Origin: Aneurinibacillus uraniidurans
Lineage (GTDB): Bacteria; Bacillota; Bacilli; Aneurinibacillales; Aneurinibacillaceae
Length of the DNA stretch: 64,000 nt
NCBI RefSeq assembly: GCF_028471905.1
Contig: NZ_CP116902.1
Coordinates: 594,501-658,500, forward strand
Reading direction: 5' to 3'
Both the position numbers and the translations under genes were made by a program. Below the pieces are notes generated by a model. That model saw only the letters and a program-made list of their open reading frames with translations. It was not told where the DNA came from and did not search any database. Shown here one piece after another: positions 1-64,000 of the stretch; position 1 is the stretch's first letter; each line of letters starts with the position of its first letter.

Positions 1-581
1 AATTCTCGTGCTTCTGAAAGTAATTTATTAGCAGAAGTAAACTTTGATGCATCTTTTGTACCAAGGGCTGAAATAATCTCGGTTATAGCCTGCATGTGCT
101 TATCTGACATTTTGATCATTTTTTCGTGCGCATCACGGAATTCTTTTTCGGGCATGATGGCTGCGAGTTTTTCTTGCATTTCTCTTGCTATCGGTAAAAT
201 TTCATTCGTTATTTTGTCAGCAAATTGCGCATCTGTTAATCGAGAGTCATTTTTAAGAGCTTCGAACCGGCTTGCTAGTTTCTTTTTTTCGTCAATGATA
301 GGCTGTAACTCCCCGAGATACTTAATGAACGCTTTTTTTCCTATATCCTTTGCGGCTTCTTCGGCTTTCTTCTTAGACTCTTCAAGCTTTGTAGCAGCCT
401 CTTGCTCTTTAGGCTCCTCTTTTACAGCAGCCGAAAACGCTGTTACAGCTTGATCGTATTTACCTTCTTGTAAGGCTTTGTTTCCAGACTCCATGTTCTT
501 TTTGTATTCAGGTGAAGGTCCACACCCGGATAAAGATAAAGAAGCAACGAGTAAACTGGAAAATAACAATCTTTTCTTCAT
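1..581 (-). CDS. TPR-like lipoprotein, C-terminus off the left edge
   Basis: The reading frame starts at the ATG at 581 (rc) behind a good AAGGGGAGA ribosome site and stays open to the window edge, so about 193 residues are seen and the C-terminus is missing. Residues 1-20 are a lipoprotein signal ending in the lipobox LSGC, so the protein should be lipid-anchored on the outer face of the membrane. Residues about 28-50 (GNKALQEGKYDQAVTAFSAA) look like one tetratricopeptide-type helix pair. The rest is a charged, lysine- and glutamate-rich helical region, probably coiled coil. No enzyme motif is visible. I do not recognise the family; a YkyA-like surface lipoprotein is a possibility only. Confidence 0.8.
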   Translation of the reverse strand, partial: MKKRLLFSSLLVASLSLSGCGPSPEYKKNMESGNKALQEGKYDQAVTAFSAAVKEEPKEQEAATKLEESKKKAEEAAKDIGKKAFIKYLGELQPIIDEKKKLASRFEALKNDSRLTDAQFADKITNEILPIAREMQEKLAAIMPEKEFRDAHEKMIKMSDKHMQAITEIISALGTKDASKFTSANKLLSEARE

Positions 582-687
582 GATGATTTCTCCCCTTATT
601 ATGTATTTACCTTAATCTTTTTATTGTAATTTACATAGTTATACAAAACTAGATATGAATGTTAGGCAATTTTCGACATTAAACTAC

Positions 688-731
688 AAAAGCCTGACAT
701 ATTCCCTTATAGGGCAGTATGTCAGGCTTTT
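688..731. repeat. Dispersed hairpin repeat, copy 1 of 3
   Basis: AAAAGCCTGACATA and TATGTCAGGCTTTT form a near-perfect outer stem around an inner CCCTTATAGGG stem. The same two-stem design occurs at 19476-19522 and 19924-19966. This copy lies between two divergently transcribed genes, so it cannot be the terminator of either annotated neighbour, although its T-flanked stem has terminator form on both strands. Confidence 0.75.
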
Positions 732-745
732 CCTTATGGTTGTAT

Positions 746-776
746 ATACTCCCTAGTATGCACTACTAGAGAGTAT
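746..776. promoter_or_regulatory. Inverted repeat, possible operator
   Basis: ATACTCCCTAGTA and TACTAGAGAGTAT are 13-base arms (12 of 13 pair) around a 5-base centre. The repeat sits 56 bases before the HAD phosphatase start and just after the hairpin repeat. It has the dyad form of a MerR- or other dimer-binding site. No matching regulator gene is adjacent, so its role is open. Confidence 0.45.
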
Positions 777-831
777 GAGGTTGCTTATGATATTCTATAA
801 AACTAGGAAATGATGTAGATGGAGGACAAAT

Positions 832-1545
832 ATGAACAAGTACAAAGTTTTACTTTTTGATTTAGACGGAACAATATCAGACTCCAAAGAAGGAATTACA
901 AAATCTGTACAATATGCATTAAAAAAATTAGGTATTGAAGAAGACGATCTCAATAATCTCGAACCTTTTATTGGTCCTCCATTACAAGAATCTTTTCGAG
1001 CTTTTTATTCGTTTACCGAGGAAAGAGTCAACCTAGCAATTGAATATTATCGGGAGCGTTTTAAAATAAAAGGAATGTTTGAAAACAAATTATATCCCGA
1101 TATTGTTGAACTTTTACATAAACTACGAACAGAAGGGTATATCCTGGTAGTTGCCACATCTAAACCTACTGAGTTTGCGGAAAAGATTTTGCTACACTTT
1201 AACATCTCTCAGTATTTTAATGTAATAGTCGGTAGTAATCTTGATGGCACAAGGATAAATAAAACCGAAATTATCGAACATATACTAAACCAATTTAATG
1301 AATTTGATAAAAGTTGTTTTCTTATGATTGGCGATCGCAAACATGATATTATTGGTGCTCGTAATACGGGCATTGATTCGCTTGGGGTTACATATGGTTA
1401 TGGTTCACATATGGAACTTCAGCAAGAGAATGCAACCTATATCGTTCATAGTGTTGAGGAGATTAAAGAAATCTTAAATCGCATAGGTGAAAACGACGGA
1501 TTTTTTTGTTTAAGTGATAAGCATTCGGAAGAAAAAACAAGATAG
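832..1545 (+). CDS. HAD-family phosphatase, phosphoglycolate phosphatase-like
   Basis: A 237-residue haloacid dehalogenase-fold hydrolase. The catalytic motif DLDGT (residues 10-14) carries the nucleophile aspartate and the acid/base aspartate. A helical cap (about 20-85) follows. Motif II is TSKPT (about 114-118), and motif III/IV is GDRKHDIIGA (about 167-176). The nearest families are Gph/PpaX phosphatases and related 5'-nucleotidases, acting on a small phosphorylated metabolite in the cytoplasm. The real substrate cannot be read from sequence. The ATG follows a GGAGG site at about 820. The gene stands alone behind an inverted repeat. The last 15 residues are poorly conserved-looking and may extend beyond the HAD core. 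Confidence 0.85.
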   Translation: MNKYKVLLFDLDGTISDSKEGITKSVQYALKKLGIEEDDLNNLEPFIGPPLQESFRAFYSFTEERVNLAIEYYRERFKIKGMFENKLYPDIVELLHKLRTEGYILVVATSKPTEFAEKILLHFNISQYFNVIVGSNLDGTRINKTEIIEHILNQFNEFDKSCFLMIGDRKHDIIGARNTGIDSLGVTYGYGSHMELQQENATYIVHSVEEIKEILNRIGENDGFFCLSDKHSEEKTR

Positions 1546-1549
1546 TAAA

Positions 1550-1580
1550 AAACCGCACGCCAATATCTGTTCGGGTGCGG
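1550..1580 (-). terminator. Terminator of the L,D-transpeptidase/lytH unit
   Basis: CCGCAC (1553-1558) pairs with GTGCGG (1575-1580). On the minus strand the stem is followed by a run of T (the A-run at 1546-1552), as expected of a Rho-independent terminator for the minus-strand genes. Confidence 0.6.
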
Positions 1581-1586
1581 GAAGAT

Positions 1587-2060
1587 TTATGAGACGATAA
1601 GAACCGTTGTGCCGAGTGGAATGTTGCGGAACAGCCATTCCACGTCTTTGTTCTGCATGCGGATGCAGCCCTGGCTTACATGATAACCGATGCTATATGG
1701 ATTATTCGTGCCGTGGATGCCGTATTTATAGCCGCCAGTGTTTGAGACATTTAATCCAAGCCAGCGCGTTCCCAGTGGATTCTGTTCGCTGCCTCCGGGA
1801 ATGTTTTTCGGCACGTACCAAGGGTTTTTGACTTTAGTAATGATACGGAATTCACCCTCTGGTGTTAATGTTCTATTCTTGCCGGTAGCGACCGGGAAAT
1901 AATAAATCGGATGATCATTTAGAAAAACGGTAAGTCGATTTGTCGTTTTGTTGATCTCGATGTGTACATCATCTTCTACCGCAAATGCTGTACCAGATCC
2001 GGGGAAGAGGAGAGAGAGGCACAGAAGAAAGACAGAAAAATGTCTGAGCAATCGTGCCAT
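1587..2060 (-). CDS. Secreted L,D-transpeptidase (YkuD family)
   Basis: A 157-residue exported cell-wall enzyme. Residues 1-27 form a signal peptide ending TAFA. The YkuD domain fills the rest, with the conserved HGTN (His116) and SQGCIRM (Cys132 as nucleophile). Such enzymes form or exchange L,D cross-links in peptidoglycan or attach substrates to it. There is no LysM domain, so it is a minimal version. I start at the ATG at 2060, four bases after the lytH stop and behind GCGGTGAAG; an upstream in-frame ATG at 2105 would overlap lytH and put a basic stretch before the signal peptide. The tight spacing indicates cotranscription with the M23 peptidase gene, suggesting a joint role, perhaps in spore cortex remodelling. 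Confidence 0.88.
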   Translation of the reverse strand: MARLLRHFSVFLLCLSLLFPGSGTAFAVEDDVHIEINKTTNRLTVFLNDHPIYYFPVATGKNRTLTPEGEFRIITKVKNPWYVPKNIPGGSEQNPLGTRWLGLNVSNTGGYKYGIHGTNNPYSIGYHVSQGCIRMQNKDVEWLFRNIPLGTTVLIVS

Positions 2061-2064
2061 ATCT

Positions 2065-3090
2065 TCACCGCTTTTTCTTCTTCGCCATTTTTTTTTGTTC
2101 CTCATTTTCCCAGCGTTTTAAGGACGGATAGGGGTCAAAGGAATATTCGCCGTTTCCTCTATCTTTATAGATGCCATAATGCAGGTGCGGTGGGAATTTG
2201 CCGGATGTTCCCGGCTTTCCATAGCCAGAGCTGCCCACATAGCCAATAACATCACCTGGTGCTACGATATCCCCTACTTTGAACTTTTTATTAAAGCCGT
2301 TCAAGTGTGCGTAGTAGTGATAAATCGTATCGATATCCCGTACGCCGATGCGCCAGCCGCCGTACGGATTCCAGCCCATGGATTCAATCACTCCGTGCCT
2401 TGTAGCACGGACAGGTGTACCGTATCCAGCAAAAATATCTGTTCCTTCATGAATCCGTCGTCCGCCCCAGCCACGAGGATCACCCCATGTACTTCTGTAG
2501 CTGTAGTCGTAGTGGAGCGGCACAGGAAAAGCACTACCGACCAGATGAAGAGTGTTATGATGGCGGTACAGCTTTACAAGACCGGAGATGGTTCGCACGC
2601 TGCGATCATACGTGTAATACTGCCATAGACCGATGCGTAAATCATTATCCGTAAATCCGAACTGTCCGAGGTAACAAGCTATCGTGTAGACCACATCAAG
2701 GTCATTGTGTGGATCGGCTTTGCCATCGCCATCCCCATCTTTTCCAATCCCGCCAAAGAATGCAATCGAGCGTGGATTTACATCCGTATCAAGTGGATTC
2801 AGGACTCCACTCCATGTCGCGGGTGGCACACTAATCCCGGTCAATCTAGTCTGTGAGGGAGAAGGGCTCTCAGCTTTTTTACTCGGCTTGCGAACCGAAC
2901 GTTCGTATTGATCGACAGCGGCGAGATATTGCCAGGGTACGCCGGTAATGGTCTGCATATGTTCAAATAAAACTTTACGTTCGCGAGACATCTGCTCACT
3001 ATTGGTATCTGCCCGAGCAATAGATACCGGAAGAGAGACAGCGCATAGAAAGACGATGAGACTGGAAGCTAGAAATCGCTTGTACCACAT
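2065..3090 (-). CDS. lytH: M23 peptidoglycan endopeptidase, LytH-like
   Basis: A 341-residue exported metallopeptidase. Signal peptide 1-27. Residues 30-200 form an N-terminal region with an acidic GDGDGKADPHND stretch (118-130) that resembles a calcium-binding loop within a lysozyme-like fold. The M23 (LytM) domain has zinc ligands His214 and Asp218 (HEGTD), and His302/His304 (PHLHYG). B. subtilis LytH cleaves the L-Ala-D-Glu bond in spore cortex, trimming side chains to single L-alanine. The position next to lipA, as in B. subtilis, supports the lytH assignment. The C-terminus is a basic KKMAKKKKR tail. It is probably sporulation-regulated, but I could not confirm a sigma-K promoter upstream. 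Confidence 0.85.
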   Translation of the reverse strand: MWYKRFLASSLIVFLCAVSLPVSIARADTNSEQMSRERKVLFEHMQTITGVPWQYLAAVDQYERSVRKPSKKAESPSPSQTRLTGISVPPATWSGVLNPLDTDVNPRSIAFFGGIGKDGDGDGKADPHNDLDVVYTIACYLGQFGFTDNDLRIGLWQYYTYDRSVRTISGLVKLYRHHNTLHLVGSAFPVPLHYDYSYRSTWGDPRGWGGRRIHEGTDIFAGYGTPVRATRHGVIESMGWNPYGGWRIGVRDIDTIYHYYAHLNGFNKKFKVGDIVAPGDVIGYVGSSGYGKPGTSGKFPPHLHYGIYKDRGNGEYSFDPYPSLKRWENEEQKKMAKKKKR

Positions 3091-3213
3091 GTTGTCCTCC
3101 CGTAATCATAAATATGTCCGACTTAGTGTGTGCAATCTGAATTGCTTTCATAAGAGGAAATTGATTAGAATGAAGAGATACCAGTACCAACAAGATAGGG
3201 GTTGATCCGCTGC

Positions 3214-4095
3214 ATGGCAGGACGTAAACCGGAATGGCTAAAAATTAAACTGGATACAGGAAAGAACTTCAAAGAACTTAAAAATATGATGCGGGGCCAG
3301 ACACTGCATACCGTATGTGAGGAAGCACGTTGTCCGAACTTATATGAATGCTGGGCGAACCGTACAGCGACGTTTATGATATTAGGAGATACGTGTACGC
3401 GGGCATGCCGCTTCTGTGCGGTTAAAACTGGGCTGCCAACGGAACTTGATCTCGCTGAGCCAGAACGTGTGGCAGAAGCGACTGAGCAAATGGGGTTGCG
3501 CCATGTGGTAGTCACATCGGTAGCGCGTGACGATTTACGTGATGGTGGCGCAAGTGTTTTTGCGGAAACGATTCGGGCGATCCGCAGACGGACTCCGTTG
3601 TGCAGTGTAGAAGTACTCATTCCAGATTTTCTTGGAGACTGGGAAGCGTTACGTGTCGTGATGGATGCTAAGCCAGATATTCTTAATCATAATGTGGAGA
3701 CGGTTGAACGGCTGTCTGACCGGGTGCGTTCGAAGGCAAAGTACGATCGGACGATGGCACTTCTGGCAGAATCGAAGCGTTTGGCACCCTCGATCCCGAC
3801 GAAGTCAAGCATCATGATTGGTGTGGGAGAGACTGTGGATGAAATTATCGCGACGATGGACGATCTGCGCCGTGTAGATGTGGATATTTTGACAATTGGA
3901 CAGTATTTGCAGCCGACGACGAAGCATTTAAAAGTTGAGAAGTATTACCATCCGGATGAGTTTGCAGAGCTAAAAGAAGCAGGACTTGCGCGTGGATTTA
4001 AGCATGTAGAATCAGGGCCGCTTGTGCGCAGTTCATATCATGCCCATGAACAGGTTGAATCAGCGGCGGAATCGCAGATGAAGGCACAGAGTTAG
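3214..4095 (+). CDS. lipA: Lipoyl synthase
   Basis: A 293-residue radical SAM enzyme that inserts two sulfurs into octanoyl groups on lipoyl-carrier proteins, making lipoate for pyruvate and 2-oxoglutarate dehydrogenases and the glycine cleavage system. Both iron-sulfur clusters are visible: the auxiliary CxxxxCxxxxxC cysteines (Cys35, Cys40, Cys46) and the radical SAM CxxxCxxC (Cys61, Cys65, Cys68). The C-terminal RSSY motif that binds the auxiliary cluster is present. I use the ATG at 3214, twelve bases after AGGGG; a TTG at 3202 abuts the ribosome site and is less likely. The length matches the family. It is transcribed away from lytH and ends at a strong terminator. Confidence 0.97.
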
Positions 4096-4105
4096 AAAAT
4101 GGTGG

Positions 4106-4142
4106 AAAGGGTCTTTCTTGTATAGACAAGAAAGACCCTTTT
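4106..4142. terminator. Bidirectional terminator between lipA and the YhcN lipoprotein gene
   Basis: A perfect stem of AAAGGGTCTTTCTTGT with ACAAGAAAGACCCTTT around a 4-base loop. It is flanked by A on one side and T on the other, so it can end the convergent lipA and minus-strand lipoprotein transcripts. Confidence 0.9.
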
Positions 4143-4153
4143 AGGTAAGGCGA

Positions 4154-5035
4154 CTATTTTCCGCTTATACTGGAGAGGTGGAACGGTGATCCAGTACGAT
4201 GACCGCATGCTTGTTCGAACTGTTTGTCTGTTTTATTTTCCATTTGATTCGGGTTGGCAAATACTTTATTGATTGTGTTTTGATCGTTTGTCGTATACAC
4301 CTTGCAGTAGCGAGGTGATACATTTTCACAGCTCTTCTGCACTTTTTTCAGTGTCATTGCTGCTTGAGCAGGTGTCTGACCGGACGTATCACAACCGACA
4401 AAAATATGGTTGTCTGTGGTCAAAACATTTGCTTGTCTAATGCCCGGAATTTGGTTGGCTGCGTTCGCACAGGAAGAAGCAAGCATTTGACGATCAACAT
4501 ATACATTTGGTGTTGCTGCGGTACCATAACTTTTTACACCCATACCAGTGTGTGTGCTTCCAGTTCCAGTCTTATGCCCAGCATGTGCAATACCGATTTT
4601 TGGCGGGGTTGTGTGCCCTGTTGTTGACTTTGCTTGGTAGACTGAATTTTGGTGCGTAGTTCCATAAGTAGTTCCGTATGTGGTTCCAGGTGTTGTCCCA
4701 TACGTTGTCCCTTTGTTTATGCCATCAGGACTTAAACCATACATTTGCTGGCCACTGTTTGTTACGCCGTAGCGTGTCATACCTTGATTGCCGAACATAT
4801 ACTGACGCGTATCCACCGTGCCTTTTGTACGGTAGTTCGATTGATCAGTAATGACGCCATTATGGTATGTGGTGTAGCGGCCATCCCCTTTTGGTTGTAC
4901 TGCATAGCCAGTTGTTGATCCTTGATTTCCTTGCAGCGGACGATATTCCGTTGTTTTGGTGGTATTGCCTGGAGTACAGGCGGCCAGCGAGAGCGCAAGA
5001 CCAACAGTGGAGAGAACAGAAACGATTTTTTTCAT
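4154..5035 (-). CDS. YhcN/YlaJ-family sporulation lipoprotein
   Basis: A 293-residue lipoprotein with lipobox LAAC at residues about 17-20. Residues 25-175 are low complexity, rich in Gly, Thr, Tyr and His, with tandem TTYGT-type repeats near 110-130. The C-terminal 120 residues (from about 172, YVDRQMLASSCANAANQI onward) form the YhcN/YlaJ domain found in spore-associated lipoproteins. A role in the spore coat, inner membrane or germination is inferred from the family. The ATG at 5035 lies seven bases after GGAGG; the GTG at 5041 is too close to it. Two cysteine pairs in the domain may form disulfides. Confidence 0.85.
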   Translation of the reverse strand: MKKIVSVLSTVGLALSLAACTPGNTTKTTEYRPLQGNQGSTTGYAVQPKGDGRYTTYHNGVITDQSNYRTKGTVDTRQYMFGNQGMTRYGVTNSGQQMYGLSPDGINKGTTYGTTPGTTYGTTYGTTHQNSVYQAKSTTGHTTPPKIGIAHAGHKTGTGSTHTGMGVKSYGTAATPNVYVDRQMLASSCANAANQIPGIRQANVLTTDNHIFVGCDTSGQTPAQAAMTLKKVQKSCENVSPRYCKVYTTNDQNTINKVFANPNQMENKTDKQFEQACGHRTGSPFHLSSISGK

Positions 5036-5181
5036 TTTCACACCTCCGTGAGTTTAGAGTGCCCGTACAAAGCCGGAGCTTTCGTGGCAATTTTGTGTGT
5101 ATTGGTTGAATTTGTGGTAAAATAGGAGGCGTACGCCACACGTAAAAGAAGTGCGGTGTATGTGTATGAGGGGGTGCAGGT

Positions 5182-5646
5182 GTGATACGTGTCCAGGATC
5201 ACGTATATGAGCTGGTAGAAGAGCATAAAGATGGATTCAAGCCAGACATATTCAAAGAACGATACAGCGACATTTTAAGTAAATTTGATTACATTTTGGG
5301 AGACTGGGGATACGGTCAGTTGCGGCTAAAAGGCTTTTTTGAGGATACAAATCGGAAAGCGCCGTATGATGCCCGCCTCAGTTTTCTTGATGAGTATATT
5401 TTGGAGTACTGTAACTTCGGTTGTTCGTATTTTCTATTAAAAAAGGTTAAGTCAGGCAGCGCACAGCCGATCGAGGGTGAGGTTGTGGAAGTAGAGGGTG
5501 AGACAGTGGATGGTCAGGAAGAGCGGTCGCCACGCAGCGGACGCGAAGGGGGCAGACGCCGTGATTCCCGTCGTCGCTCCCGCCCTCGCCGCAAGCCAAA
5601 AGATGGACAGGCTCGAGAGTCAAGATCAGACGTGTCGAATGAGTAG
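5182..5646 (+). CDS. yutD: YutD family protein
   Basis: A 154-residue cytoplasmic protein. Residues 1-90 match the YutD family (DUF1027), including the signature-like run LGDWGYGQLRLKGFFED and an EYCNFGCSYF segment with two cysteines. The C-terminal third is a charged tail, first acidic and then an Arg-rich RRRDSRRRSRPRRKPK stretch that could bind nucleic acid. The molecular role of YutD is unknown. The neighbourhood (lipA upstream) is the B. subtilis one. Start is the GTG at 5182; the upstream GAGGGGGTG is the likely ribosome site. Confidence 0.85.
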   Translation: MIRVQDHVYELVEEHKDGFKPDIFKERYSDILSKFDYILGDWGYGQLRLKGFFEDTNRKAPYDARLSFLDEYILEYCNFGCSYFLLKKVKSGSAQPIEGEVVEVEGETVDGQEERSPRSGREGGRRRDSRRRSRPRRKPKDGQARESRSDVSNE

Positions 5647-5655
5647 CATACCGAG

Positions 5656-5692
5656 AAAAACAGGCGAGGAAATTTTTTCCTCGCCTGTTTTT
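5656..5692. terminator. Bidirectional terminator after yutD
   Basis: AAAAACAGGCGAGGAAA pairs with TTTCCTCGCCTGTTTTT. It overlaps the stop codon end of the minus-strand gene that follows and serves both convergent genes. Confidence 0.9.
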
Positions 5693-5969
5693 ACTGTAGT
5701 GGTGGCTCGTAGTTTTCATTTGGGTTATCGTGGGTCGGATGTGATGCTGGGTCTCGGCGTACAATGCCTTCGTGGAAGTTCCGGTATTCGTAGGCGAACG
5801 CAGACTGGGGTACCTCACCTGTATCCCACGACTCTTTTCCAAGGAATGGATGGGAGGTAGCGATAGTGCCGTACGGTCCTTCTGGAAATTCCTCCGGATA
5901 GCGAGTATGAATCGCGCTATACTCGGTTGAGATTGGCATATATACTGGATCGGTTTTCTTCTTAGCCAT
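5691..5969 (-). CDS. Conserved small hypothetical protein (possibly DUF3905-like)
   Basis: A 92-residue soluble protein rich in aromatic residues, Pro, Glu and His, without signal peptide or membrane segment. It starts [10 protein letters not shown] behind GGAAAGGGG and contains [12 protein letters not shown] and the C-terminal [12 protein letters not shown]. The HPTHD element resembles what I remember of the DUF3905 family of Bacillales, but I hold this match weakly. No catalytic motif can be named. It is convergent with yutD and shares its terminator. The neighbour on the same strand (6048) is also a small conserved protein, but the two are separated by 78 bases. Confidence 0.6.
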
Positions 5970-6047
5970 AAATAAAACCCCTTTCCTTACTGTATAAGGA
6001 TAGGGGTAGTATAGGCGGTTGTCCGTTTGTTTATACGAAATGACCGA

Positions 6048-6323
6048 CTAGATGCTTAGATAGAGAAATTCACGTAATTCGTTCGCATCTGCTTCTGACA
6101 TATTGAATGCTTCTTCGAGGTAACCAGGCTCATCCAAATCCTTTTGGCCAAGAATCGCCATACGGTGTGTCAAAATATTAAGCACGATGCTTTTGCCGTA
6201 GAAGTTTTTCGTGCGAATGATCGCCAGGTCGTAGCGGTTCTCTACCCCGATAAAGCTTACATAGCGTGTTTTTGTTTCTTCAGTATGATCGTACAGAAAT
6301 GTCCAATCTCCGTGCTGACTCAT
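6048..6323 (-). CDS. DUF3055 family protein
   Basis: A 91-residue soluble protein beginning MSQHGDWTFLYDHTEE. The run KTRYVSFIGVENRYDLAI, the DLDEPGYLEEAFN segment and the SEADANELREFL C-terminus match the DUF3055 family of Bacillales as I know it. Function is unknown. Start is the ATG at 6323 behind GGAGGACAACGACT; a longer frame upstream lacks such a site. It is transcribed divergently from yutE. Confidence 0.75.
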   Translation of the reverse strand: MSQHGDWTFLYDHTEETKTRYVSFIGVENRYDLAIIRTKNFYGKSIVLNILTHRMAILGQKDLDEPGYLEEAFNMSEADANELREFLYLSI

Positions 6324-6486
6324 AGTCGTTGTCCTCCTATCACGTATATGTACCAAATTATATGCCAACGACTCGTCTGGAGCAATGCTTGTGCATGCTC
6401 GGAGGCAATGGTTGGGCATATCATATGGTTTCACTTCCAATCATGCTATACTGAAAAAAGAAAAAACAGCAACAGGGGTGGTTTAG

Positions 6487-6912
6487 ATGTACCAAGTAAA
6501 TACCGAAAAGATTGAACAGCATTTAGTATATATGGAGCGAGTGCTTGCGAGTGTATCCTCCATTCTACGAAATGGTAACGCTAACGATGATATGCTTACA
6601 TCTCTTTCTTTGCAGCGTGCTTTGCACATTGCGCTTGAGACAGTAGCCGACGTGGGCAATTATTTGATCGATGGGTTCATCATGCGTGATCCGGGGAGTT
6701 ATGAAGACATTGTCGAGATTATGCTTGATGAAACGGTGGTTACTGTGGAAGTTGCGACTGCATTGAAGGACGTTGTAAACATGCGCAAGCCGCTGATTAC
6801 GGACTACCTAGATGTACATGATGATGCGGTCAGCAAACTTTTGAACACGCATTATGAGAAACTTATCACTTTTCCGAATCAAGTACGGGAATACTTGAAA
6901 AAAGAATTGTAA
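6487..6912 (+). CDS. yutE: YutE, HepT-like (DUF86) protein without its toxin histidine
   Basis: A 141-residue all-helical protein of the HepT-like/DUF86 group (UPF0331). It carries the conserved DVGNYLIDGFIMRDPGSYED stretch (residues 55-74). HepT toxins have an RX4HXY ribonuclease/AMPylation-target motif; here the equivalent is R100-KPLI-T105-D-Y107, so the histidine is threonine. There is no MNT nucleotidyltransferase antitoxin gene beside it, unlike true HepT/MNT modules. I infer a housekeeping role different from toxin activity. The ATG follows ACAGGGGTG. Its placement matches the yut gene order of B. subtilis. Confidence 0.85.
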   Translation: MYQVNTEKIEQHLVYMERVLASVSSILRNGNANDDMLTSLSLQRALHIALETVADVGNYLIDGFIMRDPGSYEDIVEIMLDETVVTVEVATALKDVVNMRKPLITDYLDVHDDAVSKLLNTHYEKLITFPNQVREYLKKEL

Positions 6913-7016
6913 TTAACAAGAAAACATCGCTCACATAGTTTTTATATTATATTGTATAAAAATTTACTTATCTCACGAAATCAAGTACAATGAGGAGGAG
7001 GAAGGTGAAGGAAACG

Positions 7017-7679
7017 ATGAATAAAGATAAATCCTCTTCGACGCGCAATCAGATTTTGCATATGTTAAAAATTAAAGGTTCCATGACAGTAGGGGAAATG
7101 GCTCAGGAGCTTGAGATTACAGAGATGGCCGTGCGCCGTCATTTAAATACGCTTGAGAGAGACAAATACATTCAGACACGTTTGCTTCGCCAGGCCATGG
7201 GCCGCCCGACTAATGTGTACTCGCTTTCGCAGGAAGCAGATAATATGTTCCCGAAGAACTATCAGGATTTGACTCTTGAAATTCTTGGTGATATTGAAGA
7301 GCTGCAAGGAGCGGAGATGGTGGAAGCGTTATTCCGCCTGCGTCAGCAGCGTCAGGAGAGCTTGTATCGGGATGTGGTACCCGAGGGTAGTGATTTTGAG
7401 AAGAAGCTTGAGATGCTGGCCAGAATGCAGAATGAGAAAGGCTACATGGTTGAGGTGAAAAAGGATGAAGAGACCGGACGCTATATCCTGGTCGAATCAA
7501 ATTGTCCGATTTTCGATGTAGCACGGGAGTATACATTTGCTTGTAACTGTGAGAAGACGCTGTTTGAGAACATTTTGGAAACGCGAGTGGAGCAGGAGCA
7601 GTGTATGGCAACTGGCGGCGATAACTGTGTATATGTAATTGATCATAAAAATGATACTGCGGAAAATCGCAAGTCATAA
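7017..7679 (+). CDS. SufR-like winged-helix regulator with C-terminal cysteine cluster
   Basis: A 220-residue transcription factor. Residues 8-70 form a winged helix-turn-helix (GSMTVGEMAQELEITEMAVR, then RRHLNTLERDKYI). The C-terminal domain has five cysteines: Cys163, Cys176, Cys178, Cys196 and Cys204. The first pair has the C-X12-C spacing of SufR, the iron-sulfur-sensing repressor of suf genes. Binding of a redox-sensitive iron-sulfur cluster is inferred. No suf operon is adjacent, so its targets are unknown. The start is uncertain: ATG 7017 (AAGG five bases upstream), GTG 7005 and ATG 6990 are all in frame within a purine-rich leader. Confidence 0.75.
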   Translation: MNKDKSSSTRNQILHMLKIKGSMTVGEMAQELEITEMAVRRHLNTLERDKYIQTRLLRQAMGRPTNVYSLSQEADNMFPKNYQDLTLEILGDIEELQGAEMVEALFRLRQQRQESLYRDVVPEGSDFEKKLEMLARMQNEKGYMVEVKKDEETGRYILVESNCPIFDVAREYTFACNCEKTLFENILETRVEQEQCMATGGDNCVYVIDHKNDTAENRKS

Positions 7680-7689
7680 AGTGAAATAT

Positions 7690-7728
7690 AGCTCTGTGGA
7701 TCAAAGGATCTGCAGGGCTTTATTTTTT
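7690..7728 (+). terminator. Terminator after the SufR-like gene
   Basis: AGCTCTGTGGATC pairs with GATCTGCAGGGCT around a 4-base loop, followed by TTATTTTTT. Confidence 0.75.
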
Positions 7729-7782
7729 GGCTTATTATGGTATTATTTTCATAAAAAAGAGAGTAAGAGGAGAACGAATAAA

Positions 7783-8889
7783 ATGAAAAAAGTATGGACG
7801 ATCGGAAGTATACTGACATCTATCCTGGTAGGAACAGCGGCACCTGTAGCGCTTGCAGCACCTGCAGTGGCAGTAGCAACTATCCCTGTACAGGTAGAAG
7901 TAGACGGAAAGAAGGTAGCGACTCCGGCGGGAATGGATGTGATAGATGGACAGGTCATGGTTCCGCTGCGCTGGGCGGCAGAACTGGCAGGTGCTCGCTC
8001 GGTACAGTGGGATGCGAGTAAGCGTGATGTTAGGATTGAGGCACCTGAATCATATGAGAGATTTTCTCAGCTACGCTCGTACATAAGACTGGGAGCGGCT
8101 CCTGCGGAATGGGGAACGTACTTATGTCAGTTGCCAGATAGAATGAATGCAATCCCACGTCCAAAACTTTCGGATCGAGCACTTGTGCTGGATCTGGAGA
8201 TAGATAAGATCCAGCAAATGGAACAGGAGAATAAGAGCCTGCCTCTACGTCGGGAAGTAATCAGTATTACGATGCAATATGCTGGACAGGATCATCCGTA
8301 TGCTGTATATAGTGCGAAATTTGTGCAAGGCCGGGTATACGTTCCAATGGATTGGCTGAACCAATTATTTGGAGCAGACGTAACATACGACAAGGAGCGG
8401 GGAGTGCTGGCGATCCAGTTCCCGAATCTACAAGAAACTAAGCGACAAATCGCTGAGATTGAAGCGGGGCTTGTCCCGGCTTCTCCTGATGAGACGATTG
8501 CGTTATGGGGACGCGGTTTGCAGACGCGAACCGGCACACTTCTGTATGCTGCGCTGTCGAATGAGCTTCGTGATCGGGCGAGAGTTGACTTGCAGGCACG
8601 TAATTGGGTAACCGGGGGATCGAGTCCACATGCAGGCAAGATTACGGTGCAGGATAAGAAGCAGTTGGATGCTGATACATGGGAGTATACGCTGATTTAT
8701 CCGGAAGTAACGTCTGGATACATGGCAAACTATCCAAACGTAACACCTGCTGACATCGTGGGGACGTGTACAGATAAGTTGGTGGTGAAAAAGCAACGTA
8801 CAGGAGAAACGGAAGGCTGGTTTATTGCAGAAGTGAAGCAATCAAACGAGTACTATGGGCCTGTTTTTGCGGAAAAAAGAAAGGAATGA
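7783..8889 (+). CDS. Secreted copper amine oxidase N-terminal (stalk) domain protein
   Basis: A 368-residue exported protein. Signal peptide 1-26 (ends PVALA/AAPA). Residues about 37-88 form one stalk domain copy (VEVDGKKVATPAGMDVIDGQ, then MVPLRWAAELAGA), the beta-rich module common in Bacillota surface proteins. A second, weaker copy is at about 145-210 (YAVYSAKFVQGRVYVPMDWL, then GADVTYDKERGVLAIQ). Residues 215-368 form an uncharacterised domain resembling the NTF2-like tails that follow such repeats. No copper amine oxidase catalytic domain is present. An extracellular or wall-associated role is likely. ATG 7783 follows AAGAGGAGA. Confidence 0.82.
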   Translation: MKKVWTIGSILTSILVGTAAPVALAAPAVAVATIPVQVEVDGKKVATPAGMDVIDGQVMVPLRWAAELAGARSVQWDASKRDVRIEAPESYERFSQLRSYIRLGAAPAEWGTYLCQLPDRMNAIPRPKLSDRALVLDLEIDKIQQMEQENKSLPLRREVISITMQYAGQDHPYAVYSAKFVQGRVYVPMDWLNQLFGADVTYDKERGVLAIQFPNLQETKRQIAEIEAGLVPASPDETIALWGRGLQTRTGTLLYAALSNELRDRARVDLQARNWVTGGSSPHAGKITVQDKKQLDADTWEYTLIYPEVTSGYMANYPNVTPADIVGTCTDKLVVKKQRTGETEGWFIAEVKQSNEYYGPVFAEKRKE

Positions 8890-8894
8890 CATGT

Positions 8895-9371
8895 ATGGGG
8901 AGTTTAAAGGAAAGTGCCCAAAAAGTACAAAATAAACTTATTGAGTTAGGCTATACAAATACGGTTGTAGAATTACCAGATAGCACTCGAACGGCTCAGG
9001 AAGCGGCAGAAGCGATAGGCTGTGAAGTTGCTCAAATCGCGAAATCGATCATTTTTCGTCTTAAAGGGTCCGATAAGCCACTGCTCGTAGTCGCTAGTGG
9101 GATCAATCGAATTAATGAAAAACAACTGGCGAAACAGCTTGATGACAAATTAGGAAAAGCTGATGCAGATTTTGTACGAGAACGTACAGGATTTGTAATT
9201 GGCGGGGTAGCACCGGTAGGGTATTCAGAATCGATTATGACACTGATTGACGAGGATCTTTTTCAATATAATGTGTTATGGGCTGCTGCTGGACATCCTA
9301 AAGCGGTATTTCAATTAACACCGGAAGAATTAGTACAAATGACAAAGGGGCAAGTTGTTTCTGTGAAATAA
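8895..9371 (+). CDS. YbaK/EbsC-family aminoacyl-tRNA deacylase
   Basis: A 158-residue cytoplasmic protein of the YbaK/ProX editing family, which hydrolyses mischarged aminoacyl-tRNAs (for example Cys- or Ala-tRNAPro) in trans. The family hallmarks are visible: an early AEAIGCEVAQIAKSIIFR segment with the conserved lysine, the GxNRINEKQLAK helix, and the C-terminal GGVAPVGY and AAGHPKAVFQLTPEEL motifs (GHP is characteristic). The start is the ATG at 8895, nine bases after AAGGA; ATG 8886 abuts that site. It is five bases after the stalk protein stop, so it may be cotranscribed with it, though the functions look unrelated. Confidence 0.87.
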   Translation: MGSLKESAQKVQNKLIELGYTNTVVELPDSTRTAQEAAEAIGCEVAQIAKSIIFRLKGSDKPLLVVASGINRINEKQLAKQLDDKLGKADADFVRERTGFVIGGVAPVGYSESIMTLIDEDLFQYNVLWAAAGHPKAVFQLTPEELVQMTKGQVVSVK

Positions 9372-9403
9372 GAAATAGACATGTAGTGGCTATATGGTAC
9401 AAG

Positions 9404-9441
9404 AAGCCGATTTCCATAACTGACAGGAAATTGGCTTTTTT
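9404..9441 (+). terminator. Terminator after the YbaK gene
   Basis: AAGCCGATTTCC pairs with GGAAATTGGCTT around a 10-base loop and is followed by TTTT. Confidence 0.85.
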
Positions 9442-9510
9442 ATGTATACAATTGCGCAGCGTATAAAATTCTTGAATGGTTCTTTTACGGCTTATGTGAC
9501 AATTTTATGC

Positions 9511-9541
9511 TTGACTTAGAGCTAACTCCAGGTTGTAGAGT
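9511..9541 (+). promoter_or_regulatory. MerR-type promoter with 19-bp spacer
   Basis: TTGACT (9511-9516) and TAGAGT (9536-9541) are separated by 19 bases. The spacer holds GAGCTAACTC, the dyad typical of MerR-family operators. MerR proteins activate such over-long promoters by untwisting them. It stands 31 bases before the merR gene, so autoregulation of the regulator-exporter operon is expected. Confidence 0.85.
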
Positions 9542-9572
9542 AGACCCATAAAACATACCTAGGAGGAAGAAC

Positions 9573-9977
9573 ATGTATACAATCGGTCAGGTAGCAGAGC
9601 AAACAGGGTGGAGCGTGCACACACTTCGTTATTATGAAAGGATTGGTCTTATCGATTCTCCGGTACGGAAAAGCGGGGTGCGGATGTATACAGAGTCTGA
9701 TATACAGTTCCTTCAGTTTTTGCGGTCACTAAAAAATACAGGCATGTCATTGGAAGATATGATGGAGTTTACGGAAGATGGGTGCATTCGAAATTTACTT
9801 GCGGAACCAGACGAGAGTCTACTTCCGCGCATCACTCGAAGAAAGGATATTCTATCCCGTCACATAGCAAAAATGAAAGCGCAGGTAGAAGAGATCCAGA
9901 CGGTGATTCAGTTTACGGAGGAGAAGTTAAGCGTGTATGAAACGATGCTTCTGACAAAAAGGGAGGCGGCGAAATGA
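9573..9977 (+). CDS. MerR-family transcriptional regulator
   Basis: A 134-residue regulator. Residues 1-70 form the MerR winged helix (MYTIGQVAEQTGWSVHTLRY, then YERIGLI), followed by a long dimerisation helix (about 80-120, RRKDILSRHIAKMKAQVEEI). There is no large ligand domain and no clear metal-binding cysteine set (a single Cys in the body), so a metal sensor of the CueR type is unlikely. It resembles the short AdhR/YfmP-like regulators. It overlaps the downstream EamA exporter by four bases (ATGA), so both are translated together. Control is expected through the long-spacer promoter just upstream. Confidence 0.9.
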   Translation: MYTIGQVAEQTGWSVHTLRYYERIGLIDSPVRKSGVRMYTESDIQFLQFLRSLKNTGMSLEDMMEFTEDGCIRNLLAEPDESLLPRITRRKDILSRHIAKMKAQVEEIQTVIQFTEEKLSVYETMLLTKREAAK

Positions 9978-10906
9978 AAGGTAGCATTTATTTAAAACTG
10001 TTCGGCTTCTCGCTTATGACAGGAGCTACTTTTCATCTAGCCCCCTATGTGATGCAGTATTTCTCAGCTGCTGGCGCGGCAGGCTGGCGCTTCGGTCTAG
10101 CAGCAGGTAGTATGCTGCTTTTGTTGATCGACAAAGAAAAACTATCAGGGTATACCATTCGGAAAAATGCTGGAGCATATCTTTTCATGGGAATAACAGG
10201 GGTTTTCGGCTTTAACACACTGTTTTTTCTCGGCATGGAACAGACCTCACCTATCAATGGAGCACTTATCATGGCAACCAATCCACTCGTGACCATGCTT
10301 CTGGCTCGTATACTGTTGAAGGAACCTGCTTCTACACAACAAAAAGTAGGCGGGATTCTGGCGTTTATTGGCGTATTTCTTGTTATTACAGGCGGTTCCT
10401 GGGATGCGATTCGTCACTTGCATTTTTCTGCGGGAGATATGCTGATCATGGCGGGAAATATATGCTGGGCCTTATACGGTATTATCGGAAAGGGATTTGT
10501 CCGGGACAGCACGTCTCTACAAACTACCGCATATACGATGACAATTGGAGCCATAATGCTTATGTTTATAGCTAGTCGAACATCGGCCCCGGTACCGATT
10601 TCGTCTATCCCCCTGACAGCGTGGGCCGCGATTGTTTTTATGGCGCTAGGTATGAGTGTACTCGGATATATCTGGTGGAATGAAGGGGCGGCACGCATTG
10701 GCATTAGTCGAGCTGCCTTGTTCTTCAATCTTGTTCCGGTCGTTACCTTGTGCATTTCCCTGGTACTTGGGATGGCAGTAACAGGCGTACAAATAATCGG
10801 ATCAGCACTTGTCATTGCTGGTGTGCTGTATGCATCTGGTATAACTCAGATCGCTTCGCAAAGAAAACCGATGCAAAATATCCCTAAATCAGATTGTACG
10901 GTCTAA
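9974..10906 (+). CDS. EamA/DMT-family transporter
   Basis: A 310-residue membrane protein with about ten transmembrane segments in two EamA repeats (residues 1-140 and 150-290). These drug/metabolite transporters export amino acids, nucleosides, dyes or similar small molecules. Typical motifs are NPLVTMLLARILLKEP at the end of the first repeat and FFNLVPVVTLCISLVLG in the second. It is translationally coupled to the MerR regulator, suggesting that the regulator senses the exported compound. The substrate cannot be inferred. The C-terminal tail after residue 295 is short and cytoplasmic. Confidence 0.88.
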   Translation: MKGSIYLKLFGFSLMTGATFHLAPYVMQYFSAAGAAGWRFGLAAGSMLLLLIDKEKLSGYTIRKNAGAYLFMGITGVFGFNTLFFLGMEQTSPINGALIMATNPLVTMLLARILLKEPASTQQKVGGILAFIGVFLVITGGSWDAIRHLHFSAGDMLIMAGNICWALYGIIGKGFVRDSTSLQTTAYTMTIGAIMLMFIASRTSAPVPISSIPLTAWAAIVFMALGMSVLGYIWWNEGAARIGISRAALFFNLVPVVTLCISLVLGMAVTGVQIIGSALVIAGVLYASGITQIASQRKPMQNIPKSDCTV

Positions 10907-10924
10907 TCTAGGGATACGGATTTT

Positions 10925-12142
10925 TTACAAAGAAAACATAACCTGCGTATCAGTAACAAGATCTCTGATTTCCTCAATGGATGAAATCGATTCACGTCTT
11001 AAGATGAGCTCTCGTCCAATGGCGATGGCGAGCTTTTCCGAGTGAGCGCGTACAGTCGGATCTTCAATGCTTTCAATGTCCCATACATGGGCGAGGCCGA
11101 CGATGCGGCGGATCGTTTTGCAGCCCGCATAACCAAGTGTATCTTGCAGAAGTCGACGCACATAATCATCCACATAGCTTGGGACAGCGGCACTTGATTC
11201 GATCGCTTTTTCGGCCCACAGTGTACGGAATTCTGCTTCAAATGTAGTCCATATGTCTGTAATCGTATCAAGCAGATACGCCTGGTATGATTCACGTTCC
11301 TGCACATTAGTGGCATGACCTTCCTGTGCCACATAGTTCAGCAGCAGGTTAGCAATGACTGCACCGATATCGAAGCCCATTGGACCGTAGTAGGCAAACT
11401 CCGGGTCGATAACTTTCGTGTCTTCTTCTGTTACCATGATGCTTCCTGTATGCAGATCACCATGCAGCAGTGCCTGCGTGCGCGTGAGAAAGCCTTCTTT
11501 CAGCTTTGCGACTTCCAGTTTCAATGCGTCATCATGCCAGAGTGCTTCTGCTTGTTCACGAATAAGCGGATTGAAGCTGTTCGTTGCTGCATCGTAATAC
11601 GGATCGGTAAACACGAGGTCTTCCGTAATTTTGCATAATTCAGGATTAGAGAAGGAGACAACACGTTGTTTCTTCTCGTACGGATGCAATGCCAGATCAG
11701 ACGTTAGGAACAAGGTGCGCGCCAGAAAAGTACCAATATGATTTGCAAAATTCCGATAATACTTGCGAGCAACAAGCCCTTTGCGCATAATTTCGTATGC
11801 AGACAAATCTTCCATTACGGTAAGGGCCATTTCGATGTCATAGTGGTACACTTTCGGCACGAAACCAGGACATAGCTCATCTTGGAGAATTAATGCTTCG
11901 CTTTCGATACGGGCACGGTCAAGTGTGAGCGGCCACGATTCTCCGACGACACGTGCATACGGAAGAGCCTGCTTGAAAATAATGCTTTTGTTTGAAACCT
12001 CATCCTGGATATGGAATACGAAGTTTAGGTTTCCATCCCCAATTTCACGGCTTGTAAGCTTTGCATCGGCTGGGAACAAGCCGGGGATGTTGCGCGCGTA
12101 TTCTACTGCTTCTTGTTCAGTAAGCATACGGTATGTGGACAT
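10925..12142 (-). CDS. mtnK: S-methyl-5-thioribose kinase
   Basis: A 405-residue kinase of the choline/aminoglycoside kinase fold. It phosphorylates methylthioribose at C1 in the methionine salvage pathway. The nucleotide loop is GDGNLNFVF (35-43) with Lys57 in IIFKQALPY; the catalytic loop is HGDLHTGSI (about 232) and the metal-binding motif is DPEFAYYGPMGFD. The length equals known MtnK proteins. ATG 12142 follows AGAGAGGAG; an upstream in-frame ATG at 12214 lies within the riboswitch terminator and is rejected. A SAM-I riboswitch precedes it, so it is expressed when SAM is low. mtnA and the later salvage genes are not in this window. Confidence 0.95.
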   Translation of the reverse strand: MSTYRMLTEQEAVEYARNIPGLFPADAKLTSREIGDGNLNFVFHIQDEVSNKSIIFKQALPYARVVGESWPLTLDRARIESEALILQDELCPGFVPKVYHYDIEMALTVMEDLSAYEIMRKGLVARKYYRNFANHIGTFLARTLFLTSDLALHPYEKKQRVVSFSNPELCKITEDLVFTDPYYDAATNSFNPLIREQAEALWHDDALKLEVAKLKEGFLTRTQALLHGDLHTGSIMVTEEDTKVIDPEFAYYGPMGFDIGAVIANLLLNYVAQEGHATNVQERESYQAYLLDTITDIWTTFEAEFRTLWAEKAIESSAAVPSYVDDYVRRLLQDTLGYAGCKTIRRIVGLAHVWDIESIEDPTVRAHSEKLAIAIGRELILRRESISSIEEIRDLVTDTQVMFSL

Positions 12143-12163
12143 AAGTTCAATCTCCTCTCTAAA

Positions 12164-12198
12164 CAAAAAACGCCCCTCTTGGTTAGAAAGAGGGACGT
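12164..12198 (-). terminator. Expression-platform terminator of the mtnK riboswitch
   Basis: On the minus strand TCCCTCTTTC and GAGAGGGGCG-like arms around TAACCA form a stem followed by TTTTTTG. It ends 21 bases before the mtnK ATG and is the off-state of the riboswitch. Confidence 0.85.
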
Positions 12199-12215
12199 GT
12201 ACATGTGTGTGCATC

Positions 12216-12318
12216 CTTATCTTTCAGAACCGTTGTTCTGCGGGAGTTGGCACCTTACTGTTCATGCAGCAGGTTGCCGGGTGTCATCGGGCCCGTCCCT
12301 CGACCATCTCGTGATAAG
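12216..12318 (-). ncRNA. SAM-I (S-box) riboswitch aptamer upstream of mtnK
   Basis: Read on the minus strand: P1 CTTATCAC pairs with GATAAG; the core has GAGGGACGGGCCCGATGA, then CCCGGCAACC, and AAGGTGCCAACTCC, all signature S-box elements, including the kink-turn and SAM-contacting bases. It is followed by a terminator. SAM binding should favour termination and shut off mtnK. Confidence 0.96.
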
Positions 12319-12386
12319 TCAATCCAAATGTAACAGTCGTACGAATTATTTGTCAAGAGTGAAAATACGCGAGAGTGAAAAAAGTG

Positions 12387-12560
12387 AGAGTAAAAAAGCT
12401 TGGTGGTGGCGGAGGGGATGGTAAAAACTCAGAGGGGATAAACGCTGGGGTTGCCATCCTGATTCGCTCTACTGGAGAAAAAGCTGGGTAGGGAAAACAA
12501 AAGGACGGGTTCGTTCTCTTTTGCCATCCCCTCTACCAACGAAACTTTTTCTCTCTGCGT
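12387..12560. repeat. Long inverted-repeat element A
   Basis: The left arm (12387-12427, with GGTGGCGGAGGGGATGGTAA) pairs imperfectly over about 40 bases with the right arm (12520-12560). The loop region of about 90 bases contains further GGGAT/CCATCC pairing. No coding potential was seen. The G-rich arm resembles elements B, C and D of the same window. Confidence 0.65.
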
Positions 12561-12601
12561 TTTACTTTGTGAAAGAATAAAAAGCTAGAAGATCAAGAGA
12601 T

Positions 12602-12734
12602 GTGCTTGGTTTTGAGTTATATAAAGCTATGCCGGTATGGGAGAAGGAATGAGCAATGAACGCTTTTACGCGTTGCTCATTCCTTCTCCCATACCCGCCG
12701 CCACACTTTATACAGGCTCAAGAATTCCAAGCAC
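12602..12734. repeat. Long inverted-repeat element B
   Basis: A palindrome of 133 bases. Its core is a perfect 23-base stem (12634-12656 with 12673-12695, including GGTATGGGAGAAGGAATGAG). The outer arms GTGCTTGG...TATAAAG pair with CTTTATA...CCAAGCAC. Minus-strand sequence of element D (ends near 60955) matches the core and the TTTTACGCG loop. It lies upstream of the ABC transporter promoter. Confidence 0.8.
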
Positions 12735-12761
12735 TGCTTTAAAAGTTTGTGAAAAAACTTG

Positions 12762-12791
12762 TTGACAGAATAATTTGGTAGGCGCTATGAT
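12762..12791 (+). promoter_or_regulatory. Sigma-A promoter of the methylthioribose-type ABC operon
   Basis: TTGACA (12762-12767) and TATGAT (12786-12791) with an 18-base spacer, 37 bases before the SAM-I aptamer. Confidence 0.8.
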
Positions 12792-12827
12792 TAGTTCCAA
12801 CAAATCACATACGCAATTCGATTTTGA

Positions 12828-12936
12828 CTCTCATCGAGAGAAGGCGGAGGGACTGGCCCGATGATGCCCGGCAACCTGCCTGTGTTCGCACAGGCAAGGT
12901 GCTAATTCCTGCAGGAGTAATCCTGGGAGATGAGAG
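12828..12936 (+). ncRNA. SAM-I (S-box) riboswitch aptamer upstream of the ABC operon
   Basis: CTCTCATC pairs with GATGAGAG as P1. The core carries GGAGGGACTGGCCCGATGA, CCCGGCAACC and AAGGTGCTAATTCC, and a CCTGTG/CACAGG stem. A terminator follows at 12960. Together with the mtnK riboswitch this places two divergent operons under SAM control. Confidence 0.97.
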
Positions 12937-12959
12937 GCTACCGATGCTTTATAAGTGGG

Positions 12960-12994
12960 GGCCTCTCTTTGTGTACCAAAGAGAGGCCTTTTAT
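12960..12994 (+). terminator. Expression-platform terminator of the ABC operon riboswitch
   Basis: GGCCTCTCTTTG pairs perfectly with CAAAGAGAGGCC around a 5-base loop, followed by TTTTAT. It lies 32 bases before the solute-binding protein start. Confidence 0.93.
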
Positions 12995-13025
12995 ATTTAT
13001 CACAAGTAAAAAGGGGAGTATGAGC

Positions 13026-14087
13026 ATGGTAACAAAGACAAAACAACTCATTGCCGTTCTGCTGATTACGCTACTGGCAGCGTTCGCAGCAGGATGCGGC
13101 CAACAACCGGCTGGCGGAACAGGTGAAAAGAAAGAAGCCGCAACAGGGCCACTTGCAGGAAAGCGGATCGCGCTTGTTATGCAGCAAAATCTCGGTACCT
13201 TTTCTTCTCAGTACATTAGTGGGGTCAAAACAGAAGCTGAAAAATTCGGCGGACAGGTAACGGTGTTTGCAGCGGATAACGATCTTGGACGTATGTCTTC
13301 TAATCTGGATGCAGCCATTAACCAGAAGTTTGATGCGATTTTGATTGACCACGGTACACCTGCCGCTCTGCTAAATGGGGTACAAAATGCTGTTGCCAAA
13401 CACATTCCGGTTGTCGTATTCGATGCCGACGTTAAAGCTCCGGGCGTAACGGTTCTGCAGCAAGACGATAAGCAACTGACAAAATTAACGCTGGATAAAC
13501 TCGCAAAAGATGCAGGTGGCAAAGCTAACATCGTAAAAATCTGGGTAGCGGGCTACGCACCGATGGAACGTCGTCAGGCTGCTTACAAAGAATTTATGGC
13601 TAGCAACCCTGGTATCAAAGAAGTAGCCACATTCGGTGCGGCAACACAAAACACAGCACTGGATACACAGGCACAGATGGAAGCGATTCTGAAAAAATAC
13701 CCGAACAAAGGTGAGATCACCGCAGTATGGGCAGCGTGGGATGAATTCGCAAAAGGTGCAACTCGTGCGATCGAGCAAGCTGGACGTACGGACATTAAAG
13801 TATACGGCATCGACATGAGCGACGAAGATCTACAGATGATCCAAAATCCGAATGGTCCATGGGTAACATCAGCAGCGGTAGACCCGAAAGACATCGGACG
13901 TGTACAAGTGCGATATGCGGCACAAAAAATTCATGGCGATAAAACACCGGATAATGTGGTGCTAAACCCGGTAGTAGTTAATCGTGAAGAACTTCCGAAA
14001 GAAAAAGTAACAACCGATCAACTGAGTCAGCATATCAAAGCGTGGGGCAACAGCACGCAAGGCATAGCAGACTGGATGAAAAAATAA
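13026..14087 (+). CDS. Sugar-type ABC solute-binding lipoprotein, predicted methylthioribose binder
   Basis: A 353-residue lipoprotein. Signal 1-20 with lipobox FAAGC at about residues 17-21. The mature part is a type-1 periplasmic binding fold of the RbsB group (IALVMQQNLGTFSSQYISGV, then KTEAEKFGG near the N-terminus). Such proteins deliver pentoses or similar ligands to RbsA/RbsC-type importers. Control by a SAM-I riboswitch and the divergent mtnK indicate that the ligand is methylthioribose or a related methylthio-sugar; this is inference. ATG 13026 has the better distance from AAGGGG; ATG 13020 is the alternative. It is the first gene of a three-gene operon. Confidence 0.88.
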   Translation: MVTKTKQLIAVLLITLLAAFAAGCGQQPAGGTGEKKEAATGPLAGKRIALVMQQNLGTFSSQYISGVKTEAEKFGGQVTVFAADNDLGRMSSNLDAAINQKFDAILIDHGTPAALLNGVQNAVAKHIPVVVFDADVKAPGVTVLQQDDKQLTKLTLDKLAKDAGGKANIVKIWVAGYAPMERRQAAYKEFMASNPGIKEVATFGAATQNTALDTQAQMEAILKKYPNKGEITAVWAAWDEFAKGATRAIEQAGRTDIKVYGIDMSDEDLQMIQNPNGPWVTSAAVDPKDIGRVQVRYAAQKIHGDKTPDNVVLNPVVVNREELPKEKVTTDQLSQHIKAWGNSTQGIADWMKK

Positions 14088-14165
14088 GCTAGGGGAGGCC
14101 CTGCCTACTTTTATCAAGCAGGTGGGGCACATTCCTTATCCGAGAACCAGCAAGGGGGAGACAAG

Positions 14166-15674
14166 ATGGCACAGCAGGCAGCACGTCTTATCATGACAGA
14201 CATTACAAAATCGTTTTCCGGCGTGCCAGCACTTCAGGGCGTTAGCCTGACCGTACAGGCTGGTCACATTCATGCGCTGCTCGGCGCAAATGGAGCAGGA
14301 AAAAGTACACTGATGAAAATACTTTCCGGCGCGTATCAGACAGATGGCGGGATGATTGAACTCGATGGACAGACGCTATCAATTAGCAGCCCGGCAGATG
14401 CTAAGGCACAGGGCATCCACTGTGTGTATCAGGAAGTAGATACAGCGCTCGTTCCATCACTGACCGTGGCGGAAAATATTTTACTCGACCGAGGACCAGA
14501 ACGTGGCAGACGTCGTTTTCTGAACTGGGGCTCCATGTATAAAGAGGCGGACGACATTTTACGTAGGATTGGCTACGAGATTCCGGTGCGTAAGAAGGTG
14601 GAGGAGTTAACGCTTTCGGAGAAACAGATTGTCCTTATTGCTCGAGCGGTGTCACAACAGGCGAAATGCGTGATTTTCGACGAGCCAACAGCCCCTTTAA
14701 GCATTGAGGAGGCAGAGCGTCTGTTCCGGATTATGAATCAATTGAAAGACGAGGATGTTGCTTGTATTTTCATCTCACACCGTCTTCCAGAAATTATGCA
14801 GATATGTGACACCGTTACCGTTATGCGCGATGGCTGCCATATTTGGACGAAGGCAAAAACGGATATTGACATTCCAGAAATTGTCGAAGCGATGCTCGGT
14901 GCATCCTTTACCGAAGAATACCCAAAAGTGAAGACGGTCATTGGTGAGACGTTACTTGATGTGCGAGAACTGCGTCGAGGTACCAGGGTACGCGGAGTAG
15001 ATTTTACGGTGCGAAGCGGCGAAATTGTGGGGGTTGTCGGATTAGTGGGTGCCGGTAAAACAGAATTATCCCGTCTCTTATTCGGTGCAGATGCAGCGGA
15101 TGGAGGAGAGATTTTGTTGCGCGGCAATGCCGTGCGCCTGCGCGAACCGGCGGATGCAGTAAAAGCCGGTATCGTGCTCGTACCAGAAGAGCGACGCAAA
15201 GAAGGCATTCTTGTAACGGAGAGTGTACGGACGAATCTCACGCTACCCGTGCTTAAAGCGTTTAGTCGAAGCGGATTCGTTCAGCGAAGTCGGGAAAAAG
15301 CACATGCCCAGGCGATGATTACTGACCTTGGAATTAAAACGCCGCATGAAGAAGAAACCGTGGGATTTTTAAGCGGTGGCAACCAGCAAAAAGTCGTGAT
15401 TGGTAAATGGCTGGCGACAGATGCCGATGTGTTTTTGTTCGATGAGCCGACTAAAGGAGTCGATATTGGGGCCAAACGTGATATTTTCAACCTGATTGGC
15501 AAGCTCGCACAGGCGGGAAAAGGGATTGTGTACTTCTCCTGTGAAATCGCAGAGATTGTTGGCATCTCAGATCGCGTGCTCGTTATGTGTGATGGACGCA
15601 TTGTCAAAGAGCTAGTGGGGCAAGACGTTACACCAGAGACGATTTTACTGTATGCAAGTGGAGGAACGGACTGA
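14166..15674 (+). CDS. Sugar-type ABC importer ATPase, two fused domains (RbsA-like)
   Basis: A 502-residue ATPase with two nucleotide-binding domains. Domain 1 has Walker A GANGAGKST (about 38-46), the signature-like TLSEKQIVLIARA and Walker B CVIFDEPT. Domain 2 (about 255-495) has a degenerate Walker A GLVGAGKTE, the signature LSGGNQQKVVIGKW and Walker B VFLFDEPT. This asymmetry is normal for RbsA/MglA proteins. It powers import with the permease whose start overlaps its stop by one base. A 78-base gap after the binding protein holds no terminator that I can define. Predicted methylthioribose uptake rests on the riboswitch and mtnK. Confidence 0.92.
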   Translation: MAQQAARLIMTDITKSFSGVPALQGVSLTVQAGHIHALLGANGAGKSTLMKILSGAYQTDGGMIELDGQTLSISSPADAKAQGIHCVYQEVDTALVPSLTVAENILLDRGPERGRRRFLNWGSMYKEADDILRRIGYEIPVRKKVEELTLSEKQIVLIARAVSQQAKCVIFDEPTAPLSIEEAERLFRIMNQLKDEDVACIFISHRLPEIMQICDTVTVMRDGCHIWTKAKTDIDIPEIVEAMLGASFTEEYPKVKTVIGETLLDVRELRRGTRVRGVDFTVRSGEIVGVVGLVGAGKTELSRLLFGADAADGGEILLRGNAVRLREPADAVKAGIVLVPEERRKEGILVTESVRTNLTLPVLKAFSRSGFVQRSREKAHAQAMITDLGIKTPHEEETVGFLSGGNQQKVVIGKWLATDADVFLFDEPTKGVDIGAKRDIFNLIGKLAQAGKGIVYFSCEIAEIVGISDRVLVMCDGRIVKELVGQDVTPETILLYASGGTD

Positions 15675-16657
15675 TGAATAAAGTACTGGATTTTTCGTAT
15701 AAGTATGGGGCTATTCTTGTTATTGTGGCGGTGCTTGTGTTTTTTAGCATCGTTAACCCGAATTTTCTTACGTATGACAACTTGACTGATATTTTACGCT
15801 CGATTTCCATTACAACACTGGTAGCGATTGGTGTCACGTTCTCGCTCATTGTGGATGGATTCGATCTATCAGTTGGTTCAACGGTGTCGCTCGTTACAAT
15901 GGTTACGGCATCATTAATGGTATGGTATCAGCTACCGCTCATACTGGTTATTCTGATTCCGCTCGCATTAGGTGCACTCGTCGGACTGATCAATGCTTTC
16001 CTCATCGTGAAAATCCGTATTCCGGATCTGTTAGCGACATTGGGCATGCTGTATATCATTGCAGGCTTGCATAAAACATACAGCCAGGGCTTCTCGATCT
16101 ATAACAATATGCCATTGCCGGATGGCTCGGTTGCACCAGGTGTGCTGAGTCAATCTTTTCTCTGGATTGGCCAGGGAAAAATTGTAGGTGTTCCCGTGCC
16201 AGTTGTGATCATGCTGATCGCGGTTTTCACTGTACACGTATTTCTGACGTATACACGTGCGGGTCGTGTGCTCTATATTACCGGGGGCAATCAGGAAGCG
16301 GCACGCCTGAGTGGGATTTCGGTTAATAAAGTGCGACTTGCAGCGTATGTGTTGTCCGGTGTGTTTGCTGCACTCGGAGGCATTTTGTTTACGGCACGAG
16401 TTGGTTCCGGTCAGATTGATGCCGGATCTCCACTTTTAATGGAATCGGTGGCAGCAGCATTCGTTGGATTTTCTGTATTGGGAGCGGGGAAGCCGAATGT
16501 GATCGGAACGTTTTTTGGAGCAGTGTTGATTGGGCTTCTATTGAACGGTCTGACGATGTTGAATCTGCCGTATTACGCATTTGATATTATCAAAGGGCTT
16601 GTACTCGTATTTGCGCTGTCGATTACGTATATTCATGTGTATCGCAAAAAAGTGTAG
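15674..16657 (+). CDS. Sugar-type ABC importer permease (RbsC-like)
   Basis: A 327-residue membrane protein of the RbsC/AraH family with about nine transmembrane helices. Family marks are DGFDLSVGSTVSLVTM (about 61-76), the GLINAFLIVKIRIPDLLATL stretch, and the C-terminal AAFVGFSVLGAGKPNVIGTF loop that contacts the ATPase. The ATG overlaps the ATPase stop codon (TGATG), so the two are translationally coupled. A single permease gene suggests a homodimeric channel. It ends the operon at a strong terminator. Confidence 0.93.
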   Translation: MNKVLDFSYKYGAILVIVAVLVFFSIVNPNFLTYDNLTDILRSISITTLVAIGVTFSLIVDGFDLSVGSTVSLVTMVTASLMVWYQLPLILVILIPLALGALVGLINAFLIVKIRIPDLLATLGMLYIIAGLHKTYSQGFSIYNNMPLPDGSVAPGVLSQSFLWIGQGKIVGVPVPVVIMLIAVFTVHVFLTYTRAGRVLYITGGNQEAARLSGISVNKVRLAAYVLSGVFAALGGILFTARVGSGQIDAGSPLLMESVAAAFVGFSVLGAGKPNVIGTFFGAVLIGLLLNGLTMLNLPYYAFDIIKGLVLVFALSITYIHVYRKKV

Positions 16658-16672
16658 CGAGTAGACGAAAAA

Positions 16673-16710
16673 GACAGGACAGTCTCAGTAGCTTATGAGA
16701 TTGCCCTGTT
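16673..16710. terminator. Terminator between the ABC operon and the chemoreceptor gene
   Basis: ACAGGACAGTCTCA pairs with TGAGATTGCCCTGT around a short loop, then TTTTTTTT. The A-rich left side lets it act also for the convergent minus-strand gene. Confidence 0.85.
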
Positions 16711-16727
16711 TTTTTTCATCTGTTTTT

Positions 16728-18449
16728 CTATACCGTAAATTTTTTTAAGTTTTGTTCCAGGCTTTCTGCAAGTGTAGATAGTTCTCTCGCACTCGCGGTC
16801 ATTTCTTCTACACTAGCTGCCTGCTCTTCTGAACAGGTAGCTACTTGTTCGGAGGCAGTTACATTCATTGTAGTGATCCGGGCAATTTCATCGACCGCTC
16901 TGTACATGTTCTCGATATTCCCTTTAATATGTACCAGTACATTCTTAAGGGAGGTTGTCTCTGCTTCGGTTTGCTGCGCCATTCGTACAATGTTATCTAG
17001 AGACTGTCCTCCTTGTTCGATGATGTGAACTTGTTGTTTTACGGCTGTAAGACCGTTTTCCATAGCGTGGGTTGTTACGATTGTTTCGGTTTGAATATCC
17101 TGAATCAGATGTGTAATTTGTTCAGCTGATTTTTTCGATTCTTCTGCTAGACTGCGTACTTCATCTGCGACAACGGCAAATCCTTTTCCGTGTTCACCAG
17201 CTCGTGCCGCTTCAATCGCTGCATTTAAGGCCAGTAGATTTGTCTGATTCGAGATATCCGTAATAACAGTGACAATTTTATCGATTTCTGCAGAGCGTTT
17301 TCCTAAGTTTTGAATGGATTCGGTAGCAGAGGATACAGTTTTAGTAACGGTCTGTAAGTGCTTCATTGCCTCATGAATGGCTGTCTGTCCTTCATATGCT
17401 GCGGTAGTAGATAAAGTAGCATGCTGTAAAGTATTTTCCGCTTGCGTATAGCCTTCGCTTATTTGTTGTTTCATGTCATTCATCGATGTATGGACGAAAG
17501 TTGTCTTCTCCGCCTGTATGTTTGCTTCTTCTGCGACTTCCTGAATCGTAGCCGACACTTGATGAGATACTTCGCCTGTCTGTACAGCGGAGTTGGCCAA
17601 ATGATTGGCTGAAGTTGCTACCTGCTTAGATGCTTTGCGGACGTCTATAATAATCGTGCGGACTTTTGCCATCATGTCATTAAAGGCTGCTGATAGTTTG
17701 CCAAGCTCATCCCGGCTCTTTATGGGCAGTTTTATTGTTAAATCTCCTTCGGCAGAAGCGAGCTGTTCGGTCATGTTTGTTAGGGTTGCAAGCGGACGAA
17801 AACTGCGGCGCAGGGCAATAAAAAACACGAGGAGACCAAGGATGAGGATCGATACATTGATGCAAGCGATAATGGGCATGTTTTCACGCATCACTTCGCT
17901 ATTAATTTCGCTGACCGCACCGGCTTTTATATCTACGCCTAGCACACCGATTACTGTTCCGCTTTTATCTTTAATTGGTACAAAAGCAGAAAGATATGTT
18001 CCGTACTTTGGGTCGGTAATTAATGGGGTACTGCTGGCTTTTCCTTGAAGGACAGGAGAGATTTGTTCCGGGGCTGTTACGGTTACCTCTTCGTTAATGG
18101 GGGAGGCACTATCTGAATTTCTTGGCTGGCCGTCTACTAGAATTCGCACTTTATTTTGCTCATCTAGCTTTACGGTATAAACGTATAAGGCTCCGATTTT
18201 TTTCCGTACATCATTTAACCGATTCCGTAATCGCCAGTATCGTTCGTCTTCTGTCGGATGAGCTACAAACGCTTTATACTCATCTTCATCTACGAAAGAA
18301 GCGGCATTGATTGCTGTCTGGATCGTAAATTTCGCAATGGACTTTTCTACCGTTGTGCTCATATTCGTAAATAAAAACAGCGTATTAACTCCGATAAGCA
18401 GTGCCATGATAACGGCGGCTAACAACGAAATCTTCTTGATAAGTCCCAT
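16728..18449 (-). CDS. Methyl-accepting chemotaxis protein
   Basis: A 573-residue transmembrane chemoreceptor. TM1 is at about 5-28 and TM2 at about 190-212 ([20 protein letters not shown]). Between them is a Cache-like sensor with the pattern [20 protein letters not shown] followed by [16 protein letters not shown] domain (about 213-265) leads to the signalling coiled coil. The hairpin tip carries [20 protein letters not shown] followed by [11 protein letters not shown], the CheA/CheW contact. It transmits extracellular ligand binding to the flagellar motor; the ligand is unknown. ATG 18449 has a 6-base gap from AGGGGG, whereas ATG 18455 touches it. It is a single gene with no chemotaxis neighbours. 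Confidence 0.93.
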
Positions 18450-18676
18450 TCTCATCCCCCTGATAGGCTATCTCTATTATCTGTGGTAAATAATTACTTT
18501 TGATATCTATGTAATCATAAGACATGAACCAGAAATAAACAATAGGATTTACGGAAAGAAAACTACCCCCTTACGTATATTCAGATTTACTGGGAAAGAT
18601 GTAGCAGCAAGGGTGATGGCTGTGATTTTTTTTGTGGTATTATGAAACGAAACAGGTAAGGATGGAGAGTGACGTT

Positions 18677-19468
18677 ATGCAGCAACGTACATATAAGGGC
18701 TATTTATTAGACTTAGATGGCACAATTTATCGAGGGGGAGAGGTAATCCCTGAAGCGATCGATTTCATTGCGCGGCTGACCGTTCAGGGCATTCCGTATT
18801 TGTACGTGACGAATAATTCTTCGATGACGCCACAGCAGCTTGCAGATAAAGTACAAAAAATGGGCATTCCTACAAAACCGGAGCAGTTTTTCACATCAAG
18901 TATGGCGGTAGCAGAAACGATTCGTAAAATGGAAGATGAGCGACAAGAACAGCGCCAGGCAGCTGTTCTTGCGATTGGCGAAACAGGACTTTGCACCGCG
19001 CTTGCAGAGAAGGGGATTGCGGTTACAGATAAAGCTCCTGCTGATTATGTGGTTGTTGGCATTGATCGCAGTTTTTCGTATGAGAAGATGAAGCAGGCGA
19101 CACTTGCGATCTATGGTGGTGCACGTTTCCTATCCACAAATTGTGATCGGGCAATTCCTACAGAAGAGGGGCTTGTGCCAGGCAATGGTGCGCTGACAGC
19201 ATCGATCGCATATGCAACAAATCAGCAGCCACTCTATGTTGGCAAGCCAGAAGAAACGATCATCAAGCTGGCCCTTGAGCGTCTAGGTCTTGCGGCAGAA
19301 GATGTAATTATGGTAGGAGATAATCTTGAAACAGACATCGCTTGTGGAGAAAATGGTGGTGTAGATACGCTGCTTGTGTACACAGGATTTAGCCGGGCGG
19401 AGCATATCGAGACTTCGCGAGTGAAGCCGACGTACACGATACAATCTTTAACGGAATGGACTGTATAA
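18677..19468 (+). CDS. yutF: HAD-IIA phosphatase YutF (NagD-like)
   Basis: A 263-residue HAD phosphatase of subfamily IIA. Motif I DLDGTIYRGG is at residues 11-20; motif II is YVTNNSSMTP (about 45-54). The C2 cap follows, and motif IV is VIMVGDNLETDIACGENGG (about 212-230). Relatives (NagD, AraL, YutF) dephosphorylate nucleotides and sugar phosphates and probably clear metabolic side products. ATG 18677 lies nine bases after GGAG. The gene position is that of B. subtilis yutF, near yutE and yutG, though the order here is interrupted by other genes. It ends at a hairpin repeat that should act as terminator. Confidence 0.9.
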   Translation: MQQRTYKGYLLDLDGTIYRGGEVIPEAIDFIARLTVQGIPYLYVTNNSSMTPQQLADKVQKMGIPTKPEQFFTSSMAVAETIRKMEDERQEQRQAAVLAIGETGLCTALAEKGIAVTDKAPADYVVVGIDRSFSYEKMKQATLAIYGGARFLSTNCDRAIPTEEGLVPGNGALTASIAYATNQQPLYVGKPEETIIKLALERLGLAAEDVIMVGDNLETDIACGENGGVDTLLVYTGFSRAEHIETSRVKPTYTIQSLTEWTV

Positions 19469-19475
19469 ATCAAAT

Positions 19476-19522
19476 AAAAGCCTGACATGCCTGCTTATAG
19501 TGGAATATGTCAGGCTTTTTTT
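19476..19522 (+). repeat. Dispersed hairpin repeat, copy 2 of 3 (terminator of yutF)
   Basis: AAAAGCCTGACAT pairs with ATGTCAGGCTTTT, followed by further T. The outer stem is the same sequence as at 688-731, with a diverged inner stem. Here it follows yutF and has the form of a Rho-independent terminator. Confidence 0.85.
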
Positions 19523-19694
19523 ATCTACTACAATACCTAATGTTTAGAATTTGTTCAGTAATAACGTGTATAATGTAGTCAAAATATAATAGGTATATTA
19601 TCATGGTATAAAGAAGGTGCTAAAAAATACAGAGAAAATCGGATTATCTATAAGAATTTTCATAGCTGCTAGTCATAAGGAAGGTGTACATACT

Positions 19695-19874
19695 TTGTTT
19701 ATTTTAGTTTTGACGTTGTTCCGGGATATTCTATTTTTTTCAATTCTTATTACATTGTTTATTGCGATAAAAAAAGGCATTGTCTTGAGAAAAGAGATAA
19801 AAAAGAAACGCGAGCAGTTAAAAAGACAGGCGCAGCAATTAATCCAAACGAACTCGTCTATGGACAGTAAATAA
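19695..19874 (+). CDS. Small single-pass membrane protein, unknown
   Basis: A 59-residue protein if started at TTG 19695, which lies seven bases after AAGGAAGGTG. A longer form from GTG 19617 (85 residues) lacks a clear ribosome site. Residues 1-27 form one hydrophobic helix (FRDILFFSILITLFIAI), followed by a highly basic, coiled-coil-like cytoplasmic tail (KKGIVLRKEIKKKREQLKRQ). I do not recognise it. It lies between two copies of the hairpin repeat. Expression is unproven; the codon pattern and ribosome site are the only support. Confidence 0.45.
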   Translation: MFILVLTLFRDILFFSILITLFIAIKKGIVLRKEIKKKREQLKRQAQQLIQTNSSMDSK

Positions 19875-19923
19875 TAGAGGCTGAGGATATTGGACAAAAA
19901 ATTTGAGTTCCAAAAAATTAACT

Positions 19924-19966
19924 AAAGCCTGGCAAATCCCTTATAGGGGAGTATGCCAGGCCTTTA
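19924..19966 (+). repeat. Dispersed hairpin repeat, copy 3 of 3
   Basis: AAAGCCTGGCA pairs with TGCCAGGCCTTT; the inner CCCTTATAGGG stem is as in copy 1. The outer stem differs from copies 1 and 2 by a paired change (GACA/TGTC to GGCA/TGCC), so pairing is kept. It lies between the small membrane protein and the SLH gene. Confidence 0.8.
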
Positions 19967-20084
19967 TTTATAATTCTTGTAATTCTCTAGTAGGGATTTA
20001 GCAACTTTCTTTGTTCATGTAACGTCGATAGGGTAACTCTAGAGGATTATGGAATAACTGTATAGTACAAGGAGAGGGATCACT

Positions 20085-20732
20085 GTGAAAAAAATAACCA
20101 CTTTAGCTCTTACAACTATACTGCTAAGTAGTTTAACATTTAGCACTGCATTTGCTTTTACAGATGTAGATAAAGGGCAAGCAGAAGCGGTTTCGTTCTT
20201 AAAAGACCGTGGAGTTGTAAGCGGAATTGATCACGATCATTTTGTGCCGAAAGGGAAGATTAGCTATGCACAAAGCGTACAAATGATTGTAAAGGGCCTG
20301 GGTTTAAATCTGAATACGATACGTTTTAGTACGCCACCCGCAGCATCAAATATTTACACAAATATCCCGAATAATGCCTGGTATTCAGATGCTTTTGTTA
20401 TTGCGTATTATAATGGTTTAGAGATTCCGAAAGACGTGAACCCGAATGCAACCATTACACGGGAACAGTTTGGCGATTTATTAATTCGTGCTTTAGAAAA
20501 GAACGGCGACTTTCCAACGGTGAAAATGTTTATAGAGATCAAGGATGAGGATCAAATTAATCCAGAATATCAAGGTAGATTACAGCGGATGCTTCTTTAT
20601 AAAATAACTGAACTTGACAAGGCTGGTAAGTTACATCCAAAGAGTGACCTAACACGAGGAGAAGCCGCTGTTTGGATATATAATGCCATTCATGTTTTGG
20701 ATGCACATACATCAAAAGTGGTAGCACAGTAA
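20085..20732 (+). CDS. S-layer homology (SLH) domain protein
   Basis: A 215-residue exported protein. Signal peptide 1-24 (ends TAFA). The mature part consists of about three SLH modules: FTDVDKGQAEAVSFLKDRGV, then IPNNAWYSDAFVIAYYNGL with ITREQFGDLLIRAL, and a degenerate third (LHPKSDLTRGEAAVWIYNAI). SLH modules bind pyruvylated wall polymers and anchor proteins to the cell wall. There is no other domain, so it may be a wall-bound structural or accessory protein. GTG at 20085 follows GGAGAGGG. It converges with yutG, with only seven bases between the stops. Confidence 0.85.
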   Translation: MKKITTLALTTILLSSLTFSTAFAFTDVDKGQAEAVSFLKDRGVVSGIDHDHFVPKGKISYAQSVQMIVKGLGLNLNTIRFSTPPAASNIYTNIPNNAWYSDAFVIAYYNGLEIPKDVNPNATITREQFGDLLIRALEKNGDFPTVKMFIEIKDEDQINPEYQGRLQRMLLYKITELDKAGKLHPKSDLTRGEAAVWIYNAIHVLDAHTSKVVAQ

Positions 20733-20739
20733 GCCGCTT

Positions 20740-21255
20740 TCATTTAGTTCCAAAGCGGCGGTGAGCAAGTCGACTGGCTGCTGCCGCTGCAATTGCACCG
20801 ACAATATCGTCAAGGAAGGTATGACAGACACCTTCCTTTTTTTCATTTAATCTCTTGAGAATACCTGGTTTTACCTTATCAATATATCCGTAACTGGTAA
20901 ATCCGATGCTTCCGTACACATTCACGATGGCGAGTGCGAGAACCTCATCAATACCATATAACCCTTCATCTGTTTCAATAATACATTGCAGCGGGTCAAT
21001 CAGTGCTTTTTGTTCGGCTAACATATCTAACTGAATCCCGGTAATGATGGCATTTTGAATCTCACGCTTTTCTAGTACGCGCTCAATATTGTGTAGACAC
21101 TGCTCACGTGTGAGATCGGGATAATATGGTCTTTGTAAATATTCTACGAGATCGACCAGATCATCCATTGACACCCCGCGTTTGGCAAGCAGCTGATAGG
21201 CGGCACTGCGGACTTTCTCATCTTGAACAGCCGTATCCATATTGCTCATCCGCAT
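20740..21255 (-). CDS. yutG: YutG, phosphatidylglycerophosphatase A-like
   Basis: A 171-residue protein of the PgpA/LtrC family. The C-terminal part carries the conserved pattern LALAIVNVYGSIGFTSYGYI and CHTFLDDIVGAIAAAAASRL, in which the Asp-Asp pair matches PgpA signatures. PgpA converts phosphatidylglycerophosphate to phosphatidylglycerol, but Bacillales YutG is shorter and more hydrophilic, and its activity is not established to my knowledge. The N-terminal helical region (AYQLLAKRGVSMDDLVDLVE) is typical of the YutG type. Three ATG codons (21255, 21249, 21240) are possible; I keep the first, four bases from AGAGG. It is convergent with the SLH gene. Confidence 0.82.
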   Translation of the reverse strand: MRMSNMDTAVQDEKVRSAAYQLLAKRGVSMDDLVDLVEYLQRPYYPDLTREQCLHNIERVLEKREIQNAIITGIQLDMLAEQKALIDPLQCIIETDEGLYGIDEVLALAIVNVYGSIGFTSYGYIDKVKPGILKRLNEKKEGVCHTFLDDIVGAIAAAAASRLAHRRFGTK

Positions 21256-21299
21256 ACATCCTCTCTGGAATAGTAAATGGTAATAAGAAAGATTTTCTC

Positions 21300-22085
21300 T
21301 TACCTTTCCCCTTCCAGCTTGTACTTATTCAACACGTCTTTACCACCAGTTACCTCTAGTACGGTTCCAGTAATAAAGTCAGATGCTTCTGCGCAGAAAA
21401 ATGAAATGGCACGGGCAATATCTTCTCCAGTCCCGGAGCGTCCAACGGGTGTATCTCCCTGGTCTATCTGTCTGGCTTCGACAATTTGTCGCTGTTTATT
21501 GTCTCCGATAATGTCACCGGGACATACCATGTTCGCGGTAATACCGGATTCTGCTTCTTCCAGTGCAATCGTTCGGGTAAGAGAGACGAGCCCGGTTTTG
21601 GCAGCGGCGAAAGCAGAACGATACATCCACCCTGGAGCGGTTTGTGCTTTCTCAAATCCTACCGTCACAATGCGTCCAAAGCGCTGACGGCGCATATAGG
21701 GAATGGCTGCACGGCATAAATAAAACGCACTTGATAAATTTCCATTCACCATCGCGTCCCATTCTCCTGGCGTGTAGTCTGCCAATTTTTTACGTTCTTT
21801 AATATACGGTCCAGCATTTAAAATAAGCATGTCCAGGCATCCCCATGCGTTAATAACTTCAAGGACCATGCGTTCTGCATCAGTTGGATGGCTTACATCG
21901 CCCTGCAAAAGCAGCGTTTCGGAGCCGTAGGCCGCTTCAAGTTCATGCTTGAGGTTTGCTGCTTCCGCAACGCTTGTACGGTAGTTAATGGCAATCCGGA
22001 TTCCATGAGAAGCAAGTTCGTGAGCGATGCGGACTCCAAGACCTCGCGCACTTCCGGTAATCAATGCCGTACGGTTACGTTTCAC
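21300..22085 (-). CDS. SDR-family protein with altered active site
   Basis: A 261-residue short-chain dehydrogenase/reductase. The cofactor motif TGSARGLG (residues 10-17) and the NAG motif (90-92) are intact, and NYR at 34-36 suggests NADP(H) preference. The catalytic YxxxK reads F159-AAA-K163, so the tyrosine is phenylalanine, and the usual serine near 146 is replaced (GFEKAQ). The C-terminal VLEVTGGKDVL matches the FabG-like VTGG ending. It is therefore FabG-like in fold but may not be a normal oxidoreductase. Start is the GTG at 22085 behind AGGAAGGGATG; the frame further upstream lacks a start signal. It is divergent from ytkD. Confidence 0.85.
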   Translation of the reverse strand: MKRNRTALITGSARGLGVRIAHELASHGIRIAINYRTSVAEAANLKHELEAAYGSETLLLQGDVSHPTDAERMVLEVINAWGCLDMLILNAGPYIKERKKLADYTPGEWDAMVNGNLSSAFYLCRAAIPYMRRQRFGRIVTVGFEKAQTAPGWMYRSAFAAAKTGLVSLTRTIALEEAESGITANMVCPGDIIGDNKQRQIVEARQIDQGDTPVGRSGTGEDIARAISFFCAEASDFITGTVLEVTGGKDVLNKYKLEGER

Positions 22086-22187
22086 AAAACCATCCCTTCC
22101 TGTTTGAAATGCGTATGCTCTCTTGATTTCATTGTATATAAGGTTTTTACTTAAGAAAAGGAGTAAATATGCGAAAGAGGTGAAACG

Positions 22188-22664
22188 ATGAAGACATATT
22201 ATTTTTATGACAAAAGGCGACAATTTATTTCGCTTACATTTTCTCCGCAGCACTTTTGTAGTGACGCCAAACATGTGCTCATTTGGGCATATGCGGATGA
22301 AAGTCAGGAACAAATCGTGCTAACGAAGCATGAAAAACGCGGATGGGAGCTGCCTGGCGGTAAGGTGGAGCCAGGAGAGCGACCGGAGGAAGCGGCTGTG
22401 AGAGAGCTGTTTGAAGAGACCGGGGCACATTCAGGAGAGATGTATCAGATTGGACAATATGTAATTCAACCAGAGGGAGAAGCTGCGGCTATTGTTAAAA
22501 ATATTTATACGACCACAGTCAAAGCGTGGAGTGACATTCCAGCTGGGTTTGAAACGATAGAGCGCCGTGTTGTTTCATCTGACATTACCACGTTTAAAGA
22601 GGGTTTTAGTTCGTTGATTCAAGATAATGTTTTTCCGTTATGTAGACAGGTGGCAAAGAAATGA
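22188..22664 (+). CDS. ytkD: Nudix hydrolase YtkD-like (nucleoside triphosphatase)
   Basis: A 158-residue Nudix protein, the exact length of B. subtilis YtkD, which hydrolyses 8-oxo-dGTP and other NTPs and protects against oxidative mutation. The Nudix box [20 protein letters not shown] followed by ETGA (residues 55-78) has all metal-binding glutamates. The aromatic N-terminus ([10 protein letters not shown]) and the C-terminal [12 protein letters not shown] stretch also resemble YtkD. ATG 22188 follows AAAGAGGTG. Downstream lies the palindromic element C instead of an ordinary terminator. Confidence 0.85.
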
Positions 22665-22698
22665 GAAAAGGCTACCTTATAAGTTGCTGGGATCGCTT

Positions 22699-22787
22699 GA
22701 TGTAGCATCGACAACGTGTGGTGGTAGGGAGTGGGAGAAGGAAGGAGCCACTCACCGACCACACGTTGGAGAAGTTGATACTACATA
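22699..22787. repeat. Long inverted-repeat element C
   Basis: ATGTAGCATCGA...CAACGTGTGGT (from 22699) pairs with ACCACACGTTG...TTGATACTACAT (to 22787). The left arm, ATCGACAACGTGTGGTGGTA then GGGAGTGGGAGAAGGAAGGA, is nearly identical to the left arm of element D (60715-60760). The complementary G-rich half is missing, so C looks like an internally deleted copy. It lies between the convergent ytkD and soluble chemoreceptor genes. Confidence 0.75.
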
Positions 22788-22801
22788 ACGAGTCTATCTT
22801 A

Positions 22802-23629
22802 TTATTCATTTTTAAAAGTGCTATGCTCATTCAATAGCGAAGCAGTAGCTGCGACTTTTTCAACCATCAAATGAAATTCTTCTGCACTTGTAGAATGCTG
22901 CCCGGTATGGGACGTAATATCTCGAATTGAGAGTGTGATTTCTTCAATTCCTTGCTGCATTCGGTTGAGTTGAGTTTGGATTTCCTCTGTAGCTTCTTTA
23001 CTGCTAACCGCCATTTTTTTAATCTCATCAGCAACAATTGAAAACCCCCGCCCATATTCCCCGGAACGAGCGGCTTCAATCGCAGCGTTCAGACCAAGTA
23101 TTTGTGTTCGTGAAGCCATGTTTTTCACATAGTTCAGGATCGACTCGACATTTTTTATGTCACTGTTCAATACTTCCGATTCTTCGGATAGCGCGTGTAA
23201 GCGCTGTGCTGTGCGATCCGAAGATTTTGTGATTTCTTCGGAAGAGGAGATCATTTCTTGAGCAACAGCATGTAATTCGTGTGCACCTTTACGCAAAACA
23301 TCGAGCTGCTGATTCGAGGTAACGGCAGCTAGCACCCCTACCATTTCTCCCTGCTCGATGATCGGCTTTGCTGTTGAAATGTACGCAATACCTAAATGTT
23401 CAGCCCCGACCTCATTCCGAATTTTTTGCCCGGTCTGTAACACCTGATAGGTTACTGAATTTTTATATTTTGTCATACTTTCCCCAACAGTAAGTTTTAA
23501 ATCAATATGTTTACCTGGTATATAAGAAATGATGGTTTCTTTATCTGTTAGGATCAGGCAAGTATCTTCTGGATATGTATCCTGAAATATTGATAAGCTT
23601 CCGGCTATTTCAAGTAATTTTTTTGACAT
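22802..23629 (-). CDS. Soluble methyl-accepting chemotaxis protein (YfmS-like)
   Basis: A 275-residue chemoreceptor without membrane segments. Residues 1-120 form a GAF/PAS-like sensor domain with SKPI-type motif [20 protein letters not shown], typical of YfmS-like cytoplasmic receptors. Residues 121-275 form the signalling helical hairpin; the tip [20 protein letters not shown] followed by ADEIKKMA contacts CheA and CheW. It may sense an internal metabolic signal. The hairpin is short, as in B. subtilis YfmS. There are no chemotaxis neighbours. Start [10 protein letters not shown] has only a weak AAATGTCAAAAA context, so the start is plausible but not decided by a strong ribosome site. Confidence 0.87.
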
Positions 23630-23792
23630 TTTGTATTCATCCTTTGTATAAAGTTATATTTGTTGCGTATTTATAACGGATTATATTTATTTGTCATAAC
23701 AAGGTCAATCATCATGATACGGAATTAAAGTAGAGAGAAAAAAGATACAAATACACAGTAAAGGCGGATCATTCAGAAAATTTATAAATATC

Positions 23793-23853
23793 TTGACGTA
23801 TAACAGCTCGCATCATTATACTTTAAATATATTACACGTTAAAATAACGTTAT
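23793..23853 (+). promoter_or_regulatory. Promoter and AACGTT operator of the first phenylacetate operon
   Basis: TTGACG (23793-23798) and TATACT (23817-23822) have an 18-base spacer. Just downstream are ACACGTT (23834-23840) and the palindrome ATAACGTTAT (23844-23853); a further AACGTTAT is at 23926-23933, before the first gene. The same palindrome core overlaps the promoter of the paaA operon at 34649-34662, so a common repressor is likely. Confidence 0.6.
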
Positions 23854-23971
23854 ATAATTAAAAAGATATAACTGATGATGTTAAAATTTTGTATATTCAG
23901 AATCAATAGTAACAGTTTATGTTGAAAACGTTATCATGTCCAGTATGATGAAAAAATGGGAGAGGATGAAT

Positions 23972-24421
23972 GTGAAACAAATACCGGATGAAAAAGACCT
24001 GCATCTTCAGCATTACGAGCAAATTCGTGAGAAATTAGCAAATGAACCGTTTGCTCAGTTTCTTGGGATGCGTTTAGTAGATATGGGACCGGGAACGGCT
24101 ACTGTTGAAATGGAAGTCGACGGCAGGCTTTTGAATGCGCATGGAACTACGCATGGAGCAGCTATTTTTGCGCTGGCAGATTTTGCATTCGCAGTTGCCA
24201 GCAATTCTCACGGGAAATCAGCTGTGGCACTGTCTATGAATATTGGCTTTCTTGCTGCAAGTGGCTTTGGGACTCGTCTTCGAGCAACGGCGATAGAAGA
24301 AAAAAAGGGAAATCGTACAGCCTGGTATCGAATTACAGTAGAGAGTGATACGGAAGTTGTCGCGCTGCTGGATGCTCTGGCTTATCGGAAAAACGATTAT
24401 ATCATTCCTATTGAGGAGTAG
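23972..24421 (+). CDS. paaI: PaaI-type hotdog thioesterase
   Basis: A 149-residue hotdog-fold thioesterase if started at GTG 23972, six bases after AGAGG; ATG 23936 and ATG 23966 are in frame but the ribosome site favours the GTG. The PaaI signature is LLNAHGTTHGAAIFALADFA (residues about 52-71), with the catalytic Asp in the ADFAFA helix. PaaI hydrolyses ring-hydroxylated phenylacetyl-CoA and frees CoA when the pathway stalls. It is the first gene of the long paa/transport operon and is followed directly by paaK. Confidence 0.9.
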   Translation: MKQIPDEKDLHLQHYEQIREKLANEPFAQFLGMRLVDMGPGTATVEMEVDGRLLNAHGTTHGAAIFALADFAFAVASNSHGKSAVALSMNIGFLAASGFGTRLRATAIEEKKGNRTAWYRITVESDTEVVALLDALAYRKNDYIIPIEE

Positions 24422-24444
24422 AGATATCTAAGGAGGGGCACAAC

Positions 24445-25770
24445 GTGATCTTTAACAATGAAATGGAAACGATGTCAAGGGAAGAAATGGAAGATATTCA
24501 ATTAGAAAGATTGAAAAAAACGATTGCACGTGCCTATGAGAACGTGCCATTCCATCAAGAAAACTTTGCGAAAGCAGGAATTAAACCGGAAGATATTCAG
24601 TCACTGAGCGATCTGGAAAAAGTACCGTTCATGAAGAAAACAGATTTGCGAGAGAATTATCCGTTTAACTTATTTGCGGTCGATATGAGTGAGGTCGTTC
24701 GGATTCATGGTTCTTCTGGTACGAAGGGAAAGCCGACTGTAGTGGGCTATACAAAGCAGGACATTGAAAATTGGTCTGAAATTGTTGCCCGTGCAATTTG
24801 CTGTGCAGGTGGTAACCCGGGAGATATATTCCATAACGCATATGGATATGGATTGTTTACGGGAGGGCTTGGTCTTCATTACGGAGTTGAACATTTAGGA
24901 GCAGCGGCTGTTCCGATTTCTGGTGGGAATACTCCGCGCCAAATTACGCTCATTGAGGATTTTAAACCGCGTGGAATTGCGGCGACGCCATCTTATGTAT
25001 TAAACATCGTAGAAGAAATGAAGAGAATGGGCCATGATCCTCGCGAAACAAGCCTAGAATACGGTATTTTCGGTGCGGAGCCATGGTCTGAAGAGATGCG
25101 TGTCCAGCTAGAAGAAGAGCTTGGAATTAAAGCGGTTGATATTTACGGTTTAAGTGAAGTGATGGGACCGGGTGTTTCGATTGAGTGCCATGAAGCACAG
25201 GATGGGCTGCATATTGCCGAAGATCATTTCCTTGCTGAAATCATCGACCCGGAAACAGGAAAAGTACTTCCATATGGTATGGAGGGCGAGCTCGTTTTCA
25301 CTTCTCTGACGAAAGAGGCGTTCCCGGTTATTCGCTATCGGACGGGAGACATTGCTTCATTAAATCCAGAGAAATGCAAATGTGGTCGCACAAGTATAAG
25401 AATGTCCCGAATTAAAGGTCGGGTGGATGATATGTTAATCATTCGTGGAGTTAACGTATTCCCAACAGAGATTGAATCGGTACTGTTTAGCTTTAAAGAG
25501 CTGGCTCCGCATTATCAGGTTGTCATTGAACGAGATGGCTCATTGGATCGCTTTGAAGTGCATTGCGAAGTGACGTCAGCATTTATGGATGAAGTAGGCC
25601 AACTTGAAAGCAGTACGGAAGTAGCGAAGTTAATGAAAGCGATCGGTCACGATATGAAGAATGCGCTAGGTGTAAGCGTTGTCCTGCGAATTAATCAGCC
25701 AAATTCGATTCCGCGCAGTGAAGGAAAAGCGATCCGTATTGTGGATAACCGCAATAAGGTTTTAGCGTAA
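24445..25770 (+). CDS. paaK: Phenylacetate-CoA ligase
   Basis: A 441-residue adenylate-forming enzyme that converts phenylacetate, ATP and CoA to phenylacetyl-CoA, the entry step of the pathway. The phosphate-binding loop is HGSSGTKGKPTVVGYT (about 90-105); the aromatic-binding and ATP motifs YGLSEVMGPG (about 235) and YRTGD (about 297) are present, and the C-terminal lid begins with RVDDMLIIRGVNVFPTEIES. The length equals that of PaaK in other bacteria. GTG start at 24445 follows AAGGAGGGG. It belongs with paaI and paaH in one operon. Confidence 0.96.
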   Translation: MIFNNEMETMSREEMEDIQLERLKKTIARAYENVPFHQENFAKAGIKPEDIQSLSDLEKVPFMKKTDLRENYPFNLFAVDMSEVVRIHGSSGTKGKPTVVGYTKQDIENWSEIVARAICCAGGNPGDIFHNAYGYGLFTGGLGLHYGVEHLGAAAVPISGGNTPRQITLIEDFKPRGIAATPSYVLNIVEEMKRMGHDPRETSLEYGIFGAEPWSEEMRVQLEEELGIKAVDIYGLSEVMGPGVSIECHEAQDGLHIAEDHFLAEIIDPETGKVLPYGMEGELVFTSLTKEAFPVIRYRTGDIASLNPEKCKCGRTSIRMSRIKGRVDDMLIIRGVNVFPTEIESVLFSFKELAPHYQVVIERDGSLDRFEVHCEVTSAFMDEVGQLESSTEVAKLMKAIGHDMKNALGVSVVLRINQPNSIPRSEGKAIRIVDNRNKVLA

Positions 25771-25782
25771 GGGGGAGCAAGT

Positions 25783-26640
25783 ATGCCAACGGAACAGGTA
25801 GGTGTCATAGGGGCAGGGACGATGGGAGCTGGGATTGCTCTTGTCTGTACCCGCAATGAATGCCCGGTTATTTTACTCGATGCAAACCAGGCGGTGTTAG
25901 ATAAGGCGCGTTCCTATATAGAAGCGGCTCTCGAGAAGGATGTACAAAAAGGAAAGATAAGCGAACAGCAGAAAGAGGAAAGTTATCAGCGTGTTTGTTT
26001 CGCATCTGATATGCAGGAGTTGGCTTCCTGTACCATCGTGATTGAGGCAGTGCCGGAGCGGCTGGAGCTGAAAAAGTCTATTTTCTCTTCGCTTACAGAA
26101 ATCTGTGCCTCAGATGCGTTGTTACTTACAAATACATCTTCCATTTCGATTACGGAGATTGCAGGTGGACTTTTGAACCCAGAACGCATTCTTGGTTTTC
26201 ATTTCTTTAATCCGGCTCCGGTTATGCCGTTAATTGAAGTCATTCGCGGCAAAAAATCGAGCCAGGAAAACGTAGAGAAGGCGTATCAATTCGCCTGTGA
26301 TCTTGGTAAAGTGCCGGTTCTTGTAGCTGATACGCCGGGATTTATCGTGAATCGAATTGCGCGTCCTTATTATAATGAAGCATTACGTATTCTGGGAGAT
26401 AGAATCGCGCAACCGGAGCAAATTGATACGATTATGAAGCGAGCAGGCGGGTTTAAAATGGGACCTTTCGAGCTGCAGGACTTAATTGGGATTGATATTA
26501 ACTTTGCGACGACAGAATCTGTCTATTCGAATTTCTTCCATGAAGGACGCTTCAAGCCGAGCCGTATCCAGCAGCGTATGGTACAGGCAGGTAATCTGGG
26601 GAGAAAGACGGGGGAAGGTTTCTATGACTACAACAAATAG
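25783..26640 (+). CDS. paaH: 3-hydroxyacyl-CoA dehydrogenase (PaaH/Hbd type)
   Basis: A 285-residue NAD-dependent dehydrogenase. The Rossmann motif GAGTMGAGIAL is at residues 10-20. The active site is HFFNP with His140, and Glu152-type IEV follows. The C-terminal dimerisation domain begins at about 190 (PGFIVNRIARPYYNEALRIL). In the phenylacetate pathway PaaH oxidises 3-hydroxyadipyl-CoA to 3-oxoadipyl-CoA; a short-chain hydroxybutyryl-CoA activity is equally compatible with the sequence. It overlaps by 17 bases with the next gene, a degenerate paralogue of itself. Confidence 0.92.
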   Translation: MPTEQVGVIGAGTMGAGIALVCTRNECPVILLDANQAVLDKARSYIEAALEKDVQKGKISEQQKEESYQRVCFASDMQELASCTIVIEAVPERLELKKSIFSSLTEICASDALLLTNTSSISITEIAGGLLNPERILGFHFFNPAPVMPLIEVIRGKKSSQENVEKAYQFACDLGKVPVLVADTPGFIVNRIARPYYNEALRILGDRIAQPEQIDTIMKRAGGFKMGPFELQDLIGIDINFATTESVYSNFFHEGRFKPSRIQQRMVQAGNLGRKTGEGFYDYNK

Positions 26641-27379
26641 AATCGTTTTAGTGACCGGAGCGAGTCCTCTACATCAGGAATTGAAGCATATAGCAGAAAG
26701 TAACGGTTATCACGTAATCGATATGGATCAGCTAGCTGAATATAAAGAGCAGATCGAACTGGCGATTGAAGTGAATAGTCTCGATCCGGAAGCAAAAAAG
26801 GCAACCATTCAGGAGCTTGATAGCACGCTAGCAGCGCATGTTCCGATTGTAGCGACATCACTTTCTGTTACCGCAACCGAAATTGCTTCCTGGGCAACTG
26901 TTCCAGACAGGGTGTGTGGATTTGGCACGTTCGTTCCGTTAGTAGAGAGAGAGTTGATTGAAGTGGCTCCAGCTCTGCAAACCAACTCTTATACGCTCGA
27001 ACAGGTAAAAGCGTTTATGCAATCAATAGGCAAAGATACAGCGGTCGTAGATGATGAAGTAGGTCTCGTATTCCCGCGTATTTTATCGCTCATTATTAAT
27101 GAGGCAGTATTTACGCTCCACGAAGGCACGGCTACGTGTGAGGATATTGATATCGCGATGAAGAAAGGAACGAACTATCCGTATGGTCCACTGGAGTGGG
27201 CGGACCGGATCGGTCTCGATGAAGTGTATGCGGTTATTCGCGGTCTTCATCACGACCTTGCAGAAGAGCGGTATCGTCCGGCTCCGCTGCTCCGCAAGTT
27301 AGTGCTTGCTGGACGGGTCGGACAGAGAAGTGGGCAAGGGTTTTATACGTATGAAGAACAAGAGGTTGGACAGCGATGA
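26624..27379 (+). CDS. 3-hydroxyacyl-CoA dehydrogenase paralogue, probably inactive
   Basis: A 251-residue protein whose C-terminal half (about 130-245) is a normal 3-hydroxyacyl-CoA dehydrogenase dimerisation domain (GLVFPRILSLIINEAVFTLH, then GTNYPYGPLEWADRIGLDEV). Its N-terminal Rossmann half is short and lacks the GxGxxG loop (VLVTGASPLHQ instead). The active-site HFFNP is replaced by G101-TFVP, so the catalytic histidine is gone. I infer a non-catalytic partner or regulator of the dehydrogenase encoded just before it. ATG 26624 follows GGGGGAAGG and lies inside the end of paaH; its stop overlaps the thiolase start by four bases. Such tight coupling suggests a complex of the three proteins. 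Confidence 0.82.
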   Translation: MTTTNRIVLVTGASPLHQELKHIAESNGYHVIDMDQLAEYKEQIELAIEVNSLDPEAKKATIQELDSTLAAHVPIVATSLSVTATEIASWATVPDRVCGFGTFVPLVERELIEVAPALQTNSYTLEQVKAFMQSIGKDTAVVDDEVGLVFPRILSLIINEAVFTLHEGTATCEDIDIAMKKGTNYPYGPLEWADRIGLDEVYAVIRGLHHDLAEERYRPAPLLRKLVLAGRVGQRSGQGFYTYEEQEVGQR

Positions 27380-28575
27380 GTACACAGCGAAACGAAGCAT
27401 ATGTTGTTTCGGCGGTGCGAACGCCAGTGGGGCGTCTTGGCGGTGGGCTTGCGAGTGTGCCAATGGATGATCTGGCGGCGGCAGTGATTCAGGAGGTGCT
27501 TGTGCGCGGTTCTGTTTCTGGGGAACAAGTCGATGGCGTGATTATGGGCAATGTGATTTCGGCTAGTCCGTTTATTAACATTGCCCGAGTAGGTTTGCTA
27601 AAAGCTGGTTTACCGGAATCGGTTCCAGGATTGACGGTTAATCGTGTATGCGCATCTGGATTAGAAGCAATTAATCTAGCAGCACAGTCCATTCAAAGTG
27701 GGAACGGGGAGATTATGCTGGCAGGCGGCGTGGAAAATTTGACACGATCTCCTTACATTCTGGAGAAATTTCCGCAGCCATATCAGCGTGGTCCGCAAAC
27801 TTTAATTGAATCGTTCGGGGGCCCTCGTTCGGCCCCGGTTTCTCTATATGGGGAATTGACGATGGGAGATACCGCTGAGAATGTGGCGGAGAAATTTGAA
27901 GTTAGTCGGGAAGATCAGGATGCATTTGCTGTGGAGAGTCAGCGGCGGGCTATTCAAGCGATTGATGAAGGGAAATTTGCCGAAGAAATCGTTCCGGTCG
28001 TCATTCCGAACAAGAAAGGCGATCCGATTGTTGTTGATACAGATGAGCATCCGCGTCGCGGCACTACTCTTGAATCATTAAGCAAGTTAAAGCCGGCGTT
28101 TCGAAAAGGTGGAACAGTAACTGCAGGGAATTCGTCCGGGATGAATGATGGAGCGGCGGCAGCTCTTATTATGAGCGAAGCAAAGGTACAAGAGACAGGT
28201 GTGAACCCACTTGGCCGCATTGTTCATTTTGCCTGCGGCGGGGTTGACCCTAAGATTATGGGAATCGGTCCCGTTGTCGCGATTCGCAAGCTGCTTGATG
28301 AAGTAAACTTGTCTATCGAAGATATTGATTTATTTGAACTAAATGAAGCATTCGCTTCTCAGTCGCTCGCATGTATTCGTGAGTTAGGCTTACCTCTCGA
28401 CAAAACAAATGTAAATGGGGGAGCCATTGCGCTTGGGCATCCACTTGGCATGAGCGGAGCCCGTCTGCTTGGGACAATTCTTTATGAGTTGCGTCGTCGA
28501 AATAAGCGATATGGTGTTGTGTCATTATGCATAGGTGGCGGTCAGGGGCTCGCCACTCTCGTAGAAGCACTATAA
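27376..28575 (+). CDS. Acetyl-CoA acetyltransferase-type thiolase
   Basis: A 399-residue thiolase. The nucleophile is in [10 protein letters not shown] (Cys about 89); the His is in [17 protein letters not shown] (about 350-366) and the second catalytic Cys in SLCIGGGQG (about 384). Thiolases of this type cleave 3-oxoacyl-CoA with CoA to acetyl-CoA and a shortened acyl-CoA. It starts inside the end of the preceding gene (ATGA overlap). With the next gene it makes a tandem thiolase pair; one may act on 3-oxo-5,6-dehydrosuberyl-CoA and the other on 3-oxoadipyl-CoA, but substrates cannot be assigned from sequence. Confidence 0.92.
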
Positions 28576-28593
28576 AGAATGGGGAGAAATGAG

Positions 28594-29793
28594 ATGAGAA
28601 CACCTGTAATTATAGACGCAGTACGTACGGCAATCGGCAAGCATGGCGGTGCCCTAAAAGATGTTCGCCCGGATGATCTTGGTGCCGTTGTGATCGAGAA
28701 GCTGCTTGCACGCAATCCAATTGACCCGGCAATGATCGATGACGTTGTACTAGGGTGTGCCAATCAGGCGGGGGAAGACAATCGGAATGTAGCGCGAATG
28801 TCGTTACTTTTAGCTGGTTTGCCTGTGACGGTACCGGGTGTTACCGTTAATCGTCTGTGTGGTTCTGGACTAGAAGCGGTGAACCAGTCAGCCAATGCGA
28901 TCATTGCAAATCGTGGTGATGTATATATTGCCGGCGGAACTGAAAGCATGACACGTGCCCCGCTTGTGATGATGAAGCCGGGGGCAGCGTATCAGCGCGG
29001 CAATGTGCAGCTGCATGACACAACATTAGGTTGGCGGTTGATTAATGATAAGATGGCGGCTGTATATCCGCCGATCTCATTGGGTGAAACGGCAGAAAAT
29101 GTGGCGGAGCAGTATGGCATTACCCGCGAGATGCAGGATGAGTTTGCGCTGGCTAGCCAGCAGAACTATGCGCGTGCGGTAGCAGAAGGAAAGTTCGCCG
29201 CTGAAATCGTACCTGTAGAAATTCGTGGGCGCAAGGGAGACGTTACGATCTTTGAGCAAGATGAGCATCCGCGTCCAGGAGCTACGATTGAGCAACTAGT
29301 CGGGTTAAAACCTGCTTTTAGAAAAGACGGTACCGTAACAGCTGGAAACTCATCCGGGTTAAATGATGGGGCGGCAGCACTTCTTTTAATGGAAGAAACA
29401 GTCGCGCGTGAACAAGGCTTGAAGCCGCGTGCCCGTGTGATTGCATCCGCAGTTGCTGGGGTAGACCCATCGGTTATGGGGATTGGTCCTGTTCCTGCGG
29501 TACGCAAAGTGTTGGAGCGCTCAGGTCTAGCGATTTCTGATATCGGCTTGTTTGAATTTAATGAAGCATTTGCTGCGCAGGCAGTTGCCTGTGTACAAGA
29601 GTTGGCTGTTCCTGTGGAGAAAGTAAATGTGAATGGGGGAGCTATTGCACTTGGTCATCCACTCGGTGCGAGTGGTGCCCGTATTCTTACGACATTGCTA
29701 TATGAAATGGAGCGGCAGAATGTTCGCTATGGATTAGCTGCGATGTGTATTGGTGTAGGTCAGGGAATTGCTACGATCATTGAACGCGTGTAA
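28594..29793 (+). CDS. paaJ: 3-oxoadipyl-CoA thiolase-like (PaaJ type)
   Basis: A 399-residue thiolase. The nucleophile is in [10 protein letters not shown] (Cys about 90), the His in [17 protein letters not shown], and the C-terminal motif is [17 protein letters not shown]. The CIGVGQG form, in place of CIGGGQG, is what I know from PaaJ/PcaF proteins that thiolyse 3-oxoadipyl-CoA to acetyl-CoA and succinyl-CoA. This supports the paaJ assignment over the preceding thiolase. ATG 28594 is eight bases after GGGGAG; ATG 28579 is upstream of that site. A stem-loop follows before the transporter genes. Confidence 0.88.
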
Positions 29794-29825
29794 CCCCCGC
29801 ATGTAGAAAACATAATGAACATAAG

Positions 29826-29869
29826 AGAGGGCCCTGTTGCTTTACCTTTTTGCATGAACAGGGTCCTCT
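29826..29869 (+). terminator. Intercistronic stem-loop between paaJ and the transporter genes
   Basis: AGAGGGCCCTGTT pairs with AACAGGGTCCTCT (one mismatch) around an 18-base loop. No T-run follows, so it is a weak terminator at best; it may slow transcription or protect or process the mRNA to set transporter levels apart from enzyme levels. Confidence 0.55.
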
Positions 29870-29902
29870 ATCTAAAGAAAAGAGAGAAGGGGGAGATATA
29901 CA

Positions 29903-30781
29903 GTGGCCGAGTTATTGCAATATGTTGCAAATGGTTTAGTTTCGGGTGGAATTTACGCTATTGTTGCCATTGGGTTTATTACGATTTACAACGTCAGCAA
30001 AGTTATTAATATGGCACAAGGTGAGTTTTTAATGCTGGGCGGGATGATAACGGTTACATTTATCAGCATGAATATCCCTTATGCAGGAGCCGTTATCTTA
30101 GCGATCTTACTTGTGACAGCCCTTGGTATTCTGATTCAAAAATATATTATCGCCAACGCCAAAAATGCGAATCCGATTAGCTTGATCATTCTTACGATTG
30201 GCGTATCGACTTTAATTCGCGGAGTAGCAAGCTTGCTCTGGGGTAAAGACCCGTTTGCGCTTCCACCGCTGACTAGCAATGATCCCGTATCGTTTGGAGG
30301 GATCACAGTCGCGCAGCAAAGTATCTGGGTAATTCTTTCTGTTCTGTTGATTCTGTTTGGACTCTGGTATCTGATGGATAAAACGATGCTTGGGAAAAAA
30401 ATCAATGCTTGCTCGGTGAATACGCTGGCCGCAAGACTTATGGGAATTAGCCCTGTGAAAATGACAATGCTGTCATTTGCTATTAGTGCAGCTACAGGAG
30501 CTGTTGCGGGAATTGTCATTGCTCCCTTAAGTGTAACTTCTTATGACATAGGAGCTTTATTGGGAATCAAAGGATTTGCAGCGGTTATTCTTGGAGGATT
30601 AGGAAATCCAATAGGGGCAACAGTTGCCGGTTTTCTGCTCGGTCTTTTGGAATCATTAGGAGCCGGATATGTCAGTTCAGGCCTTAAAGATGCGATTGCG
30701 TTCCTCATTCTGATCGCTGCACTGTTGATCAAGCCAAGCGGTTTGTTTGGAGAGCGTAGTGTCGGAAAGGGAGGCTTATAA
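29903..30781 (+). CDS. Branched-chain-type ABC permease LivH, predicted phenylacetate uptake
   Basis: A 292-residue membrane protein of the LivH family with about eight transmembrane helices. Typical stretches are GLVSGGIYAIVAIGFITIYN (residues 11-30), NMAQGEFLMLGG, and the C-terminal GGLGNPIGATVAGFLLGLLE that binds the ATPase. LivH/LivM pairs form the channel of HAAT importers for hydrophobic amino acids, urea, or aromatic acids. Its place inside the paa operon points to phenylacetate or a related aromatic acid; this is inference. GTG start at 29903 behind AAGGGGGAG. It overlaps the next gene by one base. Confidence 0.9.
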   Translation: MAELLQYVANGLVSGGIYAIVAIGFITIYNVSKVINMAQGEFLMLGGMITVTFISMNIPYAGAVILAILLVTALGILIQKYIIANAKNANPISLIILTIGVSTLIRGVASLLWGKDPFALPPLTSNDPVSFGGITVAQQSIWVILSVLLILFGLWYLMDKTMLGKKINACSVNTLAARLMGISPVKMTMLSFAISAATGAVAGIVIAPLSVTSYDIGALLGIKGFAAVILGGLGNPIGATVAGFLLGLLESLGAGYVSSGLKDAIAFLILIAALLIKPSGLFGERSVGKGGL

Positions 30782-31788
30782 TGGAGAGTAAATACAGAAA
30801 TTTCAGTAAAAAATCAATTCCATATGCTCTTCTTGTACTACTTGCTCCGTTTATTCTTACTGATGATTATTACCATTCGGTCATGGTTGTTGCGGGCATG
30901 CATGCGATTGTAGTACTTGGGCTTTGTCTTGTAATGGGTCTCGCTGGACAAATTTCACTTGGACAAGCAGCGTTTTGGGGGATTGGGGCGTACACATCCG
31001 CTGTTCTTACCACGAAATATGGAATACCGCCTATCGCAGGTCTTGTTGCAGCGGCCATTATTCCAGGTTTATTCGCTTTTGTGCTGGCGCGTGCTATTGC
31101 AGGGTTACAGGGGTATTACCTCGCTATGGCAACATTAGCTTTCGGTTATATCGTACAAATCGGAATCGGCGAATGGGAGTCAGTCACAGGTGGAGCGAAT
31201 GGAATCATTGGAATTCCGCCGATCGGTTTTTTTGGAGAGTCTGAACTTGGAATGTACTATCTTGTATGGGGAATCGTTACGGTTCTATTGATTTTCTCGT
31301 TAAATCTTGTTCATTCACGCGTAGGACGGGCTTATCGTGCGATTCATAAAAGTGAAATCGCAGCGACTTCAATGGGTGTCAACGTTCGCCAGTTTAAGTT
31401 AAGCGCTTTTGTAGTAGGCGGAATGTTTGCCGGTATTTCCGGTGGATTATATGCCCATTATATGGGGATTTTGGATCCACAGCCATTCGGTTTGCATGAG
31501 TCGATTTTATTTATCACGATGGTTGTCATTGGTGGGATGACGAATGTGTGGGGAGCGTTAATTGGTACGATCATTATTGAAGTTATTCGAGAAGTGTTGA
31601 TTGCCCTTAGTCATGTGATTCCAGAGCTTAAGGGAGACATCGACACGATTGTATACGGTGCCATTTTAATTCTAATTATGATGTTTATGCCGGAAGGACT
31701 CGTTCCGCGTATTCGAGCCGTCTATGCGAAGTCAAAAGCTAGCAAGAGAGATGTACAACCAAAACCGGAGAGAGGGGAAGTAGCATGA
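30781..31788 (+). CDS. Branched-chain-type ABC permease LivM
   Basis: A 335-residue membrane protein of the LivM family with about nine transmembrane segments. Family marks are MGLAGQISLGQAAFWGIGAY (about 57-76), GLQGYYLAMATLAFGYIVQI, and the EAA-like loop GGMTNVWGALIGTIIIEVI. The start overlaps the livH stop, and its own stop overlaps the livG start by four bases. The C-terminal 25 residues are a basic cytoplasmic tail. It partners with LivH in the predicted aromatic-acid importer. Confidence 0.92.
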   Translation: MESKYRNFSKKSIPYALLVLLAPFILTDDYYHSVMVVAGMHAIVVLGLCLVMGLAGQISLGQAAFWGIGAYTSAVLTTKYGIPPIAGLVAAAIIPGLFAFVLARAIAGLQGYYLAMATLAFGYIVQIGIGEWESVTGGANGIIGIPPIGFFGESELGMYYLVWGIVTVLLIFSLNLVHSRVGRAYRAIHKSEIAATSMGVNVRQFKLSAFVVGGMFAGISGGLYAHYMGILDPQPFGLHESILFITMVVIGGMTNVWGALIGTIIIEVIREVLIALSHVIPELKGDIDTIVYGAILILIMMFMPEGLVPRIRAVYAKSKASKRDVQPKPERGEVA

Positions 31789-32588
31789 CACACGGAATCT
31801 TGCAGGTAGAAGAGATCACGATGGATTTTGGTGGTGTTCGTGCGGTCAACCATGTGTCCTTTCACGTAAAGGCTGGAGAAGTTGTTGCGTTAATCGGACC
31901 GAACGGAGCGGGGAAGAGTACGGTGCTAAACATGATATCAGGTGTGTTAACCCCGACATCCGGCGCGATTTCATTCGAAAATCAAGCGCTGGCACAAGTT
32001 CAAGGGTATGACTATGCACCGCTTGGAATCACCCGGACGTTTCAAAACTTACAGACGTTTGATGATATGACTGTATTGGAAAATGTCATGGTTGGATTTC
32101 ACTCTAAAACACGGGCTGGACTCGTATCATGTGGACTAAAATTTGGTGCTGCTCGCAAAGAAGAGAAGTATATGCATGATCGGGCAAAGGAGCTCCTCGA
32201 ATTTGTCGGCATTCACGCGTTGGAGAATCAATTAGCGGGTAGCCTGTCTTACGGGAAATTACGTTTAATGGAAATCGCTAGAGCGCTGGCAGCCGAGCCG
32301 AAGCTGCTGCTGCTTGATGAACCGGCCGCAGGTCTGAATCATTCGGAAACAGCCGAGATGACAAAAATGTTCGAGCATATTCGAGCGCAAGGTACAGCCA
32401 TTCTTCTTGTGGAGCACGATATGGACATGGTGATGAATGTGGCAGAGCGGATTGTTGTATTGGATCAGGGAGAAAAAATCGCAGAAGGTACGCCGCATGA
32501 AATTCAGGAGAACCCGAAGGTAATTGCTGCCTATTTAGGACAAGAAGAGGAAACAGAAGAAGTGCAAGTGATGGCAGGGGGTGTGTAG
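31785..32588 (+). CDS. Branched-chain-type ABC ATPase LivG
   Basis: A 267-residue ATPase. Walker A GPNGAGKST (about 39-47), Q-loop TRTFQNLQTFDDMTVLENVM, signature LSYGKLRLMEIARAL, Walker B LLLLDEPAAGLN, and the H-loop LLVEHDM. The signature LSYGK in place of LSGGQ is common in LivG. It drives import together with LivF. The ATG overlaps the livM stop. The C-terminal extension (EEETEEVQVMAGGV) is acidic and probably unstructured. Confidence 0.93.
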   Translation: MTHGILQVEEITMDFGGVRAVNHVSFHVKAGEVVALIGPNGAGKSTVLNMISGVLTPTSGAISFENQALAQVQGYDYAPLGITRTFQNLQTFDDMTVLENVMVGFHSKTRAGLVSCGLKFGAARKEEKYMHDRAKELLEFVGIHALENQLAGSLSYGKLRLMEIARALAAEPKLLLLDEPAAGLNHSETAEMTKMFEHIRAQGTAILLVEHDMDMVMNVAERIVVLDQGEKIAEGTPHEIQENPKVIAAYLGQEEETEEVQVMAGGV

Positions 32589-33326
32589 ATGGCTAGCAAG
32601 ACCGTTTTACATGTTAAGAATGTAACGGCTCGTTATGGACCGATTGAAGCGTTACATGGGATTACGATGCATGTACAGGAGGGAGAAATCGTGTCCCTGC
32701 TTGGTTCGAATGGTGCCGGGAAAACGACCCTGTTGAATTGTATTTGTGGCCTTCATGGGGCAAAAAGTGGCAGCGTGGAGTTTGATGGACGAGACATCAC
32801 CACGATTCCTGCTGAAAAAGTCGTTCCACTTGGAATGGCACACGTGCCGGAACGCAGGCAAATTTTTTCGACTCTTACCGTAGAGGATAATTTATGGCTT
32901 GGTGCCTCTCATCGTATGCCGGCGGTAAGCAAGAAAGAAATTATGCATGAGATTGAAGATATTTATAAGAGATTTCCGATTCTTGGCCAGCGGAGGCAGC
33001 AATTAGGTGGCACGCTGTCTGGTGGGCAGCAGCAGATGCTCGCAATGGGGCGTGCGCTCTTGGCAAGACCGAAGCTTCTACTGCTTGATGAACCGTCACT
33101 CGGGTTAGCTCCGTTGATTGCCAAGGAAATATTGGAGATTGTGCGGGAGATCCGTTCGGAATGGGGAACGACCGTGCTGTTAGTCGAGCAAAATGCGAGA
33201 GCAGCTCTTGCCATTTCCGATCGTGCCTACGTACTTGGCACTGGTTCAGTCATGATGGAAGGCAGCGCGAAGGAAATGATGCATGATCCACGCGTACAAT
33301 CCGCTTATTTGGGCGCTCATGTTTAG
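32589..33326 (+). CDS. Branched-chain-type ABC ATPase LivF
   Basis: A 245-residue ATPase with Walker A GSNGAGKTT (about 38-46), signature LSGGQQQMLAMGRALLARP, Walker B LLLLDEPSLGLAP and H-loop TVLLVEQNAR. It starts directly after the livG stop with no gap, using the GGGGGTGT stretch at the end of livG as ribosome site. It pairs with LivG as the ATPase heterodimer of the importer. Confidence 0.93.
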   Translation: MASKTVLHVKNVTARYGPIEALHGITMHVQEGEIVSLLGSNGAGKTTLLNCICGLHGAKSGSVEFDGRDITTIPAEKVVPLGMAHVPERRQIFSTLTVEDNLWLGASHRMPAVSKKEIMHEIEDIYKRFPILGQRRQQLGGTLSGGQQQMLAMGRALLARPKLLLLDEPSLGLAPLIAKEILEIVREIRSEWGTTVLLVEQNARAALAISDRAYVLGTGSVMMEGSAKEMMHDPRVQSAYLGAHV

Positions 33327-33375
33327 GTGTTATGTAAAAATAACATAGATTAAAAAAAGTATAGGGGGTTTTAGG

Positions 33376-34566
33376 ATGAAGATGAAGATGAAGAAATGGT
33401 TTGCACCTGTAATGGCAGCTTCGCTTGTTATGCTCAGTGCCTGTGGCGGTGGAGGGGGTCAGACGTCCACGAAAAGTCAGGAAACTTCAGGTAGTGCCTC
33501 GGATTCAATCAAAGTCGGGGCAGTATTTTCAATGACAGGTGCGAATAGCCCGCTTGGTGTGCCTGAGAAGCAGGCTGTAGAGATGTTGGTGAAAGAAATT
33601 AATAAAAACGGTGGGGTTAATAATAAGCCGTTGGAAGTTTTATTTGAGGATGACAAATCAGATAATACAGAAGCTGTGAAGGCGATGAAGAAGCTCGTGA
33701 CATCTGAACATGTAGTAGCGGTTCTCGGGTCTTCAGGCAGTGGCCCTTCTTTAGGAATGGCTGAATATGCTGCTGCACAAAAGGTACCGATGATTTCTAT
33801 GGCGGCAGCAAATAAAATTACGGATCCAGTTCGTGCTGGAATTTTTAAAACGCCGCATACAGATATTCATGGGACCAAACGTATCTATAAATACTTAAAA
33901 GAAAAAGGAATCAGCAAAGTAGCGGTGCTGTATGATAGCAATCCGTATGGAAGCGGTTGGGCTGTTCAATTGAAGAAATTTGCACCGGAGTATGGTATTA
34001 CGCTTGTAGCAGAAGAAAAGTATGGAACGAAAGATCCGTCTATGAGCTCCCAGTTAACGAAAATTAAAGGGACAGATGCACAAGCACTCATTATTGCAGG
34101 TACGAACCCTGGCCCAGCCACAATTGTAAAAGAAGCGAAGCAGCTAGGCATAAGCATTCCAATTATCAGTTCACACGGAAGCGCGAACGGTAAATTCATT
34201 GAGCTTGCTGGAGATGCTGCGAATGGTGTACTCCTTGTAGCAGGTAAAATGCTTGTATCCGATCAGATTAGTGACAGTGACCCACAGGCGAAGATTGTGA
34301 AGAAATTCGTAGCAGATTATAAGACTGCGTATAATACAAACGCTGATGGATTTGCTGGCTATGGATATGATGGCTTAAATATTCTCGTTGAAGCATTAAA
34401 AGCTGCAGGTGGAGACGCTACGAAGTTACCAGAAGCGTTAGAGAAAGTAAATTATGTTGGGGTAACAGGGGAATTCAAGTTTAGCCCACAGGATCATAAC
34501 GGCTTAAGTGAAGATAGTATGATTATGGTTCAAGTAAAAGATGGCAAGTTCCAGGTAGTGAAATAG
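33376..34566 (+). CDS. HAAT-type solute-binding lipoprotein, predicted aromatic-acid binder
   Basis: A 396-residue lipoprotein. Lipobox LSAC at about residues 20-23 followed by a GGGGG linker. The mature part is a Leu/Ile/Val-binding fold (IKVGAVFSMTGANSPLGVPE near 45-65; AVKAMKKLVTSEHVVAVLGS further on). This family also binds aromatic acids and urea. Its place at the end of a paa operon suggests phenylacetate as ligand. ATG 33376 follows AGGGGGTTTTAGG. Being the last gene allows separate mRNA stability, as often needed for abundant binding proteins. A terminator follows. Confidence 0.9.
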   Translation: MKMKMKKWFAPVMAASLVMLSACGGGGGQTSTKSQETSGSASDSIKVGAVFSMTGANSPLGVPEKQAVEMLVKEINKNGGVNNKPLEVLFEDDKSDNTEAVKAMKKLVTSEHVVAVLGSSGSGPSLGMAEYAAAQKVPMISMAAANKITDPVRAGIFKTPHTDIHGTKRIYKYLKEKGISKVAVLYDSNPYGSGWAVQLKKFAPEYGITLVAEEKYGTKDPSMSSQLTKIKGTDAQALIIAGTNPGPATIVKEAKQLGISIPIISSHGSANGKFIELAGDAANGVLLVAGKMLVSDQISDSDPQAKIVKKFVADYKTAYNTNADGFAGYGYDGLNILVEALKAAGGDATKLPEALEKVNYVGVTGEFKFSPQDHNGLSEDSMIMVQVKDGKFQVVK

Positions 34567-34572
34567 TTTTTG

Positions 34573-34606
34573 AGAGGGGGCGCCTCATTAGCCCCTTCTT
34601 TTTTTG
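34573..34606 (+). terminator. Terminator of the first phenylacetate operon
   Basis: GAGGGGGC pairs with GCCCCTTC around a 9-base loop, followed by TTTTTTT. Confidence 0.8.
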
Positions 34607-34621
34607 AATTAACAAAATTTA

Positions 34622-34662
34622 TTGACAGATATATATAACGGTATGTTATTATAACGTTATAA
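34622..34662 (+). promoter_or_regulatory. Promoter and AACGTT operator of the paaA operon
   Basis: TTGACA (34622-34627) is followed after 19 bases by TATTAT (34647-34652). The perfect 14-base palindrome TTATAACGTTATAA (34649-34662) overlaps the -10 region, and ATAAC-n5-GTTAT lies just before it (34634-34648). This position suits a repressor. The ATAACGTTAT core recurs at 23844-23853 before the first paa operon. Confidence 0.65.
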
Positions 34663-34741
34663 AAACGTAATACAAAATAGTTCGTGATCACGTAGCTATT
34701 TATGTAACGAAACGTAAACATGCTAGAGAGGGGAATGTACG

Positions 34742-35740
34742 ATGGGAAAAGCCGCTGAGCAAACAGGGTTGGTAACAGCGCAGGATGAAAATAAAAAGTA
34801 TGAAGAGTTTCTAGCTAAGATTGAACGGGACGAGAAGATCGAGGCAGATGATTGGATGCCAGAAGATTACCGTACGCAGTTAATCAAACTCATTGCTATG
34901 CATGGCATCAGCGAAATTATGGGAGCGTTTCCAGAGAAGGAATGGGTTCCGAGAACACCAACATTAAAAAGAAAGCTTTCGCTTATGGCTAAAGTACAGG
35001 ATGAGGTTGGACATGGACAGTTGCTGCTGCGCGTCGCGGAAGACCTGATGAAGCCGCTCGGCAAAACACGAGAAGATTTGCTAAATGATCTATACGCCGG
35101 TCGCCTGAAATTCCATAACGTATTCCATATGCAAACAGTAAGCTGGGCAGACGCTGCACTAATCGGCTGGCTTGTTGACGGAGCTGCGATTGTTACTCAA
35201 AAAATGCTCGCGCATTCCTCATACGCTCCGTACGTACGGGCGCTGAAACGAATCATCATGGAAGAACGCTTCCATGCGTATCACGGTGAAGATATGGTAA
35301 TCGCACTCGGGGATGGCACACCGGTTCAACGTGAAATGATGCAGGATGCACTGAACCGCTGGTGGCCAGCACTGCTCATGTTCTTCGGTCCACCAGAAGA
35401 CGGCCCGATCGAGAGCAATCAGAACCTTAACATTCGTTATAAAATCAGAAGCAAAACAAACGAAGAATTACGACAAGAATTCCTTGGTAAATACGTTCCG
35501 CAAATTCGTGCACTTGGACTTAGCGTTCCAGATGAGAGCATTTACTATGATGAAGCGAAGCAACAATGGGTATATACACATCCAGACTATAACTATCTGA
35601 AAAATGTAATCGCTAAAAATCAAGGTCCACGTTCTCAAAACCGTCTCAAGCTGCGGAAGATCGGATTTGATAATAACGCTTGGGTTAGAGAAGCGCTGCT
35701 CCATAAGCAACAAGCAGTAGCCAATGAAAGAGGGGTGTAA
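34742..35740 (+). CDS. paaA: Phenylacetyl-CoA 1,2-epoxidase catalytic subunit
   Basis: A 332-residue diiron oxygenase subunit. PaaA with PaaC, PaaB and a reductase epoxidises the aromatic ring of phenylacetyl-CoA. Iron-ligand motifs are visible: DEVGHGQ (about 82-88) and EERFHAYHGED (about 176-186), the two ExxH pairs of the four-helix bundle. The CoA-binding C-terminal region YKIRSKTNEELRQEFLGKYV is conserved. The start has GAGAGGGGAATGTACG before ATG. It is first in paaABCD-aldehyde dehydrogenase, with 3 bases to paaB. No paaE reductase is linked. Confidence 0.96.
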   Translation: MGKAAEQTGLVTAQDENKKYEEFLAKIERDEKIEADDWMPEDYRTQLIKLIAMHGISEIMGAFPEKEWVPRTPTLKRKLSLMAKVQDEVGHGQLLLRVAEDLMKPLGKTREDLLNDLYAGRLKFHNVFHMQTVSWADAALIGWLVDGAAIVTQKMLAHSSYAPYVRALKRIIMEERFHAYHGEDMVIALGDGTPVQREMMQDALNRWWPALLMFFGPPEDGPIESNQNLNIRYKIRSKTNEELRQEFLGKYVPQIRALGLSVPDESIYYDEAKQQWVYTHPDYNYLKNVIAKNQGPRSQNRLKLRKIGFDNNAWVREALLHKQQAVANERGV

Positions 35741-35743
35741 TTC

Positions 35744-36076
35744 ATGAGCACACTTGATGCCAAAGATTATGATGTATATGAAGTATTCAGTCAGAAAGAG
35801 TTAACAGCGAAATTTGAAAGCCAGTTTAGCTTGCTTGCTCCTACACCTGAAATCGCGTTGAGCATGGCACAAGACAACTTCATGCGTCGGGAAGAAGTTC
35901 CGGCTAACATTTTTGTCGTAAAAAGAGATCACATGCATTTCGTATCACCGGAAGAGCGCCAAGCTTTCGAGCGAATTGATAATAAAGACTATCGTCAGCC
36001 AGCCCATTATGGATACATTCCATCAAGATGGAGAGAATTGGCCGCGAAAAATAATACGAGTATATCGGTTGAGTAG
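35744..36076 (+). CDS. paaB: Phenylacetyl-CoA epoxidase subunit PaaB
   Basis: A 110-residue small protein. It begins with the PaaB pattern YDVYEVFSQKELTAKFESQF and APTPEIALSMAQDNFMRREE, and ends with the partly variable GYIPSRWRELAAKNN. PaaB bridges PaaAC heterodimers into the larger epoxidase assembly. The gene lies between paaA and paaC, as in all known clusters. ATG follows GAGGGGTGTAATTC at the end of paaA, so translation is probably coupled. Confidence 0.95.
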   Translation: MSTLDAKDYDVYEVFSQKELTAKFESQFSLLAPTPEIALSMAQDNFMRREEVPANIFVVKRDHMHFVSPEERQAFERIDNKDYRQPAHYGYIPSRWRELAAKNNTSISVE

Positions 36077-36095
36077 ATAAGGAGGGAATCGGATC

Positions 36096-36923
36096 GTGAC
36101 GAAACAATACAACACACCAGAAGAAGCGAAGCAGGATCAACAATTCTGTGAGGCGCTCGTTGAACTGATGTACCAATTAGCTGATGACGATTTAATGATG
36201 AGCCACCGCGGCTCAGAATGGTTGGGCCTATGCCCGCATATTGAAGAAGACGTGGCATTTTCTTCGATTACACAAGATACGATGGGCCATGCGGCGATGT
36301 ATTATCAAATGCTAGAAGAGCTTGGAATGGGCAAGGCAGACGATCTTGCCCACTTGCGACAGCCGCAAGAATACAAAAGTGCCATTCTTGTAGAACGTGT
36401 GAACGGTGAAGGGGACTATATGGAAAACCCGGACTACGATTGGGGATATGCCATTGCCCGTAATTACACATATGAAACGTTCAAAAAAATCAGACTTGAT
36501 GTATTGGAAGCGTCTCCATATGCACCGCTTGCAGATGCAGCGAAGAAAATCAAACGAGAGCAGTTTTATCATCTGTACCACTGGGGAGTGTGGTTGAACC
36601 AGTTATCAGACAGCACGGACGTAGCGCAAACACGTTTGAATGCAGCATTTGCAAAAACATGGGAAGATGTAGACTCATTGTTTGATCTTGGACCGAAAGC
36701 AGATGCACTTGTGCAGGCGGGTCTCGTACCATCTGGCGATGAGCTGCGTACAACATTCTTGAACACAATGAAGGAAAAGCTGGCAGGCTATAATCTGGCT
36801 TGGCCAGGTGAACCAACTCCGGTTGGGGAGAGCGGACGGGATGGCTTACATTCGGAAGCGTTTGTGGACGCCCTTGCTCAATTAAGCGAAGTATACAAAC
36901 TGGCTCCACAGGCTAACTGGTAA
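36096..36923 (+). CDS. paaC: Phenylacetyl-CoA epoxidase structural subunit PaaC
   Basis: A 275-residue helical-bundle protein related to PaaA but without a full iron site. It contains DDDLMMSHRGSEWLGLCPHI and QDTMGHAAMYYQMLEELG near residues 30-75 and REQFYHLYHWGVWLNQL near 155. PaaC stabilises PaaA and completes the heterodimer. GTG start at 36096 follows AAGGAGGGAATCGGATC. Only 19 bases separate it from paaB. Confidence 0.95.
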   Translation: MTKQYNTPEEAKQDQQFCEALVELMYQLADDDLMMSHRGSEWLGLCPHIEEDVAFSSITQDTMGHAAMYYQMLEELGMGKADDLAHLRQPQEYKSAILVERVNGEGDYMENPDYDWGYAIARNYTYETFKKIRLDVLEASPYAPLADAAKKIKREQFYHLYHWGVWLNQLSDSTDVAQTRLNAAFAKTWEDVDSLFDLGPKADALVQAGLVPSGDELRTTFLNTMKEKLAGYNLAWPGEPTPVGESGRDGLHSEAFVDALAQLSEVYKLAPQANW

Positions 36924-36939
36924 GAAGGAGGAGATCGCG

Positions 36940-37428
36940 ATGCAAGAAACTTTTAACTCTCTTGAACAGAAAGTATGGGATAAGCTGCAACAAGTAACAG
37001 ATCCGGAGATCACATCGGTCAGTCTAGTTGAGATGGGAATGATTGATGGGGTTCAGGTAGATGGAGAAATCGCAACGGTGCGGCTGATTCCGACATTTGT
37101 CGGATGTCCTGCGCTTACGATGATGGAGAGCGATATCACCAAAGCCGTATCGGAACTCGAAGAGATTGCAGAAGTAAACGTGATCTTTACAAAAAATCCT
37201 ATCTGGACTTCTGATCGGATTACGGCGGAAGGAAGAGAGAAGTTAAAAGAAGTCGGCATCGCTCCTCCGCCGCTTGAAGCTAAACAGGAAGGTGTCTGGG
37301 AGATCGAATGTCCGTACTGCGGCTCTCCCCGCACTGTACTGGATAACATATTCGGACCGACAGCCTGTCGAAGCATTTTCTACTGCAGCACATGTAAAAA
37401 TCCGTTTGAGGCGATTAAACCGGTATAG
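36940..37428 (+). CDS. paaD: Phenylacetyl-CoA epoxidase maturation factor PaaD
   Basis: A 162-residue protein with an N-terminal MIP18/DUF59 domain (VTDPEITSVSLVEMGMIDGV, and FVGCPALTMMESDI with its conserved Cys) and a C-terminal zinc-ribbon-like tail with CPYCGSP and CSTCKNPFEA. PaaD is thought to help assemble the metal centres of the epoxidase. The conserved FGPTACRSIFYC run before the last cysteine pair is typical. ATG at 36940 follows AAGGAGGAGATCGCG. Confidence 0.95.
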   Translation: MQETFNSLEQKVWDKLQQVTDPEITSVSLVEMGMIDGVQVDGEIATVRLIPTFVGCPALTMMESDITKAVSELEEIAEVNVIFTKNPIWTSDRITAEGREKLKEVGIAPPPLEAKQEGVWEIECPYCGSPRTVLDNIFGPTACRSIFYCSTCKNPFEAIKPV

Positions 37429-37447
37429 ATGAGGAGAGGAACTTACG

Positions 37448-38890
37448 ATGACAGACAGCAAAAAAATGTATATTAACGGCGAATGGATCGAAGCAGAAAG
37501 CGGAGAAACACTTGAAATCACGAATCCGGCTAACGGTGAAGTAGTTGGAACAATCAGCTATGGCGATGCTCGTGATGCGAACAAAGCGATTGCAGCCGCT
37601 CATGAAGCGTTTAAAAGCTGGTCACAGGCTGCGGCTCGCGAACGTTCTAAATACTTATACAATCTGTATGAATTAGTACGCAAAAATCGTGATGAGCTGG
37701 CAGGACTTATTTCAGCAGAAATGGGTAAGCCGCTTGGTGAAGCGAAATTTGAAGTGCTTGGCGCAGCCGATAATTTTATGTGGTACGCTGAAGAAGCGAA
37801 GCGCGTATACGGAGAAACGATTCCTTCATCTGCGCCTAACAAACGATTGATGGTGATGAAGCAGCCGGTAGGGGTTGTAGCAGCGATCACGCCGTGGAAC
37901 TTCCCGGTTAACATGGTGGCCCGTAAAATCGCACCGGCACTTGCAGTTGGATGTACAGTTGTATTAAAGCCAGCTGAAAAAGCACCGTTAAGCACGATTC
38001 GGATGTTTGAATTGATCGAGGAAGCTGGTTTTCCGAAGGGCGTAGCGAACCTGGTAACAGGTGATGCAAGCTCAATTGGGAAAGAGATTGTCGACAATCC
38101 AAAAGTAGCGAAAATTACGTTTACAGGTTCTACAAGAGTGGGTAAGCTTCTGATGGAAGGTGCGGCTGCTCAAGTAAAACGTATCAGTATGGAATTGGGC
38201 GGACATGCACCGTTTATCGTGTTTGAAGATGCAGATCTTGATGCGGCTGTTAAAGGCCTGTTCGAGAGCAAGTATCGGAATGCTGGACAGATGTGCATTT
38301 GTACAAATCGTCTGTACGTTCATGAGTCGATTGTCGAAGCGTTCACAGCAAAACTGGTTGAGCGCCTACAGAATACAAAAGTGGGCGATGGACGTGTCAA
38401 AGGCGTAGAAATTGGTCCGCTGGTCGATGAAACAGCTCTTACAAGTGTACTCGGACAAATCGAGGACGCGAAAGGAAAAGGCGGCTGCATCGCATTTGGT
38501 GGAAATCGTCTGACAGAAGGCGAATACAGCAAAGGCTTCTTCATCGAACCGACAGTGATTACAGATGTAACGCCAGAGATGAACATTTATTCTCAGGAAA
38601 CGTTCGGTCCAGTTGTGCCGATCATTCCATTCCAGGATGAAGCATCTGTTCTTGCGATGGCAAATGACTCAATCTACGGCCTGGCAGCGTATGTGTATAC
38701 GCAAAACAACGCTCGCTGCTTCCGGATGGCAGAAGGCCTGGAGTATGGTATCGTTGGAGTAAATGATGGTTCACCGACCCAAACACAGGCTCCATTTGGG
38801 GGATACAAACAGAGCGGAATTGGTCGTGAAGGTGGACATTACGCACTGGATGGATTCCTCGAAACCAAATTCGTTTCTTTCGGTGTATAA
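37448..38890 (+). CDS. NAD(P)-dependent aldehyde dehydrogenase, possible PaaZ substitute
   Basis: A 480-residue aldehyde dehydrogenase of the succinate-semialdehyde/lactaldehyde group. Visible motifs: ITPWNFPVNMVARKIAPALA (about 140-159), the cofactor loop FTGSTRVGK, the general base in LELGGHAPFIV-type MELGGHAPFI, and the nucleophile in GQMCICTNRLYV. The ending GGYKQSGIGREGG is typical. In other bacteria the ring-cleaved semialdehyde is oxidised by the ALDH half of fused PaaZ. This protein has no hydratase domain, so it could replace only the ALDH half; that is inference from its place after paaD. ATG 37448 follows GAGGAGAGG. Confidence 0.88.
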   Translation: MTDSKKMYINGEWIEAESGETLEITNPANGEVVGTISYGDARDANKAIAAAHEAFKSWSQAAARERSKYLYNLYELVRKNRDELAGLISAEMGKPLGEAKFEVLGAADNFMWYAEEAKRVYGETIPSSAPNKRLMVMKQPVGVVAAITPWNFPVNMVARKIAPALAVGCTVVLKPAEKAPLSTIRMFELIEEAGFPKGVANLVTGDASSIGKEIVDNPKVAKITFTGSTRVGKLLMEGAAAQVKRISMELGGHAPFIVFEDADLDAAVKGLFESKYRNAGQMCICTNRLYVHESIVEAFTAKLVERLQNTKVGDGRVKGVEIGPLVDETALTSVLGQIEDAKGKGGCIAFGGNRLTEGEYSKGFFIEPTVITDVTPEMNIYSQETFGPVVPIIPFQDEASVLAMANDSIYGLAAYVYTQNNARCFRMAEGLEYGIVGVNDGSPTQTQAPFGGYKQSGIGREGGHYALDGFLETKFVSFGV

Positions 38891-38905
38891 GTAGTTGAGA
38901 ATAAC

Positions 38906-38940
38906 AAAAAGCCTGCGGCGTAAATAGCTGCAGGCTTTTG
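38906..38940. terminator. Terminator shared by the paa operon and the YcdB gene
   Basis: AAAAAGCCTGC pairs with GCAGGCTTTT around a 13-base loop. T-runs are present on both strands, so it can end both convergent transcripts. Confidence 0.85.
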
Positions 38941-38946
38941 CTGTGT

Positions 38947-40665
38947 CTACTCTTCGTCATACGGCTCAATCGGAATCCTTACATAGTTACCCGTAAACGC
39001 ATCGACATAATCGTCTGTATTTCCAGAACGTTCCCATGTGTATGTCAGAATAGGAGCGGGACCCGGTTGATCAAAGTAGGATGGCCAGAGATATTCCAGC
39101 TTTAGCTTGTTGTTTTGCAGGAAGGATTCAGCTGCTTTTTCTTTTGACACAATCCCTTCTGGGGCGGGAAGAGAGAGCTTCTCTTGATACGGAGCAAGCG
39201 AAAAGTTGGTGATTTTTCCGGTTGCTGCATCGACGGTTACACTGTATGAACGGCCCATGACCGGGATACCTTCATAGCGTTCCTGGAACCAAAAATAATG
39301 TTTTTGCTGTTCATTTTCCGAAAATGTAGGGGCTTTCTCCTTGTCCACCCAGGCTGGAGGTTGTTCCCTTTCAAATGTATGATATTGAACCTCTAGCTCC
39401 TTGGCGGTAGGACCTGCATATTTTTCGATGAATGTAAGTGCTGTTGCGAAAGCCTCTTCCTTGCTGACCGTTGCCGGGCGATTGTTTTCTTGATTTATAT
39501 CTAGGCTTGCATCCGTAATCAAGCCGCTTGTTTGGTCGATATTTACGTTAATGCCAGAGCCTTTTTGATCGCTCCAGAAATAGTGAGAGTATGGAGATGA
39601 TTCTCTGCTGGTAAAGGTGGACCCATCGTGCTTTTGCAGTTGCATCTGGCTAAAGTCGAAGTTGAACAGATTGCCCAATACTTCTGCCGCTTCTTGTTCT
39701 GAATGGGCGATTAGTTTATTTCCTTGCGGTTTGATTTGCACGACCTTCCACGGGACAGCAGAGCCAGAATTTTGTTTAAGTTCTTCTCCTGTCATGCCGT
39801 GAATTGGCTTACCGGTTTGAGCATTGAAAGGGCCGTATACATTCAAGTCATAGCGCAGCGCTGGCTTTGCTTCCTGGATTTCTTTCAGGTAATTGCCATA
39901 TCTCTCCGGTTGTTTCTCCACATACTGGAGCATAAGGCTATCCGCAGTAATGAGCTGTTTTTTCATATCATCCGCAGCACGAACGGCAATAGCTGGAGTT
40001 GATATGTTTTTTAGATTGGGCACATTGAATTCTCCCCCTACAATACGCCCTGCACTATCTACCTTTATCTGAACAAAGTTAAAGCCAGAAACCGGGATAT
40101 TGTTAAGTATAACCGGGAATTCAGCATAACGGTATGACCAGGTAATAGGTTTTTGGTCGCTGTCATATGTTATGGATCCGCTGCTACGTGACGTAGGTGT
40201 ACCGAATTGTTTTCGTTCTTCAGCGCCCAGCCAGCTGATAAGGAACTGCTCCGCTTTTTCTTTTGCTAATCTAGTGGTCGGCAGTTTTTCCGAGGTCCAT
40301 TCTTTCATTTGAATACTGAATGAAAGAAGCTCCCCTGTTTTCATATCGAATGTAAGATTTCCACTAGAAGAGATTGGATGTTCCTTCAACGACGTTTCAT
40401 CAGTAGGTGTGTCTGTAAGAAAGACGGAAAATGTTTTGTTTGTCTCATCCGGCGCACCCGAATGAATGTGCAGTTGTTTAAAGGCCGGTTGCAATTCAAA
40501 AAGCTTAGTCATCGTTTTTTGAATCGCTGGAGGAATCGGCGCGACTTCTGGAATGACGGCTGCTTGTTCAACAGCAGCCGTCGCGTTTCCTTGTTCTGCG
40601 GCAAGAACTGTTCCTGTCGGGAGCAGCATAGCTGTCAGAAGCAGAGTGGTGAATGAGCGTTTCAT
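38947..40665 (-). CDS. Secreted YcdB/YcdC repeat (PepSY-like) protein
   Basis: A 572-residue exported protein. Signal peptide 1-22 (ends TVLA). The rest contains repeated YcdB/YcdC-type PepSY-like modules: LAKEKAEQFLISWLG near 130, VSKEEAFATALTFIEKYAG near 400 and VSKEKAAESFLQNNKLKLEY near 515, with strand segments such as YFWFQERYEGIPVMGRSYSV between them. Such proteins are wall- or membrane-surface proteins of Bacillales with unknown biochemical role; PepSY modules often inhibit peptidases. GGGGAGATATA precedes the ATG. It is a single gene. Confidence 0.83.
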   Translation of the reverse strand: MKRSFTTLLLTAMLLPTGTVLAAEQGNATAAVEQAAVIPEVAPIPPAIQKTMTKLFELQPAFKQLHIHSGAPDETNKTFSVFLTDTPTDETSLKEHPISSSGNLTFDMKTGELLSFSIQMKEWTSEKLPTTRLAKEKAEQFLISWLGAEERKQFGTPTSRSSGSITYDSDQKPITWSYRYAEFPVILNNIPVSGFNFVQIKVDSAGRIVGGEFNVPNLKNISTPAIAVRAADDMKKQLITADSLMLQYVEKQPERYGNYLKEIQEAKPALRYDLNVYGPFNAQTGKPIHGMTGEELKQNSGSAVPWKVVQIKPQGNKLIAHSEQEAAEVLGNLFNFDFSQMQLQKHDGSTFTSRESSPYSHYFWSDQKGSGINVNIDQTSGLITDASLDINQENNRPATVSKEEAFATALTFIEKYAGPTAKELEVQYHTFEREQPPAWVDKEKAPTFSENEQQKHYFWFQERYEGIPVMGRSYSVTVDAATGKITNFSLAPYQEKLSLPAPEGIVSKEKAAESFLQNNKLKLEYLWPSYFDQPGPAPILTYTWERSGNTDDYVDAFTGNYVRIPIEPYDEE

Positions 40666-40750
40666 TATATCTCCCCTTTATGATGTGAAAAATTACAATA
40701 TATTACCATCATACAAGGGAATAACATGATTTCAATAGTATTTCGAAAAT

Positions 40751-41968
40751 TTATACAGTTATATTAGACATCAGTCCAGCCCTGCTCGACTCAGCTCGTT
40801 CGATGCCGTACATTTTCCATGCACACCAGCCGGTTAATACGAGAATCATCAGCGAGCCAAGCACGACACCATTCCAACCGAAGAATTTATAGAACAGACC
40901 GAGATAGAAGCTGCCGATGCTGCCACCTAGATAGTAGGACAACAAATATAGACTTGATGCACTCGCTTTTGCAAACGTTGCATGTGTACTTACCCACGAG
41001 CTGGCTGCTGAGTGAGCGAAGAAAAAACCAAAGCTGATAAGCAGAAGCCCTACCCCGATGATCCACAGATTTTGCACAAGTGTCGCGGCAATACCTGCTC
41101 CCATCATGACGATGCCGATGGCAATACATACAGATTGCGGCATGATTTTCGCCACTTTGCCCGACAATGTAGAGCTGAATGTGCCTGCTAGATAGGTGAG
41201 AAACAGTAGACTCACAATCGAAGTAGGCAGATTGAATGGGGCGCTGTTCAACACATACGTGATGTAGTTATAGATCCCGATGAAAACAAAGAAATGAAAG
41301 CCACCAATCGCATAAGCGAAGCGTAAGGAGCGATTATCCAGGTGACGGCGAAAATCTCTAAAGGCTACTTTCCAGTCGAGCGGCTTGCTTTGGAAGTGCG
41401 TTGAGCGCGGCAGCAGCCAGGCGAAGGAGATCACACACAGGAAGCTGAGTGCACTCATTACAATAAACGCCCAGTGCCAGCCAGCAAAATCGGTAACGAA
41501 GCCAGAGACCATGCGACCAGAGAGCCCGCCGATTGTATTGCCGCTGATGTAAATCCCAACTGCGGTTGTTAACGCTTTGGAATCGAACTCTTCACTAATG
41601 TAGGCAATCGCAATCGCTGGCAGCCCGGCGAGGAAGAATCCTTCTATCATACGCAGAATGAGCAAGGTCGAGAAATTTGGAACAAATGCTGTTAGAAGTG
41701 CGATTACTGCTACGCCGAGCATCGTCCCGAACATAATATTTTTCCGTCCAATCGCATCTGATAGCGGGCCGTAAAATAAAAGGGACAGCGCGAGTGCGAG
41801 AATCGTAACGGAAACCGACAGGCTAGATAGTAACGGAGAAAGGTTAAATTCCTCCGTGAAAATTGGCAGTAGTGGTTGTGTGAAATAAATATTAGCAAAT
41901 GTTACAAAAGAAGCAATGGTGAGAGCGGCGGTTGCACGCCAGAAAGGCCGAGTTCCTGCCTGGATCAT
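40751..41968 (-). CDS. MFS transporter (YnfM/arabinose-efflux-like)
   Basis: A 405-residue major facilitator with 12 predicted transmembrane helices. Signature parts are TQPLLPIFTEEFNLSPLLSS near TM1, FYGPLSDAIGRKNIMFGTML (the loop 2-3 motif), and FLAGLPAIAIAYISEEF near TM4. The group includes YnfM-like exporters of small molecules. The divergent LysR gene across a 123-base gap is probably its regulator, a common arrangement. The ribosome site is weak (GGAAAGAAGATG). The substrate is unknown. Confidence 0.9.
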   Translation of the reverse strand: MIQAGTRPFWRATAALTIASFVTFANIYFTQPLLPIFTEEFNLSPLLSSLSVSVTILALALSLLFYGPLSDAIGRKNIMFGTMLGVAVIALLTAFVPNFSTLLILRMIEGFFLAGLPAIAIAYISEEFDSKALTTAVGIYISGNTIGGLSGRMVSGFVTDFAGWHWAFIVMSALSFLCVISFAWLLPRSTHFQSKPLDWKVAFRDFRRHLDNRSLRFAYAIGGFHFFVFIGIYNYITYVLNSAPFNLPTSIVSLLFLTYLAGTFSSTLSGKVAKIMPQSVCIAIGIVMMGAGIAATLVQNLWIIGVGLLLISFGFFFAHSAASSWVSTHATFAKASASSLYLLSYYLGGSIGSFYLGLFYKFFGWNGVVLGSLMILVLTGWCAWKMYGIERAESSRAGLMSNITV

Positions 41969-42091
41969 GAAGAATCATCTTCTTTCCGAATAAGTTTTTG
42001 TAAGGCTATCGTAGCATGGTATTATGAATGAATAAAATATATTGTTTTCATTATAACGATAACTTTTTGGAATGATTATGAGGGAGGGGCA

Positions 42092-42970
42092 ATGGAGTTT
42101 CGACAACTTGAATATTTTACAGAGGTGGCAAAGCAGCTTAACTTTACAAAGGCAGCTGAGCAATTGTGCATAGCCCAGTCTGCGATTAGTAAAAGCATCA
42201 AGAAGCTAGAGGAGGATCTCGGTGTACTGCTGTTTAATCGGATTGATAAAAAAGTCATGTTAACAGCAGAAGGAGAAGTCCTATTACGGCATGCACGGCG
42301 GATTCTGGAGCAAGTTCGGCATGCGCAGGAAGAAATCGAAGAAATGCGTGGATTGGAGAAAGGGGAAGTGCGAATTGGCTTGCCTTCGATGGTCGGTTCG
42401 TATTACTTTCCGGGCATTATTCTGGATTTTAAGAAACGGTATCCGCATCTGCAGTTTACGTTGTATGAACAAGGCACGATGAAAGTGCAGCGCATGATCA
42501 GCAATGGAGATATTGATATGGGTGTGATTGTGCAGGATACGATTGCGGATGATTTAGAAGCTGTGCCATTTCTGGAGGAAGAGATGTGTGTGTGTGTTCC
42601 GAAAGGTCATCCTTTTGCGGAACGGGAATCCGTCACGTATGAAGAAGTAGCACGGGAGCCGCTGGTTTTGTTTCAGGAAGGGTATTTTCAGCGCGAGCTT
42701 ATTGCAGAGGCAGGACGCAGAATGGGCGTACCGCTGACCGTGCGATTTGAGACGAATCAGATTTCGCTTTTGAAGTCGCTTGTGGCGAGAGGGAGTGGAA
42801 TTACGTTGTTTTTGCACATGGTTGTGGCGAATGACCCGGATCTTGTTGCGGTATCACTTCAACCACCTGTTTATTTAAAGTTGGCGATTGCCTGGAAAAA
42901 ACATGCGTATTTGTCGCTGGCCAACCAGGAGTTTTTGTCCTTTCTTATGGAGCGGACAGCGGCACGGTAA
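42092..42970 (+). CDS. LysR-family transcriptional regulator
   Basis: A 292-residue regulator. The N-terminal winged helix is MEFRQLEYFTEVAKQLNFTK, then AAEQLCIAQSAISKSIKKLE. The linker helix and the two-subdomain effector domain follow from about residue 90 (GEVRIGLPSMVGSYYFPGII). It resembles the CynR/YwbI-type members that control divergent transporter genes. AT-rich dyads lie in the 42000-42080 intergenic region, but I could not fix one T-N11-A site. ATG follows GAGGGAGGGGCA. Confidence 0.93.
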   Translation: MEFRQLEYFTEVAKQLNFTKAAEQLCIAQSAISKSIKKLEEDLGVLLFNRIDKKVMLTAEGEVLLRHARRILEQVRHAQEEIEEMRGLEKGEVRIGLPSMVGSYYFPGIILDFKKRYPHLQFTLYEQGTMKVQRMISNGDIDMGVIVQDTIADDLEAVPFLEEEMCVCVPKGHPFAERESVTYEEVAREPLVLFQEGYFQRELIAEAGRRMGVPLTVRFETNQISLLKSLVARGSGITLFLHMVVANDPDLVAVSLQPPVYLKLAIAWKKHAYLSLANQEFLSFLMERTAAR

Positions 42971-42974
42971 ATAT

Positions 42975-43006
42975 AAAAAGCGGGATAGTCTGAGCTATCC
43001 CGCTTG
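42975..43006. terminator. Terminator between the LysR gene and yutI
   Basis: AAGCGGGATAG pairs perfectly with CTATCCCGCTT around a 6-base loop. The T-run is on the minus strand (TTTTTATA), so it serves yutI best. Confidence 0.85.
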
Positions 43007-43014
43007 ATCGTTTA

Positions 43015-43245
43015 TTAGAACACTTGACGAACTTCAACGATGCCTTCTACTTCTTCTACAAGTGCACGCTCAATGCCTGATTTCAGTGTAATGGTAGAGC
43101 TTGGGCAGCTGCCGCATGCACCGTGCAGACGAACTTCAACGATCCCTTCGTCTGTAACATTAACGAGTTCGCAGTCGCCTCCGTCACGCTGAAGGAACGG
43201 ACGCAGTTTATTTAAAACCTCTTGTACTTCATCAAACTTTGTCAT
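43015..43245 (-). CDS. yutI: NifU-like iron-sulfur scaffold protein YutI
   Basis: A 76-residue NifU C-terminal-type domain. The cluster-binding motif is CGSCPSS (Cys44, Cys47), preceded by [15 protein letters not shown] and VRLHGAC. Such Nfu proteins carry iron-sulfur clusters to target enzymes; lipoyl synthase, encoded in this window, is a known client type. It is shorter at the N-terminus than B. subtilis YutI. ATG 43245 lies eleven bases after GGAG; a GTG at 43266 would add seven residues. Confidence 0.9.
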
Positions 43246-43447
43246 AAGGTTATTCACTCCTTTCACAATACTTATTATTATAGTATCCTTTTCGTAAGAA
43301 ATCTATGGTTTTCCCCTTGCTTAAAGCATACGATGTGTTTTAAACTTATAAAACAGAGTGTCTTACACGGAAATGATTCGCAAAACGTTTAGGCTATAAT
43401 AATATGGTAAAATAAAAAATGTTATCCACCACAAAAAGGAGATCGAC

Positions 43448-44371
43448 ATGAACATATACAGCAATGTTAAAGAATTGATTGGTAATACCCCAATCGTAGA
43501 GATTCATTCTTATCCACTACCAGAAGGAGTTCGCCTGTTTGCCAAACTGGAGTATTTCAATCCTGGCGGTAGTGTAAAAGATAGATTAGGTGTAGAATTA
43601 ATTCGAGATGCAGAAGAGCGCGGTGTATTAAAGCCAGGCGGCACGATTATTGAACCGACAGCTGGGAACACAGGCATCGGACTGGCACTGGCGGCGGTTG
43701 GTACAGGATACCGCGTAATCTTTGTCGTACCGGAGAAATTCTCATTAGAGAAGCAGACTTTGATGCGTGCGCTTGGTGCGGAAGTCGTTAATACGCCGAC
43801 TGCCCAGGGGATGAAAGGTGCGATCGAGAAAGCAAAGCAGCTCGAGCAAGAAATTGAAGGGGCATTTTGCCCGCAGCAATTCGGCAATCCGGCAAACCCG
43901 GCAGCGCACTATAAGACGACTGGACCGGAAATTTGGGAACAGATGGACGGGAATGTTGATGTATTTGTCGCAGGTGCAGGCTCGGGCGGCACGTTTATGG
44001 GTACAGCCCGCTATTTGAAAGAGAAAAATCCAGCGATCAAAACGGTCATTGTGGAACCGGAAGGCTCTATCCTGAACGGAGGAGAATCAGGTCCACATAA
44101 AACGGAAGGGATCGGGATGGAATTCCTGCCGCCGTTTATGGACACCGCTTATTTTGATGCCATTCATACGATATCGGATGCAGATGCATTTCGTCATGTG
44201 AAAGAGCTGGCTTCACAGGAAGGGATATTGGTAGGTAGTTCGGCGGGTGCCGCACTTCATGCTGCGCTTCTTGAAGCGAAACAGGCGAAGCCAGGCACGA
44301 ATATTGTGATGATTTTTGCAGATAGTAGTGAGCGCTATTTAAGCCAAAAAATTTATGAGGAGGGCATCTAA
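43448..44371 (+). CDS. mccA: O-acetylserine-dependent cystathionine beta-synthase MccA
   Basis: A 307-residue PLP enzyme of the cysteine synthase fold, the same length as B. subtilis MccA (YrhA). The PLP lysine is Lys44 in NPGGSVKDR. TAGNTGIG binds substrate, GSGGT binds the PLP phosphate, and SSAGAA contacts the ring nitrogen. MccA joins homocysteine with O-acetylserine to cystathionine, the first step of reverse transsulfuration. The following mccB, three bases downstream, supports this over plain cysteine synthase. ATG follows AAAGGAGATCGAC. A TATAAT at 43395-43400 is a likely -10. Confidence 0.92.
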   Translation: MNIYSNVKELIGNTPIVEIHSYPLPEGVRLFAKLEYFNPGGSVKDRLGVELIRDAEERGVLKPGGTIIEPTAGNTGIGLALAAVGTGYRVIFVVPEKFSLEKQTLMRALGAEVVNTPTAQGMKGAIEKAKQLEQEIEGAFCPQQFGNPANPAAHYKTTGPEIWEQMDGNVDVFVAGAGSGGTFMGTARYLKEKNPAIKTVIVEPEGSILNGGESGPHKTEGIGMEFLPPFMDTAYFDAIHTISDADAFRHVKELASQEGILVGSSAGAALHAALLEAKQAKPGTNIVMIFADSSERYLSQKIYEEGI

Positions 44372-44374
44372 ATC

Positions 44375-45508
44375 ATGCGAATGAAAACGAAATTAATACA
44401 TGGTGGTGTAGATGGAGATCCGCATACTGGCGCGGTCAATGTGCCGATCTATCAGGTTAGCACATATAAACAGGAAGCAGTAGGCAAACATAAAGGATAT
44501 GAATATTCCCGCACAGGCAACCCGACTCGCCACGCGGTTGAGGAATACATCGCGGATGTGGAAGGCGGCGTGCGCGGCTTTGCGTTTGCTTCCGGTATGG
44601 CGGCTCTGTCAACGATTGTGTCGATGTATAACGCAGGCGATCATTTTGTTGTCGGCGATGATGTATACGGCGGTACGTACCGTGTGCTGACGAAAGTGTT
44701 CAATCGTTTTGGGGTGGATGTGACATTTGTGGACACAAGCAGTGCGGAAGCTGTTCGCGGAGCGATCGGTCCGAACACAAAAGCAGTCATCTTGGAAAGC
44801 CCAAGTAACCCACTTTTGAAAGTGACAGACATTGCAGCGGTTGCGGAAGTAACGAAAGAAAAAGGTATCTTACTGATTGTGGACAATACGTTCATGACAC
44901 CATATTGGCAGAATCCGCTTCAACTCGGTGCGGATATTGTGTTCCATAGTGCCACAAAATACTTGGGTGGACACAGTGATGTAGTAGCTGGCCTTGTAGT
45001 TGTAAAAGACGCAGAACTTGGTGAGCAGCTGCATTTCGTTCAGAATTCGATTGGCGCCGTACTTGGGCCGCAAGATTCGTATTACTTGCTGCGCGGCATG
45101 AAAACACTCGGTGTACGCATGGAAGAGCATGAAGCGAATGCTCGTCGTATTGCAAAATGGCTGAGTGAGCGCAGTGACATTGTGAGCGTCTACTATCCAG
45201 GTCTGGAAAATCATCCAGGACACGATATCGCGGCTAAACAAGCACGTGGTTTTGGCGGAATGATTTCATTTGATGTTGGCAGCCGTGAGCGTGCGGAACA
45301 AGTGCTGTCTCGGACGAAAATCTTTACACTGGCTGAGAGCCTTGGCGCGGTAGAGAGTCTGATTTCCGTTCCAGCACAGATGACGCATGCTTCCATTCCG
45401 GCAGAACGTCGAGCGGAACTTGGGATTACAGATGGTCTCGTTCGTATCTCAGTCGGCATTGAGGATGTCGAAGACTTGATTGAAGAATTAGAACAGGCAC
45501 TTGCCTAG
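44375..45508 (+). CDS. mccB: Cystathionine gamma-lyase / homocysteine gamma-lyase MccB
   Basis: A 377-residue PLP enzyme of the Cys/Met metabolism family. Motifs: YSRTGNPTR (substrate tyrosine and Arg), SGMAALSTIVSMYNAGDH, and the PLP lysine in HSATKYLGGHSD (about 196). The SVGIEDVEDLIEEL ending is characteristic. MccB cleaves cystathionine to cysteine, 2-oxobutyrate and ammonia. The operon with mccA thus converts methionine-derived homocysteine to cysteine. This links to the methionine salvage and SAM-controlled genes at 11-16 kb. The ATG is 3 codons into a start region after GGAGGGCATCTAAATC. Confidence 0.94.
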   Translation: MRMKTKLIHGGVDGDPHTGAVNVPIYQVSTYKQEAVGKHKGYEYSRTGNPTRHAVEEYIADVEGGVRGFAFASGMAALSTIVSMYNAGDHFVVGDDVYGGTYRVLTKVFNRFGVDVTFVDTSSAEAVRGAIGPNTKAVILESPSNPLLKVTDIAAVAEVTKEKGILLIVDNTFMTPYWQNPLQLGADIVFHSATKYLGGHSDVVAGLVVVKDAELGEQLHFVQNSIGAVLGPQDSYYLLRGMKTLGVRMEEHEANARRIAKWLSERSDIVSVYYPGLENHPGHDIAAKQARGFGGMISFDVGSRERAEQVLSRTKIFTLAESLGAVESLISVPAQMTHASIPAERRAELGITDGLVRISVGIEDVEDLIEELEQALA

Positions 45509-45556
45509 GTAGTACGTACACATGCAAGTGAATCTATGCAGATAGGGTGAGAAGCG

Positions 45557-45820
45557 ATGCGCCCGATGGTGGAGTTTTGTGCCAGTAACTTAGGAATTGG
45601 TTCTGAGCTGGCAAAGAAGGTACTGGAAGAAGACCCGGACGTTGATGTGCTGGAATACGGGTGTCTGGGCAATTGTGGGCAATGTTTTGTCCAGCCGTAT
45701 GCGCTTGTCAATGGTACACTGATTGCGGCGGATACCGGAGAAGAGCTGCTTGCAGCGATTCGTACGCACATTATAGCGCGTAAAAAAGAAGATGAAGAGT
45801 GGAAAAAGCTTGGATTTTAA
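45557..45820 (+). CDS. yuzB: YuzB family protein (DUF1450)
   Basis: An 87-residue protein of the UPF0349/DUF1450 family. It starts MRPMVEFCASNLG and has the cysteine-rich centre YGCLGNCGQCFVQPYALVNG, similar to thioredoxin-like [2Fe-2S] ferredoxin remnants. It may bind iron-sulfur or act in redox chemistry; function is not established. It sits in the yut/yuz neighbourhood as in B. subtilis, near yutI. GGGTGAGAAGCG precedes the ATG. Confidence 0.92.
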   Translation: MRPMVEFCASNLGIGSELAKKVLEEDPDVDVLEYGCLGNCGQCFVQPYALVNGTLIAADTGEELLAAIRTHIIARKKEDEEWKKLGF

Positions 45821-45840
45821 CCATTCCAGTGACTAATGTA

Positions 45841-45884
45841 GAAAGAGGCTGTCCCGAAGTTATCTGTGGGCCAGCCTCTTTTTT
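45841..45884 (+). terminator. Terminator after yuzB, GAGGCTG family
   Basis: AAAGAGGCTGTCCC pairs with GGGCCAGCCTCTTT around a 12-base loop, followed by T. An almost identical copy in the same orientation lies at 46258-46300, on the other side of the small membrane protein gene. Confidence 0.9.
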
Positions 45885-45895
45885 ATTGGCACAAA

Positions 45896-46162
45896 CTACC
45901 TTACTCTAGTAAAAAATATTGACCATGCAGCATAGAAAGAAACAGCTGCAACTACAAAAGAAAAAACGACCAGCCATTTTTGCTCTTTCTTACCTATTAG
46001 CATGATGCCCTGGATTGTCATTGATATCCCAAGAAAAAATGATATAAGTTCCACTGGTATGTAATTATGTTCTGGGCTAGATAGCAGATTTATGGTGGAC
46101 ATAACTAGGACAACAACACTTACTATCATTTGAGCAATGCGCAGTTTTTTCTCTAACGCCAT
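45896..46162 (-). CDS. Small three-helix membrane protein, unknown
   Basis: An 88-residue protein with three predicted transmembrane helices (about 12-30, 36-55, 63-82), separated by short loops; residues PEHNYIPVELISFFLGIS join helices 1 and 2. It resembles the DUF3953/YczI-type small membrane proteins only in outline. ATG 46162 follows AGGAGGAAGAAAA. The base composition is lower in GC than its neighbours, and the gene lies between two directly repeated terminator hairpins on the opposite strand sense, which suggests a recently inserted cassette. Confidence 0.7.
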   Translation of the reverse strand: MALEKKLRIAQMIVSVVVLVMSTINLLSSPEHNYIPVELISFFLGISMTIQGIMLIGKKEQKWLVVFSFVVAAVSFYAAWSIFFTRVR

Positions 46163-46257
46163 TTTTCTTCCTCCTGATTCTGTAAATACAGAAGAAATAT
46201 ATTCGACTTTATTCACCTTCTTTCCTCTATACAGTTACGGTTTTATAAAACTATAAA

Positions 46258-46300
46258 GAAAGAGGCTGGCCCGAAGTTACCTTTGGGCTAGCCTCTTTCT
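46258..46300. terminator. Terminator copy 2, GAGGCTG family
   Basis: AAGAGGCTGGCCC pairs with GGGCTAGCCTCTT around a 12-base loop. It differs from the copy at 45841 at few positions. Its A-rich left side gives a T-run on the minus strand, so it ends mqnE there. Confidence 0.85.
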
Positions 46301-46311
46301 TATAGCAGTTA

Positions 46312-47418
46312 TTAATATTCTTTAATAATATTGTAGAACGTATCACGTTCAATCGGCTGTTTGCCAGCTCCTTTAATAAGCCAGACAAGCTCGTCGCGGG
46401 TAAGGCCGGACTGAGTCAGGGCACCTACTGCATGGCTGATGCGTTCTTCCACGAGTGTACCGTGAATGTCAGATGAACCGAAGTTAACTGCCATTTGGGT
46501 CAGTTGTGTCCCGATGTTAATCCAGTACGCTTTCACGTGAGGGAAGTTATCGAGCATCAGGCGGCTGATCGCCATTGTTTTCATATCGTCAAACGCGGAT
46601 GTGCGGCGCTTGATGGAAGCTGTTACTGTCTTTGGTTGAATCGCAAGCGGGATAAAGACCATGAATCCGTTTGTATCATCCTGCAGCTCACGCAAACGCA
46701 TCATATGAATGAGACGTTCTTCCAGCTTTTCGATGGAACCATACAGCATCGTTGCATGTGTTTTCATGCCGAGATTGTGTGCAAGACGGTGTACATTCAG
46801 CCATTCGTCTGTGCTTGCTTTTTCTGGGCTCATTTTCGCACGGTATTCTTCTGTTAGAATCTCCGCACCGCCGCCTGGAAGTGTATCGAGACCAGCTTTT
46901 ACGAGTTCTTTGAGCACTTCTTCTTCTGTTAGTCCAGCGATTCGTGCGAAGAAAACGATTTCAGCGCCGGTGTACGCTTTGATCGTCACATCTGGATAAT
47001 GTTTTTTAAGCGTGCGAATTGTATCGAGATAATAGTCAAACGGCACAGTATGGTTGTGTCCGCCTACGATATGGAATTCGCGTGTAGTTGGCGTGTAGCC
47101 TTTTGCTACATATTCAAGCAGATCATCGGTACTCATGGTGTATGCGCCTTCTTCGCCTGGCTCACGACGGAAGCCGCAGAATGCACAGTGCGCTTCACAC
47201 ACGTTTGTTGGATTGATGTACATGTTTTCGATAAAGTAAACGTTGTTGCCATTCTTGCGCATGTTAACCATATTGGCAAGCTGACCGATTGTTAACAGAT
47301 CGTTCGAATTATATAGGGTCATGCCGTCTTCAAGCGACAGGCGTTCACCGGCTTCGACTTTTTCAATGATCGGAAATAGCGACTGATCCTGAATAAAAGG
47401 TTGGGTAAAGGTACTCAT
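46312..47418 (-). CDS. mqnE: Aminofutalosine synthase
   Basis: A 368-residue radical SAM enzyme. The cluster motif is CEAHCAFC (Cys74, Cys78, Cys81). GGHNHTVPFDYYLDTIRTLK and LDTLPGGGAEILTEEYRAKM, and HATMLYGSIE match MqnE, which joins SAM-derived adenosyl radical to 3-[(1-carboxyvinyl)oxy]benzoate in the futalosine route to menaquinone. MqnC is similar but lacks parts of this pattern. ATG 47418 follows GAGGAGGAAG. No other mqn gene is nearby. Presence of this gene implies menaquinone by the futalosine route and not the classic men pathway. Confidence 0.85.
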   Translation of the reverse strand: MSTFTQPFIQDQSLFPIIEKVEAGERLSLEDGMTLYNSNDLLTIGQLANMVNMRKNGNNVYFIENMYINPTNVCEAHCAFCGFRREPGEEGAYTMSTDDLLEYVAKGYTPTTREFHIVGGHNHTVPFDYYLDTIRTLKKHYPDVTIKAYTGAEIVFFARIAGLTEEEVLKELVKAGLDTLPGGGAEILTEEYRAKMSPEKASTDEWLNVHRLAHNLGMKTHATMLYGSIEKLEERLIHMMRLRELQDDTNGFMVFIPLAIQPKTVTASIKRRTSAFDDMKTMAISRLMLDNFPHVKAYWINIGTQLTQMAVNFGSSDIHGTLVEERISHAVGALTQSGLTRDELVWLIKGAGKQPIERDTFYNIIKEY

Positions 47419-47585
47419 TATTTTCTTCCTCCTCGTATGATGCTTGGAGAGTGCTTCCGTACTCATGTATAAGTTTGCATTCTTTTCAATTATAGAAGTA
47501 ATTCACGAATCCAACAAGACACGAAGCTGGAAAAGCAGGAAGTAAGAAAGTATGTATACATTTTTGTATAGAAACGTTGTAAACC

Positions 47586-47614
47586 TTGAGGGAGAAGAAA
47601 AGGTGGGGTATACT
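47586..47614 (+). promoter_or_regulatory. Promoter of the erpA/yutM gene
   Basis: TTGAGG (47586-47591) and TATACT (47609-47614) with a 17-base spacer, 44 bases before the start codon. Confidence 0.65.
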
Positions 47615-47657
47615 ATAGAAAGAGGACGATATGTCCGATGAGGAGGGAAATGATTCC

Positions 47658-48011
47658 ATGATTAACCTTACGGAAAGTGCAGCTCGCAAGATTCACGAAA
47701 TGATTGAAAGCGAAAATAATGACCAGCTTTTCCTGCGTGTGGGTGTTCGTCCAGGTGGGTGTAGCGGGTTTTCATATGGAATGGGTTTTGATGATGAAGC
47801 GCATGATGACGATGTAAGCTTTGAATTGCATGACGTAAAAGTTGTGGTGGATAAGGATAGTATTCGCTATCTTGAAGGTGTGACGATTGATTTTAAAGAA
47901 TCCATGATGGGCGGAGGGTTCACGATTGATAACCCGAACGCAAGCGCATCATGCGGCTGCGGTTCTTCGTTCCGTACGAAAGAAGAAGCGGGTACGCCGG
48001 GCGATTGCTAG
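47658..48011 (+). CDS. erpA: HesB/IscA-type iron-sulfur insertion protein (YutM/ErpA)
   Basis: A 117-residue A-type carrier protein. Cluster ligands are Cys35 in RPGGCSGFSYGM and Cys99/Cys101 in SASCGCGSSF; a further Cys ends the protein. It delivers iron-sulfur clusters to apoenzymes and corresponds to B. subtilis YutM. It is the third iron-sulfur-related gene in the window, with yutI and lipA. ATG 47658 is eleven bases after AGGAGG; the upstream in-frame ATG at 47631 precedes that site. Confidence 0.93.
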   Translation: MINLTESAARKIHEMIESENNDQLFLRVGVRPGGCSGFSYGMGFDDEAHDDDVSFELHDVKVVVDKDSIRYLEGVTIDFKESMMGGGFTIDNPNASASCGCGSSFRTKEEAGTPGDC

Positions 48012-48131
48012 ATTTTTCGGCTCGTTAGTGAGTCGTACAATGTACGCCAGTTTAGAACGGAGGGTTACGTATTTGACCTGTTACGGGTTATATACGTCAC
48101 TCTCGATAAAGTGAAAAAAGACACCATGTAT

Positions 48132-48175
48132 AGCACCTCTTGACGTATTTCCAAATACGTTGGGAGGTGCTTTTT
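48132..48175 (+). terminator. Terminator after erpA
   Basis: AGCACCTCTTGACGTATTT pairs with AAATACGTTGGGAGGTGCT around a 2-base turn, followed by TTTTT. Confidence 0.9.
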
Positions 48176-48552
48176 GTGTTATGGCAGGGTTACGAACTAT
48201 TAAGAAGCGGAATAAGTCGCCTGTACAGCAGCGAATGTTGAAGCATTTGAGGCAAAGCTGCTGGAGTTGCAGGCCGCTTTTGATTATTTTATATCCGCGA
48301 AAATTGGAGAGGGTATACGAGAATGAATTCACGCTGACTACTCCAATACATGGCGCTATTTCAAGGCATTACTTATAGAAGAGAAAAATTCGTATCATGC
48401 TCGAATATGATCGATATAGCTAAAATATCGAATCTGAATCTTTTCCGGTTTGTTCTGATTTCAGAACATTATGGGGGATGAGTTCATTTGTTTGCATCTG
48501 CAAGAGCCTCCGACCGGACAAGGCTTTCGAAACTCAGGGGGTTACGTTTGTA
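48176..48552. other. Intergenic stretch with possible decayed coding sequence
   Basis: No intact gene could be supported. One plus-strand frame at about 48222-48320 reads NVEAFEAKLLELQAAFDYFI and then stops; another at 48345-48410 reads TWRYFKALLIEEKNSYHARI. These look like fragments of a degraded gene with stops and frameshifts, but I cannot name the family. An open frame at 48160-48378 overlaps the terminator and is not convincing. Confidence 0.35.
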
Positions 48553-48720
48553 TTATTTGAACCAATCAATTAATCGTTGTACGATGATACCGCCTAGATA
48601 GATACCGACTATACCCAATATTCCTGGTAAAACAGGTGGGGCTGGAAGCGGTAATTTTAACAATTTAAAAACGGCTCCTACAACAAGCCCGGTTATCAGT
48701 GCCAATACCAATTCTTTCAT
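48553..48720 (-). CDS. XapX-domain membrane protein
   Basis: A 55-residue protein with two hydrophobic segments: LVLALITGLVVGAVFKLLKL and LPGILGIVGIYLGGIIVQRL. The linking LPLPAPPVLPG stretch and the IVGIYLG run match the XapX domain of small membrane proteins, usually encoded in bacteria near transport genes. Function is unknown. ATG at 48720 has GGAG ten bases upstream. It is too short for usual gene-length cut-offs. It lies alone between a decayed region and the GGDEF gene. Confidence 0.85.
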   Translation of the reverse strand: MKELVLALITGLVVGAVFKLLKLPLPAPPVLPGILGIVGIYLGGIIVQRLIDWFK

Positions 48721-48977
48721 TCTGATTCCACTCCATTATCAAGGTTTTGAAATTCTATACGATGGATATTTTACTATTATAATATGTTTGTTATTGGAAT
48801 AACCTCAAACTTATTATTTCAAACAACAACGTATGAACAGACATTCGGATATTTTCTCCGTTCCAAAAACGATCGTTTTTGAACAATAGCGTAATAAGGA
48901 TTGTTAATAACATCTCCTGTTTTTGGATACGAAATTATCCATTTATAGGAGGTGTTTTGTTTTGGCGTTAATAAAGA
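48721..48977. other. AT-rich intergenic region with two dyads
   Basis: It holds CAAAAACGATCGTTTTTG (48867-48884), a perfect 18-base palindrome, and a stem-loop at 48907-48962 (AACATCTCCT with AGGAGGTGTT, inner GGATA/TATCC) with T-rich flanks. The latter may be a terminator. No coding frame was found. Confidence 0.5.
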
Positions 48978-49006
48978 AAGAAGCGACCAGATAAAGGTCG
49001 CTTCTT
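48978..49006 (-). terminator. Terminator of the large GGDEF gene
   Basis: On the minus strand AAGAAGCGACC pairs with GGTCGCTTCT around a 7-base loop, followed by TTCTTTATT. Confidence 0.85.
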
Positions 49007-49022
49007 AAAATTTGAAGAGTTC

Positions 49023-51464
49023 TCAGGATACGATTGCTTCATGGAAGTTTTGTACCTGGTTACGTCCTGATTCTTTCGCATAATATAAGGCTTTATCTGC
49101 TAAAGAAATAACTTCAGCAGGATTAGAGAATGGTGTTGGGTGCATGGTAGCTAGTCCCACACTTACCGTGACAATATCTGCTACTTTTGATGAAACATGA
49201 GGGATTTCCAAAGATGCGATCGCTTTCCTGAGTTTTTCCGCTATTTTTAGGGCGTCTGCATTATCGGTTTGAGGGAGAATAACAGCGAACTCCTCACCAC
49301 CATAACGGGCCACAACATCTCCCGAGCGATTCGGAACCGAGGCTAGAGTCTCAGCCACCTTTTTTAAACAGTCGTCTCCACCCTGATGTCCATACGTATC
49401 GTTATACAATTTGAAATGATCAATATCAATCATAATCAACGAGAGAGGAGTGGAGCTTCGCGCAGCACGCTTCCATTCCGATTCTAATTTTTCATCAAAA
49501 AATCTTCGGTTAGCAATACCAGTAAGTCCATCGCGCCAGGAGAGCATTTCAAGACGATGATTAGCTTCCTGAAGCTGTTGTTCCAAAAGCTTTCGTTCTG
49601 TAATGTCACGAGATACGGCTACAATTTTTTCTAGCGTGCCTTCTATCGTTCGAATGGCTGCTAGATTTGTCTCAAACCACACATATTCCCCGATTTTTTG
49701 GCGAATACGATAGGTAGAAGAGGTGTAGTTCATATGTTGAAGGGTAAGAAAGGCATTGTGTACATATTCGAGATCGTCAGGGTGAATAAGCAGATATGCA
49801 CTTTTTCCTAACAAGCTGTCCATTTCATACTGAAGTAATCGATGGCATGCTGGTGAAACATATAAATACTCACCTTCCACGTTATGAATCGTAATCATAT
49901 CCCCGGATGTTTCCGCGAGCAAACGGAATTTCTCTTCACTATCCTGTAGTGCCTTTTCGATCTTTTTCCGTTCTGTAATATCCCGTACGATAACCAAGGT
50001 GCCTGGATTTCCGTTATACGTTATCGGATTTGCCACAGTTTCTGTATATATGATCGTTCCATCTAGTCGAAGCAATTTTTCCTCCAACAATTCTGCATGC
50101 TTCTTATTTTCATAAGAAGAAAAGACTCGTTCTTTAACTTGAAGGAAAGAATCTGGATGAACTAAACTCATAACATCTTTTCCTATCAATTCTTCAGGAT
50201 GGGCTGCTCCAAACAAGAGAGATCCTTCCTGATTCATGAAAACAATCTTGCCTTCACTATGGACCAAAACGGTATGTGGGGATGTTTCGATAAGCGTTCG
50301 ATACCGTTCTTCACTATCTTCTAGCCCATTAATGGTAGTCTCAACTGTTTCAGCCATTAAATTAAAGGCGCTGCAAACCTCTTGAAACTCAATAGCCCGT
50401 GGTGCCACCTCTTTGACATCAATTCGATGTTTATAGTTGCTTTTTTGGATAAGTTGTACTCCGTTCAAAATAAACTGTAGAGGACGTTCCATATGATGGG
50501 ATACCTTTAGTACGATGTATAAAACAAAAGCAACTACACATAGGATACTCATGATGATAATGAACATCGAACTGTAAAGGGAGTTAAGCATCTCCGCTTG
50601 ATCTACTTCAGCGATGACTAGCCACTTCCCATTCTGTGTCCAATGATAAGCCCCAAGTGACTCCACTCCTCTATAATTAGAATAGGGGCGAACTACCGGG
50701 AGGTTAGCTTGAGCTTTTTGTACAATCTCTGTATGGACTTTTAAATTCAATCTTGCTGTACTGGCTACCATCCCATACTTTATAAGATCGGCTATAAACC
50801 TTGATTCAGTTATCATAACTCCTTCCCGATTGACTAAATAGGTTTCTCCTGTTTTTCCGAAGCGCATTCTCTCCATAATTTTTTCAATTGTGTGAGGCTC
50901 TACAACCCCGACGATAACCCCTTGGAACTGTTGCTGAGAGTCAATAACAGGACAAGAAACGATAATAGAAGGTCTGCCGGTTGCACGGGTAATGATAACG
51001 TCACTGACAAATTCTTTTCCTTTTTTTCCTTCTTGAAAGTAATCGCGGTCCGATAAATTAATACTAGCTTGATTTTTTATTTTTGCTCCGCTTTTGCTTG
51101 AATCTATTTCTATAAAACCGTTTTTATTAATGTATGCCAACATATCAAATTCACTTTGCAGATTAACTGCGGAAGTTAAAATGTTTTTCATTCTTTCTCT
51201 GTCCAGGCTTCTTATTTCGTTAATATTCGAAATGGTCCTGATGTATGAAGAACGTTCATTGAACCAATTTTCGATAGCTGTGCTTTGTAGGGAAACGGTT
51301 TGTTCTAGGTAATTCATTTGGTCTGCTTTTATGCCGCGACTTATTATGAAAAAAGTTGGAATGAGACTTGAAATTCCAATAAGAAATACAAAGAAAATCC
51401 CCCAAAACTGTAGTCGACTTTTGATTGTCTTTAATTGAAAAAGTCTGTATATGTAGTCAAACAA
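49023..51464 (-). CDS. Membrane sensor diguanylate cyclase, dCache-HAMP-PAS-PAS-GGDEF
   Basis: An 813-residue signalling protein that should make cyclic di-GMP. TM1 at about 20-42; dCache sensor about 43-290 (LSDRDYFQEGKKG, TGRPSIIVSCPVIDSQQQFQ); TM2 about 300-325; HAMP to 385; PAS1 about 390-510 and PAS2 about 515-640, each ending in DITERK; GGDEF domain 650-813. The active site is GGEEF in ARYGGEEFAVILP. An RxxD inhibitory site (RSGD) lies five residues before it, so product feedback is expected. TTG at 51464 has AAGGGG eight bases upstream; the ATG at 51485 has no ribosome site because GGAGG follows it. Confidence 0.9.
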   Translation of the reverse strand: MFDYIYRLFQLKTIKSRLQFWGIFFVFLIGISSLIPTFFIISRGIKADQMNYLEQTVSLQSTAIENWFNERSSYIRTISNINEIRSLDRERMKNILTSAVNLQSEFDMLAYINKNGFIEIDSSKSGAKIKNQASINLSDRDYFQEGKKGKEFVSDVIITRATGRPSIIVSCPVIDSQQQFQGVIVGVVEPHTIEKIMERMRFGKTGETYLVNREGVMITESRFIADLIKYGMVASTARLNLKVHTEIVQKAQANLPVVRPYSNYRGVESLGAYHWTQNGKWLVIAEVDQAEMLNSLYSSMFIIIMSILCVVAFVLYIVLKVSHHMERPLQFILNGVQLIQKSNYKHRIDVKEVAPRAIEFQEVCSAFNLMAETVETTINGLEDSEERYRTLIETSPHTVLVHSEGKIVFMNQEGSLLFGAAHPEELIGKDVMSLVHPDSFLQVKERVFSSYENKKHAELLEEKLLRLDGTIIYTETVANPITYNGNPGTLVIVRDITERKKIEKALQDSEEKFRLLAETSGDMITIHNVEGEYLYVSPACHRLLQYEMDSLLGKSAYLLIHPDDLEYVHNAFLTLQHMNYTSSTYRIRQKIGEYVWFETNLAAIRTIEGTLEKIVAVSRDITERKLLEQQLQEANHRLEMLSWRDGLTGIANRRFFDEKLESEWKRAARSSTPLSLIMIDIDHFKLYNDTYGHQGGDDCLKKVAETLASVPNRSGDVVARYGGEEFAVILPQTDNADALKIAEKLRKAIASLEIPHVSSKVADIVTVSVGLATMHPTPFSNPAEVISLADKALYYAKESGRNQVQNFHEAIVS

Positions 51465-51616
51465 AAGAACATCCCCTTCCTCCATAAAAATAATAAATCT
51501 ACAAAGAAGATGGTTGGGTGCACTATTGACTCTTATTCATCCAAGTGCCCATATTACAGATGAATATTCATTGTCTCCACTTTTTTGTTATACTAATGAT
51601 ATAGTTCATTATTACT

Positions 51617-51630
51617 AGGTAATATTACCT
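51617..51630. promoter_or_regulatory. Palindrome between the two GGDEF genes
   Basis: AGGTAATATTACCT is a perfect 14-base palindrome in the AT-rich gap between divergent GGDEF genes (51465-51854). It is followed by TTTTT. It could be an operator; it is too AT-rich and short for a strong terminator. The rest of the gap holds AT-rich promoter-like sequence (TATAAT near 51805) and no gene. Confidence 0.4.
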
Positions 51631-51854
51631 TTTTAATGTTTGGGAATCAAGGGAGATTTAGTGAAAAGTTGAACAGTTACTTCATGATTTTACAAATAAT
51701 AGAATTCATACTTGCTAATAGTATGTGATGTGATACAATACTTTAAAAATTGAATATATTTACCAGATTAGAATGGTTATTTAGAATTTTTTGTTAATTT
51801 TACGATATAATTTGATAGGACAATATTACTGAATCAAGAATAGGAGAAATTATA

Positions 51855-53438
51855 ATGAAAAAAATGAAATTGTCTTTGCGACATTTAATTATATTTGTCG
51901 CCCTTTTGTCGTGTGTTTTGACTCTCGTTAGTAGTTTGTGGAGTGGCTATCATACTGATAAACAAACGCTAATTGCAAATAATTTAGAAACCAATCGTGT
52001 ATATGCTCAAAAGCTTGCCGAAACAACAGATACATTTTTTAAAGCTACTCTTCAAACTTTACGATTCAGTGCTATGGATATTGCTCCTTCTATGCAAAAC
52101 GATGAACAGAAGCTTCTTCATGAGGCGAACCGTTTAAAAGAGCAAACCAATACGTTTAATTCCATCGTCATCACAGACGCAAAAGGAAAAATTTTAGCTA
52201 CCTCTCCACAATCTTTACAATTAAAAGATAAAATGCTAGCATCCCCTGGTGGGAAGCAAGCGTTAAAAGAGAAAAAAACATTAATCTCCAAGCCATACAC
52301 TGCTATTACGGGCCGGCTCCTTATCTTTATTTCACATCCTATTTTCGATAAAAAAGGAAACTACCTTGGATTAGTAGGAGGAACCTTGTATTTAAAGGAA
52401 AAGAATATATTAAACACTCTTTTAGGTGAACATTTTTATCAAGATGGTTCCTATGTATATGTAGTCGATGGAGATGGACGCGTAGTTTATCATCAAAATC
52501 CCCAGAGAGTTAATGATGTTGTAGTAGATAACCCTGTTGTTCAAAAGCTTATGCAAGGAAAAAGTGGAGCGGAACAGGTTATCAATACGAAAAAACAAGA
52601 CATGCTAGCTGGATATTCGTATATTCCAATTGCTGACTGGGGAATCGTTTCTCAACGTCCAGTGGATAAGGCGTTGACACCTGCTACAGAAATGCTTAAA
52701 GAAATGGTACAACAATCCCTTCCTTTCTTAATTCTATCTCTACTTATTATCTGGTGGATTTCAAGGAGAATTGCACAACCCTTACATCAACTAGCGCATT
52801 ATACCGAAAACAGTACTGAAAATAGTCAAGCAAAACATATAGAAAACGTGGCGGCGTGGTACTATGAAGTAATTCAACTAAAAAAGTCACTCCTTCACAG
52901 CCTGGTCTTTCTCCATAATAGGGTTAACTATTTTATGTATGAATCGACAACAGATCCGCTAACAAAACTTACGAATCGTCGGACGATGGATGAAAAAATG
53001 AAGAATTGGGTAGAAAAAGATGTCCCTTTTTCATTAATTCTATTAGATATAGATCGCTTCAAGAGGGTGAATGATACATATGGGCACTCTATTGGAGATG
53101 AAGTTTTAAAATTTTTAGCCTGTCAGATGAAGGAAGCTTCACGAGAAAGTGATATATGCTGTCGCTTTGGAGGAGAAGAGTTTGTCATTTTGCTTCCTCA
53201 TACTGAGAAAATGGAGGCTTTTAAGGCAGCTGAACGATTACGGATGAACATGGAATCGAGTACTAGCCCATGTGGTGAGGTTGTGACCATTTCGGCTGGA
53301 GTTTCTTCTTACCCTGATTGTGCATCCGAAATTACGACAGTAATCGAACAGGCAGATGAATGTTTATACGAAGCTAAAAATAGCGGACGGAATCGCACGA
53401 TCGTTTTTGAGTATAGCCATCAGGTTTTACAAGGTTAG
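51855..53438 (+). CDS. Membrane sensor diguanylate cyclase, dCache-GGDEF
   Basis: A 527-residue protein predicted to make cyclic di-GMP. TM1 about 10-30; extracellular dCache sensor about 35-285 (SPGGKQALKEKKTLISKPYT and the membrane-proximal YVYVVDGDGRVVYHQNPQR); TM2 about 287-307; a short HAMP-like linker; GGDEF domain 365-520. The active site is GGEEF in CRFGGEEFVILLP, with RESD five residues before it as an I-site. It lacks PAS domains, unlike its divergent neighbour. The following stress protein and zinc-ribbon genes are close enough (22 and 13 bases) to be cotranscribed. Confidence 0.92.
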   Translation: MKKMKLSLRHLIIFVALLSCVLTLVSSLWSGYHTDKQTLIANNLETNRVYAQKLAETTDTFFKATLQTLRFSAMDIAPSMQNDEQKLLHEANRLKEQTNTFNSIVITDAKGKILATSPQSLQLKDKMLASPGGKQALKEKKTLISKPYTAITGRLLIFISHPIFDKKGNYLGLVGGTLYLKEKNILNTLLGEHFYQDGSYVYVVDGDGRVVYHQNPQRVNDVVVDNPVVQKLMQGKSGAEQVINTKKQDMLAGYSYIPIADWGIVSQRPVDKALTPATEMLKEMVQQSLPFLILSLLIIWWISRRIAQPLHQLAHYTENSTENSQAKHIENVAAWYYEVIQLKKSLLHSLVFLHNRVNYFMYESTTDPLTKLTNRRTMDEKMKNWVEKDVPFSLILLDIDRFKRVNDTYGHSIGDEVLKFLACQMKEASRESDICCRFGGEEFVILLPHTEKMEAFKAAERLRMNMESSTSPCGEVVTISAGVSSYPDCASEITTVIEQADECLYEAKNSGRNRTIVFEYSHQVLQG

Positions 53439-53460
53439 TCTTATCAAGGGAGAATAGGTA

Positions 53461-53871
53461 ATGAAGATTTTAATTGCAGTTGATGAGTCTCTATTCACAA
53501 AAAAATCATTTGAGTTTATTACTACGAATGCTTTTAAAAATGTTGAGGAACTACATCTTGTTCATGTCATTCCAAATTATAGACATGTTATTGATGTGTA
53601 TCCTGAAATAAAACATAAATTAATCGATCAGGCGACCGAATTATTAGAAAAAAATTTGGGCTATGTAAATGATATGGAAGCAATAAAAATATCTGAAATT
53701 TTACAAGGAGAATCGATTGCACAGTGTCTTTGTGAGTATTGTGATACTCATGAAATAGACCTTGTTCTTATAGGGTGTCGAGGATTATCGGATTACAATT
53801 CGTTGTCATTAGGGAGTGTAAGTCATAATCTAGCTAATCAATCCAAGATACCGGTGCTTATTATTAAGTAG
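53461..53871 (+). CDS. Universal stress protein UspA family
   Basis: A 136-residue protein of the UspA fold (MKILIAVDESLFTKKSFEF). The ATP-binding pattern G-x2-G-x9-G-S is present near the C-terminus (GCRGLSDYNSLSLGS), so it should bind ATP. UspA proteins support survival under starvation or stress. Its place 22 bases after a diguanylate cyclase suggests that it may work with cyclic di-GMP signalling or share its regulation. The codon use is AT-rich like the two neighbours. The ATG at 53461 follows AAGGGAGAATAGGTA. Confidence 0.9.
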   Translation: MKILIAVDESLFTKKSFEFITTNAFKNVEELHLVHVIPNYRHVIDVYPEIKHKLIDQATELLEKNLGYVNDMEAIKISEILQGESIAQCLCEYCDTHEIDLVLIGCRGLSDYNSLSLGSVSHNLANQSKIPVLIIK

Positions 53872-53884
53872 GGGGAGGTAGGAA

Positions 53885-54070
53885 ATGATAAAAAAGAAAA
53901 TGTGCTGTTTTTGTTTGCAGATATCGCTAGGTTTTGAAGGCGGAGAATGGATATGTCCCTCTTGTGGAAAAGATATTACACCGCTAGCATTTGTAGAAGA
54001 GAATCAAGAATTTACGAGCGAGTATATTCAGTCCATTATGGCATACAGAGAAAAAGTTTATAGTGAATGA
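53885..54070 (+). CDS. Small zinc-ribbon protein
   Basis: A 61-residue protein with CCFC (residues 7-10) and CPSC (25-28), together a treble-clef or zinc-ribbon fold, likely binding one zinc. The C-terminal half is a charged helix (EFTSEYIQSIMAYREKVYSE). No family is recognised. It lies 13 bases after the UspA gene, ATG behind GGGGGAGGTAGGA. A role linked to the stress/c-di-GMP operon is inferred only from position. Confidence 0.75.
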   Translation: MIKKKMCCFCLQISLGFEGGEWICPSCGKDITPLAFVEENQEFTSEYIQSIMAYREKVYSE

Positions 54071-54120
54071 AAAGGTGCTGCAAGCAGGAGGGAGAACTTT
54101 CTGCTTGCAGCACCTTTTTT
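54070..54120 (+). terminator. Terminator of the GGDEF-UspA-zinc ribbon operon
   Basis: AAAAGGTGCTGCAAGCAG pairs perfectly with CTGCTTGCAGCACCTTTT around a 13-base loop, followed by T. Confidence 0.93.
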
Positions 54121-54196
54121 GTTTCTTTGTCATCCAAGCCAAAATAAAAAACAAACATACAGTGATATAAGAATTTATTCAAAGGAGGAGCATGTC

Positions 54197-54562
54197 ATGA
54201 TGAAGAAAGTGTTTAAAGTAAACAGAAAATCTACAGGTAAAACCAATCAAAGGCGAGCACAGCGGCACACACACGAATTCTTAGGAAGTGTAAAGTTGGC
54301 AGAAATGGGGATTGACAGACATAATCATCGTTTTGCAGGCGTTACAGGTCAAGCCATTCCAAGAGGGCGGAGCCATGTTCACGTTATATCTACGAATACA
54401 GACTTTTTCGGCCACTTTCACCAAGTGAAAATCGTTACGGGTCCTGCTATTCCTATCGGGAATGGTAAACACATACACTTTGTTAAAGGGCAAACCACAT
54501 TGGTTGATGGCCACCTTCATAGATTTGCCTTTGCTACGTTAATTCAAAATCCGCTTACTTGA
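54197..54562 (+). CDS. YmaF family protein
   Basis: A 121-residue histidine-rich protein. It has repeated His-x-His elements (QRHTHEFLGS, DRHNHRFAGVTG, GRSHVHVIS, GHFHQVKI, GKHIHFVKG, GHLHRFAFAT), which match the YmaF family of Bacillales. Regular histidine pairs suggest metal binding. There is no signal peptide; the basic N-terminus (MMKKVFKVNRKSTGKTNQRR) is typical. Function is unknown, but spore association has been suggested for this kind of protein. ATG 54197 follows AAAGGAGGAGCATGTC. It converges with a secreted phosphoesterase gene. Confidence 0.85.
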   Translation: MMKKVFKVNRKSTGKTNQRRAQRHTHEFLGSVKLAEMGIDRHNHRFAGVTGQAIPRGRSHVHVISTNTDFFGHFHQVKIVTGPAIPIGNGKHIHFVKGQTTLVDGHLHRFAFATLIQNPLT

Positions 54563-54580
54563 TTAGGTAAGATTGTATTT

Positions 54581-55570
54581 TTAGTGAGAAATCGGAACCG
54601 TAAACTGCGCCCCTGAAATCCAGCTTTTCTTCGTAAAACTACGACCTTTAATCTCCACTTTGTCTGGATATACATTCACGACAAGTCCCTCACTAGCTTC
54701 TCCTTTTACCGGAGTCCCACCACCGGGTTGTCCATTGTCAGTCCACGGTTGTACCACTGAGCTTGTATTCACCATCGTAAAATTATCCTGTACAAACGTT
54801 TTCGGCAGCTTTAACTCCCAGTGTGTATGCCCGGTAAATAGAATGACTTCCGGGAAACGGTTCAAAATATCTTTCAGCTCTGCATGCTGTATAACAGCAC
54901 GATTGTTTGTACAGCACGTATATGTCCCTGATACGGTACGCGGAAGCGGCTGATGCAGGAAGACGAAAATCGGTTTTCCTGTTTGAGAGGCTTTGGTAAG
55001 CGTTTGTTCCAGCCAGTTCAGTTGTTTTTTTGATAAATATGCGTCTTCTAAGTTGTTAGGGTTGGATTGGCGATATTGCTCGGAGCCGAGGAAAACAAAC
55101 GTATAGCCTTTTATCACTTTGGCATGGTATACGCTTTTTTCTCCTGTTAGAGATAAGAAACGTGCGATGGAAGCATGGTCGGTTTCTCCATTTGGGAACG
55201 TAGCAGCAGACCGTACCCGGTTTTTGTTATGCCAGGCTTTAAAAAATTCATGATTGCCGATTGTATAGTAGACGCGCGGTGGATGTGGATTGTGCTGGAG
55301 TGTTTCTTTGAGCTTCTGGTAATCCGCTGGTTCCCCGTCTGTTAAGTCACCATTTATAATAAGCGCATCCGCTGCCGGATTTACGTTGCGCAAATCTTGC
55401 AGGGCGGCAGCAAATTTTTGCTGGGTTTTTGGTTGAGGAGCTTGAATATGGATATCGCTAATGACCGGAAAGCTGAGAACAGGTTTTCCGGTATTTTGCG
55501 CATGGCTTGAGATCGTTGGAACGGCAAGGATGCTGGCCGTAAGCAGTGTAGTAAGCAGGGTCTTCTTCAC
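54581..55570 (-). CDS. Secreted calcineurin-like metallophosphoesterase
   Basis: A 329-residue exported enzyme. Signal peptide 1-24 (ends SSHA). The two-metal phosphoesterase motifs are ISDIHIQ, GDLTDG, GNHEFF, and the C-terminal GHTHWE. An insert with CC (TYTCCTNNRAVIQH) lies before the last motif. Homologues hydrolyse phosphomonoesters or cyclic nucleotides outside the cell and can supply phosphate. GTG 55570 follows AAAGGAGAGTCCACC. It is divergent from the exported superoxide dismutase gene. I saw no Pho box that I could define. Confidence 0.88.
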   Translation of the reverse strand: MKKTLLTTLLTASILAVPTISSHAQNTGKPVLSFPVISDIHIQAPQPKTQQKFAAALQDLRNVNPAADALIINGDLTDGEPADYQKLKETLQHNPHPPRVYYTIGNHEFFKAWHNKNRVRSAATFPNGETDHASIARFLSLTGEKSVYHAKVIKGYTFVFLGSEQYRQSNPNNLEDAYLSKKQLNWLEQTLTKASQTGKPIFVFLHQPLPRTVSGTYTCCTNNRAVIQHAELKDILNRFPEVILFTGHTHWELKLPKTFVQDNFTMVNTSSVVQPWTDNGQPGGGTPVKGEASEGLVVNVYPDKVEIKGRSFTKKSWISGAQFTVPISH

Positions 55571-55720
55571 GGTGGACTCTCCTTTTTTCTGTATAGTGTT
55601 TCGATCAGGCTGGGAATTATTTATCGTGACAAATCCGTATAAAATCACCAGGCCGGACGCATACTATGGGCTGTGCCCGGTAGCTGGATTAGGGCCAGTT
55701 TACATACGGAGGATTGATTT

Positions 55721-56455
55721 ATGAAAAAACTTTTTTATACAACAGTTTTCGGAACGATGCTTATATGCAGCTCAGCATACGCAGCCAATCCAAACGAACA
55801 GGCAGCTGCTCCGACAGGGGAAATGAGTAGGGTGCAGATGGTACCGATTGGCGAGCATAAACTTCCACCACTGCCATATGCCTATAACGCACTGGAACCA
55901 TATATTGATGAGCAAACAATGCACCTGCATCATGACATTCACCACAAGGCGTATGTGGATGGCCTCAATAAGGCGGAAAAAGAAATGCAGAAGGCGCGTG
56001 AGACCGGCGACTACGCTCTTATTAAGCATTGGGAGCGCGAGGCAGCTTTTAACGGGTCCGGGCACTACTTACATACAATCTTCTGGCAGAATATGAAGCC
56101 TGCGGGAGGCGGAGAAGCATCCGGTCCGATCGCCAGTGAAATTAAAAAATCATTTGGCAGTTTCGATAAGTTCAAGGCGCAGTTTTCCGCGGCAGCCGAA
56201 AAAGTAGAAGGGTCAGGCTGGGCGATGCTTGTTTGGAGTCCGCAGGCGGGACGTCTGGAAATTTTGCAGGCCGAGAAACACCAAAACTTAACTCAGCAAG
56301 GTGTCATTCCTTTGCTTGTCCTTGATGTATGGGAACATGCTTACTACTTGAAATATCAAAGCAAGCGTGCTGATTATATAAAAGCGTGGTGGAATGTCGT
56401 AAACTGGGACGATGTAAATATGCGCTATGCACAGGCTAAAAGGGTTAAAGAATAA
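55721..56455 (+). CDS. Exported Fe/Mn superoxide dismutase
   Basis: A 244-residue iron/manganese superoxide dismutase with an N-terminal signal peptide (1-21, ends AYA) and a 30-residue linker. Metal ligands are His70 in MHLHHDIHHKAYV, the His in GSGHYLHTIFW, and Asp and His in VLDVWEHAYYLKY. Most bacterial enzymes of this family are cytoplasmic; this one should dismutate superoxide outside the cell or on the spore surface. ATG 55721 follows GGAGGATTGATTT. It is followed by an unusually long hairpin. The metal (Mn or Fe) cannot be told from these residues. Confidence 0.92.
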   Translation: MKKLFYTTVFGTMLICSSAYAANPNEQAAAPTGEMSRVQMVPIGEHKLPPLPYAYNALEPYIDEQTMHLHHDIHHKAYVDGLNKAEKEMQKARETGDYALIKHWEREAAFNGSGHYLHTIFWQNMKPAGGGEASGPIASEIKKSFGSFDKFKAQFSAAAEKVEGSGWAMLVWSPQAGRLEILQAEKHQNLTQQGVIPLLVLDVWEHAYYLKYQSKRADYIKAWWNVVNWDDVNMRYAQAKRVKE

Positions 56456-56545
56456 AAAAAGCCGCACCGTATGAGTTTTATACACGATTTATCGACAGAT
56501 TACGCGTGTATAAACACATATGGAGTGCGGCTTTTTATTTTTAGA
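56454..56545. terminator. Very long bidirectional terminator hairpin
   Basis: AAAAAAAGCCGCAC pairs with GTGCGGCTTTTT, and the stem continues inward (ATGAGTTTTATACACG with CGTGTATAAACACAT) to about 35 base pairs. The apex is ATTTATCGACAGATTA. It is flanked by A and T runs and serves the superoxide dismutase and the convergent zinc-ribbon gene. Confidence 0.85.
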
Positions 56546-56798
56546 GATGAGAAGAGCGTATTTCTGGAACAGCCATTGCTTTTTGCAGCCCGCAGTGTGG
56601 ACAGCTTGAGATGTGCATACATTCATGATGCAGTTGATCAAGATATCCGTTCGTCATAGACACATCTCCCCATTCATTATACGGACTGTACGGGCCATAC
56701 AATGCCTCGAGTTTTCCGGCGTCTTCCATTCGATGTCCACAGGAAGGGCAGTGTGCATCAAGATGCGAAAAACCATTGCAAATGGGACACATGGACAA
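56541..56798 (-). CDS. Small double zinc-ribbon-like protein
   Basis: An 85-residue protein with two cysteine pairs in the N-terminal part (CPICNG, CPSCGH) and further ones near the C-terminus (HHECMHISSCPHCGLQK), so likely two zinc sites. The middle has a conserved-looking ALYGPYSPYNEWGDVSMTNG stretch. Unknown function. TTG 56798 lies seven bases after AAAGGAGG; the ATG at 56792 is further away. It ends within the long hairpin after the superoxide dismutase gene and lies 28 bases downstream of the small membrane protein gene, so the two could be cotranscribed. Confidence 0.7.
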   Translation of the reverse strand: MSMCPICNGFSHLDAHCPSCGHRMEDAGKLEALYGPYSPYNEWGDVSMTNGYLDQLHHECMHISSCPHCGLQKAMAVPEIRSSHL

Positions 56799-56826
56799 CT
56801 CTATTCCTCCTTTCAAGATCAAGCAG

Positions 56827-57006
56827 CTAACCGCGTCGGTTGAGCAGGTCAGCATACAGGGCATAGCTAGCTAGAACGCCAAACGAAAGCACGGCTGCAA
56901 GTAAGCCGGCTGTACTGCCACTTCCAAAGTATAGCAGGAGGGGAATTCCGACTGTTACAGCAATGATGAGTAATTTGTAGACCGCAGAAATTGCAGTGCG
57001 TGTCAT
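56827..57006 (-). CDS. Small two-helix membrane protein, unknown
   Basis: A 59-residue protein with two hydrophobic segments (LLIIAVTVGIPLLLYF and AGLLAAVLSFGVLASYAL) joined by GSGST, and basic ends. ATG 57006 follows AAAAGGATGTGATTAC. It falls just below common gene-length limits. No family is recognised. It lies between the zinc-ribbon gene and yumC. Confidence 0.65.
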   Translation of the reverse strand: MTRTAISAVYKLLIIAVTVGIPLLLYFGSGSTAGLLAAVLSFGVLASYALYADLLNRRG

Positions 57007-57058
57007 GTAATCACATCCTTTTTTCTTAAGGTCCCTCCAGGCTATCCTTTTATACGAA

Positions 57059-57091
57059 ACAAAAAATCCCGCCTGAAAAAAGGGCGGGATA
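57059..57091 (-). terminator. Terminator of yumC
   Basis: On the minus strand ATCCCGCC pairs with GGCGGGAT around a CTTTTTTCA loop, followed by TTTTTTTG. Confidence 0.88.
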
Positions 57092-57098
57092 GAGGATG

Positions 57099-58097
57099 CT
57101 ACAGCTTCATGCTGGAGCTGTGAGCCGGCTGCACACGTGCTTCCGGATCCATATATGATTTCGCGTTGTTCACGGCAGTCGGAGCTTCCCCGAAGCCAAC
57201 TGCGATCAGTTTGATTTTGCCTGGATATGTAGCAATATCACCGGCAGCATAGATGCCTGGGATGTTTGTTTCCATGCGGGAGTTAGCGCTGATCGCTCCC
57301 TTATCGAATTCGAGACCCCAGCTCTTAATTGGACCAAGAGAGGAAATAAATCCAAAATTTACAATGACAGCGTCTACATTTTCAGTCACAAGTTCTTCTG
57401 TTTGGCTGTTGCGCAGGATAACTTTTTCAATTTTATTTGTGCCTTCAAGTGCATGAGGTTCGTACGGAGTGAGCACGTTAACTTTTGAGTTCATTAAATT
57501 TTCGACACTGTGCTCATGGGCACGGAACTTGTCGCGACGGTGGACAATGGTTACTTTTTCTGCGATTGGCTCAAGCATAAGGGCCCAGTCTACAGCAGAA
57601 TCGCCGCCGCCGAATACAACTACTTTTTGTCCAGCAAATTTATTCAAATCGTCTACAAAGTAATGCAGGTTTGCTTTTTCAAACTGCTGTGCGCCTTCTA
57701 CTTCCAGTCTACGTGGTTCAAATGCGCCAACACCAGCTGTAATGATGATGGTACGGGAGAGGTGCACGCCTTTGTCAGTTGTAATCTCAAACAGGTCGTC
57801 TGTTTTCTTCTCAACATTCATGACTTTTTCTTCAAGGCAGGCTGTTGTTTCGAATTGGCCCATTTGTTCTTTTAGACGGTCGATCAATTCCTGTGCCCGG
57901 ATTTTAGGAAAGCCAGCTACGTCATAAATGTACTTTTCCGGATATAGTGCAGATAGTTGCCCGCCGAGCTGTGGCATACTTTCAATGATCTTGCAACTTG
58001 ATTGGCGCATACCAGCGTAAAATGCAGTGAATAGTCCTGCCGGGCCACCGCCTACGATGGTAATGTCATACACTTTTTCATCTCTTGTAAGACCCAT
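57099..58097 (-). CDS. yumC: Ferredoxin/flavodoxin-NADP+ reductase YumC
   Basis: A 332-residue flavoprotein of the thioredoxin-reductase-like type, the exact length of B. subtilis YumC. FAD motif [18 protein letters not shown] (about 13-30), NADPH motif [15 protein letters not shown] (about 160-174), and the C-terminal FAD contact [20 protein letters not shown]. The CxxC of thioredoxin reductase is missing, as expected. It supplies reduced ferredoxin or flavodoxin. ATG 58097 follows GGAGGTGCCAAGT; the GTG at 58106 is inside that site. Confidence 0.93.
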
Positions 58098-58205
58098 ACT
58101 TGGCACCTCCAGATTATAGAACTTTTAGTAGTTCTTTTCTTATTATATCTGGGAGATAGTGGGCTGAAAAGAGTGTGTATAAAAAATACGAATAATTTGT
58201 AGTTG

Positions 58206-58224
58206 ACTAATAATTATCATTCGT
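58206..58224. promoter_or_regulatory. Possible Fur box between yumC and ndh
   Basis: CTAATAATTATCATTCGTC matches about 12 of 19 positions of the classic Fur consensus GATAATGATAATCATTATC. It lies in the divergent promoter region (58098-58438) of yumC and ndh, next to TTGACT at 58204-58209. YumC is linked to iron metabolism in some Bacillota. The match is partial. The rest of the region is AT-rich and holds no gene. Confidence 0.3.
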
Positions 58225-58438
58225 CTTACAATCGATTCATAAATAGGTTCCTATTGTGCATATTTTCACTTGCAAAAACGTAGAAACCGAATTATGATAA
58301 AAATGTGAACATTTATCGACGATTTACCACTTTAATTCACGTATGCTGCTGCTCATACGGGGCAGTATAGTGAAAAAAAGTACAATGCGCACTCTTTTGT
58401 GTATGCAGATAAATTTAAAGGAAAGCGGAAGTGAAAAC

Positions 58439-59632
58439 ATGAGTACACCTAAAATTCTCATCCTCGGTGGAGGATACGGCGGCTTAATGACAGCAGTTCG
58501 CCTTCAGAAGCAATTAAACCACAATGAAGCGGAAGTTACGCTTGTAAACAAGCATGATTACCACTACTTCACAACGTGGTTACATGAACCGGCAGCGGGT
58601 ACGAAAGATCCGGACAAATGCCGTGTGGATATCGCATCCATCCTTGATACGAACAAAATCAAATTCGTTAAAGGTACTGTATCTGAAATCAAGCGTGAAG
58701 CGAAGCAAGTCGTTCTTGATTCTGGCGAGCAGTTAACATACGACTACCTCGTAATTGGTCTTGGAAGCGAGCCGGAAACATTCGGTATTCAAGGACTTAA
58801 AGAACATGCATACAGCATTCGCAGCATTAACAGCGTGCGCGAAATTCGTGAGCATATCGAATATTGTTTCGCAAAATTCAAAAACGAACACCGTCCAGAA
58901 TTGCTGACATTCATCGTCGGCGGTGCAGGTTTCACAGGCATCGAGTTCGTAGGCGAATTATCTGACCGTGTACCAGAACTGTGTGCCGAGTTCGATATTG
59001 ATCCGTCTAACGTAAAAATCTACAACATTGAAGCAGCTCCGACTGTATTGCCAGGCTTCGATCCAGACCTCGTGAACTACGCGATGGACGTTCTTGGACG
59101 CAAAGGGGTTACATTCAAAATCAGCACACCAATCAAAGAGTGCACACCAGAAGGTGTTGTGCTTGCTGATGGTGAAGAAATTAAATCCAGCACAGTTGTA
59201 TGGACTGGTGGTGTTCGTGGGAATTCCATCATCGAAAACGCAGGTTTCGAAACAATGCGTGGCCGTGTAAAAGTTGACCCATATCTCCATGCTCCAGGTC
59301 ATGACGATGTATTCATCGTCGGTGATGGTGCACTGATCATTAATGAAGAAATCAATCGTCCATATCCGCCAACTGCACAGATCGCAATCCAGCAAGGTGA
59401 GAACCTTGGGGATAATCTGGTAGCGCTCGTTCGTGGCGGCAGCGAATTGAAACCATTCGTTCCATCTTTGAAGGGTACTGTAGCATCCCTTGGTAAAAAT
59501 GAAGCGATCGGTCTCGTAGGCGATAAAAAGATCTATGGCAGCACAGCGGCACTGATGAAAAAAGTCATCGATAACCGTTCCCTGTTCCTGCTTGGTGGTC
59601 TTCCGCTCGTCATGAAAAAAGTTAAACTGTAG
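58439..59632 (+). CDS. ndh: Type II NADH dehydrogenase
   Basis: A 397-residue single-subunit NADH:quinone oxidoreductase (YumB/YutJ type). FAD motif [20 protein letters not shown] (5-24), NADH motif [18 protein letters not shown] (about 160-177), and the FAD/quinone-site [16 protein letters not shown] near 315. The amphipathic C-terminal part binds the membrane. It passes electrons to menaquinone without pumping protons. ATG 58439 is seven bases after GGAAG; longer frames upstream are not supported. A small gene follows 12 bases later. Confidence 0.93.
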
Positions 59633-59644
59633 GGGGAACCTATT

Positions 59645-59899
59645 GTGAGACATGCGAGTGTACAGGTGCGTGCGTTGCTGACGGAAGACGAGCGTGGGCG
59701 TTATGAGAAGCTGTTCGAAGTCGGCAAGTTCCTGGAATCGCAAAATCGTCATGACTTAGCGTATACGATTCAGCGGGAGCTTGAGGTCGTAATCGAGCCA
59801 GCTATTGAGCGCCTGCAGGAAAAAGGCAAACAGCGTGGCAATCGCGACTATCTTGATCCGATTGTTTCCCGTGCCAACAACAATGAAGAGCAACTATAA
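59645..59899 (+). CDS. Small conserved hypothetical protein after ndh
   Basis: An 84-residue soluble helical protein (TEDERGRYEKLFEVGKFLES, then LAYTIQRELEVVIEPAIERL). No cysteine, signal or membrane segment. GTG start 59645 follows AGGGGGAACCTATT. It is 12 bases downstream of ndh and ends before a terminator, so it is cotranscribed with ndh. The family is not recognised. A role with the respiratory enzyme is possible but unproven. Confidence 0.7.
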   Translation: MRHASVQVRALLTEDERGRYEKLFEVGKFLESQNRHDLAYTIQRELEVVIEPAIERLQEKGKQRGNRDYLDPIVSRANNNEEQL

Positions 59900-59900
59900 G

Positions 59901-59940
59901 AAAAAAGAGCTTCGTCACATGGACGAGGCTCTTTTTATTT
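59901..59940 (+). terminator. Terminator of the ndh operon
   Basis: AAAGAGC...CGTC pairs with GACG...GCTCTTT, followed by TTATTTT. Confidence 0.85.
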
Positions 59941-59954
59941 TCTCGTATAACGAG

Positions 59955-59990
59955 AGCCTCCTCTGGACATGATGAGTAGCAGAGGAGGCT
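59955..59990 (+). promoter_or_regulatory. Hairpin masking the yuiC ribosome binding site
   Basis: AGCCTCCTCT (59955-59964) pairs perfectly with AGAGGAGGCT (59981-59990) across a 16-base loop. The 3' arm is the GAGGAGG ribosome site of yuiC (start 60000). Folding would block initiation. No T-run follows, so it is not a terminator. Confidence 0.65.
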
Positions 59991-59999
59991 TATAGCTGA

Positions 60000-60656
60000 A
60001 TGAACATGTTGCTAAAGAATGTGAAGGCGTCGCTCTCATACTTACTCATTGCCCTTGCCTGTACGCTGCTTGGTACGTATATGTTACTGAATCAGCCGGA
60101 GAACGTGAAGACACAATCGATGCAGGAAATTCCAGCAAAACCAGTCGTACAGCACCCAAAACAGGCACAGGTAAAAACGGATAAGCCAATCGTTCGGGAA
60201 CGTTTCCCGCTTGCGACGAAAGGTGAAACCGTGGAGACGCTTTCGCTGTTGCGTCATTATCCAAAACGGAATGTACTAGCCACCGGCTATTCACCTGGTC
60301 CGGAATCAACCGGCAAAACAGTCGGGCATCCGGCATATGGGATTACGTATTCTGGAGTTAAAGCAAGGCGGGACCGAGCGTCTATTTCGACGATTGCAGC
60401 GGATTTGTCCGTTTTTCCACTTGGAACGATCTTGTACGTTCCAGGCTACGGGTATGGCATTGTAGCGGATAAAGGCTCCGCGATTAAAGGGCATAAGATT
60501 GATCTGTATTTTGACAGCAAGGAACAGGTCTATAAGGAATGGGGCAAGAAGCGGACCGATGTGTATGTAATCGAAAAAGGGAAAGGCAAAGTGACCGAAG
60601 AAGTCATGTCGGAGCTTAATCGCAGTGCTGCTCCTGTATCATCTGAGAAAAAGTAA
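60000..60656 (+). CDS. yuiC: YuiC, 3D-domain (Sps-type) muralytic protein
   Basis: A 218-residue protein with an N-terminal membrane anchor or signal (residues 12-30, [20 protein letters not shown]) and a C-terminal 3D domain of about 110 residues. The 3D fold is a small beta-barrel with three aspartates related to lytic transglycosylases; here [20 protein letters not shown] leads in, and Asp residues are in IAADLS, IVADKG and IDLYFDS. YuiC of B. subtilis is a lytic transglycosylase-like spore-related protein. ATG 60000 is eleven bases after GAGGAGG, which itself lies in a hairpin. Confidence 0.88.
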
Positions 60657-60665
60657 GCAAAATCG

Positions 60666-60713
60666 AGGCTGTCTCAAAAGCTAGAACATGGCGGATGGGA
60701 TAGCCTTTTTTGT
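60666..60713 (+). terminator. Terminator of yuiC, GAGGCTG family
   Basis: GGCTGTCTC pairs (two wobble pairs) with GGGATAGCC, followed by TTTTTTG. The left part GAGGCTGTCTCAAAAGCT is an inverted copy of sequence at 61371-61391. Confidence 0.75.
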
Positions 60714-60965
60714 GATATCGACAACGTTTGGTGGGGAGGGAGTGGAAGAAGGGAGGAGCCGTTCGCTTGGTTACGCTTGCAGGGAAGTGTCGACTGTCCG
60801 CTCCGGAAGAACGACGAACGTGCCCGCAAAGAAAAGCCCGTGATGTTGATTCAGCGAAGGATTGCGGACAAAGGCTCGTTCGCCGTTCTCCCTTCGCTGT
60901 GCAATCGCGTAAAAATGCTCTCTTGCTCCTCCCTTCTCCCACTCCCCGCACAACGTTTCGATCTA
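60714..60965 (+). repeat. Long palindromic element D, possible structured RNA
   Basis: A GC-rich non-coding stretch of 252 bases that folds on itself end to end. The outer left arm (ATATCGACAACGTTTGGTGG on) pairs with the outer right arm ending ACAACGTTTCGATCTAC. Inner pairs include ACGACGAAC with GTTCGCCGT and TGCCCGCAA (60821-60829) with TTGCGGACA (60862-60870). It is homologous over at least 140 bases to the minus strand of element E. Element C shares the left arm and element B the right arm. Confidence 0.8.
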
Positions 60966-61087
60966 CAAAAAAACTCTCAGCGCCAGAATGGACTTGTTCG
61001 GTAGCCGCTGGCTTTTCACAAGACTACTTCCTTATTTTTTACCTGCATAGCAAGGCTTGAGCTCTTGATCTTGCTTGATGATTTTTA

Positions 61088-61322
61088 TCCAAAGTATGCT
61101 AGGAGCGGGATCGGGCGGGGCAGCGGAACGCCTGTACGCGCCTGCTTAGCGGAAGGGGGCAGGCGAACGATTTTTGTCCACAACGCTTCGGTGTATATAC
61201 ATCGTAGGCTTTTTTTGTGGGCAAGTTCGTCTGGCACCTGGAGCGGACAGTTATAACCTCTCCGTAAGCGTACCGAAGTGACGAGGCCCCGCCCGATCCC
61301 GGCTCCTCCACCGTACTTTGGA
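61088..61322 (-). repeat. Long palindromic element E, inverted homologue of D
   Basis: Another non-coding palindrome of about 235 bases. The outer arms CCAAAGTATGCT...GGAGCGGGATCGGGCGGGGC pair with GCCCCGCCCGATCCCGGCTCC-type sequence ending GTACTTTGG. On the minus strand it contains CTGTCCGCTCC, CAGACGAAC, TGCCCACAA, TTGTGGACA and GTTCGCCTG in the same order and spacing as D, with base-paired substitutions. The purine/pyrimidine-rich outer arms differ from D. Confidence 0.8.
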
Positions 61323-61336
61323 GAAAACCGCCCCCC

Positions 61337-61391
61337 AAGAAAAGAAAGAGGCTGCCTCAGTCGCTGTGTTAGAGCTTTTGAGACAACCTCA
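61337..61391 (-). terminator. Terminator of yuiD, GAGGCTG family
   Basis: On the minus strand GAGGTTGTCTC pairs with GAGGCAGCCTC, followed by TTTCTTTTCTT. It shares GTTGTCTCAAAAGCT-type sequence with the yuiC terminator in inverted orientation. Confidence 0.7.
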
Positions 61392-61403
61392 TCTTGAGTG
61401 GAG

Positions 61404-61886
61404 CTATACAGTCCATAACGGATACAGTACATACGATTGAATAATCCCAAGACCTGCTCCTATAATGACTTCACCAGGCTGATGTCCAAGAAGTTCCTTT
61501 AGCTTGCGAGCCCGTTCTGCTCGAGGTTTGATCCGCAAGGCTTTCACTTCTTCAAGCAGAACATTAAAGTCTTCTATTAACGTGTTAAGAACGGCTGCAT
61601 GTGTGCCAGCATGTCGGCGCACGCCTGCGGCATCAAACATAATAATGATGGCAAAAACCGTAGAGATTGCAAAATACGTAGAATTAAAGCCTTCTACAAG
61701 TCCTACCGCTGTAGTCAGGGCGGTAACAGCGGCTGAGTGGGAACTCGGCATGCCTCCGGTGCTAAATACGAGCCGCCAGTCCCACCGTTTTGTGGATAAA
61801 TACGTAATCGGGACTTTCACAACTTGAGCAAGCACGATCGCTAGAAGGGCAGAGCAGAGTGGGAAATTACTAAACCATGTTGACAT
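61404..61886 (-). CDS. yuiD: YuiD family divergent PAP2/DUF212 membrane protein
   Basis: A 160-residue protein with about four hydrophobic segments. Family marks are FSTGGMPSSHSAAVTALTTA (GGMPSSHSA is the acid-phosphatase-like motif of DUF212) and FDAAGVRRHAGTHAAVLN, which correspond to the PAP2 core. It ends with LLGHQPGEVIIGAGLGI. Members may dephosphorylate lipids; B. subtilis YuiD is not characterised to my knowledge. ATG 61886 is eight bases after AAAGGA; ATG 61892 is closer. The yuiC-yuiD-yuiE order is that of B. subtilis, with elements D and E inserted between. Confidence 0.9.
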   Translation of the reverse strand: MSTWFSNFPLCSALLAIVLAQVVKVPITYLSTKRWDWRLVFSTGGMPSSHSAAVTALTTAVGLVEGFNSTYFAISTVFAIIIMFDAAGVRRHAGTHAAVLNTLIEDFNVLLEEVKALRIKPRAERARKLKELLGHQPGEVIIGAGLGIIQSYVLYPLWTV

Positions 61887-61981
61887 GCACATCTTCCTTT
61901 CTGCAAAGGACTCTCTCTATTGTATACTATATAGAGGAATAACTTCAAAATCTGCATGTATTTTTTTCGGAGGTGGCAAAT

Positions 61982-63481
61982 GTGAAAATCGAAATTCAAA
62001 CAGTTCAAGCTCATACCATCCAGGCAGATTGCCTGATTGTTGGGATTACAGAAGGAAGTAGCAAATTGCCGGACGTACTGGCAGGGGCTGATAAAGAACT
62101 TGGTGGTGCACTTACGGAATTGTTTGCGGGCGGTGAGGTGTCCGGCAAGAAGAAAAACGTGCAGATCATCCATACATTCGGCAAAATGGCTGCTCGCCGC
62201 ATTATGCTAATTGGCCTTGGGAAAGAGGCGGACTATTCGTTTGAAGTTGTTCGTGAGGCTGCGGCACGCGCTGTGAAAGAAGCACTCAAAGCAAAGCTTA
62301 CAACGCTAACGTTTGCGTTTGATCTGGCGATGGGTACGCATGAAACCGGACACGCAATTGTCGAAGGGGCACTGCTTGCGAACTATCGTATTACGAGTTA
62401 TCAGCGCGATCATAAATCAGCTCCGCAGCTTACAGCTCTAACGATCATAAGTCCAGAAGACGCGGTAGAGCAGGTGAAGGAAGGAGCGCGCATTGGAGAG
62501 GCGTTTGCGAATGGTACGAATCTCGCACGTGATCTCACGAATCTACCGGGCAATTATTTGACGCCGACCATTCTCGCTCAGAAGGCGTGTGAGCTTGCAG
62601 AGCGTCATGGGATGGAAGTTGAAGTTCTTGATAAAGCGAACATGGAAGTAGAAGGCATGGGAGGTCTGCTTGGCGTGAGCCAGGGATCAGCAGAACCACC
62701 TAAACTGATTGTTATTAAATATAAAGGGGCAGGCAGTTGGACTGATGTGCTCGGTATCGTTGGCAAAGGGGTTACGTTTGACTCCGGCGGTATCTCCATT
62801 AAACCAGCGGCATCCATGGACGAGATGAAAGGCGACATGGGCGGAGCTGCTTCTGTTTTGGGCGTGCTCGATATTCTTGGTACGCTTAAGCCTGCGATTG
62901 ATGTTGTCGCTGTGATTCCGACAACCGAGAACATGCCAAGCGGTACGGCGCTTAAACCAGGTGATGTGATTACTGCGATGAATGGCAAAACGATCGAAAT
63001 TTTGAATACAGATGCGGAAGGACGTCTCATTCTTGCGGATGGATTGTCGTATGCCCGTAAAATGGGCGCATCGCGTCTTGTAGATATGGCGACTTTGACA
63101 GGGGCTGCACTTGTGGCGCTTGGCACGTGCACAACAGCCGCCATTACGAATGACGAAATGCTGATGGAAGAAGTGATGGAGGCAGCAGCTGAGGCGGGTG
63201 AGTTACTGTGGCGTTTGCCAACATTCGACCTGTATATGGAGCAGATCAAAAGCCAGATTGCTGACTTGAAAAATACCGGCGGTCGTCATGCAGGCACAAT
63301 TACAGCGGGCTTATTCTTGCGTGAGTTCGCAGAAGATACACCATGGGTGCATCTTGATATTGCTGGGCCGAGCTGGGCAGCGAAGGCAGACGACTTCACC
63401 CCGGCTGGCGGCACAGGTGCAATGGTACGGACAGTAGCAACGCTTGCCCTGCAAATGTCGCAGGAAGATTCCGAAATTTAG
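61982..63481 (+). CDS. pepA: Cytosol (leucyl) aminopeptidase, M17 (YuiE)
   Basis: A 499-residue M17 aminopeptidase that releases N-terminal residues from peptides. The C-terminal catalytic domain carries GKGVTFDSGGISIKPA (metal-binding Lys and Asp), MKGDMGGAASVL, and the signature NTDAEGRLILADGLSYA, with the catalytic Arg in that motif. The N-terminal macro-like domain extends to about 165. GTG 61982 lies eight bases after GGAGG; the GTG at 61973 overlaps that site. It corresponds to B. subtilis yuiE. A hairpin terminator follows before the xpt riboswitch. Confidence 0.95.
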   Translation: MKIEIQTVQAHTIQADCLIVGITEGSSKLPDVLAGADKELGGALTELFAGGEVSGKKKNVQIIHTFGKMAARRIMLIGLGKEADYSFEVVREAAARAVKEALKAKLTTLTFAFDLAMGTHETGHAIVEGALLANYRITSYQRDHKSAPQLTALTIISPEDAVEQVKEGARIGEAFANGTNLARDLTNLPGNYLTPTILAQKACELAERHGMEVEVLDKANMEVEGMGGLLGVSQGSAEPPKLIVIKYKGAGSWTDVLGIVGKGVTFDSGGISIKPAASMDEMKGDMGGAASVLGVLDILGTLKPAIDVVAVIPTTENMPSGTALKPGDVITAMNGKTIEILNTDAEGRLILADGLSYARKMGASRLVDMATLTGAALVALGTCTTAAITNDEMLMEEVMEAAAEAGELLWRLPTFDLYMEQIKSQIADLKNTGGRHAGTITAGLFLREFAEDTPWVHLDIAGPSWAAKADDFTPAGGTGAMVRTVATLALQMSQEDSEI

Positions 63482-63519
63482 TAAATAAAACCGAATGTTC
63501 GTCATGCTGGAATGGAATA

Positions 63520-63556
63520 AAGTTCGGATTTTTCGTAAATCCGGGCTTTATTTTTA
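63520..63556 (+). terminator. Terminator of pepA
   Basis: AAGTTCGGATTT pairs with AAATCCGGGCTT around a 5-base loop, followed by TATTTTTA. Confidence 0.8.
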
Positions 63557-63606
63557 TGTGGAGATTCGTTATAATGACAACATCAATAAACGAAAAATAA
63601 ATACGA

Positions 63607-63676
63607 ACTCGTATAATCGCGGGGATAAGGCCCGCAAGTTTCTACCAGACTACCGTTAAATAGTCTGACTACGAGT
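63607..63676 (+). ncRNA. Guanine (purine) riboswitch upstream of xpt
   Basis: P1 ACTCGTA (63607-63613) pairs with TACGAGT (63670-63676). The core has the purine aptamer sequences TATAATCGCGGGGATAAGG, CGCAAGTTTCTACC, and the P3 hairpin. The junction after P3 reads TGACTACGAG; the C at the ligand-pairing position marks guanine/hypoxanthine specificity and not adenine. A TATAAT at 63570-63575 is the likely promoter -10. Confidence 0.95.
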
Positions 63677-63728
63677 GAGATCATCGGAATAGTTGTTCGC
63701 TTTTGGCGGCACATCTATGGAGAGCAAG

Positions 63729-63787
63729 TCCGTACGATGGTTTTCACTGTAGGAGTGAAAGCCATTGTGCGGGCTTTTTGTTTTTCT
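63729..63787 (+). terminator. Expression-platform terminator of the xpt riboswitch
   Basis: CCGTACGATGGTTTTCACT pairs (with mismatches) with AGTGAAAGCCATTGTGCGG around GTAGG, followed by GCTTTTTGTTTTT. It ends 24 bases before the xpt start and would stop transcription when purine is bound. Confidence 0.92.
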
Positions 63788-63796
63788 GACGAATAG

Positions 63797-64000
<204 letters not shown>

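What the first reader, a model, noticed from the sequence alone, without database searches (positions are those of the whole stretch)
60714..61322. Two inverted homologous palindromic elements with co-varying base pairs
Element D (plus strand) and element E (minus strand) align almost without gaps over about 140 bases although they are clearly diverged. Positions that pair in one also pair in the other, and some pairs change together: TGCCCGCAA/TTGCGGACA in D becomes TGCCCACAA/TTGTGGACA in E (G-C to A-T), and ACG/CGT in D becomes CAG/CTG in E. Conserved single-stranded-looking blocks also exist (CTGTCCGCTCC, GGACAAA, CGAAG). This pattern fits a structured RNA or a maintained palindromic mobile repeat. 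I know no Rfam family that matches. No protein is encoded inside.
Basis: partly seen in the sequence, partly recalled or inferred. Interest (0 to 1): 0.75.

Follow-up and report, generated by a model that had tools for sequence, protein, structure and literature searches.

The report
Mobile repeat carrying paired structured RNAs
The two palindromes are the two halves of one 726-base mobile repeat, and their folded core belongs to an apparently undescribed family of hairpins scattered through many spore-forming bacteria, often as back-to-back pairs; what it does is unknown.

Summary
D and E are diverged inverted homologues with real compensatory changes, but they are the two arms of one composite repeat (60665-61390), not two independent elements. 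The own genome has 21 near-full copies plus deletion derivatives; a sister genome has about 40. All six congeners searched lack it at this site.

The ends are hairpins that fold best on the inward strand and are followed by T-runs, like intrinsic terminators. A congener's IS1182-family element has the same 16-bp terminus.

One-sided base-pair changes are mostly G·U on one strand (D minus, E plus). So D and E look like RNAs (or, less likely, ssDNA hairpins) facing outward from a central spacer.

A covariance model from D and E finds the fold in 48 of 398 Bacilli genomes (20 of 145 genera), with strong covariation. Close neighbours in Brevibacillus are mostly divergent pairs (16 of 21, none convergent). 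In other genomes the core lies between different, ISL3-like ends. Rfam 15 has no credible match, and eight paper searches found no description.

Not shown: transcription, partner protein, function. Best reading: a structured-RNA module spread by MITEs with unrelated transposon ends; here it inserts at, or replaces, gene-end terminators.

The parts
60665..61390 (.). whole composite repeat, bounded by 46-nt terminal inverted repeats (76% complementary)
   Evidence: interval lacking in six congeners
60665..60711 (+). left terminal hairpin with T-run; inward-facing intrinsic-terminator-like
   Evidence: folds -22.6 kcal/mol inward against -10.6 outward; 21-copy comparison
60707..60975 (-). arm D: long hairpin, conserved on the minus strand (model core 60758-60925)
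   Evidence: 169.5 bits
60976..61079 (.). central spacer between the arms; presumed origin of outward transcripts (no promoter found)
   Evidence: partly conserved in 21 copies; no sigma-70-type site
61080..61330 (+). arm E: long hairpin, conserved on the plus strand (model core 61121-61286)
   Evidence: 173.7 bits
61335..61390 (-). right terminal hairpin with T-rich tail; inward-facing intrinsic-terminator-like
60000..60656 (+). upstream neighbour ORF, stop codon 9 bases before the element (product not tested)
61404..61892 (-). convergent neighbour ORF, ends 14 bases after the element (product not tested)

Best explanation
D and E are two copies of one conserved structured-RNA domain: a long hairpin with an asymmetric internal loop, CAGCGGA on the 5' side and GGAGCGGACAG on the 3' side. 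They sit head to head in a 726-bp non-autonomous transposon (MITE). Shown by sequence: one repeated composite, present here and absent from the same site in congeners; strand-biased pairing; the same fold in many genera; terminator-like ends; IS1182-type ends here and different ends around the same core elsewhere. Inferred: (1) an IS1182-family transposase moved it in trans (only two fragments of that family remain here); (2) it inserts into, or replaces, the terminator at a gene's 3' end and its inward hairpins take over termination; (3) D and E are transcribed outward from the central spacer and act as RNAs, probably by binding a protein encoded elsewhere, either as cargo useful to the host or as a part that helps the element spread.
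For: Repeat and mobility; at eight further loci G005 shares the full element at four, has a truncated copy at one, is empty with a terminator hairpin at two, one unresolved. Ends: of 42 hairpins, 30 fold at -10 kcal/mol or better, and 25 of those 30 fold better inward; same 16 bases at one end of an IS1182-family element in G006, two mismatches at its other end. Strand: D G.U 59 / A.C 24, E 51 / 24 among pairs >=80% Watson-Crick; other genomes 45 / 19. Family: 48 of 398 Bacilli genomes. Covariation 0.650 against 0.202 shuffled and at most 0.211 slid on 46 sequences. Pairs: 16 divergent, 5 tandem, 0 convergent. Second vehicle.
Against: No transcript data; no sigma-70-type promoter in the element. 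Outward, the window's end hairpins fold weakly, so outward RNAs would lack a clear terminator in this copy. No target duplication recognised. Strand signals are moderate: without a threshold G.U/A.C is 138/103 (D) and 130/75 (E); single-copy folding prefers the named strand in 19 of 29 and 21 of 28 copies only; on the diverse alignment the strands are nearly equal in energy, -55.0 against -52.8; six own rows there give 7 G.U to 11 A.C, where their alignment is poor. The 'empty' sites L017 and L031 could be losses in G005. Members in Melghirimyces are single and 6 of 18 lie between divergent genes, so gene-end placement is not a family rule.
Confidence: 0.5

Rival explanations
1. The fold works as single-stranded DNA: a strand-specific hairpin in each arm, recognised by a recombinase or replication protein when the element is single-stranded, as attC sites or IS200/IS605 ends are (recalled examples).
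For: G.T is also the better tolerated mismatch in DNA, so the bias does not exclude it. The inverted arrangement puts a functional-strand hairpin towards the 3' side of each strand. No promoter was found.
Against: The ends look like those of IS1182-family elements with inverted repeats, which do not need such hairpins (recalled). The same core occurs between different ends. Many copies in other genera are single.
Confidence: 0.2
2. The element matters only as a portable terminator; D and E are large stems that came along.
For: Ends fold as inward terminators. All 48 determined elements here adjoin at least one gene 3' end. In Aneurinibacillus tyrosinisolvens the outer stem is followed by a U-run and 8 of 10 determined copies have the upstream gene on the same strand. 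SPRITE repeats are a published parallel (PMC3049150, passages).
Against: It does not explain why D/E keep internal-loop sequences and covary across genera, nor why they are conserved on the outward strand, behind the inward terminators.
Confidence: 0.13
3. Neutral quasi-palindrome correction (template switching between arms) produces the paired changes; there is no selected structure.
For: The arms are long imperfect palindromes and deletion derivatives show hairpin instability.
Against: Correction does not choose a strand, yet one-sided changes are biased in paired and balanced in unpaired columns (248:166 against 73:84, p=0.005; D alone p=0.01, E alone p=0.18). Internal-loop sequences stay while stems are rewritten across genera.
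Confidence: 0.07
4. A cis-regulatory RNA (riboswitch-like leader) of neighbouring genes.
For: In Melghirimyces 14 of 18 determined copies have the downstream gene on the same strand.
Against: Here no element lies between divergent genes and 21 lie between convergent ones; downstream ORFs in Melghirimyces look unrelated by eye, without a family search; arms are divergent pairs.
Confidence: 0.04

Closest known systems
Bacterial MITEs and structured interspersed repeats (BOX, RUP, SPRITE of pneumococcus; PMC3049150, passages read)
   Same: non-autonomous, dispersed, folded, over-represented between convergent genes; SPRITE is terminator-like
   Different: longer (726 bp), two homologous arms head to head, strand-biased covariation, core found in many genera and between different ends
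bcr repeats of the Bacillus cereus group (PMC6542083, passages read)
   Same: 100-400 bp repeats, tens of copies, some predicted to fold
   Different: described there as restricted to the B. cereus group and tied to a TTTAT motif; no such motif or restriction was found here (bcr sequences themselves not compared)
IS1182-family insertion sequences
   Same: 16-bp terminus identical at one end of a congener's element, hairpin ends
   Different: no transposase inside; own genome holds only two fragments of the family
RNAs of mobile systems (omega RNA, bridge/seek RNA; recalled, one seekRNA paper seen only in a search listing)
   Same: structured non-coding RNA carried by a mobile element
   Different: no recurrent protein gene beside the copies examined; no Rfam match; a lead only

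Membership tests
MITE | terminal inverted repeats | tested here: met
   60665-60710 / 61345-61390, 46 nt, 76% complementary
MITE | many dispersed copies without transposase | tested here: met
   47 loci fetched, 21 near full; no long ORF assigned inside
MITE | occupied and empty sites | tested here: met
   six congeners lack it at the window site
MITE | target-site duplication | tested here: inconclusive
   flanks of several copies are palindromic, no clear direct repeat
MITE | a related autonomous IS with matching ends | tested here: inconclusive
   matching ends in congener G006; none intact in the own genome
known Rfam family | match at or above gathering score | tested here: not met
   none in the region, none at E<=5; 11 loci from other genomes gave only a sub-threshold plant miRNA hit over the L136 copy, on both strands (38.5 against 180 bits), taken as chance
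intrinsic terminator (end hairpins) | G+C-rich stem followed by T-run, on the read-in strand | tested here: met
   the simple terminator scan did not list them, perhaps because of its loop limit of 8
intrinsic terminator (end hairpins) | terminates transcription | not testable with these tools
   no expression data
structured non-coding RNA | compensatory changes beyond controls | tested here: met
   shuffles ignore relatedness, slides keep it
structured non-coding RNA | is transcribed | not testable with these tools
   no RNA-seq; promoter scan negative
cis-regulatory RNA | same strand upstream of functionally related genes | tested here: not met
   own genome; Melghirimyces downstream ORFs look unrelated by eye only

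The most novel reading that the evidence does not exclude
An undescribed, widespread family of bacterial non-coding RNA in Bacilli is a module that has been captured by at least two unrelated kinds of transposon ends and kept, often as head-to-head pairs, because the RNA works with a common protein encoded elsewhere, as a guide-like or regulatory RNA of a mobile system or as cargo useful to the host.
Probability: 0.35. Interest if true: 0.85.

Novelty: new variant of a known kind. Interest (0 to 1): 0.62.

Why it matters
If transcribed, this is a structured RNA family, with tens of copies in some genomes, in common spore-formers such as Brevibacillus, that Rfam 15 does not cover. One fold between two unrelated kinds of transposon ends, often head to head, suggests that the hairpin itself is what is kept. 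That makes a concrete question testable: what does a MITE-borne structured RNA do, and which protein reads it? The inward terminator-like ends also suggest how an element can settle in gene-end terminators at little cost.

Tried and rejected
Rejected: known Rfam RNA. Rejected for the D sequence: a plasmid- or phage-borne repeat (no match in those collections). Not found: a shared neighbour gene (787 ORFs near 63 loci, largest recurring groups 2-3 loci). Considered and dropped: end hairpins as target duplications, because left and right hairpins are end-specific rather than locus-specific (by eye). A pseudoknot between an apical CTGTC and GGACAG fits some genera but not D/E, so it is not claimed. 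The promoter scan gave nothing. Folding energy on the diverse alignment did not separate strands. Papers: searches listed no description of this repeat; one search found 30 papers holding one of three short strings, and the 10 listed are unrelated by title. I read passages of PMC10969869, PMC3049150, PMC6542083 and PMC2267715; the rest I saw only as listings.

Full report
WHAT IS THERE. Searches of the own genome show that they are parts of one unit. It runs 60665-61390, between 46-nt terminal inverted repeats that begin GAGGCTGTCTCAAAAGC on the left and GAGGTTGTCTCAAAAGC on the right. I fetched 47 loci: 21 near-full copies went into one alignment, and the others are shorter or deletion derivatives. 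Three of these (L021, L049, L052) join 60729 to 60950, between direct repeats that flank the D palindrome.

MOBILITY. In the sister genome G005 the window's flanks match up to 60662 and again from 61394 with only 21 bases between them, inside a hairpin that looks like a bidirectional terminator. In the five other congeners, 140-188 bases separate the matched flanks where the window has 817-844. The simplest reading is insertion in this lineage. At eight further loci G005 has the full element at four (L010, L013, L018, L025), a truncated copy at one (L019), a terminator-like hairpin and no element at two (L017, L031), and one is unresolved (L033). These last two could be losses. Joined flanks of several copies are palindromic, as if the element sat inside a stem-loop (by eye). 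I recognised no target duplication.

ENDS. Of 42 end hairpins in the 21 copies, 30 fold at -10 kcal/mol or better on either strand. Of these 30, 25 fold better on the strand read from outside inwards (means -22.2 and -16.6, Wilcoxon p=1.6e-5), followed by T-rich stretches. Isolated hairpins of the same sequence occur too, for example in L066, L070 and L071. An IS1182-family element in G006 has the same 16 bases at one end, two mismatches at the other, and hairpin ends. The own genome shows only two fragments of that family. Around 50 own elements the neighbouring genes are convergent in 21, co-directional in 27, divergent in 0 and undetermined in 2 cases; among 60 gene pairs of the window the counts are 13, 33 and 14 (Fisher p=2e-4).

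WHICH STRAND FOLDS. Consensus energies favour D-minus (-89.5 against -39.6) and E-plus (-84.5 against -59.8), though the two alignments of each arm differ slightly in extent and rows. A count that needs no energy model used pairs from a consensus folded without G.U, kept if at least 80% Watson-Crick. D gives G.U 59 to A.C 24 and E 51 to 24 (sign tests over pairs, p=0.0015 and 0.0005; relatedness makes these optimistic). Without the threshold the ratios are 138:103 and 130:75. In unpaired columns the same kinds of change are balanced (73:84 against 248:166 in paired ones, p=0.005 combined; D alone 0.01, E alone 0.18). Rows from other genomes give 45 to 19, and the six own rows in that alignment 7 to 11. 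Single copies fold better on the named strand in 19 of 29 and 21 of 28 cases, and the diverse alignment does not separate the strands by energy. So the structure is probably kept on the outward strand of each arm. Neutral palindrome correction would not choose a strand; single-stranded DNA could.

A FAMILY. The joint D+E alignment A5 (50 sequences) has double changes at 17 of 33 pairs and 98.2% standard pairs. Model R1 from it matches at E<=0.001 in 8 of 41 genomes and in 48 of 398 Bacilli genomes, 20 of 145 genera, own genome included (strict filters). At E<=0.1 five further genomes hold 5 to 40 copies each. Of the 80 loci it gave, 65 are Bacilli (Aneurinibacillus, Brevibacillus, Melghirimyces, Kroppenstedtia), and 55 of these hold 81 R1 hits; the 15 from unrelated taxa hold none. 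Ten Bacilli loci fit the pattern but not R1, so R1 misses members or the pattern has chance hits. Across 46 chosen sequences the stems are rewritten, with up to six standard pair types at a position, while CAGCGGA and GGAGCGGACAG stay in most. Covariation is 0.650 against 0.202 in shuffles and at most 0.211 with slid partners.

ARRANGEMENT. Among the loci from named genomes, neighbouring hits less than 700 bases apart are divergent in 16, tandem in 5 and convergent in 0 cases. All 16 are in Brevibacillus, so they are not independent of each other. One divergent pair lies in A. tyrosinisolvens (L108) and one in G035 (L122). Many copies, including those seen in Melghirimyces, are single, and there 6 of 18 determined copies lie between divergent genes. 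No protein family recurs widely beside the copies. In G006 and G008 the core lies between other inverted ends, such as GGCTCAATATCAAAGAATGTGCTTGAC. Near an ISL3-family transposase in G003 the sequence GGCTCAACACCAAAAAATATGCTTGAC agrees with that end at 23 of 27 bases; this is one place among the ten ISL3 loci examined, two of which are the same place, and only one end was found. One fold thus seems to ride in two unrelated vehicles.

MECHANISM. Committed reading: a MITE with IS1182-type ends inserts at gene-end terminators and its inward hairpins replace what was there, while it carries two outward-facing structured RNAs. The insertion and the end structure rest on comparisons above. Transcription, partner and benefit are inferred. 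No promoter was recognised, and outward the window's end hairpins fold weakly.

KNOWN OR NEW. No credible Rfam 15 match, no match of the D sequence in the plasmid and phage collections, and no description in eight paper searches of open-access PMC. It works like other folded bacterial repeats, some enriched between convergent genes (PMC3049150, passages). It differs in its breadth, strand bias, head-to-head arms and shared core.

Noticed in passing
window 12214-12320 (-), 12828-12936 (+), 51503-51586 (-), 63589-63691 (+): Two SAM riboswitches, a c-di-GMP-II riboswitch and a purine riboswitch above Rfam gathering scores.
   Followed up: no
L066, L068, L070, L071 and similar loci: Isolated 39-45-bp hairpins with the same GAGGCTGTCTC arms as the element's ends, apparently stand-alone terminators or remnants.
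   Followed up: partly
L038, L039, L041, L042: A diverged, perhaps older subfamily of the D arm in the own genome with different outer stems.
   Followed up: partly
G000:C1:2380480-2381115 (L078, L083): Two fragments of an IS1182-family transposase, the only matches to that family in the own genome.
   Followed up: no
L061, L065, L067: Left-end hairpins followed by strongly shortened D arms: internal deletion derivatives.
   Followed up: no
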